The translations under genes and the position numbers were made by a program. From the NCBI RefSeq assembly GCF_017301735.1, contig NZ_CP071090.1, positions 10,034,001 through 10,098,000 on the forward strand: DNA of 64,000 nt. The letters are read 5' to 3'. Origin of the DNA: Pyxidicoccus parkwaysis (lineage in GTDB: Bacteria; Myxococcota; Myxococcia; Myxococcales; Myxococcaceae). Position 1 is the first letter of the stretch. The number at the start of each line of letters is the position of its first letter. Positions 1-64,000 of the stretch are shown here, piece after piece. The notes under the pieces are model-generated. The model saw only the letters and a program-made list of their open reading frames with translations, ran no database searches and was not told where the DNA came from.

Positions 1-436
1 CTCCCTTCACATCTCTGTGGACCCCACCCGCTGCATGCGTGGCCGCCAGTGCCCGCGCGAGGCTCGCAAGAGCGCGGAGTACCTGCCGCGACGTAGGCCG
101 TTGCACGCGCGCCCATTCATACAGAGACACGCCCTCGACCCACTCCATCGCGAGATAGCGGTGGGGGATGTCTCCCGGCTGCGACCAGCTCCCATGGTCC
201 ACGAGGCGCGGGACACTCGGGTGCCGGAGACGGGAGAGCAGCTCTATCTCTCGCGCGAAGCGTTCATCGCCGGGGTACAGGGCCAGCTTGAGCGCCACGG
301 GCCCGAGGACTCCCTCCACCCCGAAGGCGCGATAGACGGCGCCATAGGCTCCACAGCCTCGCCGCTCCAGCACACGCCATGGCCCCACCCGCGTACCCGG
401 GGGCAAACGGGCCGGATGCAGTGGGCCAGGCTCCAT
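1..436 (-). CDS. Ser/Thr protein kinase, N-terminal part (cut by window edge)
   Basis: Reads on the minus strand and runs off the left edge, so only the first 145 residues are present. They hold most of the N-lobe of a Hanks-type kinase: a glycine loop ([11 protein letters not shown], residues 28-38), the ATP-binding lysine in VALK (K50), a helix-C glutamate in FAREIELL, and the catalytic loop HRDVKG (140-145, D142), where the window ends. It would phosphorylate Ser/Thr on partner proteins; no partner can be named. The ATG at 436 is preferred because GGAG lies 6 bases upstream. An in-frame ATG at 496 has no ribosome-binding site. Such kinases are abundant in myxobacteria. The family call is secure; the domains beyond the catalytic loop (often a membrane segment and sensor) are not visible. 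Confidence 0.88.
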
Positions 437-594
437 GGAGTGCTCCGCAAGGCGGGAGTGGATTCGCTGCGCGCGCGGCGAGCCTACTCCCCACATCAGC
501 ACGTGTCAGCGCAATCTCCAGGGTGGGTCTCTACAATCACCTCTCCTGTCTCAGAGGAGATGCGTTCCCCGGAGTCATTCCATCCGTGAGGCAT

Positions 595-615
595 TGAGGC
601 GCGGATGGCGCCTCA
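595..615 (-). terminator. Hairpin overlapping the hydrolase stop codon
   Basis: Perfect 8-bp stem TGAGGCGC/GCGCCTCA with loop GGATG. The stem contains the stop codon of the hydrolase gene. There is no T-run after it, so this is a possible rather than a typical intrinsic terminator for the tetR-hydrolase unit. Confidence 0.35.
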
Positions 616-1560
616 GCTCCCATGCACCACGCGCAGGAGGCCGCGAGGCGGAGGCGCCGCAGAGGCCGCCGCCAGCAACTCCGGCGCGGGCCACGCATTG
701 CGCGGACGCGCCTCCGCGATGAAGTCCACCGAGGGCTTCACCACCTCCGGCGCATACAGGATGCGGTGATGCCCCAGCCCCTCCGTGCGCGTCAGCTTCG
801 CGCCCGGCCACGCGCGCGCAATCGCCTCACCCGAAGCGAATGGCACCTCCCTGTCCCCCACGTCGTGGAAGATGCGCAGCGGCACCTTCAGGAACGGCAC
901 GAACGTGGGCAGCGCCAGGTCGCGCAGCGACACGTCGAACCGCTCCTCCATCCGCTCCGCCATCCGCCGCTTCACTCCGTCCGTCAGCCCCACCGTCCTC
1001 GCGAAGTCCTCCAGCCCCCAGCGCGGGTCCGCCGGCGGAGAGATGAACACCGCGCGCTCCACCTTCAGCCCGTCCCGCATCGCCACCGCCGTGGCCGCCG
1101 CGCCAAACGAGTGCGCCACCACCGCGTACGGCCCGCCCGTCGCACGCCCCACCCACGCCACCATGTCCGCCATCTCCGGCAGCGAGCTCCGACTCCCCGT
1201 CGACACCCCGTGCCCCGGCGCGTCGTACGTCACCACCGAGAAGCCCGCCTCCACCAGCGGCGCCACGAAGGCCGTGAGCTGCCCGCCATAACCACTCCAC
1301 CCGTGCACCAACAACACGCGCGGCCCCTCGCCCCAGCTCCACACCGCCACCTTCTCCCCGCCCAGCTTCAGCACCCGCTGCTGCCCCTTCGCCAGCACCG
1401 CCTCCGCCGTGCGCGAGCGCTTCGGCCGCCGCGGCGTGAAGAACAGCTTCTCCGCCCACGCCGTCGCCGCCCACGGCGCCACCGCCCCCAGCCCCTTCGA
1501 CGTCGCCCTCACGCCCCACAGCGCCATTTTCATCCGAACGTTCGTGCTATTTTCTGCCAT
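613..1560 (-). CDS. Alpha/beta hydrolase
   Basis: A 315-residue alpha/beta-hydrolase-fold protein, probably a cytoplasmic esterase or lipase-like enzyme; the substrate is unknown. Visible features are the oxyanion-loop motif HGWSGYGG (86-93), the nucleophile elbow AHSFG (Ser151), an acid in GDREVP (Asp236), and the catalytic His in GLGHHR (264/265). The ATG at 1560 was chosen because GAGGAGG lies 8 bases upstream; a GTG at 1584 has no such site. It lies 41 bp downstream of a TetR-type regulator gene in the same direction. A copy of that regulator's presumed operator lies at codons 5-9, so repression by the regulator is likely. No signal peptide is evident. Confidence 0.85.
   Translation of the reverse strand: MAENSTNVRMKMALWGVRATSKGLGAVAPWAATAWAEKLFFTPRRPKRSRTAEAVLAKGQQRVLKLGGEKVAVWSWGEGPRVLLVHGWSGYGGQLTAFVAPLVEAGFSVVTYDAPGHGVSTGSRSSLPEMADMVAWVGRATGGPYAVVAHSFGAAATAVAMRDGLKVERAVFISPPADPRWGLEDFARTVGLTDGVKRRMAERMEERFDVSLRDLALPTFVPFLKVPLRIFHDVGDREVPFASGEAIARAWPGAKLTRTEGLGHHRILYAPEVVKPSVDFIAEARPRNAWPAPELLAAASAAPPPRGLLRVVHGS
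1535..1548. promoter_or_regulatory. TetR operator-like site 2, inside the 5' end of the hydrolase gene
   Basis: CGAACGTTCGTGCT. It contains the perfect 10-bp palindrome CGAACGTTCG and matches 12 of 14 bases of the site upstream of the adjacent tetR gene (2213-2226). The shared pattern is nGnACGnnCGTnCT. Its position just after the start codon would suit roadblock repression, or the true hydrolase start could be the ATG at 1533 or 1527. Confidence 0.5.
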
Positions 1561-1601
1561 GAAGAGGTCCTCCTCGAAGGACACGGGATGCAGTCAGGAA
1601 G

Positions 1602-2201
1602 TCAGTGCGTGGGGTTGCGGGCGGCGGCGAGCAGCGCCTCGAAGGCGCGCTGGGCCCGGGCTTCGGCCTTCGGGTCTCGCATCAGCCGCTGCGCGTGGTG
1701 GTAGCCCAGCATGGCCGCGTACTCGTCGTGGGCGAACTGCTCCACGTCCACGTCCTTGCGGAAGTGTCCCTCCGCCACGGCGATGCGCGCGGCCTGCGCG
1801 AGACAGTCCAGCCAGTCCCGCTGGCTCTGCACCAGCGCGTCCCGCGCGGGGCCTTCCGCGTCGTCCAATTCCGTCGCCGCCGCCACGAAGATGCAGCCGC
1901 CGTCGAGGAGCTTGTTCCTGTCCCACGCGAGCCAGCCCTCGAAGAGGGCACGCACGCGAGGCTCGCCCCGGGGCCGCGCGAGGGCCGGGCGGATGACCCG
2001 CTCGGTGAAGACGTCCGTGGCCGCCTGGAGCACCTGGACCTGCAGCTCCGTCTTGGACTTGAAGTGCGCGAACAGGCCGCTCTTGGAGAGGTTCAACTCC
2101 TCCGCCAGCCCGCCAATGCTCAGCCCCTGCAGGCCCACACGGCTCGCGAGCTGCACGGCCCGCTCGAGGATGGCCTGATGGGTGAGCTCTCCCTTGCGCA
2201 T
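1602..2201 (-). CDS. TetR/AcrR-family transcriptional regulator
   Basis: A 199-residue TetR-family repressor. The N-terminal helix-turn-helix is clear (residues about 20-55, with SIGGLAEELNLSKSGLFAHF). The C-terminal half is an all-helical ligand-binding region containing GGCIFVAAATELDD, a pattern seen in the TetR subfamily with LSKSGLFAHF recognition helices. It is encoded just upstream of an alpha/beta hydrolase in the same direction. A 14-bp imperfect palindrome lies 12 bp before its own start codon, and a near copy lies at the hydrolase start. I infer autoregulation and control of the hydrolase. The inducer is unknown. Confidence 0.92.
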   Translation of the reverse strand: MRKGELTHQAILERAVQLASRVGLQGLSIGGLAEELNLSKSGLFAHFKSKTELQVQVLQAATDVFTERVIRPALARPRGEPRVRALFEGWLAWDRNKLLDGGCIFVAAATELDDAEGPARDALVQSQRDWLDCLAQAARIAVAEGHFRKDVDVEQFAHDEYAAMLGYHHAQRLMRDPKAEARAQRAFEALLAAARNPTH

Positions 2202-2212
2202 GGACCTTATTT

Positions 2213-2226
2213 AGAACGCTCGTGCT
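2213..2226. promoter_or_regulatory. TetR operator-like site 1, upstream of tetR
   Basis: AGAACGCTCGTGCT fits the two-fold pattern AGnACGnnCGTnCT exactly. It sits 12 bp upstream of the tetR ATG, within a short AT-richer stretch, where a repressor would block transcription initiation. A near-identical site lies at 1535-1548. Confidence 0.55.
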
Positions 2227-2258
2227 TTTTCCGCAACCCCATCTACGCGGCGAGGCGC

Positions 2259-2699
2259 TCAGCCCTCGGTGTTGCGGAGGAAGTCGGCCACCTGGGCGAA
2301 GCGCTCGTCGAGGAAGCGGCGCAGGCCGCCGGTGACGCCCCTCGTGTCCATGGCGCGCTGCATGGAGCGCAGCCAGGCGTCGCGCATGGCGAGGTCCACG
2401 GGCAGGTGTCCGTGGCGCATGCGCAGCCTCGGGTGGCCGTGGCGCTCGGAGTAGTGCTGGGGCCCGCCCAGCCAGCCCATGAGGAAGAGGCCGAAGCGCT
2501 CTCGCGTGCCCGCATTCACGCGGCCCTGCGCGTCCAGCTCGTGCAGCTTCGCCAGCGCCGGCTCCTCGGCGTCCATGGCGTCGTAGAAGGCGTGGGCCAG
2601 CGCGCGCACCGCTTCCTCTCCACCGAGTCGCTGGTACGGCGTGTCATCCAGGGTGGGCACCCAGTCATCCGAGGGGGGCAGCTTCAGTTCAACGGGCAT
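2259..2699 (-). CDS. Truncated haemoglobin, group II type
   Basis: A 146-residue globin of the truncated 2-over-2 class, expected to bind haem and O2 or NO in the cytoplasm. Motifs fit group II (GlbO-like): YQRLGG near the N terminus, Tyr39 at the usual B10 position (HAFYDAMD), the FLMGWLGGPQHYSERHGHP stretch, the proximal His in RMRH (His96), and RDAWL with the conserved Trp109. The ATG at 2699, preceded by AAGGA, gives the family's usual length; upstream in-frame starts lack a binding site. It is divergent from the histidine kinase at 2870 across 170 bp; any regulatory link is a guess. Confidence 0.88.
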   Translation of the reverse strand: MPVELKLPPSDDWVPTLDDTPYQRLGGEEAVRALAHAFYDAMDAEEPALAKLHELDAQGRVNAGTRERFGLFLMGWLGGPQHYSERHGHPRLRMRHGHLPVDLAMRDAWLRSMQRAMDTRGVTGGLRRFLDERFAQVADFLRNTEG

Positions 2700-2869
2700 G
2701 GCTTCCTTCAACGTCGAGGACTCGGCGCACCATCCTGTCGCCAAGGCGCGCCAGACGCACGCGCAACGATTGCGCGCCCGCCCGGCGAGCGAGGTGGCGA
2801 ACGGTGCACACCCCGCCAGACGGAGAATTGACCGCGTGAAGAAGGGGTTGCTAAGGCCTCGACCCTCCC

Positions 2870-5335
2870 GTGAATCCCTCCTCCGGCGTCACATCGCCCG
2901 AAGCACCCCCACTCCCCCTGGTCTGGGTGCTGGACGACAGCCCGGCGGAGACGGAGGTCATCCGGCGCGCGCTCGCCTCCACCTGCGACGTCGCCGCGTT
3001 CGCGGATGGGGCGGCGCTGCTGGAGTCCCTGGGCCCGCGCGCCATGCCCGAGGTGCTGGTGGTGGACTGGTTCCTCCCCGGCATGACGGGGCTGGACGTG
3101 TGCCGCTTCCTGCGCGGCAACCCCGCCACCGCGCACCTGCCCGTGCTGCTGCTCACCTCCAACACGCACCCGGATGACGTCGTGGAAGGACTGACGGCGG
3201 GCGCCAACGACTACGTCTTCAAGCCCTTCCGTCCCGCGGAGCTGGCCGCGCGTGTGGGGGCGCTCGCGCGCTGGGAGCGCACGCGGCGGCAGGCCCTGGA
3301 GGATGAGCGCGCGCGGCGCCTGCTGGTCGAGGGCACGCTGTCGGAAGTCCAGGTGGCGGAGGAGCGCGCGTGGCGCAGCGAGCTGCGCTTCCGGCTGGCG
3401 GCGCGCGCCACGCGGGACGCGGTGTGGGAGTGGGACCCGCGCACGGGCTCGGTGGACTGGACGAGCGGCGTGCACGAGGTGTTCGGCTACTCGCCCTCGG
3501 CGGTGCGTGACACCTTCCAGTGGTGGGAGGAGCGCCTGCACCCGGAGGACCGCGAGCGCGTGGTGCGGGGAATCCAGGCAACGCTCTCCGGCACGGAGCA
3601 CGAGTGGCAGGACACCTACCGCTTCCAGCGCGCGGACGGCTCGTGGGCCCGCGTGGTGGACCGGTGCCACATCGTCCGCGACGCGAAGGACATGGCGGTG
3701 CAGGTGGTGGGGGCCATGCAGGACGTCACCGAGCACCACGAGGCGGAGGCCGCCCGCGCCCGGCTGCTGGAGCTGGAGCGCCGCGCGCGCGAGGAGGCGG
3801 ACCGTCAGCGCGCCATGCTGGCCACCCTCTTCGAGCAGGTGCCCGCGCTGCTCGGCGTGCTGCGCGCCCCGGACCGGTGCTTCGTGGTGGCCAACGCGCG
3901 GATGCGGCAGCTCTTCGGAGAGCGCCCGCTGGTGGGGCGCCCCATCCACCAGGCCCTGCCGGAGTTGGAGGGCCAGGGGCTGTTGGAGCTGCTGGACACG
4001 GTGTTCGCCACCGGCGAGCCCTTCAGCGCCCGGGAGATGCCCGCGCGCGTGGACCGGCGCAACGACGGCACGCTGTCCGAGGGCTTCTTCGACTTCATGT
4101 ACCAGCCCATGCTGGACGCGGCGGGCCGGGTGGAGGCCGTCATCCTCTTCGCGGTGGAGGTGACGGACACGGTGCTGGCGCGGCGCAAGGAGTCCGAGCT
4201 GGCCGGAGCGCTGCGCGAGAGCGAGCAGCGGCTGCGCTCGGCGCTGGCGGCGGCCAACGTGGGGACGTGGCGGATGGAGCTGGCGTCGCGGATGGAGCTG
4301 CGCGACGCGAACTTCAACCGCATCCTGGGGCTGGAGGCGCGGGAGACGGTCTCCCCGCAGGCGGACTTCCTCGCTCGCGTGCACCCGGAGGACCGGCCCT
4401 CCGTCGAAGCGCACACCGAGCGCGCCATCCGCGAGCGAGGCGCCTTCGAGGCGGAGTACCGCGTGCTCCGCGCGGACGGCGTGGTGCGGTGGATACGGGA
4501 CCAGGGGCGCGTGCTGCCGGATGCGCGGGGCGTGCCCACGTACTTCACCGGCGCGCTGGCGGACATCACCGAGCCGAAGCGGCTGACGGCGGAGATGCGC
4601 GCGCGCGCGGACTTCGAGCGGCAGCTCATCGGCATCGTGAGCCACGATTTGCGCAACCCGCTGAGCGCCATCACGCTGGCGGTGTCCGTGCTGTTGCAGC
4701 GCGGCGGACTGGACGAGCGGATGGAGCGGCACGTGCAGCGCATCCATCGCTCGGCGGAGCGGGCGACGCGGATGATTCGCGACCTGCTGGACTTCACGCG
4801 GGCGCGGCAGGGCGGAGGCATTCCGGTGTTCCCCCGCGCGGTGGAACTGCGCGAGGTGGTGCACGCGGTGGTGGACGAGGTGCAGGCGGCGTCACCGGGG
4901 CGGCGCATCCGCTCGGAGTTCGAGGGGAGCGGCGCGGGGACGTGGGACCCGGACCGGCTGGCGCAGGCACTGAGCAACCTGGTGGGCAATGCGTTGCAGT
5001 ACAGCCCGCCAGACACACCGGTGCGCTTGGTGGCGCGAGGCACGGAGCACGGCGTGGAGGTCGAGGTCCACAACCAGGGGACGCCGATTGCGCCGGAGCG
5101 GCTGCCGCGCATCTTCGAGCCGCTGGAGCGCGGCGCGGAGCGGCCGGAGGACCGCGGAGGCCGGAGCATCGGCCTGGGGCTCTACATCGTCCGCAGCATC
5201 ATCCAGGCGCACGGAGGCACGGTGGACGTGACGTCCACGGCCGAGGCGGGCACCACCTTCACCGTGCGCCTGCCGCGCCATGCGCCCGTGTCCGCCACCG
5301 CGAACCGCGCGGACATGGACGAGGTGGCGGGGTAA
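2870..5335 (+). CDS. Receiver-PAS-PAS-PAS sensor histidine kinase
   Basis: An 821-residue cytoplasmic signalling protein. Domain order: receiver (about 16-135; acidic pair D22/D23, phosphoacceptor D66 in VVDWFLPG, K118 in FKPF), then three PAS-like regions (about 176-290 with WEWDPRTGSVDW and HPEDRERV; 318-440; 445-575 with HPEDRPSVEAH), a dimerisation/phosphotransfer domain (H592 in SHDLRNPLS) and an ATPase domain (GNALQYSP, then GLGLYIV). An N-terminal receiver means it can probably be driven by another kinase as well as by PAS ligands. No membrane segment is seen. The GTG at 2870 is the first start giving a complete receiver, but its ribosome-binding site is weak. No partner response regulator is adjacent. 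Confidence 0.9.
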   Translation: MNPSSGVTSPEAPPLPLVWVLDDSPAETEVIRRALASTCDVAAFADGAALLESLGPRAMPEVLVVDWFLPGMTGLDVCRFLRGNPATAHLPVLLLTSNTHPDDVVEGLTAGANDYVFKPFRPAELAARVGALARWERTRRQALEDERARRLLVEGTLSEVQVAEERAWRSELRFRLAARATRDAVWEWDPRTGSVDWTSGVHEVFGYSPSAVRDTFQWWEERLHPEDRERVVRGIQATLSGTEHEWQDTYRFQRADGSWARVVDRCHIVRDAKDMAVQVVGAMQDVTEHHEAEAARARLLELERRAREEADRQRAMLATLFEQVPALLGVLRAPDRCFVVANARMRQLFGERPLVGRPIHQALPELEGQGLLELLDTVFATGEPFSAREMPARVDRRNDGTLSEGFFDFMYQPMLDAAGRVEAVILFAVEVTDTVLARRKESELAGALRESEQRLRSALAAANVGTWRMELASRMELRDANFNRILGLEARETVSPQADFLARVHPEDRPSVEAHTERAIRERGAFEAEYRVLRADGVVRWIRDQGRVLPDARGVPTYFTGALADITEPKRLTAEMRARADFERQLIGIVSHDLRNPLSAITLAVSVLLQRGGLDERMERHVQRIHRSAERATRMIRDLLDFTRARQGGGIPVFPRAVELREVVHAVVDEVQAASPGRRIRSEFEGSGAGTWDPDRLAQALSNLVGNALQYSPPDTPVRLVARGTEHGVEVEVHNQGTPIAPERLPRIFEPLERGAERPEDRGGRSIGLGLYIVRSIIQAHGGTVDVTSTAEAGTTFTVRLPRHAPVSATANRADMDEVAG

Positions 5336-5341
5336 CGCGTC

Positions 5342-5359
5342 CCGCGTCCGGAGACGCGG
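5342..5359. terminator. Hairpin between convergent genes
   Basis: Perfect 7-bp stem CCGCGTC/GACGCGG with loop CGGA, 6 bp after the histidine kinase stop and before the end of the convergent exonuclease gene. It could terminate from either side; there is no T-run. Confidence 0.4.
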
Positions 5360-5374
5360 CGCCTTCACCGCGTC

Positions 5375-6259
5375 TCAGGCCGCCCAGCGCTTCGGGCGGC
5401 GCTTCAGCGTGGTGAGGCCCAGCCGGTCGCACATCGCCTCGAATCGCGCCTTCGGCACGCCCTTCCACTCCAGGTCCGCCAGTGACGCCGTGCCGGGCAG
5501 CGGCGCGTCCGTCACCAGCGTGGCCAGCTTGCGGTACAGCAGCGCGGCCTCACGGTGCTCACGCAGCGTGGCCGCCAGCTTGTCCGCGCCTCGCGGGCGC
5601 GCCGTCCACGTGGACGCGTCAGCGGGAATCGCCTCCAGGTGGCCGTACGCGGAGAGCAATGCGGACGCGCCCTTCTCGCCGAAGCCCGGCAGCCCGGGGA
5701 TGCCGTCCGCGTCGTCGCCCATCAGGCCCAGCAGGTCCGGCACGCTCGCGGGCGGCACGCCCAGCTTCGCGCGAACGCCGTCCTCGTCGTATTCCTTCTC
5801 CTGCCGCCGGTCCACCTGCACCACCTTCTTGCCCCGCACGCACTGGCCCAAATCCTTGTCCGGCGTCATCAGGCGCACCTGCTCCACCTCGCCCGCGAAG
5901 CGCGCCGCCGCCGTGGAGAGCGCGTCGTCCGCCTCGAACTCCTTCATGGACCACGCCGTGACACCCAGCGCTCGCACCGCCTCCTCCGCCAGATTGAACT
6001 GCGCGTGCAATTCCGGCGGCACGCCCTCGTCGCTCTTGTAGCCGGCGAACAGCGCGTTGCGGAACGAGCGGATGGGGTTGTCGAAGGCCACCGCCACGTG
6101 CGTCACGGACTCCGTCGCGTCGTGCAGCAGCATCAGCAGCGACGACATCAACCCCGCTGTCGCCTTCACGTCCTGCCCGTCCGGGGCCGAGTGGCCGGGC
6201 CGGGGCGAGAAGTGGGCTCGGTACAGCTCATACGTCCCATCCACGAGGTGCAGGCGCAT
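5375..6259 (-). CDS. 5'-3' exonuclease / flap-endonuclease-type nuclease
   Basis: A 294-residue stand-alone nuclease of the family that forms the N-terminal domain of DNA polymerase I. It begins with a PIN-like segment (MRLHLVDGTYELYRAH) and carries the metal-binding acidic motifs EADDAL and TPDKDLGQCV. A helix-3-turn-helix DNA-binding segment follows (LMGDDADGIPGLPGFGEKGA). It would remove 5' flaps or RNA primers. The ATG at 6259 is chosen because the protein fold starts there; the in-frame sequence upstream looks like non-coding DNA. It is convergent with the kinase at 2870 and divergent from the lipoprotein at 6476. Confidence 0.9.
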   Translation of the reverse strand: MRLHLVDGTYELYRAHFSPRPGHSAPDGQDVKATAGLMSSLLMLLHDATESVTHVAVAFDNPIRSFRNALFAGYKSDEGVPPELHAQFNLAEEAVRALGVTAWSMKEFEADDALSTAAARFAGEVEQVRLMTPDKDLGQCVRGKKVVQVDRRQEKEYDEDGVRAKLGVPPASVPDLLGLMGDDADGIPGLPGFGEKGASALLSAYGHLEAIPADASTWTARPRGADKLAATLREHREAALLYRKLATLVTDAPLPGTASLADLEWKGVPKARFEAMCDRLGLTTLKRRPKRWAA

Positions 6260-6475
6260 ACCGCGCGGTCTACCTCCGTCGGTGCGCTCCGGCCAGTCCT
6301 CAGGCGCGCCAGGGCAAGAGGACTCGTACCCGGGGGCCGGGGCCCGCGCGCCTGCCCGCCCCCTCTTCAGGCATCTCACTCCCAGGTGGATTGCCGGCCT
6401 GCAGGGGCGGCCCCACCTCTGGGTTTGGGCGCGGCGTCTCGCGCCCGGTGCTGCCGTGACGGCCGGAGGTGAACC

Positions 6476-6835
6476 GTGCGCCCGAAGCTGCTTGCCGCCG
6501 TGCTGTGCCTGACCCTCTTCGGGTGTGCCAGCAAGCAGGTTGTTCCCACCCACAACGAAAGCCGCGTGCAGGCCGAAGCCTCGCTGAAGGCCGCGGAGAG
6601 CGCCGGCGCCAGCCGCGTCCCCGAGGCCGCCCAGCACATGGAGTTCGCCCGGCAGCAGATTGCCGATGCCGAGCGGCTGCTCGTCGAAGGAGAGCAGGAG
6701 GCCGCGGACATGCGCTTCAGGCAGGCCGAGGCGGATGCGGACCTGGCGCTCGCGCTGGCCCGCTCGATTCCCCTCGAGCGTGAGGCGCAGCGTGCCACCC
6801 AGCAAGCCGAGGCCGCGCGGCGCAGCCTTCAGTGA
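6476..6835 (+). CDS. DUF4398 lipoprotein
   Basis: A 119-residue predicted lipoprotein. The signal peptide ends in a lipobox, LTLFGC, so the mature protein starts at Cys17. The remainder is helical and Ala/Glu/Gln-rich, with repeated AE(A/L) heptad-like spacing typical of DUF4398 proteins, which are envelope-associated and of unknown function. The GTG start is supported by GGAGG about 7 bases upstream. It lies 29 bp before an OmpA-type protein that itself begins with a DUF4398-like segment, so the two probably form an operon and act together at the envelope. Confidence 0.82.
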   Translation: MRPKLLAAVLCLTLFGCASKQVVPTHNESRVQAEASLKAAESAGASRVPEAAQHMEFARQQIADAERLLVEGEQEAADMRFRQAEADADLALALARSIPLEREAQRATQQAEAARRSLQ

Positions 6836-6864
6836 GCTGCCCACCACCCCGAGAGGAGAGCGTC

Positions 6865-8568
6865 ATGGTGTGTTGGAAGCGTGGATGGAAGGCCCTCGTC
6901 GGGGCCACGGCCTTGGTCGCGGTGGGCTGCGCGTCGGGACCGCCACCGAAGGAACTGCTGGACGCGCGCACCGCGTACCAGGAGCTGTCCACCAGCCCTC
7001 AGGGGCGTGAGCGCCCGGAGGACGTGGCCGAGGCCCATGACGCCCTGCTGCAAGCCGAGCGCGAGTACGACAGCAGCAAGGACTCGCCGCGCACGCGCTC
7101 GCTCGCGTACATCGCGTTGCGCAAGGCGGAGACGGCGGAGGCTCGGGGCAACGCGGAGCTCGCCGCGCGCCAGCGGGCCGAGGCGCAGGCGTCGCTCGCC
7201 AAGACGCAGGCGATGCAGCAGCAGCGCGCCCAGTCCGAGCTGGACGCGGCAAGGCAGCAGCTCGCCCAGGCGGAGCAGGAGCGGCAGCAGGCGCTCGCGC
7301 AGCAGCAGCGGGCCGCGCAGATGGCGCAGTCGCAGCAGGCGGAGGCGCAGCGCCTGCGACAGGAAGCGCTGCAGCGCCAGCAGGAGGCGGAGCAGCTGAA
7401 GGCCCAGGCCGAGCAGCGGCAGGCGGAGGCCCAGCAACACCAGCAGGAGGAGCAGAGTCGCATGCAGGCCGAACAGCAGCGGCTGACGCAGCAGAACCAG
7501 GAGCTCCAGCAGCGCACGGCGCAGCTCGAGCAGGAGCGTCAGGCACGGCAGCAGGCCGAGCAGCAGGCGGCGCAGGAGCGCCAGGCGCGCGTGGAAGCCG
7601 AGCGCAATGCCGCCGCGGCGTTGACGAAGCTGCAGCAGACGGAGAAGGGCCTGAAGGTACGCGAGGAGGCGCGCGGCCTCGTGGTGACGCTCTCCGGCAG
7701 CGTGCTCTTCGCGTCGGGCGCGGTGGACCTGTTGCCTTCGGCGCGGGACCGGTTGAACGAAGTGGCGGACGTGCTGATGGAGACGAAGGCCCCGCTGCTC
7801 ATCGAGGGGCACACGGATTCGCAGGGCTCGGACGCGTACAACGAGGACCTGTCCTACCGCCGTGCCGAGAGCGTGCGTGAGTTCCTGACGGCGCGCGGCG
7901 TGCCGCCGGAGCGCATCAACATCCGCGGCTACGGCGAGTACCGGCCCGTGGCGTCCAACAAGACGCCCGAGGGCCGGGCCAACAACCGCCGCGTGGAAAT
8001 CATCATCGAGCACCCGCAGGCCGTGGGCGGCAGTGGGGCACAGCAGGGCACGGGCGGCGCGGGCTCGCAGCAGCCTTCGCAGATGCAGCCGTCGCAGCAG
8101 GGCGCGGGCTCGCAGTCCTCGCAGGGTGGACAGGAGCAACAGCCGCAGCAGGGCATGGGCGGCGCGGGTTCGCAGCAGCCGACGCAGCAGGGCACGGGCT
8201 CACAGAGCGGCCAGGTGCAACAGCCACAGCAGGGCATGGGCGGCACGGGCTCGCAGCCTTCGCAGGGCACGGGCGGCGCTGGCGCGCAGCAGGGAACCTC
8301 GGGCGAGCAGCAGCAGTACCCGGGCGGAAGCGGCCTGCCGCAGGCCACGCCTCCGGAGCGAGGCACGACAGGTGACGGCACGGGCGGCAGTGGCCAGGAC
8401 GTGGGCACGAGCCACTCCGCGCCTCCAGCGCAGCCCTCGGACCAGAGCAGCGGCGACGTGGAGGGTCAGGGAGGGAGCGGCTCGCTCGACACGAACGTGC
8501 AGGAAGGCGCCACTCCTCCGCAGCCCGGAGCCCAGCCCAAGAACAGCGACACGCAGCCTCCACGCTGA
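6865..8568 (+). CDS. OmpA-family lipoprotein with coiled coil and Gln/Gly-rich tail
   Basis: A 567-residue envelope protein. Order: signal peptide with lipobox (VAVGC), a DUF4398-like segment (about 30-100), a long Gln/Ala/Glu-rich coiled coil (about 100-275), a C-terminal OmpA peptidoglycan-binding domain (about 280-385, with IEGHTDSQGSDAYNEDLS and RAESVREFL and NRRVEIII), then a roughly 180-residue low-complexity tail of repeated QQP, QGMGG(A/T)GSQ and QQGTGSQ units. It probably tethers the outer membrane to peptidoglycan. The ATG at 6865 follows GAGAGGAGAG; an in-frame upstream ATG would remove the N-terminal signal. A strong hairpin terminator follows. The tail is unusual for OmpA proteins and is built from imperfect DNA repeats at about 8030-8330. 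Confidence 0.88.
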   Translation: MVCWKRGWKALVGATALVAVGCASGPPPKELLDARTAYQELSTSPQGRERPEDVAEAHDALLQAEREYDSSKDSPRTRSLAYIALRKAETAEARGNAELAARQRAEAQASLAKTQAMQQQRAQSELDAARQQLAQAEQERQQALAQQQRAAQMAQSQQAEAQRLRQEALQRQQEAEQLKAQAEQRQAEAQQHQQEEQSRMQAEQQRLTQQNQELQQRTAQLEQERQARQQAEQQAAQERQARVEAERNAAAALTKLQQTEKGLKVREEARGLVVTLSGSVLFASGAVDLLPSARDRLNEVADVLMETKAPLLIEGHTDSQGSDAYNEDLSYRRAESVREFLTARGVPPERINIRGYGEYRPVASNKTPEGRANNRRVEIIIEHPQAVGGSGAQQGTGGAGSQQPSQMQPSQQGAGSQSSQGGQEQQPQQGMGGAGSQQPTQQGTGSQSGQVQQPQQGMGGTGSQPSQGTGGAGAQQGTSGEQQQYPGGSGLPQATPPERGTTGDGTGGSGQDVGTSHSAPPAQPSDQSSGDVEGQGGSGSLDTNVQEGATPPQPGAQPKNSDTQPPR

Positions 8569-8592
8569 GCCTCTGTGTGATTGAGCGTTCTC

Positions 8593-8626
8593 GGACCCTC
8601 GTGGCGATGGCTGGCCACGAGGGTCC
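8593..8626 (+). terminator. Strong hairpin terminator after the OmpA-type gene
   Basis: Perfect 13-bp stem GGACCCTCGTGGC/GCCACGAGGGTCC with an 8-base loop, 24 bp after the stop codon. It ends the DUF4398-OmpA unit and separates it from the kinase gene at 8761. Confidence 0.7.
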
Positions 8627-8760
8627 TCGTGCATCCAGACCTCGAAAAGGGAACCCGCCATGCTTCGGGGCTCTTGGGTTCGCGCAGCCGAACAGCTAAG
8701 CCCCTACCCACGTTCACGGGGAGCCTGGGCGCAGTGCTCGGGCACGGAGTGGGTGGGACC

Positions 8761-10365
8761 ATGAGCTTCATCGAAGACGTGAAGGACTACCTGCAGCGAG
8801 TCCATGATTCGAAAGACGTTCAGGAACCCACGCCCCCCATCCTGCTGGAGCCAGAATGGATTCGTGCGGAAACGCTGCGACTCCTCGAACGACTCGAGAG
8901 CAAGTCTCCCGAGCCACGTTCCCGGTCGGCCCACACGAAGACCTATTTGCAATGGATGGCTGGGGAGCGCGCCGTTGGGTTCGCAGACATTCTCGCAACA
9001 CTCCTCCAGGAGAGCTTCCTGGCTGGAGCCTCACGCACCGAAATAGAAGACTACGTCAGACTGGCCATCGCGAAACGCATCGGTCTGAAGGAGCGAGCGG
9101 CCACTCTCACAAGAGACCTGGAGCTGGAACACCTTTCCGAGCAGGCATGGGCTGAGAGCGATTCACCGGTAGGTGGACCGGATGATTGGCACTCGATTCC
9201 TGACTACGCCCGCGAGATTCGCGCGACACGTGTTGTGAGAGACCGCGTCGAACTGACGCCTATCGGCAACGTTCTCCTCGCCCTCACGGGACGTGACGCT
9301 GTTCAGTGGCTTCTGAATGTCGAAGCGGCTCAGTCCACCGGCCCCGATGATGACTGGCGCCTGAGCCGCGGAGCCGCGGAGAGACTGCTGAAGTCACCTC
9401 GGTTCGTGGAGGAACCTGGCTACTGGCGCATCGTCGATCACGGCCTGTCCTGGTCCACTCTGCGCCGCCTGCGGGCCCTCGGGTTGTTACAGGTCGTCGA
9501 TGAAATGGCTCTCGAGGAAGACGAGACCGACCTGTTCGGCTACGAGCTCCTCGAACCGGGTATCCGCGCACTGGAGGTGCTACTCACCCCCAACGGAACT
9601 CCCTTCTCCGTCCTTGCCGCCACGCTCAGCCAGGACGAAGCGCTCGCCGCGCTAGAGGGTAGCTCCGGCCGGGCACTCCCGGAGGCCAGCCTCAACACTT
9701 CCGCCATGGCCACCGCCCGCCAGGCCCGCCTCGTCGCGCATGAAATCCGCAACGCCCTCATCCCCGCCCAGGTGGCACTGAGCTCCCTCTACGGCGCACT
9801 CGGTGGAAGCAGCGCGGAAACAGAACTGACCCGACTCCGCCCTCGCATCGACCCCGGCATCAACCGCGTCCTCAAGTTCGTCAACGACCTGCTCAAGACC
9901 TCCGAGCTGGCCACCCGCCCTCCCGAGGCCTTCAACCTCTTCCGTGCCGTGGTGGACGCCAAGTCGAGCATCAGCACCACGCTCGGCATTGGCGTGAGCG
10001 GCTCCATGGACCTGCCCTCCGTGCTCGGCTACCGCGAGCGCTTCGTCCTCGCCGTGGTCAACCTGCTCCGCAACGCCGAGCAGGTCGGAGCGAAGAACGT
10101 CGACATCACCGTCACCCTGGAGGACGACAGCCAGAACCTGCTCCTCCTCGTGGACGACGATGGCCCCGGCGTCTCCGTCGAACATCGCGAGCGCATCTTC
10201 CAGCGAGGTGTCACCCTTCGCACAGGCGGCGCGGGCGAAGGGCTCGCCCTCGTGAAGGAGGTCATCGAGTTCGAGCTTCGTGGGAAGATTGCCTGTGTGG
10301 ACAAGCCTGGGGGCGGCGCCCGTTTCCAGATGCGGCTGCCTGTGGCAGAGAGGAGCCTGCGATGA
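8761..10365 (+). CDS. Soluble histidine kinase with novel N-terminal domain
   Basis: A 534-residue protein. The C-terminal third is a histidine kinase: the H box LVAHEIRNALIPAQ (H327), the N box VVNLLRNAEQ (N438), DDDGPGV, and a glycine-rich GGAGEGLALVKEV segment. The first roughly 310 residues match no sensor domain I recognise. They lack membrane segments and PAS/GAF motifs, and contain a stretch (VELTPIGNVLLALTGRDAVQ) reminiscent of a winged-helix or helical scaffold. The ATG at 8761 follows GGAG/GGG; an upstream in-frame GTG would read through the spacer. The stop overlaps the start of the next gene by 4 bp (ATGA), so kinase and regulator are co-translated. Base composition in the N-terminal half is less GC-rich than in neighbouring genes. 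Confidence 0.85.
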   Translation: MSFIEDVKDYLQRVHDSKDVQEPTPPILLEPEWIRAETLRLLERLESKSPEPRSRSAHTKTYLQWMAGERAVGFADILATLLQESFLAGASRTEIEDYVRLAIAKRIGLKERAATLTRDLELEHLSEQAWAESDSPVGGPDDWHSIPDYAREIRATRVVRDRVELTPIGNVLLALTGRDAVQWLLNVEAAQSTGPDDDWRLSRGAAERLLKSPRFVEEPGYWRIVDHGLSWSTLRRLRALGLLQVVDEMALEEDETDLFGYELLEPGIRALEVLLTPNGTPFSVLAATLSQDEALAALEGSSGRALPEASLNTSAMATARQARLVAHEIRNALIPAQVALSSLYGALGGSSAETELTRLRPRIDPGINRVLKFVNDLLKTSELATRPPEAFNLFRAVVDAKSSISTTLGIGVSGSMDLPSVLGYRERFVLAVVNLLRNAEQVGAKNVDITVTLEDDSQNLLLLVDDDGPGVSVEHRERIFQRGVTLRTGGAGEGLALVKEVIEFELRGKIACVDKPGGGARFQMRLPVAERSLR

Positions 10366-11285
10366 TTCCCCTGGGCAACGTGCTGGTCGTCGACGACGAG
10401 CAGCCCTTCTTCGAGACCTACCGCGACCTCCTCCAGCGCGAGGGCTACCACGTCGACTGGGCCGCCGACCGCGAGGCCGCCCTCTCGAAGCTCCGCACCT
10501 CCACCTGGGACGTCGTGATTCTGGACCAGCGCCTGCGCGGCGAGGCCGGCGGCGACGTGGGCATCGACCTCGTCTCGGAAATCGTCCCCACGGGTGCAAA
10601 GGTCATCATCGCCACCGCCTACGCGGACGAACGGATGATTGAGCGCGCCTTCAAGGACGGCGCCTACGACTACCTGGAGAAGGTATCCACGCTTCCCATG
10701 ATGTTGCGCATCAAGGTCCGCAACGCCTCCGAAACCGTGCGCGAGCGGCGCCGCGCCGCGCTCACCGACGCGGAGCGCGAGAAGGAAATCCGCAACCTCT
10801 GGGACGCTGTCCGCACCGAGGCGGACCGCAACCGCAAGGGCCAGCTCCTCGAGGACCTCATGGTCCTCTTGTTCAGGACGGTGCCGGGCTTCATCCACAC
10901 GGAGACCCGCCGCAAGGGCCCCGAGGAAGAGCTCGACCTCTTCATCCGCAATGAGTCCTCCGAGCCTTTCTGGGCCCGCGACGGCTCTCAGTACGTCATC
11001 GTCGAATGCAAGAACTGGTCGAAGCCAGCCGGCCCCAATGAGCTGGTCGTCTTCCGGGACAAGATGCTGAACCGTGGGGGCCGATGCCGCCTCGGCTTCT
11101 TCGTCGCAGTGGGAGGCTTCACGGAAGGCTTCTCATCCCGCTCCGCCACGTTCCGTAAAGACGACCTGCTCGTCGTACCCGTGGGCCCGGAGGACCTCGA
11201 CGAATTGGTCAACGCCAAGGACCGGAGCGCCGTGTTGAAGAAGCTCCACGGCAACGCGGTCATGGCGGGCAACGGCCACCACTGA
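10362..11285 (+). CDS. Response regulator fused to a PD-(D/E)XK nuclease-like domain
   Basis: A 307-residue two-domain protein. Residues 5-125 are a canonical receiver: acidic pair D11/D12, phosphoacceptor D55 in VILDQRLRG, TA at 85-86 and K107 in YLEK. After a charged helical linker, residues 155-290 look like an Mrr-type restriction endonuclease fold: KGQLLEDLM (E164), EELDLFI (D192), then VIVECKNW (E215, K217), the E-D-ExK arrangement of PD-(D/E)XK enzymes, followed by a helix and FFVAVGGF. A phosphorylation-gated nuclease, or a DNA-binding derivative, is the inference. It is translationally coupled to the kinase at 8761, and a GNAT gene follows after 10 bp. Receiver-nuclease fusions are rare among response-regulator outputs. 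Confidence 0.82.
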   Translation: MIPLGNVLVVDDEQPFFETYRDLLQREGYHVDWAADREAALSKLRTSTWDVVILDQRLRGEAGGDVGIDLVSEIVPTGAKVIIATAYADERMIERAFKDGAYDYLEKVSTLPMMLRIKVRNASETVRERRRAALTDAEREKEIRNLWDAVRTEADRNRKGQLLEDLMVLLFRTVPGFIHTETRRKGPEEELDLFIRNESSEPFWARDGSQYVIVECKNWSKPAGPNELVVFRDKMLNRGGRCRLGFFVAVGGFTEGFSSRSATFRKDDLLVVPVGPEDLDELVNAKDRSAVLKKLHGNAVMAGNGHH

Positions 11286-11295
11286 GTCTCGTGCC

Positions 11296-11877
11296 ATGGC
11301 CTCCGACACCTCCGCCCTGCTCACCACCGAGCGTCTCCATCTGGCGCTGCTTCCGCCGGATGCGGCGTGGCGGGTGCTCGCCTATCACGAGGCCAACCGT
11401 GAGCACTTCGGCCCGGTGTCTCCCGCGCGGCCCGCCAACTTCTTCTCCGTGACGTACTGGCGCACCCGGCTCGCGCAGGACCGCGAGGACTTCCGTCACG
11501 ACCTGTCCCTGCGCCTGCTCCTCCTCCCCCGCTCCGAGCCCCTCGCCACCGCGCCCATCGTCGGCAGCATCTCCCTCACGCACATCCGCCGAGGCCCCCT
11601 CCAGGCCGCGGACCTCGGCTACGCGCTCGACCGCCAACACGAGGGACGGGGACTCATGACCGAAGGCCTCCGCGCCGTCTGCGATTACGCCTTCGGCACC
11701 ATGAGCCTGCACCGCCTCCAGGCCAACCACCTCCCGGAGAACCTCAAGAGCGCCGCCGTCCTCCGCCGCCTCGGCTTCGTCGTGGAGGGCTACGCCCGAG
11801 ACTTCCTCCTCATCGACGGCCGCTGGCGGGACCACGTCCTCACCAGCCTCGTCGCTCCGCATGACGACGCCCGCTAG
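11296..11877 (+). CDS. GNAT N-acetyltransferase, RimJ/RimL type
   Basis: A 193-residue GNAT enzyme of the ribosomal-protein-alanine acetyltransferase type, which transfers acetyl from acetyl-CoA to an amine. Visible motifs: an N-terminal LTTERLHLALL beta strand, the acetyl-CoA-binding segment DRQHEGRGLMTEGL (the R/Q-x-x-G-x-G/A loop is the variant HEGRGL), and the C-terminal NLKSAAVLRRLGFVVEGYARDF typical of RimJ-like proteins, shown here in part. It starts 10 bp after the receiver-nuclease gene, so it is probably in the same transcript; whether it functions with that pair is unknown. The S9 peptidase gene converges only 13 bp away. Confidence 0.87.
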   Translation: MASDTSALLTTERLHLALLPPDAAWRVLAYHEANREHFGPVSPARPANFFSVTYWRTRLAQDREDFRHDLSLRLLLLPRSEPLATAPIVGSISLTHIRRGPLQAADLGYALDRQHEGRGLMTEGLRAVCDYAFGTMSLHRLQANHLPENLKSAAVLRRLGFVVEGYARDFLLIDGRWRDHVLTSLVAPHDDAR

Positions 11878-11890
11878 ACGCGGGCTCCTA

Positions 11891-13993
11891 TCAGCGCATC
11901 GGCACGGACACCTTCGCACCGGGAATGTTCGGCGGCGGCAGGTGCGCGTCGAACCACTCCACCATCCGCTTCGTCCGGTCCTTCCCGTGCTCCGGCTTGC
12001 GCAGCCCGTGGCCCTCGTCCTCGTAGATGACCAACTGCGTCTCCACGCCCAGCGACTTGAGCGCCTTGAAGAACTCGTAGCTCTGCGACGCCGGCACCTC
12101 CACGTCCCGCTCGCCGTGCTGGAGCAGCGTCGGCGTGCGCACCAGCTTCACGAAGTTGATGGGCGAGCTGCGCGCGTACACGTCCGGCTCGTCGTACACG
12201 GACGCGCCGAAGTACGGCAGCATCCACGTGTCGATGTGGTTCGTCCCGTAGTAGCTCTGCCAGTTGGAGATGCCCGCGCCCGCCACCGCCGCCCGGAAGC
12301 GCTGCGTCTGCGTCACCGCCCACATCGTCATGTAGCCGCCGTAGCTCCACCCCGTCACGCCCAGCCGCGCCGCGTCCACCGGCTCGCTCGCCAGCACCGC
12401 GTCCACGCCCGACATGATGTCGCGCATGTCGCCGTACCCGAAGTCCCGCCGGTTCGCCTGCACGAACTCCTCCCCCTGCCCGAAGCTGCCGCGCGGGTTG
12501 GGGAAGAACACGTAGTAGCCCTGGCTCGTCAGCATCAGCGCCTGCGAGTTGAAGCTCGACACCACCGCCGACGCCGGCCCGCCGTGAATCACCGTCACCA
12601 TGGGCGCCTTCGCGCTGCCCACCGGCGGCGTGGGCGGTGCCAGCAACCACCCCTGAACCTCCCGCCCCTCGCTCTGCCACGTCACGCTGCGCACCACGCC
12701 CACCGGCAGCTTCACGTCCGCGTTGTGCTTCGTCACCGGCTTCCACTCACCCACCGGCCCCACCCACACGTCCGGCGCGCGCGTGAAGGACTCGCGCACC
12801 ACCGCGCTCGTCTCGCCGTCATCCGCCAGCGACGCACCCACTACCCCGCCCGCGCTGACGCGCTCGGGGCCTCGCCACCGAATCGTCACCCCGCCCTTCA
12901 CCGGGTCCACCGACGCCAGCGCCGAGTCGCCCATCACCTGCGCGCCGAACGTCACCTGCCCCTGCTTCATCCAGTCCAGGCTCGTCGCCGTGGCCTTCAT
13001 CCCCGGCGTGAGGTTGCGCGCCTTCCCGCCCGCCACCGGCACCACGTACACGTCCCCGCCGTTGGAGCCCTGGTCGCTCATCAGCCCCTCGATGAACGCG
13101 AGCTGCTTCCCGTCCGGGCTCCACGTCGGCTCGGTCATCTGCCACTTCGGTGTGTACAAAAGCCGCGCGCGCGCCGACTTCACCTCCACCACGTACAGCT
13201 TCGCCACCCACCAGTTCGCGTCCCCCGGCGGAGGCGCCGCCGTCACCGCGAGCTGGTCGCTGTCCGGGCTCCACGCGTACTCGTAGACGAACAGGTTCTC
13301 CGGCGTCACCGAGCGCAGCCCGCCGTCATCCACGGACACCACGGCCACGCGCCGCACCGGGTGGGCCTCCTGCACCACGCCCGTCTCGCGGGCCTGCGGG
13401 CCGGTGGGGCCCTTGGCGTGCTCGGCGCCCTCGCCCTCCATGACGAGCAGGCCAATGGAGTCCCCATCCGGAGACCACCGCGGAGAGGCCACCGGCACCG
13501 AGAAGGACGTCAGCTTGCGCACCGGCCCGTCCGACACGCTGGCCACGTAGAGCTGCGCCGTCCCGCCCAGCCCCGCGTCGGAGAGGAACGCCAGCCGCCG
13601 CCCGTCCGGGCTCCACGTCACCGACGACTCGTTACACGAGCGCAGCCCCAGGCAGACGGTCACGCGCACCGGCTTCGCGTCCGACTCGGTGAGGTCCAGC
13701 ACCTGGATGACGCTGCCGCCCGGGTTCGCCCCGGCCGCCTCCGTGCCGGACTCCACCCACGCCACGCGCCTGCCGTTGGGCGACAGCGCCACCTGCCGGA
13801 AGCGCACCGTGCGCTGGAGCGCCTCATGGACGGAGTCCAACGACGGGCGGAGCGCCTTCGCCACCGCGCCCTGCAGCGCCACCTCCGCGCGGCGCGACTC
13901 GACGCCCGCGTCCGCCTGCTGTTGCTGTGCCAGCACCGGCCCCGAGCCCAACAGCACCGCGCCCAGTCCGAAGATTCGCGCCACCCGCCGCAT
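11891..13993 (-). CDS. S9-family serine peptidase (dipeptidyl aminopeptidase / acylaminoacyl peptidase type)
   Basis: A 700-residue exported peptidase. After a signal peptide (MRRVARIFGLGAVLLGSG, cleaved near VLAQ), a beta-propeller with WD40-like PD40 repeats covers about 60-400; repeated SPDG motifs (LSPNGRRV, WSPDGRRLAFLSD, WSPDGKQLAFI) mark the blades. A prolyl-oligopeptidase catalytic domain follows: GWSYGG with Ser550, an Asp in QHGERDVEVP, and His in EDEGHGL. It cleaves short peptides in the periplasm or outside the cell. The start at 13993 is set by the signal peptide and a GGGGGA upstream; the longer in-frame extension is not protein-like. The length is normal for the family. Confidence 0.92.
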   Translation of the reverse strand: MRRVARIFGLGAVLLGSGPVLAQQQQADAGVESRRAEVALQGAVAKALRPSLDSVHEALQRTVRFRQVALSPNGRRVAWVESGTEAAGANPGGSVIQVLDLTESDAKPVRVTVCLGLRSCNESSVTWSPDGRRLAFLSDAGLGGTAQLYVASVSDGPVRKLTSFSVPVASPRWSPDGDSIGLLVMEGEGAEHAKGPTGPQARETGVVQEAHPVRRVAVVSVDDGGLRSVTPENLFVYEYAWSPDSDQLAVTAAPPPGDANWWVAKLYVVEVKSARARLLYTPKWQMTEPTWSPDGKQLAFIEGLMSDQGSNGGDVYVVPVAGGKARNLTPGMKATATSLDWMKQGQVTFGAQVMGDSALASVDPVKGGVTIRWRGPERVSAGGVVGASLADDGETSAVVRESFTRAPDVWVGPVGEWKPVTKHNADVKLPVGVVRSVTWQSEGREVQGWLLAPPTPPVGSAKAPMVTVIHGGPASAVVSSFNSQALMLTSQGYYVFFPNPRGSFGQGEEFVQANRRDFGYGDMRDIMSGVDAVLASEPVDAARLGVTGWSYGGYMTMWAVTQTQRFRAAVAGAGISNWQSYYGTNHIDTWMLPYFGASVYDEPDVYARSSPINFVKLVRTPTLLQHGERDVEVPASQSYEFFKALKSLGVETQLVIYEDEGHGLRKPEHGKDRTKRMVEWFDAHLPPPNIPGAKVSVPMR

Positions 13994-14092
13994 GCATGTC
14001 CCCCAGGAGGTCAGGGATGAGGCACCCAGCCTACAAGAGCGGGCCGCGAATGGTGCGAAGAGCCTCCACGTGAGGGGCACCCTCTCCCCGCG

Positions 14093-16732
14093 TCACTCCG
14101 GAACCTTGACTCCGCGTGGCAGGACGACGGTGAAGGTCGCTCCCTGTCCGGGCAGGCTGTCCACACGGATGTTGCCGCCCAGCGCGTCCACCACCTGCTT
14201 CACAATCCAGAGCCCCAGGCCGAAGCCGCTGTAGTGCCGCTCGCTGGAGAGCCGCTGGAACTTCTGGAACAGGAGCGCCTGCGCCTCCGGGGCGATGCCG
14301 ATGCCCCTGTCGCGCACGCGCAGCGTCGCACCGTCCTCGCTGGCCTCCAGCTCCACGTCCACCGGCTGGCCGTGCCCGTACTTGATGGCGTTGGACAACA
14401 GGTTCTGCACCACCTGGTCCAGCCGCAGCCTGTCCCCCACCCACGCCACCGAAGCGGGGACACGCAGGCGCAGCTCGCAGTCGGCCCTCGCCGCGTCCTC
14501 GGCCACGCGCGCCGCCACCTCGCGCACCAGGTCCGCCAGGTCCATCGGCTCGGGCTCCAGCTTCAGCCGGCCCTCGGTGATGCGCGACACGTCCAGCAGC
14601 TCGCGGATGAGGCTGGCAAGCCTCGCCACCTGCCGCTGCGCGGACTGGAACTTCGCGCCCACGGACTGGCGGGCGGGAAGCCCGAGCGACTCCACCGCGC
14701 GCTGCAGTCCCTGCAGGAGGAGCGACAGCGAGGTGAGCGGCGTGTTCAGCTCGTGCGAGGCCACACCGAGGAAGGTGTCGCGCGCGGCGACGGCCTCCTG
14801 GGCCTCGCGGTAGAGCACGGCGTTGTCGATGGCGGTGGCCGCGCGCAGCGCGAACTCCTCCGCCAGGTGCAGGTCCACCTCGGCGTAGCGGCGGTCCGAG
14901 TCCGCGTACACCAGCGTCAGCGCGGCGATGATGCGTCCCCGGCTGCGCAGCGGCACGCAGATGAGCGAGCGGATGCCCAGCGCGTGGACCGCCGCGCGCC
15001 GCACCGGGTCCGGCTCGGTGGCGTCCACCATCTCCGGGGAGAGGTACCTCACGAAGTCCGGCTCGCCGGTGCGCAGCACCTTGCCGATGCCGCCCGACTC
15101 ACTCAGCACCGGGGGATAGCGGGTGTTGAAGTCCACGGCCTGCCGCGTGCGCTCCGGGTCCTGGTGGGCCACCACCACCCTGCGCACCGTCCCGTCGGGC
15201 TCGGGCATGTCGAAGGCGCACCAGTCCGCCAGCGACGGCACCGCCGCCCGTGCCACCGCGGCGAGCGTCTTCTCGTAGTCGAGCGACGAGGACAACAGCA
15301 CGCTCGCCTCGGCGAGGAAGCGCGTGCGGGCCTCCTCGCGCTTGCGCTCGGTGATGTCCGTCACCAGCGCGATGACCTGGAGGCGCCCGTCCTGCAAGCG
15401 CAGGGGCGCGGCGGACAATTCCACGTCGATGAGGCCCCGCTCCCGCGTCTTCCGGCGCACCTCCTCGCCCATCAACGTCGCCCCGCGCTCCACCCGCCGG
15501 AGGTTGGCGAGGAACGCCGCCTGCTCCTCCTCGGGGATGAGCGGGTTGAACCGGCCCACCACCTCCTCCGCCTTCCACCCGAAGATGCGCTCCGCCGCGG
15601 GATTCCACAGCCTCACGGTGCCGTCGCCGTCCACCAGGACGGTGGCCGCGGGCGACGCGGAGATGATGGCCTCCAGCCGCGCCCGGGTGACGAGCTGCTC
15701 CTCGAACAGCCTCACCCGCTCCAGCGCCTGCGCGGCGTGCTGGGTGAGAATCTGCAGGAACCAGCGCTCCACGTCCTCGAAGGGGCGCGCGCCGTGGAAC
15801 CCGAAGGACACACAGCCGATGGCCCGCCCCTCCACGCGCAGGGGCAGGCAGGCCGCGGCCATCGCATCCCGCCAGCGCACGCCATGGGCCCACGCATCCG
15901 AGGCCGGCACGCGCGCGGTATAGTCCGCCCAGCTGCGCAGCCACACCGGCTCGCCGCTCCGCACGGACTCCGCCACCGGCACCGGCGCTTCCAGGGAAAA
16001 GGCGCTGAAGGTCTCCACCGTCTGCGCGTCGTACCCGCGCGACTGCATCAACTCCAGCCACTGCCCCGTGCCGTCCACGAGCCAGATGGCGCTGTTGGCG
16101 GCCCCGAGCGACGCCATGCCCACGTCCAGCACCGCCCCGGCCACCTCCTTCCCGGAGAGCGCCTGGCCGAGCAACTGCGTCACCTCCTGGAGCCGCCGCG
16201 CGTACTCCGCCGTGCGCTCCGCGCGGGTGCGGGCCTCGCGCTCCGCCTCGAGCAGCGCGGCGCGCTCCGCCTCCGCGCGCTTGTGCGCGGTGACGTCCTG
16301 CTGCACGCAGACCCAGTGCGTGCGGCCGCCCAGCTCCAGCCCGGTGATGTGGGCCCGGGTGACGAAGCGCGTGCCGTCCTTGCGGCGGTTGTCCCACTCA
16401 CCGGACCAGACGCCGCGCGCCTTGAGCTGGGTGATGACCTCCGCGACGAGGCGCGCGTTCTCCTCGGGCGGCAGGGCGTTCTGCACCGTGACGTGCTGGC
16501 CCACCAGCTCGCCGGGACCGTAGCCGAACATCCGGTCCTCGGCCGGGTTCGTGTAGACGATGAAGCCGTGCTCGTCGGAGACGCTCACGCCCTCCGCCAT
16601 CGACTCCAGGATGCGGGCCTGGAGCACCGCGTCCGCGGGCAGCCGCCCGTCCGCGCCCGACGCGGGCTCGGACTGGGCGGTCCGCGGAGACTCGGGAGGA
16701 TGCTCGGACGGTGCGTCTGGAGGTACGGGCAC
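14093..16732 (-). CDS. PAS-GAF-PAS-GAF sensor histidine kinase
   Basis: About 879 residues, cytoplasmic. Order: PAS (about 35-150, MAEGVSVSDEHGFIVYTNPA), GAF (185-345), PAS (358-475, ATVLVDGDGTVRLWNPAAER), GAF (480-640, with SLICVPLRSRGRIIA), phosphotransfer domain (H660 in ASHELNTPLTS) and ATPase domain (NLLSNAIKYG, DRGIGIAPE, GFGLGLWIV). It should autophosphorylate in response to small ligands or redox signals and pass phosphate to an unlinked regulator; no regulator is adjacent. The start is uncertain. A TTG at 16795 gives 21 more residues but lies inside a hairpin (16780-16813) that probably terminates the upstream gene, so the GTG at 16732 is preferred. Confidence 0.88.
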   Translation of the reverse strand: MPVPPDAPSEHPPESPRTAQSEPASGADGRLPADAVLQARILESMAEGVSVSDEHGFIVYTNPAEDRMFGYGPGELVGQHVTVQNALPPEENARLVAEVITQLKARGVWSGEWDNRRKDGTRFVTRAHITGLELGGRTHWVCVQQDVTAHKRAEAERAALLEAEREARTRAERTAEYARRLQEVTQLLGQALSGKEVAGAVLDVGMASLGAANSAIWLVDGTGQWLELMQSRGYDAQTVETFSAFSLEAPVPVAESVRSGEPVWLRSWADYTARVPASDAWAHGVRWRDAMAAACLPLRVEGRAIGCVSFGFHGARPFEDVERWFLQILTQHAAQALERVRLFEEQLVTRARLEAIISASPAATVLVDGDGTVRLWNPAAERIFGWKAEEVVGRFNPLIPEEEQAAFLANLRRVERGATLMGEEVRRKTRERGLIDVELSAAPLRLQDGRLQVIALVTDITERKREEARTRFLAEASVLLSSSLDYEKTLAAVARAAVPSLADWCAFDMPEPDGTVRRVVVAHQDPERTRQAVDFNTRYPPVLSESGGIGKVLRTGEPDFVRYLSPEMVDATEPDPVRRAAVHALGIRSLICVPLRSRGRIIAALTLVYADSDRRYAEVDLHLAEEFALRAATAIDNAVLYREAQEAVAARDTFLGVASHELNTPLTSLSLLLQGLQRAVESLGLPARQSVGAKFQSAQRQVARLASLIRELLDVSRITEGRLKLEPEPMDLADLVREVAARVAEDAARADCELRLRVPASVAWVGDRLRLDQVVQNLLSNAIKYGHGQPVDVELEASEDGATLRVRDRGIGIAPEAQALLFQKFQRLSSERHYSGFGLGLWIVKQVVDALGGNIRVDSLPGQGATFTVVLPRGVKVPE

Positions 16733-16779
16733 GGTTGCAGGCGTAACACCAACGCCTGGAGCGTCCCATGCGTCCCAAG

Positions 16780-16813
16780 TGCCCGGGCCGGGCAAGTGTC
16801 CACGGCCCGGGCA
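16780..16813 (-). terminator. Hairpin terminator after the outer-membrane protein gene
   Basis: Perfect 10-bp stem TGCCCGGGCC/GGCCCGGGCA with a 14-base loop, 29 bp beyond the stop of the gene at 16843-17646 and just upstream of the histidine kinase. No T-run follows, but stem strength and position suit a terminator. Confidence 0.5.
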
Positions 16814-16842
16814 GAGCGCCCGTCAGTACGAGCGCGCTGCGT

Positions 16843-17646
16843 TCAGAAGTTGAGGCCGAGCTGCAGCATGGCCAGCGGACCGCTGGTCATCGTCTTGCGC
16901 GGGAAGTACCAGCCGGCCAGCGCGGACAGGTCCACCGGCCCCCACGAGTAGCCGGCGAGGCCGCCGGTGAGCATCTCGAACTCGCGGCCGGTGCCCTTCA
17001 CCTCGCCCGGCTCGTCCACCACCTCCTGCTGGAAGCGCGTGTTGGCGCCGATGATGAACTTCTCGCCCAGCAGGTAGCCCAGGCCCACGTGGCCCTCGAT
17101 GTCCGCCTCGCGCTTGGACACGCCGGTGCCGGCCACGAAGTTGGCGGTGCCGAGGAGCTGGCCCCAGCGCTTGCCCGCGGAGAGGAACACCTCCGCCTCG
17201 CCGCCGTCGGACGCGAAGCCAATCTGCTTGTAGCGCAGGCCCGCCGACGCGTTGAGCCCGTCCACGGCCTGGTTGAAGAACTGGTACTTCACCTGCGCCT
17301 CGGGGCTGAAGCCCTTGCCCGTGCCCATGCGCAGCTCACCGCCCGCGCGCAGCGACAGGTTCTTCAGCACGTTCATCTCCACGCGCTGGGAGATGCCGTA
17401 CGAGCCGCCGATGCCCGTGCCGCCGTCGTTGGCGCTGCCGCTCGTCTCCGCGCGCACGTCGGAGGGCGGCGTGGACGCGCTCTCCGACAGGGGGAAGAAG
17501 CGGTCCATGCTGTTGAGGTTCTGCTCCAGCGGCGTCGTCCGCCGCTCCGTCGTCTCCTCGGCCAGCGCGAGGGCGGGCGCCAGCGAGACTCCGGCGGCCA
17601 GGAGCAGGGAAGAAAGGGATGAGGATGGGGGCATGGGCGGCAGCAT
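16843..17646 (-). CDS. Putative outer-membrane beta-barrel protein, unknown function
   Basis: A 267-residue exported protein. It has an N-terminal signal peptide (SLSSLLLAAGVSLAPALALA), then a Ser/Thr/Gly-rich segment. About ten alternating hydrophobic/polar strands follow, such as LSLRAGGELRMG, AQVKYQFFN, GLRYKQIGF and HVGLGYLLG, and it ends in LQLGLNF with a C-terminal Phe, a classic outer-membrane sorting signal. It is probably an 8-12-stranded barrel; no substrate or family can be named. The ATG at 17646 follows a GGAGG 12 bases upstream. It stands alone between the DUF1338 gene and the kinase at 14093. Confidence 0.72.
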   Translation of the reverse strand: MLPPMPPSSSLSSLLLAAGVSLAPALALAEETTERRTTPLEQNLNSMDRFFPLSESASTPPSDVRAETSGSANDGGTGIGGSYGISQRVEMNVLKNLSLRAGGELRMGTGKGFSPEAQVKYQFFNQAVDGLNASAGLRYKQIGFASDGGEAEVFLSAGKRWGQLLGTANFVAGTGVSKREADIEGHVGLGYLLGEKFIIGANTRFQQEVVDEPGEVKGTGREFEMLTGGLAGYSWGPVDLSALAGWYFPRKTMTSGPLAMLQLGLNF

Positions 17647-17796
17647 AGAGAGTTTTCGGGCCTCCGTTCAGGTACGGGGACCCGCCCGGAGGGCAGGCAG
17701 CCACAGCCGCCCCTGGGGTCTCAATTGACGCCCCGCTGCCCCGCCCTCCCACACGCGAAGCGCGGCGCGTCACCCATGCCCCGTCCCCTCGACGCG

Positions 17797-18549
17797 TCAG
17801 CCGCGCTTCGTCATGTCGAAGAGGGCGCGCGCCTGTGGCCCGAGGAAGCCGTCGAAGTCCGGCGTGCGCTGCGCAATCTCGAAGTAGGCGTAGGGCCACG
17901 CGCGCGTGCCGCCACCGCGCAGCGTCACCGGCAGCGGCGCGGCATGGGTGGCCGTCTGCCGCAGCGACGTGCCGGGGGCGCCCTCGATGTCCGCCTTCAT
18001 GGGCACGCCCGCCTCGCGCATGCGCCGCTGCCACGCCTCCACGTCATCCACCGAGCCGGTGAAGTGGTTCACCTTGCGCCCGAAGGCGAGCAGCCACGCG
18101 CCGTACTGCGACTCCTTCTCCAACTCCAGCAGCGCGGCCTCGTCCGGCGGGGGCGGCGAGGTGAACCACGCGGCGAGCGCGTCCACGTCGTCGGGAGCGG
18201 GAGGGTCCTCCGGCAGCGCGGCGAGCAGCTCGCGGGCGCGCGGGGACAACTCCTCCTGCTTCAGCTCGGAGATGAAGACGCGCGGCAGACCGGCGGGATG
18301 GGACATGTAGATGGCGGACAGGTGCGCGTCCGGGAAGGTGTACGCGCCCGCGGCCTTCCAGCCGAGCCGCTCGAAGGGCTTCGCGAAGAGGGAGATGCCG
18401 CCACCGGGCCGCGCGAGCGAGCGCAGCGCGACATGGTCATTGCGGAAGCTCCCCCCGGACAACTGCACGAAGGTGCGCGCGTAGGGCACCTCCGAGGCGT
18501 AGCGCTCCCAGAGCAAATCCAGCAGGCGGGTGGCATGGGCAGTCGTCAT
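17797..18549 (-). CDS. DUF1338-family enzyme (2-oxoadipate dioxygenase/decarboxylase fold)
   Basis: A 250-residue protein of the DUF1338 family. Larger members (HglS/YdcJ type) are Fe(II)-dependent 2-oxoadipate dioxygenase/decarboxylases of the VOC fold that make D-2-hydroxyglutarate in lysine catabolism. Conserved positions seen: FRNDHVALRSL (H39 and R43, metal and substrate binding), VNHFTGSVDD (second His) and YAYFEIAQR (metal-binding Glu). It is shorter than HglS (about 460 residues) and so belongs to the short subfamily; the exact substrate is uncertain. The ATG at 18549 starts directly at the conserved N terminus. It is divergent from the SDR at 18677, sharing a 127-bp spacer. Confidence 0.78.
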   Translation of the reverse strand: MTTAHATRLLDLLWERYASEVPYARTFVQLSGGSFRNDHVALRSLARPGGGISLFAKPFERLGWKAAGAYTFPDAHLSAIYMSHPAGLPRVFISELKQEELSPRARELLAALPEDPPAPDDVDALAAWFTSPPPPDEAALLELEKESQYGAWLLAFGRKVNHFTGSVDDVEAWQRRMREAGVPMKADIEGAPGTSLRQTATHAAPLPVTLRGGGTRAWPYAYFEIAQRTPDFDGFLGPQARALFDMTKRG

Positions 18550-18676
18550 GGCGCGGCAATGTAGCGCCCCGTCCGTCCCGGAGCGCGCCCCGGTGCGCGG
18601 CGCGGCGTTGGCCGGGCGACGGCGCCGCCCCACGTCGCATGGCCGAGCAGCGGCGGGCGCGTTAACCGGGACGGCC

Positions 18677-19405
18677 ATGAGCGAGACGAAGAGTCCGAAG
18701 AAGAAGGTGGCGGCCATCGTTGGAGCGGGCCCGGGGCTGGGCACCGCGCTGGCCTGGCGCTTTGCCCGCGAGAGCTACACGGTGGGCGTCTTCGCCCGGA
18801 GCGGGGAGACGCTGCGCCAGGTGCAGCGCGACGTGCAGGACGCCGGAGGCCACGCCGGCGCCTACCCCATGGACGCCACGGACGAGGCCGCGGTGCGCGC
18901 GTCCTTCGCCCGGCTGCGCGCGGAGCACGGCGCCCCCGACGTCTGCGTCTACAACGCCGGCATCTTCAAGATGGCGGGCTTCCTGGAGACGTCCCCCGAG
19001 GACTTCGAGGCGGCGTGGCGCATCAACTGCCTGGGCGCCATGCTGTGCGCGCGCGAGGTGCTGCCCGCCATGCTGGAGGAACAGCGCGGCACGCTGCTCT
19101 TCACCGGCGCCACCGCGTCGCTGCGCGGCGGCCCGCGCTCGGCGGCGTTCGCCTCGGGGAAGTTCGGCCTGAGGGCGCTGGCGCAGTCGCTGGCCCGCGA
19201 GTTCGGCCCGCGCGGCATCCACGTGGCCCACGTCGTCATCGACGGCATCATCGACACCCGCCGCGCCCAGGCCCGGGGAGGCCCGAGGCCCCCGCACCAG
19301 CTCGCGCCGGATGCCATTGCCGAGACGTACTGGCAGCTGCACCGGCAGGACCCGTCCGCGTGGACGCAGGAGCTGGACCTGAGGCCCTCGCCCGAGAAGT
19401 TCTAG
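18677..19405 (+). CDS. Short-chain dehydrogenase/reductase-like protein lacking the catalytic Tyr
   Basis: A 242-residue SDR-fold protein. The NAD(P)-binding loop is GAGPGLGTALA (variant of TGxxxGxG), and NAG appears as VYNAGIFKM. The active-site Ser lies in TGATAS, but the YxxxK motif reads FASGK, with Phe where Tyr normally donates the proton. Myxobacterial and pseudomonad relatives with the same FA(S/A)xKF pattern are known to me as a subfamily, so this is probably not a sequencing error. Activity as a classical oxidoreductase is doubtful. The ATG at 18677 is the first start before the Rossmann motif. It is divergent from the DUF1338 gene. Confidence 0.85.
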   Translation: MSETKSPKKKVAAIVGAGPGLGTALAWRFARESYTVGVFARSGETLRQVQRDVQDAGGHAGAYPMDATDEAAVRASFARLRAEHGAPDVCVYNAGIFKMAGFLETSPEDFEAAWRINCLGAMLCAREVLPAMLEEQRGTLLFTGATASLRGGPRSAAFASGKFGLRALAQSLAREFGPRGIHVAHVVIDGIIDTRRAQARGGPRPPHQLAPDAIAETYWQLHRQDPSAWTQELDLRPSPEKF

Positions 19406-19902
19406 CCGGCGTGTGGGGAGAAAAAAGAGGCGGCGGCGCGCGGGTCCAGGTCCTTGGAGGGGACTTCACTGATGGAAACGCGCGCCGCCGTGCAGCGCGG
19501 AGGCTGCTGGAGACTCGCCTTGGAGTTTCGAGTCTCCACACCGATGGTATGCATTGACTTCCGTCCCGCCACCACTCCCCGTCGCCCGAAAGCCGGCGCG
19601 GAAATAGGGCCTACCGCCCCAAAAAGCCAGGGTGAGGCAAGTGCCTTCATCAACAGCGCATTGCGCCATCCTGAAGAACAGCTAATTGACGCTCCCGTTA
19701 CCGTAAGTTTACGCCATGGATGCGTTCGAGGCCCGGGTGAGGCCCTCGAAACTCCCGGGCATTGAGAGGATGTAAGACGAGAGTGGGAACGAGCCCCCAG
19801 GCCCGCCCCACTCCCTGACAGCGCGCACTCCCACACCGGAGCCCGCGCTGGTGCGAGTGGAACGGCGCTTCCAGCGAATCTTCCCGGCGCCGCGCGCGCG
19901 AG
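19406..19902. other. Gene-free stretch with hairpins and promoter-like sequence
   Basis: 497 bp between convergent genes with visibly lower GC than the surroundings. I see no convincing protein. It holds a GC-rich inverted pair (GGCGGCGCGCG near 19432 / CGCGCGCCGCC at 19479-19489), a perfect 10-bp hairpin (19508-19538), a TTGACG at 19685-19690 followed by a CGTAA-GT-TTACG dyad (19702-19713), and short ORFs on both strands without ribosome-binding sites. A small RNA or decayed gene is possible. Confidence 0.4.
19508..19538. terminator. Hairpin in the gene-free stretch
   Basis: Perfect stem TGGAGACTCG/CGAGTCTCCA with an 11-base loop, about 100 bp after the SDR stop codon. It could end SDR transcription or be part of an RNA; no T-run follows. 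Confidence 0.35.
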
Positions 19903-20424
19903 TCAGTGCAGGTGCTCGGGGAGCATGGGCAGGCCGTGGAAGAAGCGGCGGCCGCTCTCGAAGCGGCGGTGGAAGCAGATGCGGTCCTCCAGGTAGAGGC
20001 GGGCCATGTCCTCCTCGCCGTAGGCGCGGAAGAAGGTGGCGCGCGCCACGTCGCAGGCCACCTCGTACTCCACGCAGAGGGCCTCCCAGTCCTCGGGCAG
20101 TTCCTCGTCGTCGCGCCACACGCCGTCGCCCACGCCGTACTCGCGCTCCATCAAGTCCAGCTCGCGCGCGAGCCGGCGTACGCGCGGGTCCTCGGCGATG
20201 GCCTCGTCCGCCATGGCGGTGAGGATGTGGGCCACGAGGAAGAAGCCCGCGTCTGGCGGCACCACGCCCTCCTCGCGCGCGGCGCGGAAGGCCACGAGGA
20301 GCTGCGCGTCCATGGCGTCGTCGCCCAGCTCCATCAACTGCGTGGCCAGCCCACGCCACCGCGCCTCCGTCTCCCGCGCCTCCTGGAGGGCCAGCGTCAG
20401 CTCCTCGTCTCGCGTCTTCTTCAT
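19903..20424 (-). CDS. Hypothetical acidic protein
   Basis: A 173-residue acidic, mainly helical protein that I do not recognise. It has no signal peptide, no membrane segment and no catalytic motif. The N-terminal part is rich in charged residues (KKTRDEELTLALQEARETEA), and the C-terminal part is aromatic and His-rich (RICFHRRFESGRRFFHGL). The coding frame is supported by third-position GC and by AGGAG 7 bases before the ATG at 20424. It is divergent from the GNAT gene at 20590. Probably a lineage-specific myxobacterial protein; function unknown. Confidence 0.68.
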   Translation of the reverse strand: MKKTRDEELTLALQEARETEARWRGLATQLMELGDDAMDAQLLVAFRAAREEGVVPPDAGFFLVAHILTAMADEAIAEDPRVRRLARELDLMEREYGVGDGVWRDDEELPEDWEALCVEYEVACDVARATFFRAYGEEDMARLYLEDRICFHRRFESGRRFFHGLPMLPEHLH

Positions 20425-20589
20425 GGCGTGCTCCTGAATGAAAAGTCCTCCCAGGCTCCCATCCGGGTCTGACGTCTGAGCCGTGAATCCGGAGAGCTCC
20501 GGGCTGACGGAGGAAGACCTCCGCCGTTGGCTGGAGAACGCGGCGCCCGTAGGACGTGGGGTGGTGGACGCGGACTTGCCCGCGAGTCC

Positions 20590-21096
20590 ATGCTCCCCGG
20601 CACCGTGCCCGTCACCCTGCGTCCCGTGTCCGCCTCGGACGAGGCCTTCCTGTTCACCCTGTACGCGAGCACGCGCGAGGCCGAGGTGGCCATGTGGGGC
20701 CTGCCGCCCGCGCAGCGCGACGCGTTCCTGCGCATGCAGTGGATGGCGCAGGGGCGGGACTGGGCCACGCGGTACGCCGGGGCGGACCACCGGGTGGTGC
20801 TGGTGGAGGACACGCCCGCCGGGAGGCTGCTGGTGGCGCGCGGCGAGACGGAGTGGCGCCTCGTGGACATCTCGCTGTTGCCGGCGCACCAGCGCACGGG
20901 CGTGGGGACGCGGCTCCTGCGCGAGCTCCTGGACGAGGCCGCGAAGGCCCACGTCCCGCTGCGGCTGCGCGTGCTGCACGGCAACCCGGCGCGCGCGCTG
21001 TACGAGCGGCTCGGCTTCCGTCTGGAGCCGGTACAGGGAGCGGACGGCGACCCGTACCTGGCCATGGAGTGGCTGCCGGGGCCGCGCGGGGGCTGA
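20590..21096 (+). CDS. GNAT N-acetyltransferase
   Basis: A 168-residue single-domain GNAT. It starts with VTLRPVSASDEAFLFTLYAS and has the acetyl-CoA pyrophosphate-binding loop LPAHQRTGVGTRLL (motif A, Q/RxxGxG/A). The C-terminal NPARALYERLGFRLEPVQG is typical of the family. The substrate cannot be inferred. The ATG at 20590 begins at the conserved strand; a TTG at 20527 would add 21 residues of poor quality. A perfect hairpin terminator lies 54 bp downstream. Confidence 0.87.
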   Translation: MLPGTVPVTLRPVSASDEAFLFTLYASTREAEVAMWGLPPAQRDAFLRMQWMAQGRDWATRYAGADHRVVLVEDTPAGRLLVARGETEWRLVDISLLPAHQRTGVGTRLLRELLDEAAKAHVPLRLRVLHGNPARALYERLGFRLEPVQGADGDPYLAMEWLPGPRGG

Positions 21097-21150
21097 GAGG
21101 CTCCCCGGGCCCGGGCTTCACGTAGACACGGCATGCCCCGAAACACGAAC

Positions 21151-21177
21151 GGCCCGCGAGCCGATTGCTCGCGGGCC
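21151..21177. terminator. Bidirectional hairpin terminator
   Basis: Perfect 11-bp stem GGCCCGCGAGC/GCTCGCGGGCC with loop CGATT, midway between the convergent GNAT gene and the collagen-like gene. It probably serves both. Confidence 0.7.
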
Positions 21178-21210
21178 GCCATGTGCCGTCGGGGGACGGA
21201 CGAGGGGGCG

Positions 21211-23829
21211 CTAGAGGAAGAGGTTCTCCGGCGTCGGCGTCACCGTGGTGATGGCGTAGCCCGCGGTACCGGCCGTGGCCGCGGTGAAGGCCTGGCCCGC
21301 GACGGGGTTGCCGTTGCCGCCGTTGCCGCCGTTGCCGCCGGTGGCGCCGCCGCCGCTGCCGGGCTGGTTGGTGCTCGTGGAGGAGGCGTCAGTGCCCGCG
21401 GCGCCGCCACTCACGAGGAGCTGGGAACCGGGGGCATTGATGGTGCCCGCCGAGATGAGGTGGATGATGCCGCCACCACCACCGCCGCCACCACCGGCGC
21501 CCGCCGCGCCACCATTGCCATTCACGCCAGGGCCACCCGTGCCGCCCACGGCCCGCAGGAAGCCCGTCACCGTGATGTTGCCCTGGGCGCCGATGACGAT
21601 GATGCCGCCACCGCCGCCACCCGGACCGGGGATGTCCGTGGCGCCACCCGGGTTGATGCCGCTGTTGCCGTTGGCATTGATGGCGCCACCCGCCGCGATG
21701 GACACAGTGCCGCGCGCCACGATGACCAGCGAGCCACCACCCTCGCCGCCCGTGACGGCCCCCAGCGAGACGTTGCGGTCACCCGCGCCGCCCGCCAGCG
21801 GGCCCGGACGCCGCACCTGGGACGCCTGGAGCATGCCCAGTCCGATACCACCGTGAATCGAGCCAGAGGCCGCCAGGGACACGCCGGGGCTCGCGGAGCC
21901 GTTGCCGGAGTCCTGCGTGCCCGGCGCCACGATGATGGTGCCCGTGCCCGTCACCGAGACGTTGCCGGTGGCGCGCAGCACCGTGCCGCTGGGGACGATG
22001 AGGGTGCCGCTGATGGTGATGTCGGTGAACTGCAGGTGATGCCGGCCGGCCAGGGTGTTGAAGCCCGACACGGTGGTCAGGTCCACGGTGTTGCTGAAGG
22101 GGACGTTGAACGAGCCCCCCGAGCCGTCACCATAGATGCCGAGCGAGCCCGAGGGCCCCTGCGGACCCGTAGCGCCCGTGGCACCGGTGGCGCCCGTGGC
22201 ACCGGTGGCACCCGCCGGACCGGTGGCACCCGCCGGCCCCTGGATGCCCTGCGGACCCTGGGCGCCGTTGCACACGTAGCGCGTCATCGCGGCGTTCACC
22301 TCGCCCGCGTCCAGCACGCCGTTGCTGTTCTGGTCCGTGCCGACCTGGAGCCGCACGCCGCCCGTGGCGCAGTTGGCGCCCGCGGGCTCGTTGGCGGTGG
22401 CCGTCACCGAGTTGAGACCGGCCGCGCCCTGCGGACCGGTGTCACCCTTCACGCCCTGCGGACCCTGAGGACCCTGGGGGCCGTTGCACACGAAGCGCGT
22501 CAGCGCCGCATTGATTTCACCCGAGTCCAGCAGGCCGTTGCTGTTGGCGTCCGTGCCGAACTGGAGCATCACGCCGCCCGTGGCGCAGTTGGCGCCCGCG
22601 GGCTCCGCGGTGGTCGCCGCCACCGAGTTGAGGCCGGCGTTGCCCTGGGGACCCTGCTGGCCCTGCGGCCCCTGCTGGCCCTGGGGACCCTGCGCGCCCG
22701 TGGCACCCGTCGCACCCGTGGCGCCCGTGTCACCCTTCGGGCCCTGCGGACCCTGGGGGCCGACGTTGCCCTGGGGCCCCTGGGCACCCGTCGCACCGGT
22801 AGCACCCGTGGCGCCCGTGTCACCCTTGTCGCCCTTGTCGCCCTTCACACCCTGGACGCCCTGGGGACCCTGGGGGCCGTTGCACACGAAGCGCGTCAGC
22901 GCCGCGTTGATCTCCCCCGCGTCCAGCACGCCGTTGCGGTTGGCGTCGATGCCCGTCTCCAGCTTCACGCCGGCGGTGGGGCAGTTGGCCCCCGCCAGCT
23001 CCGCGCTCGTGAGCACCAGCGCGCTCAGGCCGACGTTGCCCTGATTGCCCTGGTCGCCCTGGTCACCCTTGTCGCCCTTCACACCCTGGATGCCCTGCGG
23101 GCCCTGGGGACCGGTGGCGCCGACATCGCCCTTGTCACCCTTGGCACCCTGGGGACCGGTGGCGCCCTGGGGACCGGTAGCGCCCTGCGGACCGGTGGCG
23201 CCCTGGGGACCGGTGGCGCCGGTAGCACCGACATCGCCCTTGTCGCCCTTATCGCCCTTGTCGCCCTGGATGCCCTGCGGACCCACGGGGCCCGTGTCGC
23301 CACGCAGGCCCTGCGGGCCCTGAATGCCCTGCGGACCCTGCACGCCCTGCGGGCCCTGCGCGCCGTTGCACACATAGCGCGTCAGGTTCGGGTCCACCTC
23401 CGCGGTGTCCAGCTGGCCGTTGCTGTCGGCGTCCACACCCGCCTCGAACAGCACGCCGCCGGTGGCGCAGTTGGCGCCCGCCGCTTCCGGCGTGGTGCGC
23501 ACCAGCGCGCTCAGGCCGGTGTCACCCTTGGGGCCGTTGGCGGGACCCTGGGGGCCCTGCGGGCCCTGGGGACCCTGCGGACCGATAGCGCCCGTGTCAC
23601 CCTTGTCGCCCTTCTCACCAGCAGCACCCTGTGCGCCGGCAGCGCCAGCGGGGCCCTGGTCACCCTGCGGGCCACGCGGGCCGACAGGACCTGCCGGCCC
23701 CTGTGGGCCTTGCGGGCCCTGCGGTCCCTGATTTCCCTCGTCACATCCCGAGAGCACCAGCAACGCCGCCAGCGGTAGTGCCTTCAAGAAAGTCCAATGC
23801 GCCGGCCGTCGCCAATTCACTTGAGCCAT
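21211..23829 (-). CDS. Collagen-like surface lipoprotein with four EF-hand-like Cys modules
   Basis: An 872-residue predicted lipoprotein (lipobox VLSGC, Cys29). Residues 33-560 are Gly-X-Y collagen repeats (GPQ, GDK, GAT types) interrupted by four near-identical modules of about 51 residues at 106-156, 267-318, 399-450 and 471-522. Each module has GAN-C, a DxDxNGxLDxxE loop resembling a calcium-binding EF-hand or dockerin loop, and ends (Y/F)VCNG, so one disulfide per module is likely. The C-terminal 300 residues are Gly-rich with beta-helix-like strands ([19 protein letters not shown]) and runs of glycine. The start at 23829 follows GAGGAG. It is probably an extended trimeric fibre on the outer membrane. 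Divergent from the tail-collar gene at 24247. Confidence 0.88.
22144..23733 (-). repeat. Collagen Gly-X-Y coding repeats with four long modules
   Basis: The coding repeat inside the collagen-like gene. Units of 9 bp (mostly GGACCGGTG or GGTGACAAG variants read on the minus strand) alternate with four copies of a module of about 155 bp. Such arrays change length readily by slippage, so copy number probably differs between strains. Confidence 0.85.
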
Positions 23830-23881
23830 CTGCGGGTTTCTCCTCGTCACGTCCTGGGGACTCAGTGCCGTGGGGCCTATC

Positions 23882-23897
23882 AGCAAGCCCCAAGCCA
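23882..23897 (-). promoter_or_regulatory. Sigma-54-like promoter of the collagen-like gene
   Basis: Read on the minus strand: TGGCTTGGGGCTTGCT, which keeps GG and GC exactly 10 bases apart and TTGCT at the -12 element (consensus TGGCACrnnnnTTGCw). The leader to the ATG at 23829 would be about 40 bases. Single-site match only. Confidence 0.35.
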
Positions 23898-24184
23898 GAT
23901 CGCGGCGAGGGGGAGGCCGCGCGCCTGCTTCAGCAATGACGGGGCGATTGTGTATCGGATTGCTTCCACAAAGCCATCCCCCCCTCGCGCGTCCTCTGGG
24001 AACGCGGGTGCGTGCCGGCCCAACGCGTCGGCGACGTGTCGGGTCGCATCCAACCCACCGTCCTGAAGGAACGCAGCCGCGTCACCGTGGAACGCAACGA
24101 CACGGCGCGGCGCATGGGCTCGCTACAGAGGAGGACACGCCCGCGCGCCACCGCACACGCGGCTCCAACGTGTGGCCGCTTCTT

Positions 24185-24197
24185 TGCTCAGTGAGCA
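24185..24197. promoter_or_regulatory. Perfect dyad upstream of the tail-collar gene
   Basis: TGCTCA-G-TGAGCA, 50 bp before the GTG start. A dyad of this size and place suits a dimeric regulator; no regulator is encoded nearby. Confidence 0.35.
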
Positions 24198-24246
24198 GTC
24201 GCCGTGCTCTGTTCTTGAAACACTCCTCAACCCAAGGAAGGCGTAC

Positions 24247-24780
24247 GTGTCTGATCCATTCATCGGTGAAATCCGGATGTTCGCGGGAAACTTTCCTCCG
24301 CGCGGCTGGCAGTTCTGCCAGGGGCAGATCCTCTCCATCGCGCAGAACACGGCGCTCTTCTCCATCCTCGGCACGACTTACGGCGGCAATGGTCAGACGA
24401 CGTTCGCGCTGCCGGACCTGCGCGGCCGCTACCCGATGCAGCAGGGTCAGGGTCCGGGGCTCACCCCTCGCACGCTGGGCGAGCAGGGTGGCAGTGAGAC
24501 GGTGACGCTGATTTCGAACCAGATGCCGGCGCACACCCACTCGCTGACGGCGAGCAACTCCGCGGCGGACCAGCCCATCCCCGAGGGCAACGTTCTCGCG
24601 ACGCGCATCGAGTCCGGCGTCCCGATGAACTCCTACACCACGCCGAACAACATCAACACGACGATGGCGCCGAACTCCATCGGCGTCGCGGGCGGCAGCC
24701 AGCCTCACAACAACATGTCGCCCTTCCTCGCGCTCAACTTCATCATCGCGCTGGAAGGCATCTACCCCTCGCGCAACTGA
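24247..24780 (+). CDS. Phage tail-collar-domain protein (microcystin-dependent-protein family)
   Basis: A 177-residue protein of the tail-collar family, which provides trimeric receptor-tip-like folds in phage short tail fibres and also occurs as stand-alone bacterial proteins (MdpB-like). Typical features: SDPFIGEIRMFAGNFPPRGW at the N terminus, CQGQILSIAQNTALFSILGT, YGGNGQTTFALPDLRGR, then MPAHTHSLTAS and the C-terminal NNMSPFLALNFIIALEGIYP. The GTG at 24247 follows AAGGAAGG and starts exactly at the conserved N terminus. No phage genes are nearby. Only the collagen-like gene, also fibre-like, is adjacent and divergent. A strong terminator follows. Its role is unknown; export by a contractile apparatus elsewhere is possible. 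Confidence 0.9.
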   Translation: MSDPFIGEIRMFAGNFPPRGWQFCQGQILSIAQNTALFSILGTTYGGNGQTTFALPDLRGRYPMQQGQGPGLTPRTLGEQGGSETVTLISNQMPAHTHSLTASNSAADQPIPEGNVLATRIESGVPMNSYTTPNNINTTMAPNSIGVAGGSQPHNNMSPFLALNFIIALEGIYPSRN

Positions 24781-24818
24781 CGCGCGAGCGAGCTTCACTG
24801 AAACACGTTTGAAACACG

Positions 24819-24852
24819 GCGCCCCGCTCTCCTTCCACGGTGAGCGGGGCGC
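24819..24852 (+). terminator. Intrinsic terminator of the tail-collar gene
   Basis: Perfect 11-bp stem GCGCCCCGCTC/GAGCGGGGCGC with a 12-base loop, followed by TGTCTTTC. It lies 38 bp after the stop codon. Confidence 0.72.
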
Positions 24853-24862
24853 TGTCTTTCGG

Positions 24863-25016
24863 GGCAGCGGCACGGGCTGATACAGCTCCACCGTGCCGCT
24901 CCGCCGCATGGCTCTGTTGCCAGGGCAGCGGCACGAGTGGATTCACCACCGTGCCGCCGTACCTCCTGGCGCCGTCGCTACGGCAGCGGCACGAGCCGGT
25001 CCACCGCCGCGGTGCC
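24863..25016. repeat. Three copies of a GGCAGCGGCACG palindromic repeat
   Basis: Copies begin at 24863, 24924 and 24982 (spacing 61 and 58 bp). Each opens with GGCAGCGGCACG and, 15-20 bases later, has a partly complementary CGTGCCGC or GGTGCCG, so each can form a hairpin. The third copy is the last codons of the subtilase gene (encoding VDRLVPLP), and the other two lie just past its stop, so the end of the gene looks duplicated. The same core recurs at 62119-62275. Confidence 0.6.
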
Positions 25017-26885
25017 GGTGTACTGCGTGGGCGTGTTGAGGAAGCCCTTGAGCTGCACGCGCCACGTGCCCGCCACCGGGTGCGGAATCGACACCGACTC
25101 ACCGGTGGACGTGCCGTTGGTGCTGGAGCCCACCAGCGCGCCGTTCGGCCCATAGACATACAGGTCCATGTCCAGCGCCGGGTTGCCCCAGTCCGTGGTG
25201 ATGCGCAGCGCGCTCGCGCCCTCGGGCACGACGAGGCTGTGGTTGTCCTCGGCGGCCAGCAGCGTCACGTCCGCGACGGGGATGTTGACGCTGAGATTCA
25301 CGCTGCCCGTCCAGCCCGGCAGCGCGGTGGTCTGCGTGGTGTAGCGCGTGCCCGCCGTCTCGGATGCGACGCGCACGGCGGCGTATGCATCCGCGTAGCC
25401 CGCGCCCACCTCCCACAGCTCGAGCTGCCGCGTCGTCCCATCCGCGTTCTTCGCGAACATGGGCTTCGCGGTGGAGGTGAGGGCCGCCAGCACGCCGTCC
25501 ATGTTCAGCGCCGGGTTGACCTCGAGCATCAGCGCGACGACGCCGGCCAGGTGCGGCGTGGCCATGGAGGTGCCAGAGATGGACGCGTAGAAGGGCTCCG
25601 GGTGCAGGCCATCCAGGCCGAGGTACGGCGGGACGATGGCCGGATTGCCGGTGGTGGCGCGCGCCGCGACGATGTTCACCCCGGGCAGGGTGATGTCCGG
25701 GTGGTGCAGCGAGTCTCCGGGCACGCCGCGGCTGGAGAAGTCCGCCAGCGCGCCGGGCAGGTCCTGGCTCACGAGCGGGTTGGTGGCCCCCATCGTGTCC
25801 TTCGCGGTGCCGGCCGCGACGGAGATGACGCACGGCGAGGCGCTGTACGGGTTGAGCGTGTCCGCGTCCGGTCCCTCGTTGCCCGCGGCGAAGACAACGA
25901 CGACGCCCAGGTCATACGCGCGCTTGCTGGCGATGGAGATGGGGTTGAACGGCGCGAAGCGGCCGGTGGTGCCCCACGAGTTGGAGATGACGCGGATGTT
26001 GTGCGCCTCGCGCACGTCCGGGTCGAGGAGGAAGTCGAAGCCCTCCAGGCTGTAGAGGATGCTGATGGCCTCGCCCGCGCCCACGCCGACGAGCGTCGCG
26101 CCCGGCGCCACGCCCTTGTACTTGCCACCCGAGCGCGCGCCCGAGCCGGCGATGGTGCTGGCGCAGTGCGTACCGTGGCCGCTCGTCAAGTCACTGTCCG
26201 CCACGTCCACGTAGAGCGCGCCGCCCACCGGCAGTCCCGCCACCGGCGCGACAATCTTCACGTTGCGGCCAATATTCGGGAAGTCGCCGTGCGTGCCGTC
26301 GATGCCCGAGTCGATGACGCCCACGCCGATGCCGGCGCCGGTGGTCTGGAAGGCGGTGCGCGCGGTGTCCGCGCCGATGTACGCCACGCTCTGGTCCAGG
26401 AAGTACTGGAGCGGCCGGTCCTCGTAGATGGAGATGAGCCCCAGCGGCTGGAGCTGCGTGCGCAGCAGCGTCAGCGCCAGCGGCGTGACGGGCAGCTTCA
26501 CCACCACCATGGGCAGCGCCTTCAGCGTGCCCAGCCCCTTGCCCAGTTGGAGGCCCAGCAGCGAGGACAGCGTCTGCACCGCGGGCGCGAGCGCCGCGTC
26601 GGTGTTGAAGGACAGGATGAGCGTGCGCGTGGTGCCGTCCGCCTTCAGCGCCGGGTCCACCACCGCCTGGGTCAGCGCGGACTGGGCCTGCGCGGTGGCG
26701 TAGAGCGCGGTGCAGGCGCTGGGAGCGGCGGCCGTCGGAGACTCGACAATCTTCTTGTTGGAGGCGCTGCTCGCGGCGGCGCGGGCCGTGCCCACGGAGC
26801 TCGCCGTCTCGGACGGCTGCCCCGAGCCGCATCCCAGCGCGGCACAGGTGGTGATGGCCCAGCCCAGCGACTTCAACCGCTTCAT
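24978..26885 (-). CDS. Subtilisin-family (S8) serine peptidase, lipoprotein
   Basis: A 635-residue exported protease. The signal peptide ends in a lipobox (CAALGC). An inhibitor-like propeptide covers about 60-165. The catalytic domain shows Asp in GVIDSGIDGTH, His in SGHGTHCAST, the oxyanion Asn in FAAGNEGPD and Ser440 in SGTSMATPHLAG. The last 110 residues form a beta-rich pre-peptidase/P-type domain (WGNPALDMDLYVYGPNG). It degrades proteins at or outside the outer membrane, as expected of a predator. The ATG at 26885 is set by the signal peptide. The 3' end is embedded in a repeat that continues past the stop codon. Confidence 0.93.
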   Translation of the reverse strand: MKRLKSLGWAITTCAALGCGSGQPSETASSVGTARAAASSASNKKIVESPTAAAPSACTALYATAQAQSALTQAVVDPALKADGTTRTLILSFNTDAALAPAVQTLSSLLGLQLGKGLGTLKALPMVVVKLPVTPLALTLLRTQLQPLGLISIYEDRPLQYFLDQSVAYIGADTARTAFQTTGAGIGVGVIDSGIDGTHGDFPNIGRNVKIVAPVAGLPVGGALYVDVADSDLTSGHGTHCASTIAGSGARSGGKYKGVAPGATLVGVGAGEAISILYSLEGFDFLLDPDVREAHNIRVISNSWGTTGRFAPFNPISIASKRAYDLGVVVVFAAGNEGPDADTLNPYSASPCVISVAAGTAKDTMGATNPLVSQDLPGALADFSSRGVPGDSLHHPDITLPGVNIVAARATTGNPAIVPPYLGLDGLHPEPFYASISGTSMATPHLAGVVALMLEVNPALNMDGVLAALTSTAKPMFAKNADGTTRQLELWEVGAGYADAYAAVRVASETAGTRYTTQTTALPGWTGSVNLSVNIPVADVTLLAAEDNHSLVVPEGASALRITTDWGNPALDMDLYVYGPNGALVGSSTNGTSTGESVSIPHPVAGTWRVQLKGFLNTPTQYTGTAAVDRLVPLP

Positions 26886-27128
26886 GGAGAACCCCGGCGA
26901 ACGTGGCCCGGTGCATCCGGGCATGAAGGTGTTGTGAATTGCCGTCGCGAGTGGATCTCCAAGCGGTGGACGTCCGCTGCCGGACATCCGCGCGCCCGTG
27001 GCGGCGTGGGTGGCAATGGTTTTTCCACACGGCCATGTCGACTCTTGCGCGCGGAGGCGGGGTCCGTCCGGACATGCCGGCGCGCCCCCGAAGAGCAGGC
27101 GTGAGGACCGAGCACGCGCGGGGGCACG

Positions 27129-28226
27129 GTGGCCGCTGAGCACGAGGTGGGAAGGCATCGCTCGCAGGTGACGCTGAAGACGGTGTTCACCGTGTGCTTC
27201 GCCGTGCTCGGCGTGGTGGCGCTGGTGGCGCTGGTGATTCGCACCACGGTGGCGCTCACCCTGACGGGCATCGCGATTCTGATAGCGCTCGCGCTGGAGC
27301 ACGGCGTGTCCTGGCTGGAGAAAAAGGGGCTGCGCCGGGGGCTGGGCATTGCCCTGGTGATGCTGGGCCTGCTGACGGTGCTGGTGGCGTTGGCGCTCCT
27401 GGTGATTCCCGCGGCGGTGGACCAGGTGGAAGCGCTGGTGGTGCAGTGGCCACACCTCTGGCAGGAGGTGCGCGAGTCGCGTCTCTTCCAGTTGATGAGC
27501 AGCCGGCTCTCCGGGCTGGGCTTTCCGCGCAAGCCGGAGGAGGCCGCGTCCCACCTGGCCGGCGAGGCGTCGCTGCCCAAGCTGGTGGTGCGAGCGATTG
27601 GCAGCGTGGTGGGCGTGGCCGGAGGAGCGCTCACCGTGTTCTTCCTGGTGGGCTTCATGCTCGCGTTCGGCGGGGGCATGCTGAAGCGGATGTTGGATTT
27701 GACGGGCCCCGAGCACCGGCTGCGCTACGTGCGGGTGCTGCGCAACGTGTACCGGGCCACCGGTGGCTACCTGGCCGGGCTCTCGCTCATCTGCACGGTG
27801 AACGCGACGCTCACCACCACGATGCTGGCGGTGCTGGGCGTTCCGTACTTCCTGCCGCTGGGCATCCTGAGCGGGTTCTCAAGCATGGTGCCCTACGCGG
27901 GTCCGGTGATTGCGGGCAGCTTCATCACGCTGCTGACGTGGGCCACGGGCGGCCTGTGGATGGCGCTCGGAGTACTGGTGTACTTCGTGTTGTACGGGCA
28001 GTTGGAGGGCAACGTGCTGGCGCCGCTGGTGTTCCGGCGCACGGTGCACGTCAACCCGCTCGTCGTGCTGCTCGCGGTGCTGTTCTGCGCGGAGCTGGCC
28101 GGAGTGGTGGGCGCGGTGGTGGCGGTGCCCGTGGCCGCCACCGCGCAAATCATCACCCGCGAGGTGCTGAGCTTCCGCAAGGAGCGCAAGCGGAAGGTGA
28201 AGGTCCTGCCTCCGGGACCGGCGTGA
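27129..28226 (+). CDS. AI-2E-family permease
   Basis: A 365-residue integral membrane protein of the AI-2E transporter family (PF01594 type), which includes putative autoinducer-2 exporters and Na+/H+ antiporter-like members; the actual substrate is not predictable. The N-terminal hydrophobic pair (FTVCFAVLGVVALVALVI and ALTLTGIAILIALALEHG) is followed by a soluble loop (about 95-150) and then six further segments, including LPLGILSGFSSMVPYAGPVI and the family signature in LYGQLEGNVLAPLV. The C terminus is basic (FRKERKRKVKV). The GTG start has a GGGGG upstream. It is divergent from the subtilase across 243 bp. Confidence 0.87.
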   Translation: MAAEHEVGRHRSQVTLKTVFTVCFAVLGVVALVALVIRTTVALTLTGIAILIALALEHGVSWLEKKGLRRGLGIALVMLGLLTVLVALALLVIPAAVDQVEALVVQWPHLWQEVRESRLFQLMSSRLSGLGFPRKPEEAASHLAGEASLPKLVVRAIGSVVGVAGGALTVFFLVGFMLAFGGGMLKRMLDLTGPEHRLRYVRVLRNVYRATGGYLAGLSLICTVNATLTTTMLAVLGVPYFLPLGILSGFSSMVPYAGPVIAGSFITLLTWATGGLWMALGVLVYFVLYGQLEGNVLAPLVFRRTVHVNPLVVLLAVLFCAELAGVVGAVVAVPVAATAQIITREVLSFRKERKRKVKVLPPGPA

Positions 28227-28232
28227 GCCGCC

Positions 28233-29564
28233 TCAGCCGCCCGCCACCTCGCGCAGCGACGCCTCCACGCCCGCGAGCAATTCGTCCAGCGCCGCGTCCG
28301 GGATGTTGAGCGCGGGAGCGATGTACACGGTGTCGCCGAGCGGCCGCAGGTACAGCCCGCGCCGCCGGGCGGCCTCGTACACGCGCCAGCCGCCGCGCGC
28401 GAGGTAGCCCCCGCCACCCAGGTCCACCGCGCCCACCATGCCGATGGCGCGCGGGCGCACCAGTCCCGGAATCGTCTGGGCCATCCGCTCGAACGCGGCG
28501 CGGATGCGCGGCGCCTTGCGCGCCACCTGCCCGAGCACGTCCTCGTCCCGGTACACGGCCAGCACCTCGCGAGCCACCGCCGCGCCCAGCGGGTTCCCGC
28601 AGTACGAGTGCCCGTAGTACAGCGCCCGCTGCGGCGCGCCGAGGAACCCGGAGAAGATGCGCTCGGACGCGAGCGTCGCGCCGAAGGGCAGCAGGCCGCC
28701 GGACAGCGCCTTCGCCAGGCAGAGCAAATCCGGCACCACGCCGGCCAGGTCCACCGCGAAGCGCGCGCCGGTGCGGCCCAGGCCGGTGAAGACCTCGTCG
28801 GCGATGAGGAAGGTGTCCACCGCGCGGGTGGCCTCGCGCACCGCGCGCACGAAGTCCGGCGAGTACATCAACATGCCCGCCGCCCCCTGCAGCACGGGCT
28901 CCAGGATGACGCCGGCAATCTCGTCCGGGTGCGCGCGCAGCGTGGCCTGCACCTGCTCGAAGGCGCGCTCCCAGCCGCCCTCCTCCGCCGGGGACGGCAC
29001 GTGCACCACGTCGAACAGCAGCGGGCCGAACACCTCGCGGAACAGCGGCACGCCGCCCACGCTGGTGGCGCCAATCGTCTCGCCGTGGAAGGCCTCGGAC
29101 AGGGTGATGAAGCGCGAGCGGCGCGGACGCTCGTTCTGCGCCCAGTACTGCGCCGCCATCTTGATGGCCACCTCCACCGCCGTGCTGCCGTTGTCGGAGA
29201 AGAAGACGCGATTCATCCGCTCGCCCGCGGGCAGCGAGGCCTGCTCCGCGCCCGGCGCAATCGCGGCCAGTTCCGCCGCGAGCAGCGCCGCCGGCTCATG
29301 TGTCACCCCGGCCAGCGAAACGTGAGGCAGCCTGCCCGCCTGCTCGACGAGGGCGCGCACGAGGCGCGGGTGCCGGTGGCCCAGCGTGGACACCCACCAG
29401 GAGCCATTCGCGTCGAGGTAGCGCTTCCCATCCACGTCCCAGAAGTACGGCCCCTCCGAGCGGGCGACGACGAGTGGGTCCGTCTGCGCGATGTACGTCT
29501 CCATCGCGGTGTACGGGTGCCACACATGGCCCTTGTCCCGCTGGATGATGTCCGCCCGCTCCAC
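28233..29564 (-). CDS. bioA: Adenosylmethionine-8-amino-7-oxononanoate aminotransferase
   Basis: A 443-residue class-III PLP aminotransferase. It makes 7,8-diaminononanoate from 8-amino-7-oxononanoate, with S-adenosylmethionine as amino donor, in biotin synthesis. Evidence: HVWHPYTAM at the N terminus (typical of BioA), LDANGSWWVSTLGHRHP, the substrate-binding SDNGSTAVEVAIKMA, the PLP-binding aspartate motif IADEVFTGLGRTG, and K285 in CLAKALSGGLLP forming the Schiff base. The GTG at 29564 follows AGGAG by 8 bases. It converges with the permease gene (6-bp gap) and is divergent from a desaturase. No other bio genes are in the window. Confidence 0.93.
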   Translation of the reverse strand: MERADIIQRDKGHVWHPYTAMETYIAQTDPLVVARSEGPYFWDVDGKRYLDANGSWWVSTLGHRHPRLVRALVEQAGRLPHVSLAGVTHEPAALLAAELAAIAPGAEQASLPAGERMNRVFFSDNGSTAVEVAIKMAAQYWAQNERPRRSRFITLSEAFHGETIGATSVGGVPLFREVFGPLLFDVVHVPSPAEEGGWERAFEQVQATLRAHPDEIAGVILEPVLQGAAGMLMYSPDFVRAVREATRAVDTFLIADEVFTGLGRTGARFAVDLAGVVPDLLCLAKALSGGLLPFGATLASERIFSGFLGAPQRALYYGHSYCGNPLGAAVAREVLAVYRDEDVLGQVARKAPRIRAAFERMAQTIPGLVRPRAIGMVGAVDLGGGGYLARGGWRVYEAARRRGLYLRPLGDTVYIAPALNIPDAALDELLAGVEASLREVAGG

Positions 29565-29671
29565 GTGGGTGCTCCTGGTGAGGTGATGTTTGGGGCTCCC
29601 AGCACTGGAGCCAGGGCCCGGCTGGATGCTGGCCGGGCGCGTCAAGTCAGCCCTCATGACGCTGCCATGAC

Positions 29672-30490
29672 ATGGGGGGTGTTTCTACCCGCATCATGGT
29701 CGTCCTCACCTTCTTCGTTTCGCACTGGCTGCTCTGTGTCTTCTTCCAGAGCTTCTTCCAGCACCGCTACGCCGCGCACCGCATGTACACCATGGGTCCA
29801 CGCACGGAGCGGGTGATGCATCTGCTCACGTACCTGGTGCAGGGCTCGTCGTACCTGTCGCCTCGCGCGTACGCGGTGCTGCACCGCGAGCACCACGCGT
29901 TCTCCGACACGGAGAAGGACCCGCACTCGCCGCACTTCTTCAAGGACGTGTTCCGGATGATGTGGCACACGAAGAAGCGCTACGAGGACTACATCCATGG
30001 GCGCGGTCAGCCCGAGGCGCGCTTCCTGGGTGGCTACCCGGAGTGGCCGCTGGTGGACGACACGCTGCGCACCTCGTGGCTGGCCACGCTGGGCTGGGTG
30101 GCGCTGTACACGGCCTTCTACGTGACCTTCGCCACGTCGCCCTGGCAGTTCCTGCTGCTGCCCATCCACTTCATGATGGGCCCGGTGCACGGCGCCATCG
30201 TGAACTGGTGCGGGCACAAGTACGGCTACCGGAACTTCAACAGCAGCGACAAGTCGCGCAACACGCTGCCCGTCGAGCTCCTCTGCATGGGTGAGCTGTT
30301 CCAGAACAACCACCACAAGTACGGCAGCAGCCCGAACTTCGCGGCCCGCAGGTTCGAGGTGGACCCCACGTGGCAGGTGATGCGGGTCATGGCGAAGCTG
30401 GGCATCATCCGCATCGCCACCCCGCAGCGCGCCGTCTGGCCGGAGCCGCGCGAGGCCGCTCGCGAGGCCGGTGCCGCCCGCGCCGCCTGA
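29672..30490 (+). CDS. Acyl-CoA/fatty-acid desaturase
   Basis: A 272-residue membrane-bound di-iron desaturase, inserting a cis double bond (probably delta-9) into fatty acyl chains. The three histidine boxes are present in order: HRYAAH, HREHH (LHREHHAFSDTEKDPHSP) and NNHHKYG. Hydrophobic spans lie at FFVSHWLLCVFFQSFF and around LGWVALYTAFYVTF. The start is 29672; an ATG at 29696 is also possible. It is divergent from bioA across 107 bp. A strong terminator hairpin follows. Confidence 0.9.
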   Translation: MGGVSTRIMVVLTFFVSHWLLCVFFQSFFQHRYAAHRMYTMGPRTERVMHLLTYLVQGSSYLSPRAYAVLHREHHAFSDTEKDPHSPHFFKDVFRMMWHTKKRYEDYIHGRGQPEARFLGGYPEWPLVDDTLRTSWLATLGWVALYTAFYVTFATSPWQFLLLPIHFMMGPVHGAIVNWCGHKYGYRNFNSSDKSRNTLPVELLCMGELFQNNHHKYGSSPNFAARRFEVDPTWQVMRVMAKLGIIRIATPQRAVWPEPREAAREAGAARAA

Positions 30491-30501
30491 CGGGTCGCCC
30501 T

Positions 30502-30526
30502 GCCCGCCCCACGGCCTGGGGCGGGC
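30502..30526 (+). terminator. Hairpin terminator of the desaturase gene
   Basis: Perfect 10-bp stem GCCCGCCCCA/TGGGGCGGGC with loop CGGCC, 11 bp after the stop codon. Confidence 0.65.
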
Positions 30527-30723
30527 GCTCGCATGAGCTCGAGGGAGAGGCGGCCCCGCCCGCTCGCGGGCCTGATGCTGGTGCCCCCTCCCGCTGATGT
30601 CCTGGAAAGCGGCCCCCGAGCTGGCGGGAAGCAGGCGCCGAAGCCCCTCCCGCCGCCCGCCCGGTACCGGGCCGGGCAGTCAGTCAGCGGCAATGACGCG
30701 AGGGTCGCGTTAAATGAGCCCTC

Positions 30724-31923
30724 GTGCCCGCTGACACCCCGCTCCGCCTCCGCATCCTCGAAGCAGTGACAGACGTCCCGGCCGCCGCGTGGGACGCGCT
30801 CCTCGCCCCTGATGCGCCGCCCTTCGTGCGCCACGCGTGGCTCGCGGCCATGGAGGAGAGCGGCAGCGCCACCGAGGAGACCGGCTGGGCACCGCACCAC
30901 CTGACGCTGTGGCGCGGACAGAAGCTCGTCGCCGCCGCGCCCGCGTACCGCAAGTTCCACAGCATGGGCGAGTACATCTACGACTTCGGCTGGGCCGACG
31001 CCGCCGCCCGCCTCGGCGTGGAGTACTACCCCAAGCTCATCGTCGGCGGGCCCCTCTCCCCCGCCACCGTGCCGCGCCTCCTCATTGGCCCCGGCGAGGA
31101 CGTGCCCGCCCTGCGCCGCGCCCTCCTCACCGCCGCCACCGAGAGCGCCCGCGAGTCCGGCTGCTCCTCCGTCCACATCCTCTACCCCACCGCGGAGGAG
31201 GCGGACTTCCTCGAGGGCGAAGGGCTGGCCCGCCGCATCACCCTCCAGTTCCATTGGAAGAACCCGGGCTACCAGAGCTACGACGACTACCTGGCCCGCT
31301 TCGACTCCAAGCGCCGCAACCAGCTCAAGCGCGAGCGCGGCGCCGCCGCCACCCAGGGCATCCACCTGCGCACCGTGCGAGGCGAGGAGCTCACCCAGGC
31401 CCACGCCAAGCGTGCCTACGGCTTCTACACCTCCACCTGCGAGCGCCACGCCTGGGGCCAGATTCAGCTCACCCCGGGCTTCTTCGCCCGCGTCTTCAAG
31501 AACCTCCCCGACGCGGTGGAGATGGTGGAGGCGGTGAAGGGCCCGAAGGTCATCGCCGGGGCCTTCAACCTCGCCACCCGCGAGCGGCTCTATGGCCGCT
31601 ACTGGGGCGCCTTCGAGGAGCACCCCTTCCTCCACTTCCACGTCTGCCTCTACCACTCGGTGGAAGACTGCATCCGCGCCGGCCGCAAGGTCTTCGAGCC
31701 CGGCGCGGGCGGCGAGCACAAGGTCTCCCGGGGCTTCGAGCCCACCGCCGTGCACAGCGCCCACCTGATTTTCGACAAGCGGCTGGACGGCGCCGTCCGC
31801 CACTTCCTCGAACGCGAGCACCTGCGCCTCGCTCCGGCCGTGGAGGAGGCGGAGAGGATTTGCGGCCTCAAGCCCTGGCCCCTGGCCGGCAGCCCCGCCG
31901 CCGGGGGTGCCACCGGCACCTGA
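30724..31923 (+). CDS. FemAB-like / GNAT-fold protein (DUF482 type)
   Basis: A 399-residue protein of the PF04339 type, a tandem GNAT-fold group related to FemX/FemAB peptidyl transferases and often annotated as peptidoglycan-related. Family features: WDALLAPDAPPFVRHAWLAA, AAAPAYRKFHSMGEYIYDFGW, QFHWKNPGYQSYDDYL, KRRNQLKRER and a long C-terminal GAGGEHKVSRGFEP followed by SAHLIFD. The function is probably transfer of an acyl or aminoacyl group in envelope metabolism; the acceptor is unknown. The GTG start lies right before the conserved N terminus. It is alone in its direction until the SUFU-domain gene 104 bp downstream. Confidence 0.85.
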   Translation: MPADTPLRLRILEAVTDVPAAAWDALLAPDAPPFVRHAWLAAMEESGSATEETGWAPHHLTLWRGQKLVAAAPAYRKFHSMGEYIYDFGWADAAARLGVEYYPKLIVGGPLSPATVPRLLIGPGEDVPALRRALLTAATESARESGCSSVHILYPTAEEADFLEGEGLARRITLQFHWKNPGYQSYDDYLARFDSKRRNQLKRERGAAATQGIHLRTVRGEELTQAHAKRAYGFYTSTCERHAWGQIQLTPGFFARVFKNLPDAVEMVEAVKGPKVIAGAFNLATRERLYGRYWGAFEEHPFLHFHVCLYHSVEDCIRAGRKVFEPGAGGEHKVSRGFEPTAVHSAHLIFDKRLDGAVRHFLEREHLRLAPAVEEAERICGLKPWPLAGSPAAGGATGT

Positions 31924-32027
31924 GCGGGACTTCCGGCCCCCCCGGAGGCCCCCCGACTGTCAGCCCGAAGCAGCCCCGTGCTTGTCAAAGTTGTGAAACC
32001 GGGGCGAGACCGTAGAGTGTCCCCGTT

Positions 32028-32714
32028 ATGAAAGCCCCGGAGACGAACGAAGACTTCATCCAGTGGTACGAGGACTGCTGGGCGGACCGCGATGAGGTCG
32101 AGTACCCCAAGATGTTCGGCGCCATCGACGAAGGCGTCTTCACGCTCGACCAGACGGACGCGATTCAGGCGTGGATGGAGAGCGAGCTGGCCCAGGTCCA
32201 GGAGCCGGACCCGAACTGGGGCCCCATGGGCGTGCGCGTGGCACCGCCGAGCGCGGACTACCCGTACTGGACCTATGTCACCAGCGGCCTGTCCAACCCC
32301 TTCACCATCGCGCCCGGCGAGGAGTTCCCCGACGACGCGCCCAGCGGCATCGGCTACGAGATGGTCATCCACACGCCGGAGGAGGCTAAGTGGCCCGTCT
32401 TCCGGCTGCTGGACATGATGGCCTACAACCTCGTGTGCATGCGCGCCTTCGCCATGGGCCACCGCTACCCGGTGGAGGGGACGCTGGACGGCGGTGACTC
32501 CAAGCTGTCCGGCTTCGTCTTCGTGAGGGACCCGTCCCGCCCGGACCACTTCGTGCTGCCCAGCGGCAAGGTGCAGTTGATTACGCTGGTGGGCGCCACG
32601 AAGAACGAGATGGCCTTCGCCCGCTCCAACGGCATGGACAAGCTGATGGCCAAGCTGGTGGCGGCCGGCAGCGGCTACATCACCGTGCCGGACCGTGACG
32701 AGGTGAAGCTGTAG
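32028..32714 (+). CDS. Suppressor-of-fused (SUFU) domain protein
   Basis: A 228-residue cytoplasmic protein with a bacterial SUFU-like domain. The signature region is SGIGYEMVIHTPEEAKWPVFRLL in part, followed by MMAYNLVCMRA and a C-terminal FVLPSGKVQLITLVGAT segment. In bacteria this fold is widespread as immunity proteins of polymorphic toxins and as a partner-binding domain; no toxin gene is adjacent here, so the role is open. There is an acidic, Trp-rich N terminus (EDFIQWYEDCWADRDE). The start is ATG 32028. The next gene converges with no gap (32715). Confidence 0.82.
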   Translation: MKAPETNEDFIQWYEDCWADRDEVEYPKMFGAIDEGVFTLDQTDAIQAWMESELAQVQEPDPNWGPMGVRVAPPSADYPYWTYVTSGLSNPFTIAPGEEFPDDAPSGIGYEMVIHTPEEAKWPVFRLLDMMAYNLVCMRAFAMGHRYPVEGTLDGGDSKLSGFVFVRDPSRPDHFVLPSGKVQLITLVGATKNEMAFARSNGMDKLMAKLVAAGSGYITVPDRDEVKL

Positions 32715-34796
32715 TCACTTTCCTTCCACCCCGCGCGCCAGAGGCTTTCCAGGCCCGGCGCGCGGCGGCAGGTCTTCCAGCCCGGCGCGCGGCGGCGCGT
32801 TTCCGAGCCCGCCGCGCGGGGGCGCGCATTCCACCAGAGCGCGCACGGTGCCCGGCTCGAAGGGCTTCTCGATTCGCGGCAGCGGCACCGTCTGCAGGAA
32901 GGAACGGGCGCGCTCGGTGAAGCCGCCGCCCGTCATGAAGACGAAGCGCGACAGCAGCTCCGGCTGACGGCGGCCCAGCTCCGCGTACAGGTCCATCCCC
33001 GTCACCTCGCCCATCATCAAGTCGCAGAAGATGCGGTCGAAGGCCTCGTCGCGCGCCAGCAGGTCCAATGCCTCGCGGCCGCTGTGCACCAGCACCACCT
33101 CGTGACGGCCACCGAGCACGCGCCGCAGCACCGCGGCCACCTGCGGCTCGTCGTCCACCACCAGCACGCGGCGGGGCTCGCCGTCCTTCTCTGGAGCGAC
33201 TTCCGCACTGGCGGGCCGCGCGTCCTCGTACGTGGTGGGCAGGCGCACGCGGAAGGTGCTGCCGCCGCCGGGCGTGCTGGTGGCCGTGAGCTCACCGCGC
33301 ATGCTGCGCACCAGCCCCAGCGCGGTGGACAGGCCCAGGCCGGTGCCGCTGCCCACGGGGCGCGTGGTGAAGAAGGGCTCGAAGACGCGCTCCAGCACCT
33401 CGGGCGCCATGCCGTGGCCGGTGTCCGTCACCTCCACCACCACCCACGCGCCCTCGGCGCGCGAGGTGAGGATGATGCGGTGGCGCTCGGCGTCTCCCTC
33501 CGGAAGGGCGTGCGAGGCATTGACGAGCAGCTGGAGGAACACCTGCCCCAGCCGCGCCTCGTGCGCCATGACGGTGGGCACGGTGGCGTAGTGCCGCTCC
33601 ACCTGCGCCCGGTAGCGCAGGTGCGGCATGGCCATGGACAGGCTGAACTCCAGCGCCCCGTGCACGTCCACCGGGGACAGGTGCGGCTCGTCCGCGCGGG
33701 CGAAGGTCTGCAGGTCCCTCACGGTGACGCGGATGCGCTCCGCGCCCTCGCGGGCCTCGCGCAGCGCGTCCAGCGCCTCGCTCAGCGCCTCGGTGTCACC
33801 AGGGTTCTGGGCGAGCATCTCGAGCTGCTCCACCGCGAACTGGATGTTGCCGGTGACGTAGGAGAGCGGGTTGTTGATTTCGTGGCTGACGCCCGCCGCG
33901 AGCTGGCCGGCCATGGCCAGCTTCTCCGTGCGCACGAGCCGCTCCCGCGCGGCCACCAGCTCCTCGGTGCGCTGCTGCACGAGCGCCTCGGCCTCCAGGC
34001 GGCCCGAGTGCTCGCGGGCGAGCAGCATGTCGCGCTCGGCCTCCAGGTGCTTCTTGCCGGTGATGTCGGTGCCGAAGACGGACAGGTTGCCGTTGGAGCA
34101 CCAGGCGTGCACCTCGTGCCAGCGGTGAGGGGAGACGCGCACCTCGAACGTGGTGGACGCGCCGTCGGTGGCCACGCGGCGCAGCTCGCGCTCCATGCGG
34201 GTGCCGAGCAATTCCGGGCACGCCTCCCACAGCACGCGGCGGAAGAGCTGCTCCTGCGTGCGCCCGCTGATGGCGGCGGCCTGGTGATTCACGTAGGTGA
34301 CGCGCCAGTCCGCGTCCACGGTGAAGAAGGCGTCCGGCGTGCCCTCGAGCACGTCGCGCACCCAGGCCAGCGTGTCGCGCACCCCCTCTTCCACGCGCAG
34401 GGCGCTGGTGACGTCGCGCAGGCGCAAGAGCACGCCGTCGCGCAGCGGCACGGCGGTGCCCTGCAGCCACGCCTCGCCCTCCGGGAAGCTGTCCGCGGCG
34501 GGGCGGCCCGTCTCCACCACCTCGCGCAGCACGTCCACCCGTCCGCCGAGGCCGTCGTCCGCGGACACCTCGCGCAGCCGGCGCCCGCGCAGCGTCTCCG
34601 GAGAGCAGCCCAGCGCGCGCGCCGCGGCGGGGTTGGCCCATATCCATTCAAAGTCGGTGATGCGGCCCGAGCCGTCGCGCACGGCGCGCAGCACCATGCA
34701 GCCCTCGGGCTGGTGGCGCTCCGCCTCCTCGAGCGCCGACAGCAGCACGTCCGAGCCCGGAGAATGAATCCTGGGGGATGTGTCTGTCTCCGACAT
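32715..34796 (-). CDS. PAS-PAS histidine kinase with C-terminal receiver
   Basis: A 693-residue cytoplasmic hybrid kinase. Order: PAS (about 24-140), PAS (150-260, FFTVDADWRVTYVNHQAAAI), coiled coil, phosphotransfer domain (H305 in AAGVSHEINNPLSYV), ATPase domain (TDTGHGMAPEV, GTGLGLSTALG), receiver (540-655; DDE, D592 in FCDLMMGEVTG, K in IEKPF), and a short tail of three 9-residue repeats (PPRGGLGNA, PPRAGLEDL, PPRAGPGKP). The ATG at 34796 is supported by GGGAG; an upstream in-frame start would add 25 poor residues. It probably feeds an unlinked phosphotransferase or regulator. Confidence 0.9.
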   Translation of the reverse strand: MSETDTSPRIHSPGSDVLLSALEEAERHQPEGCMVLRAVRDGSGRITDFEWIWANPAAARALGCSPETLRGRRLREVSADDGLGGRVDVLREVVETGRPAADSFPEGEAWLQGTAVPLRDGVLLRLRDVTSALRVEEGVRDTLAWVRDVLEGTPDAFFTVDADWRVTYVNHQAAAISGRTQEQLFRRVLWEACPELLGTRMERELRRVATDGASTTFEVRVSPHRWHEVHAWCSNGNLSVFGTDITGKKHLEAERDMLLAREHSGRLEAEALVQQRTEELVAARERLVRTEKLAMAGQLAAGVSHEINNPLSYVTGNIQFAVEQLEMLAQNPGDTEALSEALDALREAREGAERIRVTVRDLQTFARADEPHLSPVDVHGALEFSLSMAMPHLRYRAQVERHYATVPTVMAHEARLGQVFLQLLVNASHALPEGDAERHRIILTSRAEGAWVVVEVTDTGHGMAPEVLERVFEPFFTTRPVGSGTGLGLSTALGLVRSMRGELTATSTPGGGSTFRVRLPTTYEDARPASAEVAPEKDGEPRRVLVVDDEPQVAAVLRRVLGGRHEVVLVHSGREALDLLARDEAFDRIFCDLMMGEVTGMDLYAELGRRQPELLSRFVFMTGGGFTERARSFLQTVPLPRIEKPFEPGTVRALVECAPPRGGLGNAPPRAGLEDLPPRAGPGKPLARGVEGK

Positions 34797-35169
34797 GCGC
34801 CGCCAACTCCCGACCACGCGCGCCCGGAGGCCAGCGTCCAGAAACAGCAGGGGTTCCCCGTATGTCGCCACGAACGGGCGGCTTTCTCAAGCGGCCCCCG
34901 GAGTTGGTTGCCAGCTGACAGCCACACCGCTGTGCCACACGAAACCACTCAACCCCGTGAATCGTCCGGGCTTGACGACCTCCGGGGTTGTCTCGCGCGG
35001 GCGGCGGTTCGTCCGCGACGCCTCCACCGTCCGGAGCGAGGCACGGTGTACCGGGTGGCCACGGCGGCGCGAGCCCTCACGTCCCCCGCTCCGGTGTGTC
35101 GGACAGCGACATCGGCGCACGCTCGAGCCCCCGTCGGCGCGGACGGCGGACTAGGGTTCGGCCCCCGAC
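34797..35169. other. Divergent intergenic region, no gene
   Basis: 373 bp between the hybrid kinase and the epimerase. It contains a perfect 8-bp dyad CAACCCCG (34950-34957) / CGGGGTTG (34983-34990) flanking TTGACG (34972-34977), which could be a -35 element under control of a dimeric regulator. No ribosome-binding site precedes the epimerase ATG. Nothing else is recognisable. Confidence 0.4.
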
Positions 35170-36249
35170 ATGAAGACTCCCACCCTCATCACCGCCGTCT
35201 CCTTCGAGCCGCTGCACCTGCCCCTCACCGAGCCCTTCGCCATCGCCACCGGGGCGCAGCACGCCGCGGAGAACGTGCTGGTGCGCCTGACGCTGGCGGA
35301 CGGCACGATGGGCCTGGGCGAGGCCGCGCCCTTCACCGCCGTCAGCGGCGAGACGCAGGGCAGCACGCTGGCCGCGCTGGAGACGGTGCGCGCGGGACTC
35401 CTCGGCAGGGACGTGCGGGCGTGGCGGCCGGTGTCGGAGTGGCTGGGTGACTCGCTGGCGCTGGCGCCCGCGGCCCGGGCCGGCGTGGAGATGGCGCTGC
35501 TGGACGCGCTGGCGCGGCACCACCGCGTGCCGCTGTACGTGCTGCTCGGCGGCGCGGGGACGGCGCTGGAAATCGACATGACGGTGACGGCCGGTGACGT
35601 GCCGCACGCGCGCGCGTCCGCGAAGGCCATCCTCGCGCGAGGCATCTCCACGCTGAAGGTGAAGGTGGGGGCGCTGTCTCCGGACGAGGACGCGGCGCGC
35701 ATGGTGGCCATCCACGAGGTGGCGCCCCGCGCCCGGCTCTTCGCGGACGCGAATGGCGGCTACGACGTGGGCGAGGCGCTGGCCTTCCTGAAGGAACTGG
35801 AGCGCGCGGACGTGCCGCTGTCCCTCTTCGAGCAGCCGGTGGCCGCGTCGGACTTCGCGGGCATGGCGGAGGTATCGAAGCGCTCGAAGGTGCGGGTGTG
35901 CGCGGACGAGTCGGCGCGCTCGGCGAAGGACGTGCTGCGGCTCATCCGCGAGGGCGCCGCGCACGGCATCAACATCAAGACGATGAAGTGCGGCGTGGTG
36001 GAGGCGCTGACCATGTGGAGCCTCGCGCGCGCGGCGGGCATGGAGCTGATGGTGGGCGGCATGGTGGAGAGCGTGCTGGCCATGACCGCCTCCGCGCACC
36101 TCGCCGCGGGCCTCGGAGGCTTCACCTACGCGGACCTGGACACGCCGCTGTTCATCGCCAGCCACCCATTCCAGGGCGGCGCGCGCTACGACGGCGCGAA
36201 GCTGGAGCTGGACGCGGACGCGCCGGGCCACGGTGTCACGCTGGCCTGA
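35170..36249 (+). CDS. Dipeptide epimerase (enolase superfamily)
   Basis: A 359-residue member of the muconate-lactonizing-enzyme subgroup, most like L-Ala-D/L-Glu epimerases, which interconvert cell-wall-derived dipeptides. Motifs: the Lys pair STLKVKVG, metal ligands in FADANGGY, LFEQPV and VCADES, the opposite-face lysine NIKTMKCG, and the DxD motif FTYADLDTPLF, which binds the dipeptide amino group. It would recycle murein peptides, possibly from prey. Start ATG 35170. The gene overlaps the convergent lysR gene by 14 bp at its 3' end. Confidence 0.9.
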   Translation: MKTPTLITAVSFEPLHLPLTEPFAIATGAQHAAENVLVRLTLADGTMGLGEAAPFTAVSGETQGSTLAALETVRAGLLGRDVRAWRPVSEWLGDSLALAPAARAGVEMALLDALARHHRVPLYVLLGGAGTALEIDMTVTAGDVPHARASAKAILARGISTLKVKVGALSPDEDAARMVAIHEVAPRARLFADANGGYDVGEALAFLKELERADVPLSLFEQPVAASDFAGMAEVSKRSKVRVCADESARSAKDVLRLIREGAAHGINIKTMKCGVVEALTMWSLARAAGMELMVGGMVESVLAMTASAHLAAGLGGFTYADLDTPLFIASHPFQGGARYDGAKLELDADAPGHGVTLA

Positions 36250-37159
36250 GAAGCCGGTCGAACGCCCGCTCGCAGGACACGAGGTGCTGGGCCAGGAAGT
36301 CACGCAGCAACGCCACGCGCTTGGGCAGGTGCCGCGACGCATGCACGAGCGACTGCAATGCGCCCGTCGCCGTGTACTTCGGAAGCACGCTCTGCATGGG
36401 CGTGCTCGACGCGGAGATGCACGAGAGGAGCTGCTCGGGCAGCAGGCCGATGCCATGTCCCCCCGCCACCGCCTCGAACACGAACTGCACGCTGTCTCCG
36501 CTCAGCGGCCCCTGGACCTTGATGCTCTCCGTGCCGCGCGGACCGGTGAGCTCCCACGTCGTGTGGCCGGCGTTCCCCCGGTACAGCACCGCCTCGTGGC
36601 GAGCCAGGTCGGCCACCGTGCGAGGTATGCCACGCCGCTCCAGGTACGCAGCCGAGGCATACAGCCGGTGCACGCTCACCCCGAGCTTCTTCACGATGAG
36701 GTCCGAGTCCTGGAGCGGGCCGGCGACGATGGCGATGTCCACCTGCCCACCCACCAACTCCGCGCCGCGCGCCGTGGTGATGACGTCGACGTGAATCCGA
36801 GGGTGCTGGCGGACGAACTCGCCCAGCAGGACGGCGAGCTTGCCCCCCAGCTCGGGAGGCGCGGCGACGCGCACCACGCCGCTCGGCTCGCGAGCAGCCT
36901 CGCCCGCCAGCAGGGTCGCCTCGTCGAGCCCGGCCACCGCCTCGCGAGCCCGCTCGTAGTACGCGCGGCCGGCGTCGGTGAGGGCAATCTTCCGCGTCGT
37001 GCGCTCCAACAGCACGATGCCGAGGTCCTCCTCCAGCTTCGCGACGCTGCGGCTCACCGAGGAGGTGGGGAGTTGGAGGCGCGTCGCGGCGGCGGTGAAG
37101 GAGCCGGCCTCGACGACGCGGAGGAAGGTGGTGACGCGGTTCAGGTCCATTGCTCCCAT
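36236..37159 (-). CDS. LysR-family transcriptional regulator
   Basis: A 307-residue LysR regulator. The N-terminal winged helix-turn-helix is standard (LNRVTTFLRVVEAGSFTAAATRL, shown in part by TRLQLPTSSVSRSVAKLEED). A periplasmic-binding-protein-like effector domain follows (about 90-300, VRVAAPPELGGKL, VDIAIVAG). It is divergent from a DoxX-type membrane protein across 87 bp, the usual LysR-target arrangement, and it overlaps the epimerase gene end. The start is 37159 or the ATG at 37150; a -10-like TATTAT at 37164-37169 favours the latter. Confidence 0.92.
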   Translation of the reverse strand: MGAMDLNRVTTFLRVVEAGSFTAAATRLQLPTSSVSRSVAKLEEDLGIVLLERTTRKIALTDAGRAYYERAREAVAGLDEATLLAGEAAREPSGVVRVAAPPELGGKLAVLLGEFVRQHPRIHVDVITTARGAELVGGQVDIAIVAGPLQDSDLIVKKLGVSVHRLYASAAYLERRGIPRTVADLARHEAVLYRGNAGHTTWELTGPRGTESIKVQGPLSGDSVQFVFEAVAGGHGIGLLPEQLLSCISASSTPMQSVLPKYTATGALQSLVHASRHLPKRVALLRDFLAQHLVSCERAFDRLLRPA

Positions 37160-37163
37160 AGCA

Positions 37164-37193
37164 ATAATACGTTGCCGGCTGGCGCACTAGTGC
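37164..37193. promoter_or_regulatory. lysR promoter -10 and palindromic operator candidate
   Basis: On the minus strand TATTAT (37164-37169) is one mismatch from the -10 consensus. The perfect 10-bp palindrome GCACTAGTGC (37184-37193) lies where the -35 element would be. This fits autorepression by LysR and control of the divergent doxX gene. Confidence 0.4.
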
Positions 37194-37246
37194 CGCTGGG
37201 GGCAGGCCGTTAGCCTCGGGCCAAGAACTTCACAGGAGCGTTTCCG

Positions 37247-37693
37247 ATGTCTCTCGTCGCCAAGTGGGGCCCCCGCGTCGCTCGCACGCTGCTCGGCCTG
37301 GTGTTCTTCGTGTTCGGCCTCAACTTCTTCCTGAACTTCCTGCCGCCGCAGCCTCCGCCTCCCAAGGAGGCGCTCCCGTTCATCGAGGGGCTCATGGCGA
37401 GCGGCTTCGTCTTCCCGCTCATCAAGGCCATTGAAATCGCCGCCGGGCTCGCGCTGCTGTCGAACCGGTTCGTCCCGCTGGCGCTGACGCTGCTCGCGCC
37501 CATCATCATCAGCATCTCGGGCTTCCACTTCCTGCTCGCGCCGTCGTACGCGCTGCCCGTCATCCTGCTCGCGCTGGAGCTGTACCTCGCGTGGAGCTAC
37601 CGCGCGGCCTTCGCGCCGATGCTGCGCGCCCGCGTGGAACCCGCCGCCTCGGCCGAGCACGCTCCGGCCGGACAGCCGGTGGCGGCTCGCTGA
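37247..37693 (+). CDS. DoxX-family membrane protein
   Basis: A 148-residue protein with four predicted membrane segments: ARTLLGLVFFVFGLNFFL, LIKAIEIAAGLALLS, FVPLALTLLAPIIISISGF and LPVILLALELYLAW. The pattern and size fit the DoxX/DoxD-like family, small membrane proteins linked to quinone or thiol redox but with poorly defined function. The ATG follows CAGGAGCG. It is divergent from the LysR regulator, which probably controls it. Confidence 0.8.
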   Translation: MSLVAKWGPRVARTLLGLVFFVFGLNFFLNFLPPQPPPPKEALPFIEGLMASGFVFPLIKAIEIAAGLALLSNRFVPLALTLLAPIIISISGFHFLLAPSYALPVILLALELYLAWSYRAAFAPMLRARVEPAASAEHAPAGQPVAAR

Positions 37694-37736
37694 GTCGCGG
37701 TACCCAAGCGCGGCCCGGAGCGGTGGACCGGCCGCG

Positions 37737-38213
37737 CTACGAGCGCAGGATGAGGAGGAACTCCTCTGTCTCCGCGCCCCTCGCGTTGGCGAAGCCCTTG
37801 TCCTCACCGATGACGACGAACCCGCACTTCTCCAACACGCGACGGGACCCGAGGTTGTCCTTCGCGGCCCGAGCATGCAGCGGGCGCGTCTTCTCGTGCG
37901 TGAGGAACACGGAGAGTGCCCGGGTGGCGAGCCCCCGCCCCCAGTAGCTCCGGCCCAGCCAGTAGGTGACCTCGCGCTGACCGTCCATCACGAAGCTCGA
38001 GACGTGGCCCGCCACCTGGCCGTCCACGACGATGGTCTTGTTGAGGTTGCTCGCGTTACCGAGGTTGCGCGCCCAGTGCGCCTGGAAGGCCGCGCGGTCC
38101 GTCGGGTCCTTCGAGGTGAAGGCGGCCATGTGACGCGCGTCCGCGTCGAGCTGCTGCTCGAAGAAGACGGGGAAATCCGCATCGGTCATGTCCCGCAGCA
38201 CGAGGTCGGTCAT
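37737..38213 (-). CDS. GNAT N-acetyltransferase
   Basis: A 158-residue GNAT enzyme. It begins VLRDMTDADFPVFFEQQ. The acetyl-CoA loop is SYWGRGLATRAL, preceded by VTYWLGR, and the C-terminal NLGSRRVLEKCGFVVIGED is typical of RimJ-like acetyltransferases. Substrate unknown. The ATG at 38213 is used because the upstream frame is not protein-like; AAGG precedes it. It converges with the doxX gene and is divergent from the small zinc-ribbon protein. Confidence 0.87.
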   Translation of the reverse strand: MTDLVLRDMTDADFPVFFEQQLDADARHMAAFTSKDPTDRAAFQAHWARNLGNASNLNKTIVVDGQVAGHVSSFVMDGQREVTYWLGRSYWGRGLATRALSVFLTHEKTRPLHARAAKDNLGSRRVLEKCGFVVIGEDKGFANARGAETEEFLLILRS

Positions 38214-38272
38214 GACGGCCTTGATACCATCGGGCCTCCCGCTCGGACCAGGAGCCGAAGTACGCTGTGCCC

Positions 38273-38641
38273 ATGACCCTGGCTGTATGCGTCCGTTGCG
38301 GCGAGTCGAAGGTAGGGGCATTCACGCCGTGTGCCCGCTGTGGTCTGGACCCCGCCGCGCACGGCACCGACAAGGAGTTGCAGGCGAAGAGCCTCCTGCT
38401 CTCGGACCGCTTCTTCCCCGGAGGCGAGCTGGAGGCCATGGGGCAGAGAATCCGCGCCGGACAGGGCGTGGACTTCGACTCCGCGAAGCTCGCCGAGCTG
38501 CTGGAGGAACTGAAGACACAGAAGCTGCCCGTCGTCTCGAAGGCGTCTCCCGGGTGCACCGTCGTCGGCCTGGTGTTGCTGGGCGGGGCGCTCCTGTTCG
38601 TCGCGGGCGTGCTGTGGATGTGGCGCTCCTACGGCAGATGA
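38273..38641 (+). CDS. Small zinc-ribbon protein with C-terminal membrane anchor
   Basis: A 122-residue hypothetical protein. The N terminus carries two CxxC knuckles (CVRCGESK and CARCGLD), a likely zinc ribbon. A charged helical middle follows, with ELEAMGQRIRAGQGVDF and a leucine-rich ELLEELK. One C-terminal transmembrane segment (GCTVVGLVLLGGALLFVAGV) is followed by a short basic tail. It is therefore a tail-anchored inner-membrane protein facing the cytoplasm. The ATG at 38273 or the GTG two codons earlier may be the start. Function unknown; its stop lies 1 bp from the convergent S41 peptidase gene. Confidence 0.75.
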   Translation: MTLAVCVRCGESKVGAFTPCARCGLDPAAHGTDKELQAKSLLLSDRFFPGGELEAMGQRIRAGQGVDFDSAKLAELLEELKTQKLPVVSKASPGCTVVGLVLLGGALLFVAGVLWMWRSYGR

Positions 38642-38642
38642 G

Positions 38643-39824
38643 TCAGCGGCGGCCCACGGCGGACGCGGCCACCTCGAGCGCCTTGTCGAGCTGCGCGTCC
38701 TTCCCTTCCGAGTAGGGCAGCGAGTCCGGCACCTCCACGTCCACGTCGACGCCGGTGCCCTCCAGGCGCACGCCCTCCACCTCCACGTCCATGACGGCGA
38801 GGTAGAGCAGGTCTCCATTGGACAGGAGCAGCGGCGCGCCCGCGAGCACGGCGCCCGCGGTGCGCTGGCCCACGAGCGTGCCGCGCTTGTGCTTCTTGAA
38901 GGCGAAGGCAACCATCTCCTTCCCGCTGCGCGAGTTGCCATTGACGAGCAGCACCACCGGCTTGCGCCACGTCATCGAGCGGGTGTTGCGCTGGCCCTCG
39001 CGGTTGATGTCGGTGAAGAGCGGCACCAGCGGGTTGAAGAGGTTGAGGAAGTCGGGATTGCAGCCACCCCAGCCGTCGCGGAAGTCGATGACCAGGGCCT
39101 CGGCATTCGCGAAGGTGGAGGTGATTGCGTCCTGGAGCACGTCCTGGTGCTCGGGCCCCGCGCACGAGAAGAGGTGCTGGTACGCCACGCGCCGGCCGTT
39201 GCGCTCGACGATGCGCGAGCTGCCGCGCTGCACCTCCAGCCACTCGGCCTTGGGGTTCACCCTGCGCGGGGTGACGGTGAGCGAGAGGGGCGCGGCGCCG
39301 CGAGTGCGCTCCACGGAGATGCGCGTGGGCTTGCCGGCGCGGCCCTCGAAGGAGGCGCCGGAGACGAGCCTGTCTCCGCGCAGCAGGCCGGCGCGGGCGG
39401 CGGGACCTCCGGCGAAGACGTGGCGGACGAAGACGCCGTCGGGCCGCTCCACGAGGTCCGCGCCGATGCTGGTGTATTCGACGCGGGGGAATTTGAGGAC
39501 GTGCTGGAAGATGGCGGACAGGGCGGTGTGGCCCGCGCTGCCCTTCGCATAGAGGGCGCTGTGGGAGACGCCCAACTCGGCGAGGGCCTCGTTGGTGCGG
39601 CGGACGAAGTCCTCCTCGTTGGTGGCGGCGGCGCCGTAGCCCTGGTGTGTCGAGGCCCAGGCCTCGGCCTTCTTCGCGTCGAAGAAGCGGGTGCGGACGA
39701 AGCCCACCACCTCGTCGCCGGGCTTCACGTACGGCCCGGACGCGGCGAGAGCCGCCGTGGCGAGAAGTGAGCAGGCCCCCAGGGCCACCCAGCGGATTCC
39801 GGACACCGTGCGTGGAGCCCCCAT
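38643..39824 (-). CDS. S41-family (C-terminal-processing-type) peptidase
   Basis: A 393-residue exported peptidase. It has a signal peptide (WVALGACSLLATAALAASG), an N-terminal helical cap, a PDZ domain (about 125-195, GADLVERPDGVFVRHV, GPAARAGLLRGDRLV), and the S41 core with VIDFRDGWGGCN, then VVLLVNGNSRSGKEMVAFAF, which carries the nucleophile Ser, and a downstream GTLVGQRTAG. It would act on exported proteins. The ATG at 39824 follows GGAGGGGAGG. It is divergent from the LuxR-type regulator. Confidence 0.87.
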   Translation of the reverse strand: MGAPRTVSGIRWVALGACSLLATAALAASGPYVKPGDEVVGFVRTRFFDAKKAEAWASTHQGYGAAATNEEDFVRRTNEALAELGVSHSALYAKGSAGHTALSAIFQHVLKFPRVEYTSIGADLVERPDGVFVRHVFAGGPAARAGLLRGDRLVSGASFEGRAGKPTRISVERTRGAAPLSLTVTPRRVNPKAEWLEVQRGSSRIVERNGRRVAYQHLFSCAGPEHQDVLQDAITSTFANAEALVIDFRDGWGGCNPDFLNLFNPLVPLFTDINREGQRNTRSMTWRKPVVLLVNGNSRSGKEMVAFAFKKHKRGTLVGQRTAGAVLAGAPLLLSNGDLLYLAVMDVEVEGVRLEGTGVDVDVEVPDSLPYSEGKDAQLDKALEVAASAVGRR

Positions 39825-39950
39825 GCCGTGCCTCCCCTCCTTCAAACTTCTTCATGGAAGCGGCGCGCGCCGCCCGTGACGTCAGGAGGCTATCAGCGCG
39901 CGTGGCCCGCACGAGCGGAGACGCATGGCGCTGGTTAAGGAAGAACTCCC

Positions 39951-40595
39951 GTGTTGGACGCGCCCACCGCTCCCCTCCGCCTCGCCCTCGTCGCCGAGGA
40001 CCCGCTCGCCCGGGGTGCGCTCTCCCGCGCGCTGAGCGACCAGGGAGGCGAGCTGCTCATGGTGGCCTCGGGCACGCAGGCGGAGCTGGAGTCCGCCCCC
40101 GGTGACGCGCCGGACGTGGTGCTGTGGGACACGGGCCTGCGCCTCCCGGAGAACGACTCGCGCGTCGAAGTCCCGGACCTGGGTGCTCCGGTGCTCGCCC
40201 TGGTGGCGGACGAGGCGGCGGGGGAAGTCGCACTGACGGCCGGAGCCCGGGGACTGCTCTTCCGGGACGTGGGCCCGGCGCCGCTGGTGGCCGCGCTGCT
40301 CGCCGTGGCACGAGGACTCACCGTGTTCGACACGGCGCTTGCGGAGGTCCGCGCGGCGCCTCGGGCGAGCAGCACCGCCACCGCCACACCGGGCCCGGAC
40401 TCGCTCACACCGAGAGAGCGCGAGGTGCTCGCCCTGCTGGCGGAGGGCCTGTCCAACAAGGCCATCGCGGACCGGCTCTCCATCAGCGAGCACACGGCCA
40501 AGTTCCACGTCAACGCGGTGCTCGCCAAGCTCGGCGTGCAGCGCCGCACCGAGGCCGTCGTCCGCGCGGCGCGCATGGGCCTGGTCACCCTCTGA
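39951..40595 (+). CDS. LuxR/NarL-type regulator with degenerate receiver
   Basis: A 214-residue response-regulator-like protein. The N-terminal half has receiver topology and an aspartate in VVLWDTGLR, but the conserved lysine is Arg (GLLFRDVGP) and the Thr/Ser position is Ala (LALVAD). Phosphorylation-independent behaviour is therefore possible. The C-terminal HTH is a standard LuxR domain (LTPREREVLALLAEGLSNKA, then SISEHTAKFHVNAVLAKLGV). The GTG follows AGGAAG. It lies 33 bp upstream of the MoxR gene in the same direction and may be the first gene of that operon and its regulator. Confidence 0.85.
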   Translation: MLDAPTAPLRLALVAEDPLARGALSRALSDQGGELLMVASGTQAELESAPGDAPDVVLWDTGLRLPENDSRVEVPDLGAPVLALVADEAAGEVALTAGARGLLFRDVGPAPLVAALLAVARGLTVFDTALAEVRAAPRASSTATATPGPDSLTPREREVLALLAEGLSNKAIADRLSISEHTAKFHVNAVLAKLGVQRRTEAVVRAARMGLVTL

Positions 40596-40628
40596 CCGCC
40601 CCGCTCGCGTGCTACGCTCCCCCGTCGC

Positions 40629-42164
40629 ATGGCCAATCAGGACTGGGTGACGCGCCTGCTGACGGGGCGCGCTTCGGCGGACAAGGGGCTCAACGTCCAC
40701 CTCTCGGAGCGCGACGGCGGCAGCCTCCACGACAAGATGCGGCAGGCGTACTGGTGGATTACCAACAACGCCGTCATCTGCCCCTACTACGACCTCGAGT
40801 TCGGTCAGGCCGCGTCCCTCAAGACGCCCGCCGGTGACGAGGTCCACCTCCCCGAGGACACCAGCTACAGCTCCTTCGTCCTCATTCCCCTCCTCACCCT
40901 CTTCACCTGCCGCCGCGCCCTCCTCGTCGGCGGCCCCGGACGCGGCAAGACGACGTCCGCCGTCCTCATGGCCCTCCTCTCCGGCATGGCCCGCGACGAG
41001 GTCCACCGCGGCATCCAGCGCGGCCACCCGCAGCTCTCCATCGCCGACCTGCTCGGCGCGCCGCTGCCGTCCGACATGCTCAAGGCGGAGGACCTGTCCG
41101 CCGTGAAGGTGAGCTGGCGCAAGTGGATTGGCCAGCGCGTCAAAATCATCGACGAGTACAACCGCATCCCCACCAAGACGCAGTCCGCGCTCCTCTCCCT
41201 CATGGCCGAGGGCTACGCGGAGATGATGGACCAGTACGTCTACGCGGGCCGCTCGTCCTGGTTCCTCACCGCCAACGACGACCAGGGCGGCGGCACCTTC
41301 CAGGTCATCGAGGCCCTCAAGGACCGCATTGACGTCGTCGTGCGCGCCGTGCCCTTCAACTCGGGCTTCATGGACCAGCTCCTCCAGCGCCTCGAGGCCG
41401 ACAAGTCCCCCGAGGAGCTGCTGCCCAAGGAAGTCGTCTTCACCCCCGGCGAGCTGGAGCGCGCCTACGCGTCCATCCTCGAGGTGGAAGTCCCCAAGGC
41501 GGTGCTGGAGCGCATCGCCTTCTTCCTCGGGCAGCTCGACTTCTGCCGCATGGCCTCGCCGCGCTTCGAGTTCAAGCACAAGGACACGCTGAAGCTCGCC
41601 GGACAGACGGTGGCTGCTGTCTGCAACGAGCAGTGCCCGCTGGACAAGAAGGAGCACCTCTGCACGCAGACGGAGAACGGCGTCAGCGTGCGCGCGTACC
41701 AGACCATCCTCCACTTCGCGAAGGCGATGGCCTTCTTCCGCGGCCACACCCAGGTGGAGCTGGAGGACTTCCGGCAGATTGCCCCCTGGGTGTTGCACGA
41801 GAAGCTCGTCCCCAACACGCGCAGCGCCTTCTTCGAGGTGAAGGGCCACCGCATGCTCCTCCAGGACCGCGTGGCCTGGATTCGCAACATGTTCGACATG
41901 GCCATGGCCCGCTTCGACCTGCACCAGCCCGTACGCAACAAGGTGGCCGCGCTGCGCGCCGAGCTCGACAAGGGCCTGTCCGGTGTGGACCTGCCCACCA
42001 CGGAGCAGCGCCTCGCCTCCGTCACCTCGCTGATGAACATGCTGCTCACCAAGCGGGAGCTGTCCGGCCCCGTCTACGAGGACCTCATCCACCTCAAGTC
42101 CATGTACAGCCGCTACCGCAACTACGCCACGTGGCTGAAGGAGAACCCGGGCGGCCGCGTATGA
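40629..42164 (+). CDS. MoxR-like AAA+ ATPase
   Basis: A 511-residue AAA+ ATPase of the MoxR/RavA clade. Walker A is GGPGRGKTT (K107) and Walker B is VKIIDEYNRIP (D175, E176). A sensor-1-type Asn lies in WFLTANDDQGGG, and an arginine-rich sensor-2 region follows. MoxR proteins act as chaperone-like remodelers with VWA-domain partners; here the VWA protein is two genes downstream. The N-terminal 60 residues (HDKMRQAYWWITNNAVICPY) and C-terminal 150 residues are specific to this subfamily. The stop overlaps the next start by 4 bp (ATGA), so translation is coupled. Cytoplasmic. Confidence 0.9.
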   Translation: MANQDWVTRLLTGRASADKGLNVHLSERDGGSLHDKMRQAYWWITNNAVICPYYDLEFGQAASLKTPAGDEVHLPEDTSYSSFVLIPLLTLFTCRRALLVGGPGRGKTTSAVLMALLSGMARDEVHRGIQRGHPQLSIADLLGAPLPSDMLKAEDLSAVKVSWRKWIGQRVKIIDEYNRIPTKTQSALLSLMAEGYAEMMDQYVYAGRSSWFLTANDDQGGGTFQVIEALKDRIDVVVRAVPFNSGFMDQLLQRLEADKSPEELLPKEVVFTPGELERAYASILEVEVPKAVLERIAFFLGQLDFCRMASPRFEFKHKDTLKLAGQTVAAVCNEQCPLDKKEHLCTQTENGVSVRAYQTILHFAKAMAFFRGHTQVELEDFRQIAPWVLHEKLVPNTRSAFFEVKGHRMLLQDRVAWIRNMFDMAMARFDLHQPVRNKVAALRAELDKGLSGVDLPTTEQRLASVTSLMNMLLTKRELSGPVYEDLIHLKSMYSRYRNYATWLKENPGGRV

Positions 42165-42988
42165 GCTTCGTCCAAGAGCTGGAGGCGAACGCCCGCGCGC
42201 GCTTCGTGCGGTGGGACTCGGCGCTGTGGCAGGAATTGCTCGCCGGCCCGGTGGCGAAGCTGGGCGAGGCACTCTCTACGCCGGGCGCGCGGCCGGAGCA
42301 GTCCGAGGAACTGCTGCGCGCGTACCTGCGCCTGGGCGCGGAGGGCATCGGCCTGGGCTACCTCTATCCGGCCAGCGCGGGCCGGCAGAACTTCTTCACC
42401 CTCGCGTGGTCGGACCTGCTGCCCCGGCTGCTCGCGAAGGTGCCGGAGGCGGGGCGAGCGGACGTGCTCGCGCAGCTGTGGAACCTGGCGGAGAACCTGG
42501 AGTCCGCGCCGCCATGGGTGCAGCGCGTCTTCTGCCGGGTGAGCGCGGAGCTCACCTCGCTCAGCGACATCGAGTCACGCCTGCGCGAGACGGCGGCCCA
42601 GGCCATGGAGCCGCCGAAGGCGAAGCTGGGCAACAAGTCCCAGCCCTACCTCGTGCACATGGCGGCCGAGGACAGCCGCTTCCTCCCCGGCGCCGTGCAC
42701 TTCCTCGCGCCCACGGTGCTGTGCGTGCATGACCGGCACCGCAAGGCCGTCGCGGGACGCGAGGCCGCCACGCAGGGCCTGTGGCTCACGGACGGCGCGC
42801 CCATGCGGCTGGGCGCCATGGGCTGCCGCGAGACACCCGAGCCCACCCACGAGCAGACGCCGTCCCTCACGTGGCTGACGTGGAACGACCCGCGCGTGGA
42901 CGACTGGTACGCCACCACCGTCAACGACTGGCGCGCCGCGGGCACGCTGCACACGTCGCAGTTCGTGGTGGTGCTCGTGCCGTCATGA
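42161..42988 (+). CDS. Unknown protein of the MoxR-VWA operon
   Basis: A 275-residue protein that I do not recognise. The N-terminal two thirds are helical with regularly spaced Leu/Ala (LWQELLAGPVAKLGEALS, LLRAYLRLGAEGIGLGYLYP). The C-terminal part is mixed and ends in a beta strand, SQFVVVLVPS. It has no signal peptide, membrane span or catalytic motif. Both ends overlap neighbouring genes by 4 bp (ATGA), so it is synthesised together with MoxR and the VWA-peptidase and is probably a structural subunit or adaptor of that complex. Confidence 0.8.
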   Translation: MSFVQELEANARARFVRWDSALWQELLAGPVAKLGEALSTPGARPEQSEELLRAYLRLGAEGIGLGYLYPASAGRQNFFTLAWSDLLPRLLAKVPEAGRADVLAQLWNLAENLESAPPWVQRVFCRVSAELTSLSDIESRLRETAAQAMEPPKAKLGNKSQPYLVHMAAEDSRFLPGAVHFLAPTVLCVHDRHRKAVAGREAATQGLWLTDGAPMRLGAMGCRETPEPTHEQTPSLTWLTWNDPRVDDWYATTVNDWRAAGTLHTSQFVVVLVPS

Positions 42989-44649
42989 GCCCGCCGCGCT
43001 TCACGCCGGAGCAGGTGGCCAAAAGCTGGCGCGACGCGCTGGACGTATGGGACGTGCGCGTGCAGCTCAGCCCGCCCGAGCCGCACGTGCCCTTCCGTCC
43101 GGACGCGGACCACGCCAACGAGCCGCTCGCGTACATCGACCTGGTGAAGCGGCAGGTCTTCGTCCACTTCGAGTTGCTGCACGACATGCGCGCGGCCGGC
43201 AGCCTCACCGCGGTGCTCGCGCACGAAATCGGCCACCACGCGCGCTTCCCGCACACGCTGGGCTGGGACGCGGAACTGCGCGTGCAGGAGCAGAAGCTCA
43301 TCCCCGGGCTGAAGCAGTCGCTCACCAACCTCTTCTACGACTTGCAGGTGAACGAGGTGGTGGGCCGCACGCACGCGCGCGAGCTGGCGGACGTGTACCG
43401 GGGCTTCCAGCGCGTCCACGGCATCGGGGACATGTCCCCGATGTTCTTCTTCTACCTCGCCATCTACGAGGAGCTGTGGGGGCTGATGCCGGGGCAGCTC
43501 GCGCCAGAGATATTGGAGAGCGAGATGGAGGCGCGGTTCCCCGGCCTGCGCGCCGAGGCACGCATGTTCGCGCAGACCTTCTACGCGCTGCCGAGCCCGC
43601 GCCTCCAGTTCCTCTACTTCTGCGCCACCTTCATCCGCTACCTCGGCAAGCCGGAGGAATTGACGTACTCGCTGCCCCTCGGGAGCGACGTGTCGCTGCC
43701 GGACGTGGATGACCTGGACGCGGCCATCAACGGCGCGGCGCGCTGGGACGACGCGCTGGAGGAGGCGAAGGAGCGCGGCTGGATGGACAACGGCACGGGC
43801 AACAGCTCCAGCGGGGATGCGCTGGACACCATCCACCGTGTCACGCACCACCTGCCCGGCAAGGGAGGCGGCGAGCTGCGCCGGGCGCTGGTGGGCCGGC
43901 ACTACAAGCGGCTGGTGGACCAGCACGTGCTGAAGCTCCCGTCCGCGCCGTCGAAGCCGGAGCCCTACCTGCGCACCACGCCCGAGGCGTGGGAGTACGG
44001 CGACGACCCGAGCGCCATCGACTGGACGCTGACGGTGATTTCACAGGGGCACCTCGCGGCGGTGGCGCCGCTGCGCCGCGAGCTGGAGGCGGACCTGCCC
44101 CCGCCATCGGAGCTGGGCGTGCCCTCCGTCGAAATCTACCTGGACACCAGCGGCTCCATGCCCAACCCCGAGTCCCAGCTCAACGCGATGACGCTGGCGG
44201 CGCAGGTGCTGTCCGCGTCGGCCATCCGCAAGAAGGCGACGGTGAAGGGCATCATCTACTCGGACGGCGAGCCCGAGGTGTCGCCGTGGATGTACGACGA
44301 GGACACCGCGCGCGACTTCCTGTTCGGCTACCTCGGCGGGGGGACGCGCTATCCCTTCGAGAAGCTGGAGTCCCTCTCGCGCGAGCGGCCGGACGCGCTG
44401 CGGGTCATCATCTCGGACAGCGACTTCCTGGCGAACGTGGCCGAGGGTGACAGCATGAGGTTGCTGGTGGAGTCGGTGCGCCGCTCCCGTGCGCTGGTGG
44501 CCTTCCTCGCGCTGCCGGACGACAAGCGGGCGCGTGAGGTGCTGGCGCCGGTGCTGGCCGAGCGGCGCTTCCGGCTCGTGGTGGTGACGTGGCTGTCGGA
44601 CTTCGGGCCGGCGGCCGCCAATTTGTCCCGAGCCCTGCTGGAGAACTGA
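42985..44649 (+). CDS. Putative metallopeptidase with C-terminal VWA domain
   Basis: A 554-residue protein. The N-terminal half has a zincin signature LAHEIGHHARFP (H80, E81, H84) in a helix, followed by a mainly helical region. The C-terminal part is a von Willebrand factor A domain with the MIDAS motif DTSGS (D387-S391) after EIYLDT, and Asp/Ser at IISDSDFL. It resembles the predicted metal-dependent peptidase/VWA group that accompanies MoxR ATPases. It probably binds metal, and a protein partner is remodelled by MoxR. The start overlaps the previous stop by 4 bp, and the stop overlaps the next ATG by 1 bp (TGATG). No signal peptide; cytoplasmic. Confidence 0.85.
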   Translation: MSPPRFTPEQVAKSWRDALDVWDVRVQLSPPEPHVPFRPDADHANEPLAYIDLVKRQVFVHFELLHDMRAAGSLTAVLAHEIGHHARFPHTLGWDAELRVQEQKLIPGLKQSLTNLFYDLQVNEVVGRTHARELADVYRGFQRVHGIGDMSPMFFFYLAIYEELWGLMPGQLAPEILESEMEARFPGLRAEARMFAQTFYALPSPRLQFLYFCATFIRYLGKPEELTYSLPLGSDVSLPDVDDLDAAINGAARWDDALEEAKERGWMDNGTGNSSSGDALDTIHRVTHHLPGKGGGELRRALVGRHYKRLVDQHVLKLPSAPSKPEPYLRTTPEAWEYGDDPSAIDWTLTVISQGHLAAVAPLRRELEADLPPPSELGVPSVEIYLDTSGSMPNPESQLNAMTLAAQVLSASAIRKKATVKGIIYSDGEPEVSPWMYDEDTARDFLFGYLGGGTRYPFEKLESLSRERPDALRVIISDSDFLANVAEGDSMRLLVESVRRSRALVAFLALPDDKRAREVLAPVLAERRFRLVVVTWLSDFGPAAANLSRALLEN

Positions 44650-45212
44650 TGCGCTTCGACATCCAGAACCTTCAACAACAGCTCGCGACGGCGCTCATCG
44701 TCTCGCCGTATCCGCATGAACTGGCCGTGGCCATCATCTGCGACACCTTCCGGATGGCGAACGTGCGCCCGCCGTCACTGCAGGACTGGCAGAGCCTCGA
44801 GACCTACGCCAGACATCCGCTGTGGCGGGAGCAGGTGCAGATGCTCGCGCATCTGCTGGCCGGCTCGGCGCTGAGGGATGGCTCGGCGAAGGCGATGGGG
44901 AAGGGCACGGAGTCCATGAACCTCCTCCGGCGATTCTTCGAGGACATCGCGCCGCTGACGGCGGAGATGGTGCGCTCGAATGGCTTCCGCCAGGAGGAGT
45001 TCCTCCGCAAGTGGGTGCGCGCGGTGGGCGGAGAGGTGCTCAACGAGTCCCCGAAGGAGTCCGCGAAGCGCCTGGACCAGCTCGACTACCGCAAGGCGCA
45101 GCAGGAGATGAAGCGCGCGGAGGAGGCACGCAAGAAGGAGGCGGAGCGCCGCGAGCAACTTCTGCGAGAGGCACAGCAGCGCGAGGCGGAAGCACGAGGC
45201 TGGCGCGAGTGA
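44649..45212 (+). CDS. Unknown protein with charged coiled-coil tail
   Basis: A 187-residue protein of unknown function. Residues 1-130 are helical (FDIQNLQQQLATALIVSPYP, WREQVQMLAHLLAGSALRD, FRQEEFLRKWVRAVGGEVL). The last 45 residues are an uninterrupted Lys/Glu/Arg/Gln coiled coil (QQEMKRAEEARKKEAERREQ). The ATG shares one base with the VWA-peptidase stop, and its own stop overlaps the next GTG by 4 bp, so it is a fixed member of the operon, probably a scaffold or adaptor. No known domain seen. Confidence 0.75.
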   Translation: MRFDIQNLQQQLATALIVSPYPHELAVAIICDTFRMANVRPPSLQDWQSLETYARHPLWREQVQMLAHLLAGSALRDGSAKAMGKGTESMNLLRRFFEDIAPLTAEMVRSNGFRQEEFLRKWVRAVGGEVLNESPKESAKRLDQLDYRKAQQEMKRAEEARKKEAERREQLLREAQQREAEARGWRE

Positions 45213-46516
45213 CGATGGACCTGCGCGTCGCCCCGCGCGCTCACATCCGCAGGGACACGTCCACCCAGCGCGTCCACATCCCCTGGGCGGACTCCATCGC
45301 GGACGGGCTCGCGCACCTCGCGTCTCTCACGAGCGAGGACGAAGCGCGCGCGGTGCTCGACTCCCGGCTGGAGCATCTGCGCGGCGCGCTGCTCGAATCG
45401 CCGTACTACGTGCGCCGGCTCCAGGAGGCAGGGCTACACCCTGGCGACCTCCAGCGGCTCGAAGACCTGGCGCACTTCCCCACCCTGGAGCGCGCGACGC
45501 TGGCTCGGCACTGGGACACCGTGCCCACGCTTCCCACCGACAGCGCCGAGTGCGTCGTGGTGAAGAGCTCCGGCTCCACGGGCGACCCGGTGCGCGTGGT
45601 GCGAGACAGGCTCGACTGCCTGCACATGTGGGCCGTGCTCCGCTTCCTCATGTCGCGCGCGGGCGCCGTGCTGCCGCCGCGCCCTCGCGTGGTGCTGCTG
45701 GACGCGCTGCCGGGCGGGCTGGAGTACTCGGTGCGGCTGCCCATCCTCCACGACGGCGCGCTGCACCGCGTGTCCGCCCTCCGCGACGACGCGCGCGAGC
45801 GCCTGTGCCGCGTGCGCCCCACGGTGCTCTTCTCGGACCCGGAGGGACTGCGCTGGCTCGCGGAGCAGCGCGACGTTCCCACGCCCCGGCTCGTGCTCAC
45901 CTCCGCGCAGCACCTGCCCGCCTCGCTGCGCGCCGTCCTGGCGGAGAAGGTGCCCGCCCCCATCCTCAACTACTACGCGACGACGGAGACCGGCCCGCTC
46001 GCCTGGGAGTGCCTGCGCGACGGTGCCTCCGGCCGCTTCCACGTCTTCGCACCGGATGTCTGGTTGGAGCCCGGCCTGGACGAAGTCATCGTGACGCGGC
46101 TGCGTCCCAGCGTGCTGCCCCTGCTCCGCTACCTCCCGGGTGACGCCGGCACGGTGCGACGTGACACGTGCGCCTGTGGCTTCCACGGCTGGACGCTCAC
46201 GGACTTCGGAGGGCGCGGCGCCTGCCACTTCCTCACGCCCCCGGGCCGCGCGGTGGATGCCTGGGCGCTGGCGTGGGTGTTCAAGCACCACACGCTGCGC
46301 GCCTTCCGGCTCACGCAGTTGGAGCGCTCGCGCTTCATGTTGGAACTGGCCGGCGCGGCGGAGGCGGACGTCGGCCCACTGCGCGAGCGACTCACCGCCG
46401 CGCTCCGCAACCTCGGATGGGAAGAGCCCCGGCTGGAGGTATGCCACGTGGAGGCGGCGACGCTCGCCGCCGGCACCAAGCCCCGACCGTTCCGTGCCAA
46501 CCTGCCCGCGGATTGA
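45209..46516 (+). CDS. PaaK-like AMP-forming ligase
   Basis: A 435-residue adenylating enzyme related to phenylacetate-CoA ligase and CapK-type proteins. The P-loop-like phosphate-binding motif is VVKSSGSTGDPVRVV (K119), and the adenylate-binding YYATTETGPLAWEC follows about 150 residues later. There is a zinc-knuckle-like CACGFHGW near residue 320. It would activate a carboxylate as acyl-AMP and transfer it to CoA or another acceptor; the substrate is unknown. The GTG at 45209 overlaps the previous stop (GTGA); an ATG two codons on is the alternative. Its presence at the end of a MoxR-VWA operon is unusual. Confidence 0.83.
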   Translation: MTMDLRVAPRAHIRRDTSTQRVHIPWADSIADGLAHLASLTSEDEARAVLDSRLEHLRGALLESPYYVRRLQEAGLHPGDLQRLEDLAHFPTLERATLARHWDTVPTLPTDSAECVVVKSSGSTGDPVRVVRDRLDCLHMWAVLRFLMSRAGAVLPPRPRVVLLDALPGGLEYSVRLPILHDGALHRVSALRDDARERLCRVRPTVLFSDPEGLRWLAEQRDVPTPRLVLTSAQHLPASLRAVLAEKVPAPILNYYATTETGPLAWECLRDGASGRFHVFAPDVWLEPGLDEVIVTRLRPSVLPLLRYLPGDAGTVRRDTCACGFHGWTLTDFGGRGACHFLTPPGRAVDAWALAWVFKHHTLRAFRLTQLERSRFMLELAGAAEADVGPLRERLTAALRNLGWEEPRLEVCHVEAATLAAGTKPRPFRANLPAD

Positions 46517-46588
46517 GCCAGGCCCGCCGCACGCCACTCAACACGGTCAGAGGTAACCCGTCCGCACGGCCGCCGGGCGTGCTAGTCC

Positions 46589-48844
46589 ATGGAAGCCCGC
46601 CCGGGAACACCTGCCCCCTCTCCAGGGTCCACACCTGTCATGCACGAACAGCCCCGCCGAGCGGACATGGTGCCTCGGCCTCACGAGACACCCACGGATG
46701 GGCACCCGGCCCCGGAGTCCGTGCCTCCTTCCGCGGTGCCCCCGCTCGCCAGTGGCCCGCTGTCTCCTCGCTACACGCGCGCCAGCGCCTACGCCGTGGG
46801 CCTGCTCTCGTTCCTGGCCGCGTTCGGCTCGCAGCGCCTGCTGTGGCCCTACATGGCCTCCAGCCCCTTCCTGCTCTTCTTCGCCGCCGTGATGTTCTCC
46901 GGCTGGTGGGGCGGCTGGGGACCAGGCCTTTTCACGACGGCGCTGTCCCTCGTGGCGACGGACTACTTCTTCCTCGCGCCGCTTCGCTCCTTCGAGCCCC
47001 GGGCGTGGAACTTCATCATGTTGAGCCTGTTCGCGCTCGTCTCCGTGCTGATGACGAAGCTGAACGTGATGCTGCGCGATGCGAACCAGGCCCGCGCGGA
47101 GCTGCTGGAGCGCGAGCGCGAGGCCCGGACCGCGGCGGAGCTGGAGCGGGCCCGCCTCCATGCGCTCTTCATGAACGCGCCGGTCCACATCGTCTTCACG
47201 CGCGGCCCCAACCACGTCTACGCGTTCTCCAACGCGATGAACGACGCGCTGCTGGGCCGCCGGCCAACGATTGGGAAGCCCGTCCAGGAGGTGCTGCCGG
47301 AGGCCGAGCCCCAGGGCTTCATCACCGCCCTCGACGCCGTCTACACCACGGGAGAGCCCTTCATCGGCCACGCGATGCCGGTGCGCTTCACACCCCCGGG
47401 GGGCCCCCCGCGCGAGGCCTTCGTCAACCTCGTCTACCAGCCCACGCGGGACGAGCAGGGCCGCATCGACGGCCTCGCCGGGTTCGGCTTCGAGGTGACG
47501 GACCTGGTGCACGCACGCCAGCGCGCCGAGTCACTGGCCACCGAGCTGAAGCACACCGAGGCCCGAGCGCGCGTGCTCGCCGAGTCCAGCGCCCTGCTGG
47601 CCACGTCCCTGGACTACGAGGCCACGCTGCGCAACACCGCGAAGCTGGTGGTGCCCACGCTCGCGGACTGGTGCTTCGTCGACCTCGCCGAGCCGGACGG
47701 CGGCTTCCGCCGGGTGGAGGTGACACACGCCCGCCCGGAGGACGCTGCCCTGGCGCTCGAAGTCCAACGCCACCAGCTCCTCCCCGGAGGCAACCGCCGC
47801 CATCCTCCGACGGAGGCGCTGCTGCGCGGCGAGGCCATCCTCGTCGACGCCATGACGCCCGAGCGCATCCAGGCGAGCGCGCACAGCGCGGAGCATGCGC
47901 GGGCGATGGAGGCCACCGGCATGGTCTCGCTCATCTCCGCGCCGCTGGTGGTGCGAGGGCGGACGCTGGGCGTGCTCACCTTCTTCAGCACCGCGCACTC
48001 CGGCCGCCGCTACACGGAGGCGGACCTCACCTTCGGCCGAGAGCTGGCACACCGGGCCGCGCTGTCCATGGAGAACGCGCGCCTCTACCGCGAGGCGCAG
48101 GAAGCCATCCGCCTGCGCGACGAGTTCCTCTCCATCGCCAGCCACGAGCTGAAGACGCCGCTCACCCCGCTGAGCCTGAAGCTGCAGGCGCTCGCGAGGG
48201 AGCTGGCCCGCCACCCGGACGCCGTGCCGCGCACCGTGGTGGAGAAGTACGTGGACGTCGGCTCGCGGCAGGTGAAGAAGCTGTCCGAGCTGGTGGGTGA
48301 CTTGCTGGACGTCTCGCGCATCACCGCGGGCCGGCTCACGCTGGAGCTGGAGGACGTGGAGCTGGTGCCGCTGGTGCGCGAGGTCATGGCCCGCTACGAG
48401 TCACACGCGGCCCGGGCCGGCTCCACGCTCCACTTCGAGTGCGCGGAGGCGCACCTCACTGGACGGTGGGACCGGCTCCGGCTGGAGCAGGTCATCACCA
48501 ACCTGGTGGACAATGCGGTGAAGTACGGCAGCGGCCGGCCCATCCACGTGCGCGTAGAGGGAAGCCACGGCTGCGCGCGGCTGACGGTGCGTGACGAGGG
48601 CATCGGCATCGCCCCGGAGCACCTGCCGCGCCTCTTCGGCCGCTTCGAGCGCGCCGTATCCGAGCGCCACTACGGCGGCCTGGGACTGGGGCTCTACATC
48701 ACCCGAACGCTGGTGGAGGCGCTGGGCGGGAAGGTCCGCGTGGAGAGCGAGCACGGCAGGGGCTCCACCTTCACCGTGGAGCTGCCGGTGGACGCGACGC
48801 CCACTCAGTCCACCGGCGACGGCGCGCCCACCTTGACGACGTAG
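46589..48844 (+). CDS. DUF4118-PAS-GAF sensor histidine kinase
   Basis: A 751-residue membrane sensor kinase. Residues about 65-160 form the four-helix DUF4118 membrane domain also found in KdpD (FLAAFGSQRLLWPYMASSPF, GPGLFTTALSLVATDYFFLA). PAS (about 190-310) and GAF (350-500, FFSTAHSGRRYTEADLTF) domains follow, then phosphotransfer (H519 in ASHELKTPLTPL) and ATPase domains (NLVDNAVKYGS, DEGIGIAPEH, GLGLGLYITR). The start is ATG 46589, or possibly 46640. It starts 72 bp after the PaaK-like gene and could be in the same transcript. The 3' end overlaps the convergent XRE-cupin gene by 40 bp. Confidence 0.9.
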   Translation: MEARPGTPAPSPGSTPVMHEQPRRADMVPRPHETPTDGHPAPESVPPSAVPPLASGPLSPRYTRASAYAVGLLSFLAAFGSQRLLWPYMASSPFLLFFAAVMFSGWWGGWGPGLFTTALSLVATDYFFLAPLRSFEPRAWNFIMLSLFALVSVLMTKLNVMLRDANQARAELLEREREARTAAELERARLHALFMNAPVHIVFTRGPNHVYAFSNAMNDALLGRRPTIGKPVQEVLPEAEPQGFITALDAVYTTGEPFIGHAMPVRFTPPGGPPREAFVNLVYQPTRDEQGRIDGLAGFGFEVTDLVHARQRAESLATELKHTEARARVLAESSALLATSLDYEATLRNTAKLVVPTLADWCFVDLAEPDGGFRRVEVTHARPEDAALALEVQRHQLLPGGNRRHPPTEALLRGEAILVDAMTPERIQASAHSAEHARAMEATGMVSLISAPLVVRGRTLGVLTFFSTAHSGRRYTEADLTFGRELAHRAALSMENARLYREAQEAIRLRDEFLSIASHELKTPLTPLSLKLQALARELARHPDAVPRTVVEKYVDVGSRQVKKLSELVGDLLDVSRITAGRLTLELEDVELVPLVREVMARYESHAARAGSTLHFECAEAHLTGRWDRLRLEQVITNLVDNAVKYGSGRPIHVRVEGSHGCARLTVRDEGIGIAPEHLPRLFGRFERAVSERHYGGLGLGLYITRTLVEALGGKVRVESEHGRGSTFTVELPVDATPTQSTGDGAPTLTT

Positions 48845-49422
48845 AACACGCACGGGCCGCGCCCCACGTTGACGAAGGCGTGCGGCACGTCCGACTCGAA
48901 GTAGAAGGCCTCCTCCGCGGCCACGGTGACGCTCCCGTCCGGGAAGTCGATGCGCAGCGTCCCCTTCTCCACCGCAAGGCTCTTGCCCACGCCCGCCCTG
49001 TAGGCCGGCAGCTCGCCGGTGGACGTCTGCGCCGGCAGCGTCAGGCGGATGAACTCCACGCCATGCGCCTCGAAGACGGGGGACAGGAGCTGGCGCACGA
49101 TGCCGCTCTGTGAGTCGCGGAAGGTGGGCTGCGCCGAGGGCGGCAGGTGCACGCGCGGCTGATGTGGACGGCGCTTCGCCAGGAGGTCCGTGAGGCCCAC
49201 GCCCAGGCCCGCCGCGAGCCGCACCGCCACCAGCAGCGTGGGGTTGTTGTCCCCGCGCTCCACCTTGGAAATCATCGCCCGGCTCACCCCGGAGCGCTCC
49301 GCCAGCGCCTCCAGCGTCATCCCCTGTACCTGTCGCAGCTCGCGGATGCGCGCGCCCAGCCGGGGTGCCTCGGCGGCCTCCAGCTCTTCACTCACGGCCT
49401 CGGTTGGCTTGACATTTCTCAT
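48805..49422 (-). CDS. XRE-cupin transcriptional regulator
   Basis: A 205-residue regulator with an N-terminal XRE helix-turn-helix (LGARIRELRQVQGMTLEALA, then SGVSRAMISKVERGDNNPTL) and a C-terminal cupin sensor domain (about 100-200, GELPAYRAGVGKSLAVEKGT, EEAFYFESDVPHAFVNVG). Such proteins are usually repressors of an adjacent catabolic or transport gene and bind a small ligand in the cupin. It is divergent from the aldo/keto reductase. A perfect inverted repeat overlaps its own start codon, suggesting autoregulation. The ATG at 49422 has no clear ribosome-binding site. The 3' end overlaps the kinase gene by 40 bp. Confidence 0.9.
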   Translation of the reverse strand: MRNVKPTEAVSEELEAAEAPRLGARIRELRQVQGMTLEALAERSGVSRAMISKVERGDNNPTLLVAVRLAAGLGVGLTDLLAKRRPHQPRVHLPPSAQPTFRDSQSGIVRQLLSPVFEAHGVEFIRLTLPAQTSTGELPAYRAGVGKSLAVEKGTLRIDFPDGSVTVAAEEAFYFESDVPHAFVNVGRGPCVFYVVKVGAPSPVD

Positions 49423-49431
49423 ATGTGAGAA
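49416..49431. promoter_or_regulatory. XRE operator candidate overlapping the regulator's start codon
   Basis: TTCTCA-TATG-TGAGAA, a perfect 6-bp inverted repeat with a 4-base centre. The ATG of the XRE gene lies inside it. On the plus strand it follows TTGACA (49409-49414) directly, so binding would also occlude the divergent aldo/keto reductase promoter. Confidence 0.5.
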
Positions 49432-49649
49432 CAGAGATAGGGGGACATTTTCCACTGAATTTCGGCTGCGTCGCGCGGCGCTGCACCTGCCTCGGAGGTG
49501 GGGTGGCCGTGCCTCGAGCAGCGGGACGGTGCGCGCCCTGGAGGCCCCACGGGCCACCGAGCGGGCCCCTTCACCGGCGTTATCGAGCTGAGCATCTGAC
49601 GGACATCGAAGTGGAAGTGTGAGTCTGCATCAAGAAAGAGGGCTGACAC

Positions 49650-50660
49650 ATGGAGACACGGAAGCTGGGGAGAGCGGGCCCGACGGTTTCGGCGCTCGGG
49701 CTGGGCTGCATGGGCATGTCCGACTTCTACGCGGGCCGGGACGACGCGGAGTCGGAGGCCACGCTGCTGCACGCGCTGGAGCAGGGCATCACCTTCTTCG
49801 ACACCGCGGACGCGTACGGCCCCGGGCGCAACGAGGAACTGGTGGGCCGCGTGCTGAAGCCGCACCGCGCGAAGGTGGTGCTGGCGACGAAGTTCGGCCT
49901 CGTGAGGGACCCGGCGGACCCGCACAAGCGCGGCATCAACGGCAAGCCGGAGTACGCGAGGCAGGCGTGCGAGGCCAGCCTGCGCCGGCTGGGCGTGGAC
50001 GTCATCGACCTCTACTACCTGCACCGGCTCGACCCGAATACGCCGATTGAAGACTCGGTGGGCGCGATGGCGAAGCTGGTGGAAGAGGGCAAGGTGCGCT
50101 TCCTCGGGCTGTCGGAGGTGGACGGGGCCACGCTGCGGCGCGCGCACCGGGTGCACCCCATCACCGCGCTGCAGAGTGAGTACTCGCTGTGGACCCGCGA
50201 GCCGGAGGACGAGGTGCTCCAGGTGTGCCGCGAGCTGGGCATCGGCTTCGTGCCGTACAGCCCGCTGGGGCGCGGGTTCCTCACGGGGCAGTTCAAGCGC
50301 TTCGAGGACCTGGCGCAGGACGACTACCGCCGCAACTCGCCGCGCTTCCAGGGGGAGAACTTCACGCGCAACCTGGAGCTGGTGGCGCACATCGAGCGGC
50401 TGGCGAAGCAGAAGAACTGCACGCCCGCGCAGCTCGCACTGGCGTGGGTGCTGGCGCGGGGCAAGGACATCGTCCCCATTCCTGGCACCAAGCGGCGCAA
50501 GTACCTGGACGAGAACCTGGGCGCGCTGAACGTGAAGCTCACGGAGAAGGACCTCGCGGAAATCGAGGCCATTGCGCCGCCGGGTGTGGCCGCGGGTGAG
50601 CGCTACCCGGCGAACATGCAGGCCACGCTGCCGAAGTCGGCGCCGCGCCCCACGCGCTGA
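49650..50660 (+). CDS. Aldo/keto reductase
   Basis: A 336-residue NADPH-dependent aldo/keto reductase of the AKR13/YakC-like type. Catalytic residues: Asp in [11 protein letters not shown], Tyr54 in the same motif, Lys in LATKFGL, His in YYLHRLDP. The NADPH pocket shows [12 protein letters not shown] and [14 protein letters not shown]. It would reduce aldehydes or ketones, probably for detoxification. The ATG at 49650 follows AGAGGG by 7 bases. It is divergent from the XRE-cupin regulator and probably its target. Confidence 0.92.
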
Positions 50661-50706
50661 GATGGGCGCGGGCCGCGGCACCGCGTTGCTCATCGCCCGC
50701 TGAAGC

Positions 50707-51495
50707 TCAGGCGCGAGGGCGCGGCAACTGCGCATGAGGCAGCCACGCACCGCTGGCACCCAGGCAGTAGCGGCAGGTCGCCAGCGGCGTGTCCCGCTCC
50801 AGGTACGTGAGCATCCGCTCCAGCAGGTCCGGCGCATCCAGCGGGACACCATCCACCTCGGCGAGCGCGGGCATCTCCGGGTGCTTCGCGCCGAGCACCG
50901 TGGCCACGTGCGGCGGACGCGTGCAGACGTAGAAGTGGCCCGCGTGTATCAGGTGGCAGCGGACCTTGAGCCAGCACCGCGCGTACACGTCGCGCACGGC
51001 GGAGTCCTCCGTGTGCGGCGTGTCCGGCGTGAGCTGCTGGAAGGTGTCCACGCGCTTCACGGTGAGGTACACGCCGTGCTGCTCACAGCGCTCGGTGATG
51101 CGCTGGATGGAGCGCTCCGGGAGCGGCGCGGAGGAGTAGACGGACAGCGTCATCCGGTCCAACCGCTCGTAGACGGCATCCGGCGCGCTCTGGGCGAGGA
51201 AGCCGTTGGTGGTGACGGACACCTGCTCGGAGATGCCGGACGCGCGCACGGTGTCCAGCACGGCGGGCAGGTCGGGGTGGAGGAAGGGCTCGCCGCCGGT
51301 GAGCTTGAAGACGTTGGGCCGCAGCACGCGGGCCAACCGTCGCAAATCCTCTCCGAGCGCGGACGGAACCACGGCCCACGTGGGCAGGTGCGGAGAGAGC
51401 GGGCAGCACTGCACGCAGCGCAGGTTGCAGTGCGTGGTGACGTGCGACTCCAGGGACCAGGTGAGGATGCGGTCGTCGTGGAGCTCGTATCGCAC
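50707..51495 (-). CDS. Radical SAM protein
   Basis: A 262-residue radical SAM enzyme. The 4Fe-4S motif is THCNLRCVQCC (C23, C27, C30), with a GGEP-type motif in FKLTGGEPFLHPDL and a VTTNGFL strand. A C-terminal CRYCLGASG gives a second Cys pair, possibly for an auxiliary cluster, though it is shorter than a full SPASM domain. It produces a 5'-deoxyadenosyl radical; the substrate is unknown. The start is probably GTG 51495, with a -10-like TATAGT 7 bases upstream (leaderless), or ATG 51528. It is divergent from an asparagine-synthetase-like gene and may belong to that biosynthetic locus. Confidence 0.85.
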   Translation of the reverse strand: MRYELHDDRILTWSLESHVTTHCNLRCVQCCPLSPHLPTWAVVPSALGEDLRRLARVLRPNVFKLTGGEPFLHPDLPAVLDTVRASGISEQVSVTTNGFLAQSAPDAVYERLDRMTLSVYSSAPLPERSIQRITERCEQHGVYLTVKRVDTFQQLTPDTPHTEDSAVRDVYARCWLKVRCHLIHAGHFYVCTRPPHVATVLGAKHPEMPALAEVDGVPLDAPDLLERMLTYLERDTPLATCRYCLGASGAWLPHAQLPRPRA

Positions 51496-51502
51496 GCGCG
51501 GG

Positions 51503-51510
51503 ACTATAGC
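51503..51510. promoter_or_regulatory. Overlapping divergent -10-like elements
   Basis: ACTATAGC. On the minus strand it reads TATAGT 7 bases before the radical SAM GTG, suiting a leaderless transcript. On the plus strand it reads TATAGC about 40 bases before the GTG at 51550. No clear -35 element on either side. Confidence 0.3.
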
Positions 51511-51549
51511 GGGGTTGCCCGAGGCCATTGCGCTTGTCACAGTCACCGG

Positions 51550-52827
51550 GTGTCTCATCCGCCCGCCGGCCCGCTCGCCACCCTACCCTCCTACCTGCGA
51601 CACGACGACGCTCGCTCCGAGTCCGTGTGGCAGCTCGACCCCGAGGAACTGGCTTCCAGGGAGGTGAGTGCATTTCTGCGGCACGAGCTGCGCCCGTGGA
51701 AGAGCCTGTTCCTCCATGTGGGGCGAGCGCTCGTGGAGCTGCCTCGAGTCCAGCGCCCGGAGGCGGCACTCTACCCGCCCATCGAGGAGGACCGGCTCGC
51801 GGAGCAGCTCCTGTCCGCGCTCTCCGAAGGCGTGGCCCGACACGTGTCAGCGGGTACGCTCGATGTGAGCCTGAGCGGCGGGGTGGACAGCGCGACGCTG
51901 TGTGCCCTGGCCGCGCGCCATGCCCCGGGACGCGTGCGAGCGTGGACCATGGACGTCCACTTCGCGGACGCGGAGGAGCGCACCCACGCGAGGACGGTGG
52001 CGCGCACGGCGGGCGTGGAGTTGGTGGACGTGCCCATCCCGGACGCCGTGCTCCCGGACCTCTTCGAGCGCGCCGTGCTCGAAAACGAGACGCCGTTCAT
52101 CAACGCCCGCGCCATCGCAAGCTTTGCCTTCTACGCGGAGGCGCGGAAGCATGGCGCCTCGGTGATGCTGAGCGGCGCGGGTGCGGACGAGGTGCTCCAG
52201 GGCACACCAGAAGCCCGCGCCTCCGCCAGGACACGAGTGAACGAGGACCGGCGGCTGGCCGAGCAGGTGCTGCGCCCCCAACCGGAGGCAGAGCAGCGGC
52301 CTCCGTGGGAGCTGGACGCGCGGAGGTCCTCCGAGGAGGTTCGCTACGTGGCCTGGGTGCTCCACGAATTGGTGCTGCCCCCCGAGCTCCGAGGTGCGCG
52401 AGCCCACGGCCTCACCGTGCGCACGCCGTACCTGGACTCCGACTTCACGGAGGTCGCACTGGCGCTGCCCGCCTCCGTCCTCGTGCACGAGGGCGTGGGC
52501 AAGTGGCTCTTCCGTCATGCAGTGCGAGGGCTCGTCCCCGACGAAGTCCGCCTCGCGCGCAAGACGCCGCGCTACGCGCACACCGCCCTCTCCAGCCCCG
52601 TGCGCGAACGCTGGCTGGAGCTGTACCGCGCATGGCTCACGCCCTCGCGTCTGGAGCCCCTCGAGGTCATCGACCCCGTCGCGGTGCTCGCGCTGATGGA
52701 CTGCTACACGCGTCTGCCGGCCGACGCTCCGGAGGCGGGAGGAATGGACCGGCTGTTGATGCGGCTCGTGTCCCTCGCCATGCTCCAGGAGCACTGCACC
52801 TCCCGCACCCCATGTCTCGAATCCTGA
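51550..52827 (+). CDS. Asparagine-synthetase-like ATP pyrophosphatase, no glutaminase domain
   Basis: About 425 residues resembling the synthetase half of AsnB and the cyclases of lasso-peptide and beta-lactam pathways. The PP-loop is LSLSGGVDSATLCA (S109 onward). AWTMDVHFAD, VMLSGAGADEVLQG and the C-terminal TPYLDSDFTEVALALP with FRHAVRGLVPDEV match the family. There is no N-terminal Cys-type glutaminase, so it probably activates a carboxylate as acyl-AMP for amide or ring formation using another amine. The GTG at 51550 is a best guess; a GTG at 51625 is possible. It overlaps the glycosyltransferase gene by 16 bp. Confidence 0.82.
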   Translation: MSHPPAGPLATLPSYLRHDDARSESVWQLDPEELASREVSAFLRHELRPWKSLFLHVGRALVELPRVQRPEAALYPPIEEDRLAEQLLSALSEGVARHVSAGTLDVSLSGGVDSATLCALAARHAPGRVRAWTMDVHFADAEERTHARTVARTAGVELVDVPIPDAVLPDLFERAVLENETPFINARAIASFAFYAEARKHGASVMLSGAGADEVLQGTPEARASARTRVNEDRRLAEQVLRPQPEAEQRPPWELDARRSSEEVRYVAWVLHELVLPPELRGARAHGLTVRTPYLDSDFTEVALALPASVLVHEGVGKWLFRHAVRGLVPDEVRLARKTPRYAHTALSSPVRERWLELYRAWLTPSRLEPLEVIDPVAVLALMDCYTRLPADAPEAGGMDRLLMRLVSLAMLQEHCTSRTPCLES

Positions 52828-54005
52828 TTGCGACGTCGCCCGAGAAGGGCCATCTCAACCCGATGATTGGCGTGGCGCAGTGGCTGCGCCGGCTGGGGCA
52901 CACCGTGGGCTGGCTGTGCATCCCCGAGCCCGCGCCCCAGCTCGCGAAGCTCGGCGTCGAAGTGCTCCACCTGCCCCATCCCGAGACTCCGCCCCCCGCA
53001 ATCGAGACGGGCGGTGAGGCGCTGGCGCGGCTCGTGCTCGACGAGGTGGCGCTGGGGAAGTGGATTCGTGGCCTGCTCATCGACGCGGTGCCCGCGCTGC
53101 TGGAGCCCGTGCGCGAAGTCATCCGTCGCTTCCGGCCGGACATCCTCGCGCTGGATGGAATGCAGTATGCGGCCGTGCTCGCGGCGCATGACCTGGGCAT
53201 TCCGTGGGCCGGCGTGTCCTCCGCGCTGTCGCTGCTGGAGCCGCCCATGGACTACAGCCTGAAGCGCAACGTGCGCGCGCTGGCTCCGGAGCGGCAGGCG
53301 CTCTTCCAGGGCCACGGCTTCGACGCGCGCTTCCGCAACTGCGAGTGCCTGTCCCCGCGCCTCAACATCATCTTCGCCACCGAGGCGTTCCTGGGGCCGG
53401 ACGCGGGGCTGCCGCCGGCCACGCACCTCGTGGGCCCGTCGAAGCCACTCACCGAGCGTGGTGACGAAGTGGACTTCCCCTGGGAGCGCCTGGGCACGAA
53501 GCCCGTGGTGTACGCGTCGTTCGGCAGTCAGATTTCGTGGCAGCCCGAGCTGTTCCGCACCATCGCGGAGGCGGCCGCCCCGCTCGGCGTCACGCTGGTG
53601 CTGAGCGCGGGCGAGCTGGCCGACACGGAGCTCTCCCGCGCGCTGCCCGGGGACGTGGTGGCGGTGCCGTACGTGCCGCAGCGGCAGCTCCTGGAGCGGA
53701 CGTCCGCGTTCATCTCGCACGGCGGAGCCAACTCGGTGATGGAGGCGATGACGGCCGGAGTGCCGATGTTGTTGTTGCCCGTGTGCAACGACCAGCCCAT
53801 CCAGGCGCACTTCCTCACGAAGTCCGGCGCGGGGCTGGCGCTGGAGCCACGCACGCTGACGGTGGACGCGTGCCGTGCCGCGCTCGGGCAGCTGCTCGAA
53901 CCGGGCACGCGGCTGCGCCAGAAGGTGGCCGACATCCGTGCCTCCTACCAGGCTCGCGACGGAGCGAAAGAAGCCGCCGAGCGAATCGCCGGGCTCGCGG
54001 CATGA
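52812..54005 (+). CDS. GT1-family (MGT/UGT-like) glycosyltransferase
   Basis: A 397-residue GT-B glycosyltransferase of the macrolide/UGT type, moving a sugar from an NDP-sugar to a small lipophilic acceptor. Evidence: the N-terminal MSRILIATSPEKGHLNPMIG (with the GHxxP signature), FSGS-like VYASFGSQISW, and the donor-binding motif FISHGGANSVMEAMTAGVPM followed by LPVCNDQPIQA. It overlaps the asparagine-synthetase-like gene by 16 bp and the next gene by 4 bp (ATGA), so one transcript is expected. The acceptor could be the product of the two upstream enzymes. Confidence 0.9.
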   Translation: MSRILIATSPEKGHLNPMIGVAQWLRRLGHTVGWLCIPEPAPQLAKLGVEVLHLPHPETPPPAIETGGEALARLVLDEVALGKWIRGLLIDAVPALLEPVREVIRRFRPDILALDGMQYAAVLAAHDLGIPWAGVSSALSLLEPPMDYSLKRNVRALAPERQALFQGHGFDARFRNCECLSPRLNIIFATEAFLGPDAGLPPATHLVGPSKPLTERGDEVDFPWERLGTKPVVYASFGSQISWQPELFRTIAEAAAPLGVTLVLSAGELADTELSRALPGDVVAVPYVPQRQLLERTSAFISHGGANSVMEAMTAGVPMLLLPVCNDQPIQAHFLTKSGAGLALEPRTLTVDACRAALGQLLEPGTRLRQKVADIRASYQARDGAKEAAERIAGLAA

Positions 54006-54937
54006 GCCACGCCACGTCAGGCTGGAGTGCCCGCCGCTACGTGCCCGAGGGCGTGTCGTCGCTGGAGGTCTGGAACCATCCGGTGCTCGGGCGAGAGCTG
54101 TGGGAGTTGCTCGGCACGGAGCGCGTGGAGAGAGACAGGCGCGCGGGAGTCCCCGAGTCGATGCTCGCGTTCCACCTGCTGCCCGTGCTCGCCGGAGCGC
54201 TGGCGGACCTGGTGACCGAGCACGACGCGGATGCGGTGTGGATTTGCGGCGGGCTGACGTGTCTCGAAGGCTTCACGGAGCTGGTGGAGGAGGCCACGGC
54301 GGGGCTGCCCTTCCCCGTGTACGTCGCGGAGGACCCGCGGTACGCGCCCGTGCATGCAGGCCTGAGATTGCTGGAACCGCTGCGTCCTCGGCGCCCCGTG
54401 GCGCTCGACGTGGGACAGACCAGCATCAAGTGCGCGAGCCCTGGAGCACAGCGCATCTTCGAGCGTGACACCGGCGTAGTGCCGTTCCTCCACATCGGCA
54501 CGCCGCGCCCGGAAGACGGCCGCCACGTGCGCGCGGCAGTGCGCTTCATCGGAGACGCACTGCGCGCGTTCGTGGAGCAGGGCGAAGCAGTGCCTGCGAA
54601 CACTCGGAGCGACGCGGCGATACCGAGCAACACCCCGTCAACATCCGCACAAACCGGTGCAGGTACTCCCGGCGCACTCTGCCTCGCGCTCCCATGTCCG
54701 CTCGACGCGGCGCTCGTACCCGGAGGCTGCACATACGGCTGGGAAGGCCACGCGCCGCTCGTCACGGACATACTCCGCGCCGCCGGGCTCTCCGGGGGCG
54801 GCGCCGTGCTGGTGCTCAACGACGCGGAGCTGGCCGCCGAAGCCGCGCGAGGCGACCCGCGCCTCGAAGACAGCCGGCGCGTGCTGTGCCTTACGCTCGG
54901 CTTCGGCCCGGGCGGCGCGCTGCTCATGCGAGGTTAG
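54002..54937 (+). CDS. ROK/hexokinase-fold-like protein
   Basis: A 311-residue protein with actin/hexokinase-fold signatures. The phosphate-1 motif is VALDVGQTSIKC, a phosphate-2-like motif appears as VLCLTLGFGPGGALL at the C terminus, and an acidic residue lies in VLVLNDAELAAEA, where ROK kinases have ND. The N-terminal 130 residues are unusual for ROK proteins (VWNHPVLGRELWELLG, DAVWICGGLTCLEGF). A Ser/Thr/Ala-rich insertion lies at about 200-222. It is translationally coupled to the glycosyltransferase, so sugar phosphorylation for that enzyme is a sensible guess. Its stop overlaps the convergent PNPOx gene by 4 bp. Confidence 0.72.
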   Translation: MSHATSGWSARRYVPEGVSSLEVWNHPVLGRELWELLGTERVERDRRAGVPESMLAFHLLPVLAGALADLVTEHDADAVWICGGLTCLEGFTELVEEATAGLPFPVYVAEDPRYAPVHAGLRLLEPLRPRRPVALDVGQTSIKCASPGAQRIFERDTGVVPFLHIGTPRPEDGRHVRAAVRFIGDALRAFVEQGEAVPANTRSDAAIPSNTPSTSAQTGAGTPGALCLALPCPLDAALVPGGCTYGWEGHAPLVTDILRAAGLSGGGAVLVLNDAELAAEAARGDPRLEDSRRVLCLTLGFGPGGALLMRG

Positions 54938-55470
54938 TGCAGGTCCAGCTCCTTCTTCGGACTCGGTTCAGGACGCTGCTTCGTCACCAGCGCCTTCGCG
55001 GTGCTGAACAGCACCTGGAGCTTGCCGCCCGCGGGGTGGACGTACTCAGCGTGCTCGGGGATGAAGCGCAGCAGCGCGATGTCACCCTCATCCGGCCCCT
55101 TGGGGAACCACGGCTTCCAATCGGCCTCCCACAACTCGTGGATGACTTGGCGGTCCCGGACGATTTCCACCGTGCCCGAGACGGAGAGGTACGTGGAGGC
55201 GTTCTCAGTCGAATGGAAGGCGAGCGAGCAGTGCGGGTCCGCCTCCAAATCCTGCACCTTCTGCGTGTCCACCCAGGTGGCGAACCAGATTTCGGAGCCG
55301 GACTTGCGCTTCTTCGACAGGGCCATGGGCCGCGTGTGGAAGTGCCCATCGGTGCCGCGCGTGGTGAGGAGCGCCACGTCGTAGTCCTTGAGCAGGGACT
55401 CGAACTCCTGACGGTCCCCGGGAGCGACACCCTGCGCCGACTTCGTCACGTTCTCACGCGTCTGTTCCAT
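54934..55470 (-). CDS. Pyridoxamine-5'-phosphate-oxidase-fold protein (general stress protein 26 type)
   Basis: A 178-residue split-barrel flavin-binding protein. Family features: DVALLTTRGTDGHFHTRPMA, IWFATWVDTQKVQDLEADPH, VSLA-like CSLAFHSTEN, then YLSVSGTVEIVRD and FPKGPDEGDIALLRFIPEHA. It probably binds FMN or F420 and works in stress or redox metabolism. The ATG at 55470 follows GAGAGGTG. It converges with the sugar-kinase-fold gene with a 4-bp overlap. The last 20 residues are charged and probably disordered. Confidence 0.88.
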   Translation of the reverse strand: MEQTRENVTKSAQGVAPGDRQEFESLLKDYDVALLTTRGTDGHFHTRPMALSKKRKSGSEIWFATWVDTQKVQDLEADPHCSLAFHSTENASTYLSVSGTVEIVRDRQVIHELWEADWKPWFPKGPDEGDIALLRFIPEHAEYVHPAGGKLQVLFSTAKALVTKQRPEPSPKKELDLH

Positions 55471-55635
55471 GGGCTCACCTCTCGTTCGGATTCGGAAATG
55501 CGTTTCGCGGAATCGGGACGGACCCAGGACAAGCTAGGAATGCCCTCGCGAGGTGTGAGCCACAGAGCAGGAGGCACGGGCACCGCCCGTCAGGCCGGTT
55601 GGTGTCCGGCCCGTGTCTTGCTCACAATCGGGCGC

Positions 55636-57066
55636 ATGAGACTGCTCCCCGGCATCATCGTCCTCGTCAGCCTCGCCTGCACCGCGCCCCAGACGCCCGC
55701 CACGACCGCGGCCGCCACGGCCCCGCAAGCCGAGCCCCGCTATGTCGTGGGCCTGCTCCCACTCCAGGTCACCTCACCCGAAGCCGCTCCCTATGCCCCG
55801 CTCCAGGAGCAGCGCATCCAGACCGCGCTCCAGGAGCTCGCCGCGAACACGCCGATGACCGTGGTGTTCCCCCTCAACACGAGACCGCTCACCAGCATGG
55901 AGGAAGCGCGCACGCGCGCCGCCGCGGCGAAGGTGAACACCCTCGTCTGGGGAACGGTGTCAGCCGAGGGCGAGAAGGTCATCGTGAAGTTGAGCAGCTA
56001 CGAGTCGACGGTGGACGCCAACTCCAGCTTCTGGGCCATGGAGTACAGCACCCTGGACCCGAAGGCCGACGAGCAGTTCGAGCTGGATGCGCTGCGAATC
56101 GCCCAGGCCATCATGCAGGACTCGCTGCTTCCGATGATGATGCGCGACCAGCCATCGAACGTGCGCGTGATGTTGGAGGCGCTGGTGTCGAAGGCCCCGC
56201 ATGACTGGGTGGACTGGAACCAGGACATCATCCGGCGTCGCTGGGGCATGCTGGGGCGTCTGCTGCGAGACGGAGCGCTGACGGAGAAGGGCTACCGGGG
56301 CGCGCTCGCGGACGTGGCGGCCTGGAGAGCGAACCACGAGGCGACGCCGAGCACGAATGTGAAGGAGGCCTTCTACAGCGTGGGCCTCGCGAGAGGCTTC
56401 CTGCTGCAGGGGAAGCCTCAAGCGGCAGTGGAGACCCTGGAGCCCATCGTGAAGCGCATGCCGGAGGACGTCGAGTCACGCCTCCTGCTCGCCCGGGCGC
56501 ACCTGGCGATGGGAGACACGACGCAGGCACCGGTGCTGCTGCAGCCGCTGGTGGATGAAGGGAAGAACCCGGCGGCCACACGCATGTACGTGGCGGCACT
56601 GGCACCGACGAACAGCGGCAAGGAACAGGTGGACACGGCGCTGAGCCGGCTCACGGAGAAGAACCCGGATGACGTCATGGCCGCGCTGCTGCGCTACCTG
56701 ACCGCACCGGGAGCCGCGCGAGTCGAGGAGCTCAAGGCCTTCACGTCGGCGCACGCATCAGCGGACTGGCCGCTGCCGGTGGCGCGCTATTTCACGGGAG
56801 CGCTGAACGAGCAGGCCCTGTGGGCGGCGACGAAGGACGAGGACTCGCACATGGAGCGCATCCACCGAATCCAGGTGCACTACTACCTCGGCGAGGCAGC
56901 CCTGGCGGGACGGTTGCCGGGGCACGAGGGCCACCCGGACCAGCGGGCCGCGCAGCAGCACTTCGAGGCCGCCATCGCCACGCACGCCTTCCACCATCCG
57001 ACGTATGACCTGGCGGACTTCCAGCTCGAACAGCTCCACCGGGGCCACGTGGCCTCCGGGCGCTGA
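55636..57066 (+). CDS. TPR-like lipoprotein, unknown function
   Basis: A 476-residue exported protein. The signal peptide LLPGIIVLVSLAC ends in a lipobox (C15). Residues 30-160 are a beta/alpha region (RYVVGLLPLQV, VNTLVWGTVSAEGEKVIVKL) reminiscent of a TolB N-terminal or CsgG-like fold. Residues 250-380 are helical with TPR-like pairs (LARGFLLQGKPQAAVETLEP, RLLLARAHLAMGDTTQAPVL). The C-terminal part repeats the pattern. It is probably a scaffold on the inner leaflet of the outer membrane. The ATG at 55636 begins the signal peptide. No enzyme motif. Confidence 0.78.
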   Translation: MRLLPGIIVLVSLACTAPQTPATTAAATAPQAEPRYVVGLLPLQVTSPEAAPYAPLQEQRIQTALQELAANTPMTVVFPLNTRPLTSMEEARTRAAAAKVNTLVWGTVSAEGEKVIVKLSSYESTVDANSSFWAMEYSTLDPKADEQFELDALRIAQAIMQDSLLPMMMRDQPSNVRVMLEALVSKAPHDWVDWNQDIIRRRWGMLGRLLRDGALTEKGYRGALADVAAWRANHEATPSTNVKEAFYSVGLARGFLLQGKPQAAVETLEPIVKRMPEDVESRLLLARAHLAMGDTTQAPVLLQPLVDEGKNPAATRMYVAALAPTNSGKEQVDTALSRLTEKNPDDVMAALLRYLTAPGAARVEELKAFTSAHASADWPLPVARYFTGALNEQALWAATKDEDSHMERIHRIQVHYYLGEAALAGRLPGHEGHPDQRAAQQHFEAAIATHAFHHPTYDLADFQLEQLHRGHVASGR

Positions 57067-57204
57067 GGCCGCCCACCCGAACCACCAGTCCCCTCCCCCG
57101 GATGGCCAGCCGGCCTACCCGAATGGGTAGCTCCGCGTCCTGCCCGGTCCGCCGATGTGGCGCCTTTTCGAGGCCTTTACCTTAACCCTCGAAAGGAACC
57201 CGCC

Positions 57205-58101
57205 ATGTCCACCGACCTCCAGTCCCTCTCCCAGTCCCTCGCCTCCATCGTCGAGCGCGTCGCCCCCAGCATCGTCCGCGTCGAGGCCCGCCGCCGTCGC
57301 GGCGCCTCCGGCATCGTCTGGAGCACCGAGGGCCACATCCTCACCACCAGCCACGCCGTCGAGCACGAAGGCCACATCCAGGTCGGCCTCTCCGACGGCC
57401 GCACCGTCTCCGCCGAGCTCATCGGCAGAGACCCCAGCACCGACCTCGCCCTCCTCAAGGTCGACGCCTCCAACCTCACCCCCATCCCCGCCGCCCCGCT
57501 CGATGACGTGAAGGTCGGCCACCTCGCCGTCACCATCGCCCGCCCCGGCCGCACCGCGCGCGCCACGCTCGGCATGGTCAGCACCCACGGCGAGGGCTGG
57601 CGCACCCACGCCGGCGGCAAGGTCGACCGCTACCTCGAAACCGACGCGGACCTCCCGCCCGGCTTCTCCGGCGGCGCGCTCGTGGACACGCAGGGCCGCA
57701 TCATCGGCCTGCTCACCGCGGCCTTCTCGCGCACCGCCGCCGTCGTCATTCCCAACGACACCCTCACCCGCGTGGCCAGCACCCTCAAGGAGCACGGCGG
57801 CGTGCGCCGGGGCTACCTCGGCGTGGGCGCGTACCCCGTGCGCATTCCCCAGCACCTCGTGGAGCGCGCCGGCACCGAGGCGGGCCTCGTCTTCCTCTCC
57901 GTGGACCCGGACGGCCCCGCGCACAAGGCGGGGATGCTCCTCGGTGATGTGCTGGTGAGCCTCGGCGGCCAGTCGCTGCACCGCGTGGAGGACCTGCTCG
58001 GCTACCTGGGCGACGAGAAGGTGGGTACCACCGTCCAGGCCCGCGTCCTCCGCGCCGGAGAGCTGCGCGAGGTGCCCATCACCATCGGCAAGCGCGCGTG
58101 A
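57205..58101 (+). CDS. Trypsin-like (S1C) PDZ protease, cytoplasmic type
   Basis: A 298-residue HtrA-related protein. The catalytic triad is present: His in LTTSHAVEHE, Asp in PSTDLALLK and Ser in LPPGFSGGAL. A C-terminal PDZ domain follows (about 210-298, GYLGVGAYPVR, GPAHKAGMLLGDVLVSL). It has no signal peptide or membrane segment, unlike DegP, so it would work in the cytoplasm. An oxidation- or stress-linked role is possible. The ATG at 57205 follows GAAAGGAA; an in-frame ATG 16 codons upstream lacks such a site. A second, related protease gene follows 17 bp later. Confidence 0.87.
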   Translation: MSTDLQSLSQSLASIVERVAPSIVRVEARRRRGASGIVWSTEGHILTTSHAVEHEGHIQVGLSDGRTVSAELIGRDPSTDLALLKVDASNLTPIPAAPLDDVKVGHLAVTIARPGRTARATLGMVSTHGEGWRTHAGGKVDRYLETDADLPPGFSGGALVDTQGRIIGLLTAAFSRTAAVVIPNDTLTRVASTLKEHGGVRRGYLGVGAYPVRIPQHLVERAGTEAGLVFLSVDPDGPAHKAGMLLGDVLVSLGGQSLHRVEDLLGYLGDEKVGTTVQARVLRAGELREVPITIGKRA

Positions 58102-58118
58102 AGTGAAAGGACGCAACC

Positions 58119-59036
58119 ATGAAACTCCTGCAACAGTTCTCCGATGACCTGGAGTCCCTCGTGGAGAAGGCCGCGCCCGCCGTGGTGGGCGTGGAGCACT
58201 CGCGAGGCCACGGCACCGGCCTCTTCCTCACGCCCGACGGCTACGTCCTCACCAACCGCCACGTGGTGATGCGCAACCCGCGAGGCCTCACCGTGCAGCT
58301 CTCCAACGGCGAGGAGCTCCGGGGCACGCTCGTGGGAGGAGACGCCCCCACGGACCTCGCCGTGGTCCGCGCCGAGGGCACCGACTTCCCCACCCTGCCC
58401 CTCGCGGACCCGCAGTCCGTCCGCGTGGGCCAATTGGTCATGGCCATCGGCAACCCGTTCCGGCTGGAGCAGTCGGTGTCCATGGGCGTGGTGAGCGCCA
58501 TCAACCGCAGCCTCACGCTGCCCAACGGCGTGGTGCTGGAGGGCATGCTCCAGACGGACGCCGCCATCAACCCGGGCAACTCGGGTGGGCCGCTCATCAA
58601 CGCGCGCGGCCAGGTGGTGGGGCTCAACACGCTGGTGCTGCCGTACGCGCAGGGCATCGGCTTCGCGGTGGGCGCGGCGACGGCGGCATGGGTGGCGAGC
58701 CTGCTCATCCAGCGCGGCAAGGTGGAGCGGCGCTTCCTCGGCATCGCGGCCACGGCGGTGAACCTGGACCCGAGGCTCGCGCAGGACACGGGCCAGCCGC
58801 GCGCGGTGAAGGTGCTCAAGGTGCAGGACGGCACGCCCGCGTACGACGCGGGGCTCCAGCCGGATGATTTGCTCCTGGCCATCAACCGCAGGACGGTGTC
58901 GAGCGTGGACGACCTCCAGCGCCTCATGGCCCTGGCCACGGACGAGGAGGTGACGCTGGACATCCTGCGCAAGGGAGGCGGGCGCAAGAAGGTCTCCGCG
59001 CGCACCCGCCCGCGCGCCGAGCCCGTGGCCGCTTGA
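58119..59036 (+). CDS. HtrA/DegP-like (S1C) PDZ protease without signal peptide
   Basis: A 305-residue protease closer to DegP/DegS than its upstream neighbour: His in VLTNRHVV, Asp in APTDLAVVR, the AIGNPF and GVVSAINRS motifs, and Ser in INPGNSGGPLIN. A PDZ domain follows (about 205-290, FLGIAATAVN, GTPAYDAGLQPDDLLLAIN), with a basic tail. No signal peptide. Tandem arrangement with the gene 17 bp upstream suggests paired function, for example hetero-oligomers. The start at 58119 follows AAAGGACG. Confidence 0.9.
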   Translation: MKLLQQFSDDLESLVEKAAPAVVGVEHSRGHGTGLFLTPDGYVLTNRHVVMRNPRGLTVQLSNGEELRGTLVGGDAPTDLAVVRAEGTDFPTLPLADPQSVRVGQLVMAIGNPFRLEQSVSMGVVSAINRSLTLPNGVVLEGMLQTDAAINPGNSGGPLINARGQVVGLNTLVLPYAQGIGFAVGAATAAWVASLLIQRGKVERRFLGIAATAVNLDPRLAQDTGQPRAVKVLKVQDGTPAYDAGLQPDDLLLAINRRTVSSVDDLQRLMALATDEEVTLDILRKGGGRKKVSARTRPRAEPVAA

Positions 59037-59087
59037 GCCGCATGCGCCACCCGGCGGCCCCCATCTTCTCCCCATCAGGAGGAGCAC

Positions 59088-59264
59088 ATGGACTTCAAGG
59101 GGTTCGCCTGGGTGGCGTTCGTGCTGTTGCTCGTCTGGGTCTTCGCGGGACTCATCTTCAAGGTGGCCGGAGGCGCCATCCACCTGTTGCTGCTGGCGGC
59201 GGTCATCTTCGGCATCGTCAGCCTCGTCCAGCGAGCGAGGGGCACGCGAAGAACGCACGCCTGA
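59088..59264 (+). CDS. Small membrane protein, DUF5670 / lmo0937 type
   Basis: A 58-residue protein with two membrane segments (WVAFVLLLVWVFAGLIFKV, then AIHLLLLAAVIFGIVSLV) and a basic tail [10 protein letters not shown]. Size and layout match the DUF5670/lmo0937 family, small envelope-stress-linked proteins. An ideal ribosome-binding site, AGGAGGAG, precedes the ATG. It follows the HtrA-like gene by 51 bp in the same direction, and the NmrA-like gene converges 5 bp later. Very short but well supported. Confidence 0.8.
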   Translation: MDFKGFAWVAFVLLLVWVFAGLIFKVAGGAIHLLLLAAVIFGIVSLVQRARGTRRTHA

Positions 59265-59269
59265 CGGGC

Positions 59270-60124
59270 CTACCGGAATGCGGCGGCGTGCCTGCGCGCC
59301 CAGTCCTCGAACGTCCCCGGCTCGCGGCCCAGCACCTTGCGCACGGTGTCCGTCACCACGGCCGTCTGGCCCGCCTTCATGTTCGCCAGCAGGTCCATCA
59401 GCGCGTCCACGTAGACGGGAGGAATGCCGCTGCCCGCCATGGCCTGCTTCGCGGCCTCGGGCGGCACGTCCACGAACTTCACCTCGCGCCCCAGGGCCTT
59501 CGTCAGCACCGCGGCCTGCTCCGCGCCGGACAGGGCCTGGGGTCCGGTCAGCGTGTACGCCTTGCCCTCATGGCCCGGCTCGGTGAGCGCCTTCACCGCC
59601 ACCGCGCCGATGTCCGCCGGGTCGATGACGGACGTCTTCCCGTCACCCGTGGGCTGGTAGAAGGCGCCCTGTCCCTTGATGCTGTCGACGTTGTTGAACA
59701 TGTTGCTCATGAAGTTGACGGGCCGGAGGAACGTCCACGCCAGGCCGGACGCCTCCAGCTTCTTCTCCACGGGACGATGCCAGCGGCCGAAGGCGAGCGT
59801 CTCCTCCTGGGCGCCGAGCACCGACAGCTTCACCACGTGCTTCACGCCGGCCTTCTTCGCGGCGTCGACAGCCTTCGCCTCCAGCACCTGCCCGTCCACG
59901 CCGGCCCCGACGAGGAACAACTTCTCCACACCCTGCATCGCGCGCTCCAGCGACGCGGCATCTCCGAGGTCGCCCTTCACGAGCTCCGCCTTGCCCTCGA
60001 ACTCGCGAGCCTTGGCCGGGTCCCTCACCAGGAGGCGGGGCCGGACGCCCTTCGCGATGAGCTGCCGCGTGACTTCGCCGCCGATGGTGCCCGTCGCTCC
60101 GGTCACCAGAATCGTGCCTGCCAT
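59270..60124 (-). CDS. NmrA-like / atypical SDR NAD(P)-binding protein
   Basis: A 284-residue atypical short-chain dehydrogenase. The NADP-binding motif is ILVTGATGTIGGEVTRQL, with the R/K that selects NADP in RLLVRDPAK. Other parts (VKGDLGDAASLERAMQGVEK, LAWTFLRPVNFMSNM) match the quinone oxidoreductase / NmrA group (QorB-like). It may sense NADP(H) or reduce quinones. The ATG at 60124 follows GAGGAGG. It is in the same direction as the UBP zinc-finger gene, 90 bp downstream of it. Confidence 0.89.
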   Translation of the reverse strand: MAGTILVTGATGTIGGEVTRQLIAKGVRPRLLVRDPAKAREFEGKAELVKGDLGDAASLERAMQGVEKLFLVGAGVDGQVLEAKAVDAAKKAGVKHVVKLSVLGAQEETLAFGRWHRPVEKKLEASGLAWTFLRPVNFMSNMFNNVDSIKGQGAFYQPTGDGKTSVIDPADIGAVAVKALTEPGHEGKAYTLTGPQALSGAEQAAVLTKALGREVKFVDVPPEAAKQAMAGSGIPPVYVDALMDLLANMKAGQTAVVTDTVRKVLGREPGTFEDWARRHAAAFR

Positions 60125-60214
60125 GCCTGCCTCCTCGTGAGAGTGATTGCGCTCACGTGAAGGCAACGCGGCCCCCCGTGGCAATCGCGCCGGGAGCCGG
60201 ATGTCCACCAGTGG

Positions 60215-60505
60215 CTACAGGTGTGCGCCCGCGTTCTCGGGCCGGCTCTCCAGGAAGAGCTCGTCCACGTAGCACCACACCCACTCCTCGCCGGGCTCGA
60301 AGGACTGGATGACGGGGTGCTGCGTCTGGTGGAAGTGCTTCGTCGCGTGCTTGTTCTTGGAGTCGTCACAGCACCCCACGTGGCCGCACGACAGGCAGCG
60401 GCGCAGGTGCACCCAGTCGTCGCCCATCTTCAGGCACTCCTCGCAGCCCTCCGTCCGCGGCGAGGGGTTTCCCGCCATCTCCACGTGGTCGCACGTCTCG
60501 GCCAT
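60215..60505 (-). CDS. UBP-type zinc-finger protein
   Basis: A 96-residue protein consisting of a ubiquitin-carboxyl-terminal-hydrolase-type zinc finger. Metal ligands are in CDHV, GCEECLKMG, RRCLSCGHVGCCDDS, and the His-rich KHATKHFHQTQHP, followed by the conserved WVWCYVDEL. Bacterial members are small stand-alone proteins that probably bind a C-terminal peptide or act in stress responses; bacteria lack ubiquitin. The ATG at 60505 follows GGAGG. The divergent MFS gene starts 170 bp away. Confidence 0.87.
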   Translation of the reverse strand: MAETCDHVEMAGNPSPRTEGCEECLKMGDDWVHLRRCLSCGHVGCCDDSKNKHATKHFHQTQHPVIQSFEPGEEWVWCYVDELFLESRPENAGAHL

Positions 60506-60675
60506 GGTCCACCTCCATGAAGGCAACGGCCTTCTCCACACCGTACGCACGCCCGGAGCGCGCTTCATCCTCGGCACCCGGGCAGGCGGGCGCAGGGCCT
60601 CGCGTACGCTCCGAATCGTGCGGCGCCCGGGCCCCGGGCGTGGCGTGCCGGAGGGCCCGTCTCCACGCTAGAGCC

Positions 60676-62166
60676 ATGCCCCCCGACACCCCGGCTCCCT
60701 CTTCCTCCTCCGTGGCCTATGCGAGCAGGCGCGGCCGGGGCGTGCTGCTCGCCAGCGTGCTCGGCAGCGGCATGGCGTTCCTCGACGGCACGGCCGTCAA
60801 CGTGGCCCTGCCCGCCATCGGCCGCGAGCTGGGCGCGGGCCTGGCCGGCCTCCAGTGGGCGGTGGACGCGTACCTGCTCACGCTCGGCGCGTGGGTGCTC
60901 ACGGGCGGAGCGCTGGGGGACGCATGGGGACAGCGACGTGTCTTCATCGTCGGCCTGCTGGCCTTCGCCGGCATGTCCGTGCTGTGCGGGCTGGCGCCGG
61001 GAGTCTGGACGCTCGCCGTGTTCCGCGCGGCGCAGGGCGTGGGGGCCGCGCTGCTCGTGCCCGCGAGCCTCGCGCTGCTGCGGACCTCGTTTCCCGAAGC
61101 GGACCGCCAGCGCGCCGTGTCCGCATGGGCGGGCCTGTCCGGCGTCACCACGGCGGTGGGACCGCTGCTCGGCGGGTGGCTGGTGGACGCGGCCTCGTGG
61201 CGCTTCGTGTTCCTCCTCAACGTGCCCGTGGGAGCGCTCGCCGTCTGGGTGGCGCTGCGCCATGTGCCGAACGACAAGCCGACGGGAGACGCGCGCAGGT
61301 TGGACATTCCGGGCTCGGTGACGGCGGCGCTCGGATTGGGCGGCGTCATCTACGCGCTCATCGAGGGCCCCGCCCATGGCTGGAATGTGCCCGCCATCCT
61401 CGCGGCCGTGGGCGGCGCGGTGCTGCTCATCGCCTTCGTCTTCGTGGAGGCACGGCAGCGGAACCCCATGCTGCCGCTGTACCTCTTCCGCTCGCAGACC
61501 TTCTCCGGAGCGAACCTCACCACGCTCGCGGTGTACTTCGCGCTGGGCGGCGCCATCTTCCTCGTGGTGCTCGCGCTGCAACAGCAGCTCGGTTACTCGG
61601 CGCTCGCGGCCGGAGGCTCGCTGCTTCCCATAACGCTGCTGATGCTCGTGCTGTCGCCGCTGGTGGGGCGGCTCGCGGGTCGCATCGGCGCGCGGCCGAT
61701 GATGACGGTGGGGCCGGTGCTCGCGGGCGTGGGGCTGGCGCTGCTCACGCGCATGCGGCAGGGCGGAGGCTACGTGGAGACGGTGCTGCCCGGCGTCATC
61801 GTGCTGGGCCTGGGGCTGGCCGTCACGGTGGGCCCGCTCACCGCCGTGGTGCTCGGCGCGGTGGAGGACCGGTACGCGGGCATCGCCTCGGGCGTGAACA
61901 ACGCGGTGGCGCGCATCGCCGGCCTGCTCGCGGTGGCGCTGCTGCCGATGCTGGGCGGGCTGAGCGGCAACACGGGCGAGGACTTCCTCGAGGGCACGCG
62001 GCGCGCGCTCTGGGTGTCCGCGGGGCTGTGCTTCGTGGGTGCCCTGGTCGCGCTGCTCACGATTCCGCGCGAGGCCGGCCGCGCGCGGAAGCAGGGTCCC
62101 ACGCCGTCACATGTGTCACGCGAGCGGCAGCGGCACGGCGCCTCACCACGGGAGCAGCACGCGTAG
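60676..62166 (+). CDS. DHA2-family MFS drug exporter
   Basis: A 496-residue, 14-helix MFS antiporter of the DHA2 type, exporting drugs or other hydrophobic compounds in exchange for protons. Family motifs: FLDGTAVNVALPAIGRELG at helix 1, LGDAWGQRRVFIVGLL (motif A), LRTSFPEADRQRAVSAWAGL and the antiporter motif GPLLGGWLVDAASWRFVF. The last 20 residues (RERQRHGASPREQHA) come from a tandem repeat that runs past the stop codon, so the C terminus may have been extended by repeat insertion. Start ATG 60676; the upstream in-frame sequence is not protein-like. Confidence 0.9.
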   Translation: MPPDTPAPSSSSVAYASRRGRGVLLASVLGSGMAFLDGTAVNVALPAIGRELGAGLAGLQWAVDAYLLTLGAWVLTGGALGDAWGQRRVFIVGLLAFAGMSVLCGLAPGVWTLAVFRAAQGVGAALLVPASLALLRTSFPEADRQRAVSAWAGLSGVTTAVGPLLGGWLVDAASWRFVFLLNVPVGALAVWVALRHVPNDKPTGDARRLDIPGSVTAALGLGGVIYALIEGPAHGWNVPAILAAVGGAVLLIAFVFVEARQRNPMLPLYLFRSQTFSGANLTTLAVYFALGGAIFLVVLALQQQLGYSALAAGGSLLPITLLMLVLSPLVGRLAGRIGARPMMTVGPVLAGVGLALLTRMRQGGGYVETVLPGVIVLGLGLAVTVGPLTAVVLGAVEDRYAGIASGVNNAVARIAGLLAVALLPMLGGLSGNTGEDFLEGTRRALWVSAGLCFVGALVALLTIPREAGRARKQGPTPSHVSRERQRHGASPREQHA

Positions 62167-62275
62167 GCACAGCGGCACGACAGGCGCGAGCGGCAGCGGC
62201 ACGGCGTCTCGCCACGAGAGCAGCATGCGTAGAGGCAGCGGCACGACACGTACCGAATCACCACGGCACGTGCGC
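62119..62275. repeat. 66-bp tandem repeat with GGCAGCGGCACG core
   Basis: Two direct copies of a 66-bp unit (62119-62184 and 62185-62250), both starting CGCGAGCGGCAGCGGCACGG. The second copy ends in a core that continues to 62275 and closely matches the repeat at 24924: GGCAGCGGCACG, then ATTCACC or AATCACC, then CGGCAC. The first copy encodes the end of the MFS gene. The same core occurs three times at 24863-25016. Confidence 0.7.
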
Positions 62276-62387
62276 CAGCAACCGGGACAGCGTCAGACAC
62301 GCGCGAGCCCCGAGCCGCGATGCAGAGCCGCCAGGACCGGGGACCTCCGAGGGCATGACGTCCACGCACCCCGGAGGACTCATTGAT

Positions 62388-62627
62388 TCAGCGACGGCGC
62401 TTGCTGTCGTCGCTGAGCGGGGGCGACTCGCGCGCGGGCGCGGTGCCCTTCTCGGCGCCGTAGCCGCCAATTCCCTTCTGGAGGATGCGGTCCTCGCCCA
62501 CGTCCTCGTCCGTCACGTCACCGCGCTCTTCGCCCTTCTGGTGGCGTGCCTGCCGCTCCAATTCCTCGGCGCTCAGGGTGTCCGTCCGCTCGTCACCCCT
62601 CACGGGGCTGCCCTTGTTCTCGGCCAT
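62388..62627 (-). CDS. Small hydrophilic protein, unknown function
   Basis: A 79-residue, very hydrophilic and probably disordered protein: acidic middle (GEERGDVTDEDVGEDRIL), glycine-rich KGIGGYGAEKG, and an Arg/Lys-rich end (DDSKRRR). No domain recognised. Strong support from the ribosome-binding site GAGGAGGAG before the ATG at 62627. Such small charged proteins are common in stress-responsive regions; nothing in the sequence proves that role. It lies between the MFS repeat and a GNAT gene. Confidence 0.7.
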   Translation of the reverse strand: MAENKGSPVRGDERTDTLSAEELERQARHQKGEERGDVTDEDVGEDRILQKGIGGYGAEKGTAPARESPPLSDDSKRRR

Positions 62628-62760
62628 GCGTCGTCTCCTCCTCTGGCGCCAAAGGTCCGAACCCGTCGCGAGTCGGACAAGGCACCGCCCGGGGCTCCAC
62701 CGGCCGCCCCCTCCGGCAGGAGGCGGCTCGGCCCGGGAATGAGGTGACGCGGGCCCGGGG

Positions 62761-63234
62761 CTACGCCCCGCCGGGCTTCCACTCGAGCGCCATGGGGTTC
62801 GGAGCGAAGCCCAGGCCCTCGTACAGCGGCCGGCCGTCCTCCGAGGCGTGCAGCCACAGCCGCCCCATGCCCGCCTCACGCGCGAAGGCCATGACTTCCG
62901 CCATCAGCGCGCGGGACAGGCCGCGTTTCCGCCATGCGGGCACGGTGTACATGTTGAGGATGTAGCCCTCCAGGCCGCTCAGGTGGTTCGCCGCCGGGGG
63001 CCGCTCGAAGGGGGAGAGCCCGCTACACGCCACCGGCTCGCCTCCGGCGTATGCGAGCCACACGTGGAAGCGCCCCTCGGGCAGCGCCGTCGTCAGGTAG
63101 CGCCGCGTCGCTTCTTCCCACGCCTTGGCGTTGGCTTCCGTCAGCCCGCCGAAGATGACCATCAACTCCCGTCGCAAGCGGACGATGTCCTCGAGGTCGG
63201 ACAGCCCCGCCTTGCGGATGCTCCACGTGCTCAT
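62761..63234 (-). CDS. GNAT N-acetyltransferase
   Basis: A 157-residue GNAT. It starts IRKAGLSDLEDIVRLRRELM, the motif A loop is VPAWRKRGLSRALMAEV, and the C terminus has WLHASEDGRPLYEGLGF. The central GLEGYILNMYT segment is typical of a common bacterial subfamily of unknown substrate. The ATG at 63234 follows GGAGGG. It lies downstream of the redoxin gene, separated by a terminator, so it has its own promoter. Confidence 0.88.
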   Translation of the reverse strand: MSTWSIRKAGLSDLEDIVRLRRELMVIFGGLTEANAKAWEEATRRYLTTALPEGRFHVWLAYAGGEPVACSGLSPFERPPAANHLSGLEGYILNMYTVPAWRKRGLSRALMAEVMAFAREAGMGRLWLHASEDGRPLYEGLGFAPNPMALEWKPGGA

Positions 63235-63260
63235 GGTGTCCCTCCACCGCGAAAAGCAGA

Positions 63261-63291
63261 AGGCCCCCGTCCCGCGCGAGGACGAGGGCCT
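63261..63291 (-). terminator. Intrinsic terminator of the redoxin gene
   Basis: A 12-bp stem AGGCCCCCGTCC/GGACGAGGGCCT (one mismatch) with loop CGCGCGA. On the minus strand it is followed by TCTGCTTTTC, a short T-run. It lies 30 bp past the redoxin stop. Confidence 0.75.
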
Positions 63292-63321
63292 CCAGCATCA
63301 TCCCACGCGGGAAGCCGTAGC

Positions 63322-63906
63322 CTAGCTGCTCTTGTACTTCACCGAGCACCCGTACGAGTTGCTGGTGGCGGTAGGCACCGGCTTGCCGGCGAGCAGCGCG
63401 TCCACCGCCGTCTTCACGTAGTTGGTCTTCTTCTCGTTCTTGCCGCGCGGGTCGTCGTCGATGGCGCCCGCGTAGCGAACGACGCCTTGCTCGTCGATGA
63501 CGAACATGTGCGGCGTCGTCTTCGCGCCGAAGGACTTGCCCACCGTGCCGCTCGCGTCCTGCAGCACCGGGTAGCTGAAGCCCTCCGTCTTCTTCCAGGC
63601 CGCGGACTTCTCCGGCGTGTTGTGCGCCGTGGAGTCCACCGCCAGCCACACCACCTTCTTCGCGTCGAAGCCCTTCAGCGTGTTGGCCATCGTGTCGGCC
63701 GAGTAGTGCCGCTGCACGAAGGGGCACTCGGGGTTGGTCCACTCGAGGACGACAATCTTGCCCTTGTACTGCGCCAGCGAGTGCTCCTTGCCGGACTCGT
63801 CCTTCAGGGTGAAGGTCGGTGCGGGCTTGCCCACCTCGGCGTCAGCGAAGGCGGGGGCACCCAGGAACATCGCGCCGAGCGCGAGAGCGGTGAAGACCTG
63901 CTTCAT
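63322..63906 (-). CDS. Exported redoxin / peroxiredoxin-like protein
   Basis: A 194-residue periplasmic thioredoxin-fold protein. Signal peptide MKQVFTALALGAMFLGAPAFA; then AEVGKPAPTFTLKDESGKEH, the active-site Cys in EWTNPECPFVQRHY, and TPHMFVIDEQGVVRYAGAID, which has the cis-Pro. A second Cys near the C terminus (SYGCSVKY) may resolve the first. It would reduce peroxides or disulfides in the periplasm. The ATG at 63906 follows GAGGAGG. The upstream promoter region lies at the window's right edge and is incomplete. Confidence 0.88.
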   Translation of the reverse strand: MKQVFTALALGAMFLGAPAFADAEVGKPAPTFTLKDESGKEHSLAQYKGKIVVLEWTNPECPFVQRHYSADTMANTLKGFDAKKVVWLAVDSTAHNTPEKSAAWKKTEGFSYPVLQDASGTVGKSFGAKTTPHMFVIDEQGVVRYAGAIDDDPRGKNEKKTNYVKTAVDALLAGKPVPTATSNSYGCSVKYKSS

Positions 63907-64000
63907 GGCGTTCCTCCTCAGACTTGGGACAGCGCGGAACCACGACGACAGCGACACCTCAGGGCCGTGGGAAGCCCACGGCACAGACGACGTTGGAGCC

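Follow-up and report, generated by a model that had tools for sequence, protein, structure and literature searches.

A soluble histidine kinase and a receiver–Mrr-like nuclease fusion: a candidate phosphorylation-gated two-gene unit in myxobacteria

The C-terminal output of most response regulators is a DNA-binding or second-messenger domain, and Shedu SduA is a PD-(D/E)XK effector with interchangeable regulators and variable N-terminal sensors. Detocs is a defensive two-component system of three genes, and its best-described effector breaks down ATP (PMC11249213); PorX, a response regulator, has a PglZ phosphodiesterase as its output (PMC12839542). We compared these systems with a gene pair found in a window of 64,000 nucleotides (bases 10,034,001–10,098,000) of the 13.2 Mb, single-contig genome of Pyxidicoccus parkwaysis, in which a histidine kinase is followed by a receiver fused to an Mrr-like PD-(D/E)XK domain. 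The pair resembles Detocs in coupling a histidine kinase to a response regulator whose output is enzymatic (in Detocs, toxic) and in the defensive role that we propose for it. However, Detocs is a three-gene operon with a PNP-type ATP-cleaving effector, whereas two genes are common to the loci described here and the regulator carries Mrr_cat with no PNP match in Pfam; with both the third gene and the PNP effector missing, the pair was rejected as a member of Detocs. The third gene of Detocs is a stand-alone receiver, and nuclease effectors are reportedly named among the Detocs variants. PorX is similar in coupling a response regulator to an output enzyme acting on nucleic acids, but its PglZ domain is of the alkaline-phosphatase type and controls secretion, while the output of the pair belongs to the PD-(D/E)XK class. 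Shedu shares a PD-(D/E)XK effector, which is a DUF4263 nuclease there and is replaced here by Mrr_cat and a separate histidine kinase; the PADLOC match to SduA (2.5e-6) covers the receiver, residues 6–98, and an assignment to Shedu was rejected. Mrr and the type IV restriction endonucleases (Pfam PF04471) have the same domain family by score, the PD-(D/E)XK core and the ExK signature, yet in the pair this domain is tied to a receiver and a kinase, and no feature of a methylated-DNA reader was seen. We found no description of a receiver–Mrr fusion with its own kinase in the literature and databases searched, which covered few subscription journals. One figure of predicted defence systems in the DefensePredictor paper names HATPase and REC domains, a likeness by domain names only (PMC13092281). 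On sequence grounds, we put it at somewhat better than even odds that the pair is a phosphorylation-gated nuclease, probably antiviral, that is Detocs-like but consists of two genes with a nuclease output.

Together the two genes span 2.5 kb, and the start of the regulator overlaps the end of the kinase by ATGA (Table 1). The coordinates, the overlap and the key residues in the window sequence agree with a preliminary description of this DNA, and the start codon at 8761 is common to the kinase homologues. The intergenic region upstream of the pair contains no match to a sigma-70 promoter. Its 13-bp-stem hairpin, located after an OmpA-family gene, folds clearly and recurs in the nearest relative, where the changes preserve the stem; it has no T-run and hence was not called a terminator. 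The preliminary description also placed an acetyltransferase 3′ of the regulator. Its position stands, but its membership of the system does not: the gene is part of the core chromosome, occurs throughout the genus (27 of 27 genomes), including the majority that lack the pair, and adjoins the OmpA-family gene where the pair is absent. It was rejected as a third component, and the two-gene pair is a self-contained unit from which the acetyltransferase is excluded.

Table 1. Features of the kinase–regulator locus (window positions) and of the planctomycete contig L030.
Feature	Position	Strand	Basis or remark
Soluble histidine kinase, 534 aa	8761..10365	+	HATPase_c, conserved residues, kinase-core fold
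Putative sensor domain, kinase residues 1–310	8761..9690	+	AlphaFold2 secondary structure
DHp with H327, then CA/HATPase (residues about 386–530)	within kinase 8761..10365	+	
Response regulator–nuclease fusion, 307 aa	10362..11285	+	Response_reg + Mrr_cat
Receiver domain, residues 1–125: D11, D12, D55, T85, K107	10362..10736	+	
Mrr-like PD-(D/E)XK domain, residues 156–300: E164, E189, D192, E215-C-K217, N218, W219	10827..11261	+	
Intergenic region 5′ of the pair	8569..8760	+	Hairpin at about 8593–8626
Acetyltransferase, RimJ-like	11296–11877		3′ neighbour of the regulator
Short kinase without sensor domain	L030 2072–2800		Planctomycete contig
Receiver–nuclease, 35% identity to window regulator	L030 2800–3720		

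To describe the pair, we begin with the kinase, which matches the Pfam family HATPase_c (2e-17) and, weakly and below the Pfam cut-off, HisKA (0.011). The phospho-acceptor histidine and the ATP-binding N, G1 and G2 boxes are all present, and H327, E328, N331, N438, D466, G468, G470, G492 and G494 are invariant in 14 kinase homologues. The fold agrees with kinase cores in the PDB, with Z of about 17–19. The highest hydropathy mean over 19 residues is 1.26; there is no long hydrophobic stretch adequate for a membrane helix, and the kinase is therefore soluble. Thus, the reading of this gene as a soluble histidine kinase with H327 holds, and so does that of its N-terminal domain as unrecognized, since residues 1–310 match no Pfam family. 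Pfam recognized no repeat domain in this region either, a further difference from Detocs, and a PDB sequence search with it returned just sub-threshold matches to transcription regulators (E 0.09–0.2). In the AlphaFold2 model of the kinase, which has an overall pLDDT of 74 and mostly 70–90 in the N-terminus, residues 1–133 are helical and are followed by two winged-helix-like units at about 146–275, a call that is a reading of the secondary structure in a moderate-confidence model. The PDB fold lists, made with whole-protein models, held receivers and kinase cores only and were uninformative on the N-terminus and on the nuclease. The N-terminal domain is present in a single copy in the window genome. 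Its profile matches 15 of 142 genomes, every one of which has either the regulator or remains of the pair (Fisher's test with these numbers, 2e-19, a value that ignores shared ancestry). Compared with the nearest relative, the N-terminus is 71% identical and the kinase core 91%, with kinase core, receiver and nuclease in the range 87–93%; the N-terminus is the fastest-diverging part of the pair. A system that has to follow a changing trigger is expected to join a fast-evolving sensor to a conserved effector, a pattern also seen in other sensors.

The regulator combines Response_reg (2.4e-19, residues 7–110) with Mrr_cat, which covers residues 160–255 at 2.3e-6 and, with 28.1 bits, clears the cut-off of 21; Mrr_cat is matched by 13 of 13 aligned family members at E 0.1 or better, the best at 3.6e-9. 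By these scores the protein is assigned to the two-component and Mrr_cat families. The receiver has the acid pocket, the phospho-acceptor aspartate and the conserved T/S and K; D11, D12, D55, T85 and K107 are invariant in 15 homologues, down to 35% identity, and the receiver fold is matched to PDB structures with Z of 19–21. In the same homologues, E164, E189, D192, E215, C216, K217, N218 and W219 of the nuclease domain are invariant. The AlphaFold2 model (mean pLDDT 85) shows the receiver core in residues 1–110, a long helix at 111–132, a second helix at 136–152 and then the nuclease core, which consists of helix 156–172, strands 180–182, 193–196 and 211–217, helix 225–236 and strand 242–249. 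This is an alpha-beta-beta-beta-alpha-beta arrangement, in which D192 borders the second strand and E215 and K217 lie within the third, the canonical placement of the PD-(D/E)XK residues in the model. A PDB sequence search with the nuclease domain gave no significant match, and a Foldseek search of a viral library returned restriction endonuclease (REase) and Mrr-domain models (E 7.9e-5 to 1.1e-3) besides receivers. The preliminary description had claimed a complete receiver with D55 and K107 and an Mrr-type E164/D192/E215-x-K217 array, and had named the PD-(D/E)XK fold and the retention of these residues in homologues as points to check. The two claims are borne out by the invariant residues and by the above-cut-off Mrr_cat score, the fold by the modelled topology together with the Mrr_cat and Mrr/REase model matches, and in no homologue was a residue of the array lost. 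The same data bear on the alternative that the Mrr-like domain gives phospho-controlled DNA binding without cutting, so that the protein would amount to a transcription regulator of an unusual kind. DNA binding is common to most response regulators and to Mrr-like domains, and the assignment as Mrr_cat is compatible with this reading; however, binding alone would not need E164, D192, E215 and K217 to be invariant in all 15 sequences, and we consider it very unlikely.

From the families to which the two proteins belong, we infer that the kinase autophosphorylates at H327, that D55 receives the phosphate and that the helical linker 111–152 conveys control to the nuclease. In the proposed mechanism, the variable N-terminus of the kinase would sense a cytoplasmic event, the kinase would autophosphorylate at H327, and the phosphate would pass from there to D55 of the receiver. 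The phosphorylated receiver would alter the attached Mrr-type domain, probably by dimerization or release, and the predicted catalytic activity would cut DNA as the presumed substrate. The setting would most likely be defence against phages or other foreign DNA, in which either the invader would be cut or the infected cell killed, and activation in response to infection is the most likely direction of the switch. The opposite sign would have phosphorylation hold the regulator inactive, with loss or inhibition of the kinase setting it free, like a toxin under a kinase antitoxin. The overlapping genes that always occur together are as in toxin–antitoxin pairs, and the sequence itself favours neither sign. 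Against this, two genomes (G077 and G082; loci L042 and L045) have lost the kinase core and the receiver and retain an open nuclease domain with the ECKNW motif, a costly state for the cell if the kinase served as antidote; these copies are, however, also without a receiver and may be silent. We regard the opposite sign as decidedly unlikely. The nuclease-only remnants fit decay of the pair, but we also count them against the best explanation.

The C-terminal domain is matched in 17 of 145 genomes of the order, and the full pair is found in 14, about one in ten myxobacterial genomes, with the kinase always directly upstream. The same adjacency is seen in one planctomycete in addition to the 14 myxobacteria, and the divergence of the kinase correlates with that of the regulator (r = 0.97, shared ancestry not corrected). 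Within the genus, the pair is present in 4 of 27 genomes at two unrelated sites. In the window genome and in G114, the OmpA-family gene and the acetyltransferase flank it; where the nearest relatives lack the pair, about 77 bp separate these two genes and the site is cleanly empty. G098 and G120 have a 51%-identical version elsewhere, with nothing inserted at the first site. In the regulator tree, the members of genus g1 do not group together, and neither do those of g3, the branches being starred. Patchy occurrence, unrelated sites, empty sites and the tree together point to horizontal transfer or to repeated loss of an old pair, and, because the empty sites are clean, both genes were more probably gained, or precisely lost, as one unit. 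Thus, the pair appears to behave as a mobile unit; it is patchy, mobile and single-copy, and is not the housekeeping pair that the preliminary description had allowed for. By eye, no transposon-like or duplicated ends were seen in the flank alignment of the myxobacterial insertion, and no cassette-like or element-like ends were recognized at the myxobacterial sites, which we count against the best explanation. In g1 and g6, the pair lies between the same core genes, so it can also be passed on vertically over long times. This shared location is one reason to consider a phosphorylation-gated nuclease that acts on the cell's own DNA, for example in repairing damage, in DNA uptake or in developmental lysis of a programmed kind; two-component systems linked to development are numerous in myxobacteria, and a locus common to another genus would allow long vertical inheritance. 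However, its absence from 23 of the 27 genomes of the genus, its unrelated sites, the integron cassette and the occurrence of sister nuclease domains in conflict-type proteins, the last two described below, all speak against a role on the cell's own DNA, which we judge unlikely.

The planctomycete pair, in contig L030, has a receiver–nuclease preceded by a short kinase (Table 1), and an integron integrase (TIGR02249, 2.8e-124) stands divergently upstream of it. GTTAGGC, the attI-side junction at 2048, exactly matches the reverse complement of GCCTAAC at 3737 (R″), which stands just 3′ of the regulator, and R′ GTTGAAC follows at 3820. The region between GCCTAAC and GTTGAAC forms a strong hairpin with a z value of −4.9. 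With the adjacent integrase, the attI-side junction and a terminal attC with complementary R″ all present, we identify this pair from its sequence as a complete integron cassette in the first position, whose recombination is predicted. The cassette holds two genes, and no other single observation speaks as strongly for two genes being enough to make a unit. Small defence systems are known to be stored in integrons, and about 10% of V. cholerae integron cassettes had anti-phage activity (PMC12409362).

Nuclease domains of the same ECKNW branch also occur in other architectures. In two myxobacterial loci, the domain is fused to HEPN_Toprim_N (L048; hhalign 2.1e-25) or to an nSTAND NTPase with a TIR-STAND gene next to it (L049; hhalign 2.7e-16); these HEPN/Toprim-N–Mrr and STAND–Mrr proteins share the Mrr-like branch with the pair, but other sensor modules replace the kinase and the receiver. 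A Kozakia plasmid carries a same-branch domain beside SIR2 and HerA genes, and the regulator of G098 has a Septu PtuA/PtuB pair one gene away. Company with HEPN, STAND, SIR2–HerA and Septu is typical of conflict systems. On the other hand, the neighbours of the pair in the window are ordinary chromosomal genes, not a classic defence island, and PADLOC has no model matching the nuclease; both observations are counted against the best explanation. Thus, the suggestion of a possible defensive role, for which a survey of gene neighbourhoods had been proposed, is borne out in part, by the one Septu neighbour and the conflict-type sister fusions, and fails with regard to a defence island in the window. 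The support for defence is circumstantial and consists of the mobility, the integron cassette, the sister architectures and the one Septu neighbour.

A more far-reaching reading, to which we give a probability of roughly 0.45, is that the pair is a previously undescribed two-gene immune system, in which the dedicated soluble kinase would sense infection in the cytoplasm and phosphotransfer would turn the receiver–Mrr nuclease on. A constant receiver–nuclease would be combined with an exchanged or fast-evolving sensor, and the system would move between phyla, including as an integron cassette. Direct control of a nuclease by phosphotransfer would let the cell pass from sensing to DNA cleavage quickly and without transcription, and nucleases would be added to the outputs of defensive two-component systems. 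The pair is small, and its catalytic residues are clear in three modules.

Searches of 72,556 plasmids and 50,697 phages gave no full-length relative of the receiver–nuclease. One match in a viral contig (L066) was rejected as a full relative, being a stand-alone nuclease instead. The planctomycete relative came from a scan of genome contigs with short exact patterns, and the pair must therefore be more widespread than these counts suggest. Among named loci, that of Archangium violaceum is the nearest.

On the planctomycete contig L030, the kinase and receiver-nuclease genes together make up an integron cassette in first position; the integrase of this integron is intact, and the cassette carries an attC-like end. 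Two remnant loci (L042 and L045) have lost the kinase core and the receiver; in both, the reading frame of the nuclease domain is open and its ECKNW motif is retained. The N-terminal region of the kinase in L045 appears to have been joined to the nuclease through an internal deletion.

In the myxobacterial genome G102, ~2 kb of other DNA, lacking the pair, separates the OmpA-family gene from the acetyltransferase gene; insertions of various kinds may generally occur at this position. The hairpin following the OmpA-family gene in the window has no T-run and is conserved in G114, which has the pair at the same site, with changes that preserve the stem. At the other site used in this genus, the Septu-like genes of G098 are an insertion one gene away from the regulator, and no PtuA/PtuB pair lies at the corresponding place in G120.

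Coordinates of the features compared
Feature	Locus	Position	Source
Kinase + receiver-nuclease cassette	L030	2048-3826	Planctomycetota MAG contig
Remnant of kinase/receiver-nuclease pair	L042	9694-10317	
Remnant of kinase/receiver-nuclease pair	L045	121-1187	
Other DNA at OmpA-family gene/acetyltransferase site	L104	3653-5643	G102
Strong hairpin 3' of OmpA-family gene	window	8593-8626	
Septu-like PtuA/PtuB pair	L040	6309-8554	G098
HEPN_Toprim_N-Mrr-like nuclease fusion	L048	8590-9903	myxobacterium
TIR-STAND-TPR gene, then nSTAND-Mrr gene	L049	8986-13973	
Mrr-like nuclease, SIR2, HerA-like ATPase genes	L067	2337-6413	Kozakia baliensis plasmid

Mrr-like nucleases also occur in other architectures. 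The HEPN_Toprim_N fusion locus has no match in PADLOC, and an uncharacterised 231-aa gene lies immediately 3' of the fusion gene. In L049, the nSTAND-Mrr gene overlaps the preceding TIR-STAND-TPR gene, and the two are a candidate conflict pair. The three genes on the Kozakia baliensis plasmid are consecutive, and the row adjoins two toxin-antitoxin pairs and a transposase.
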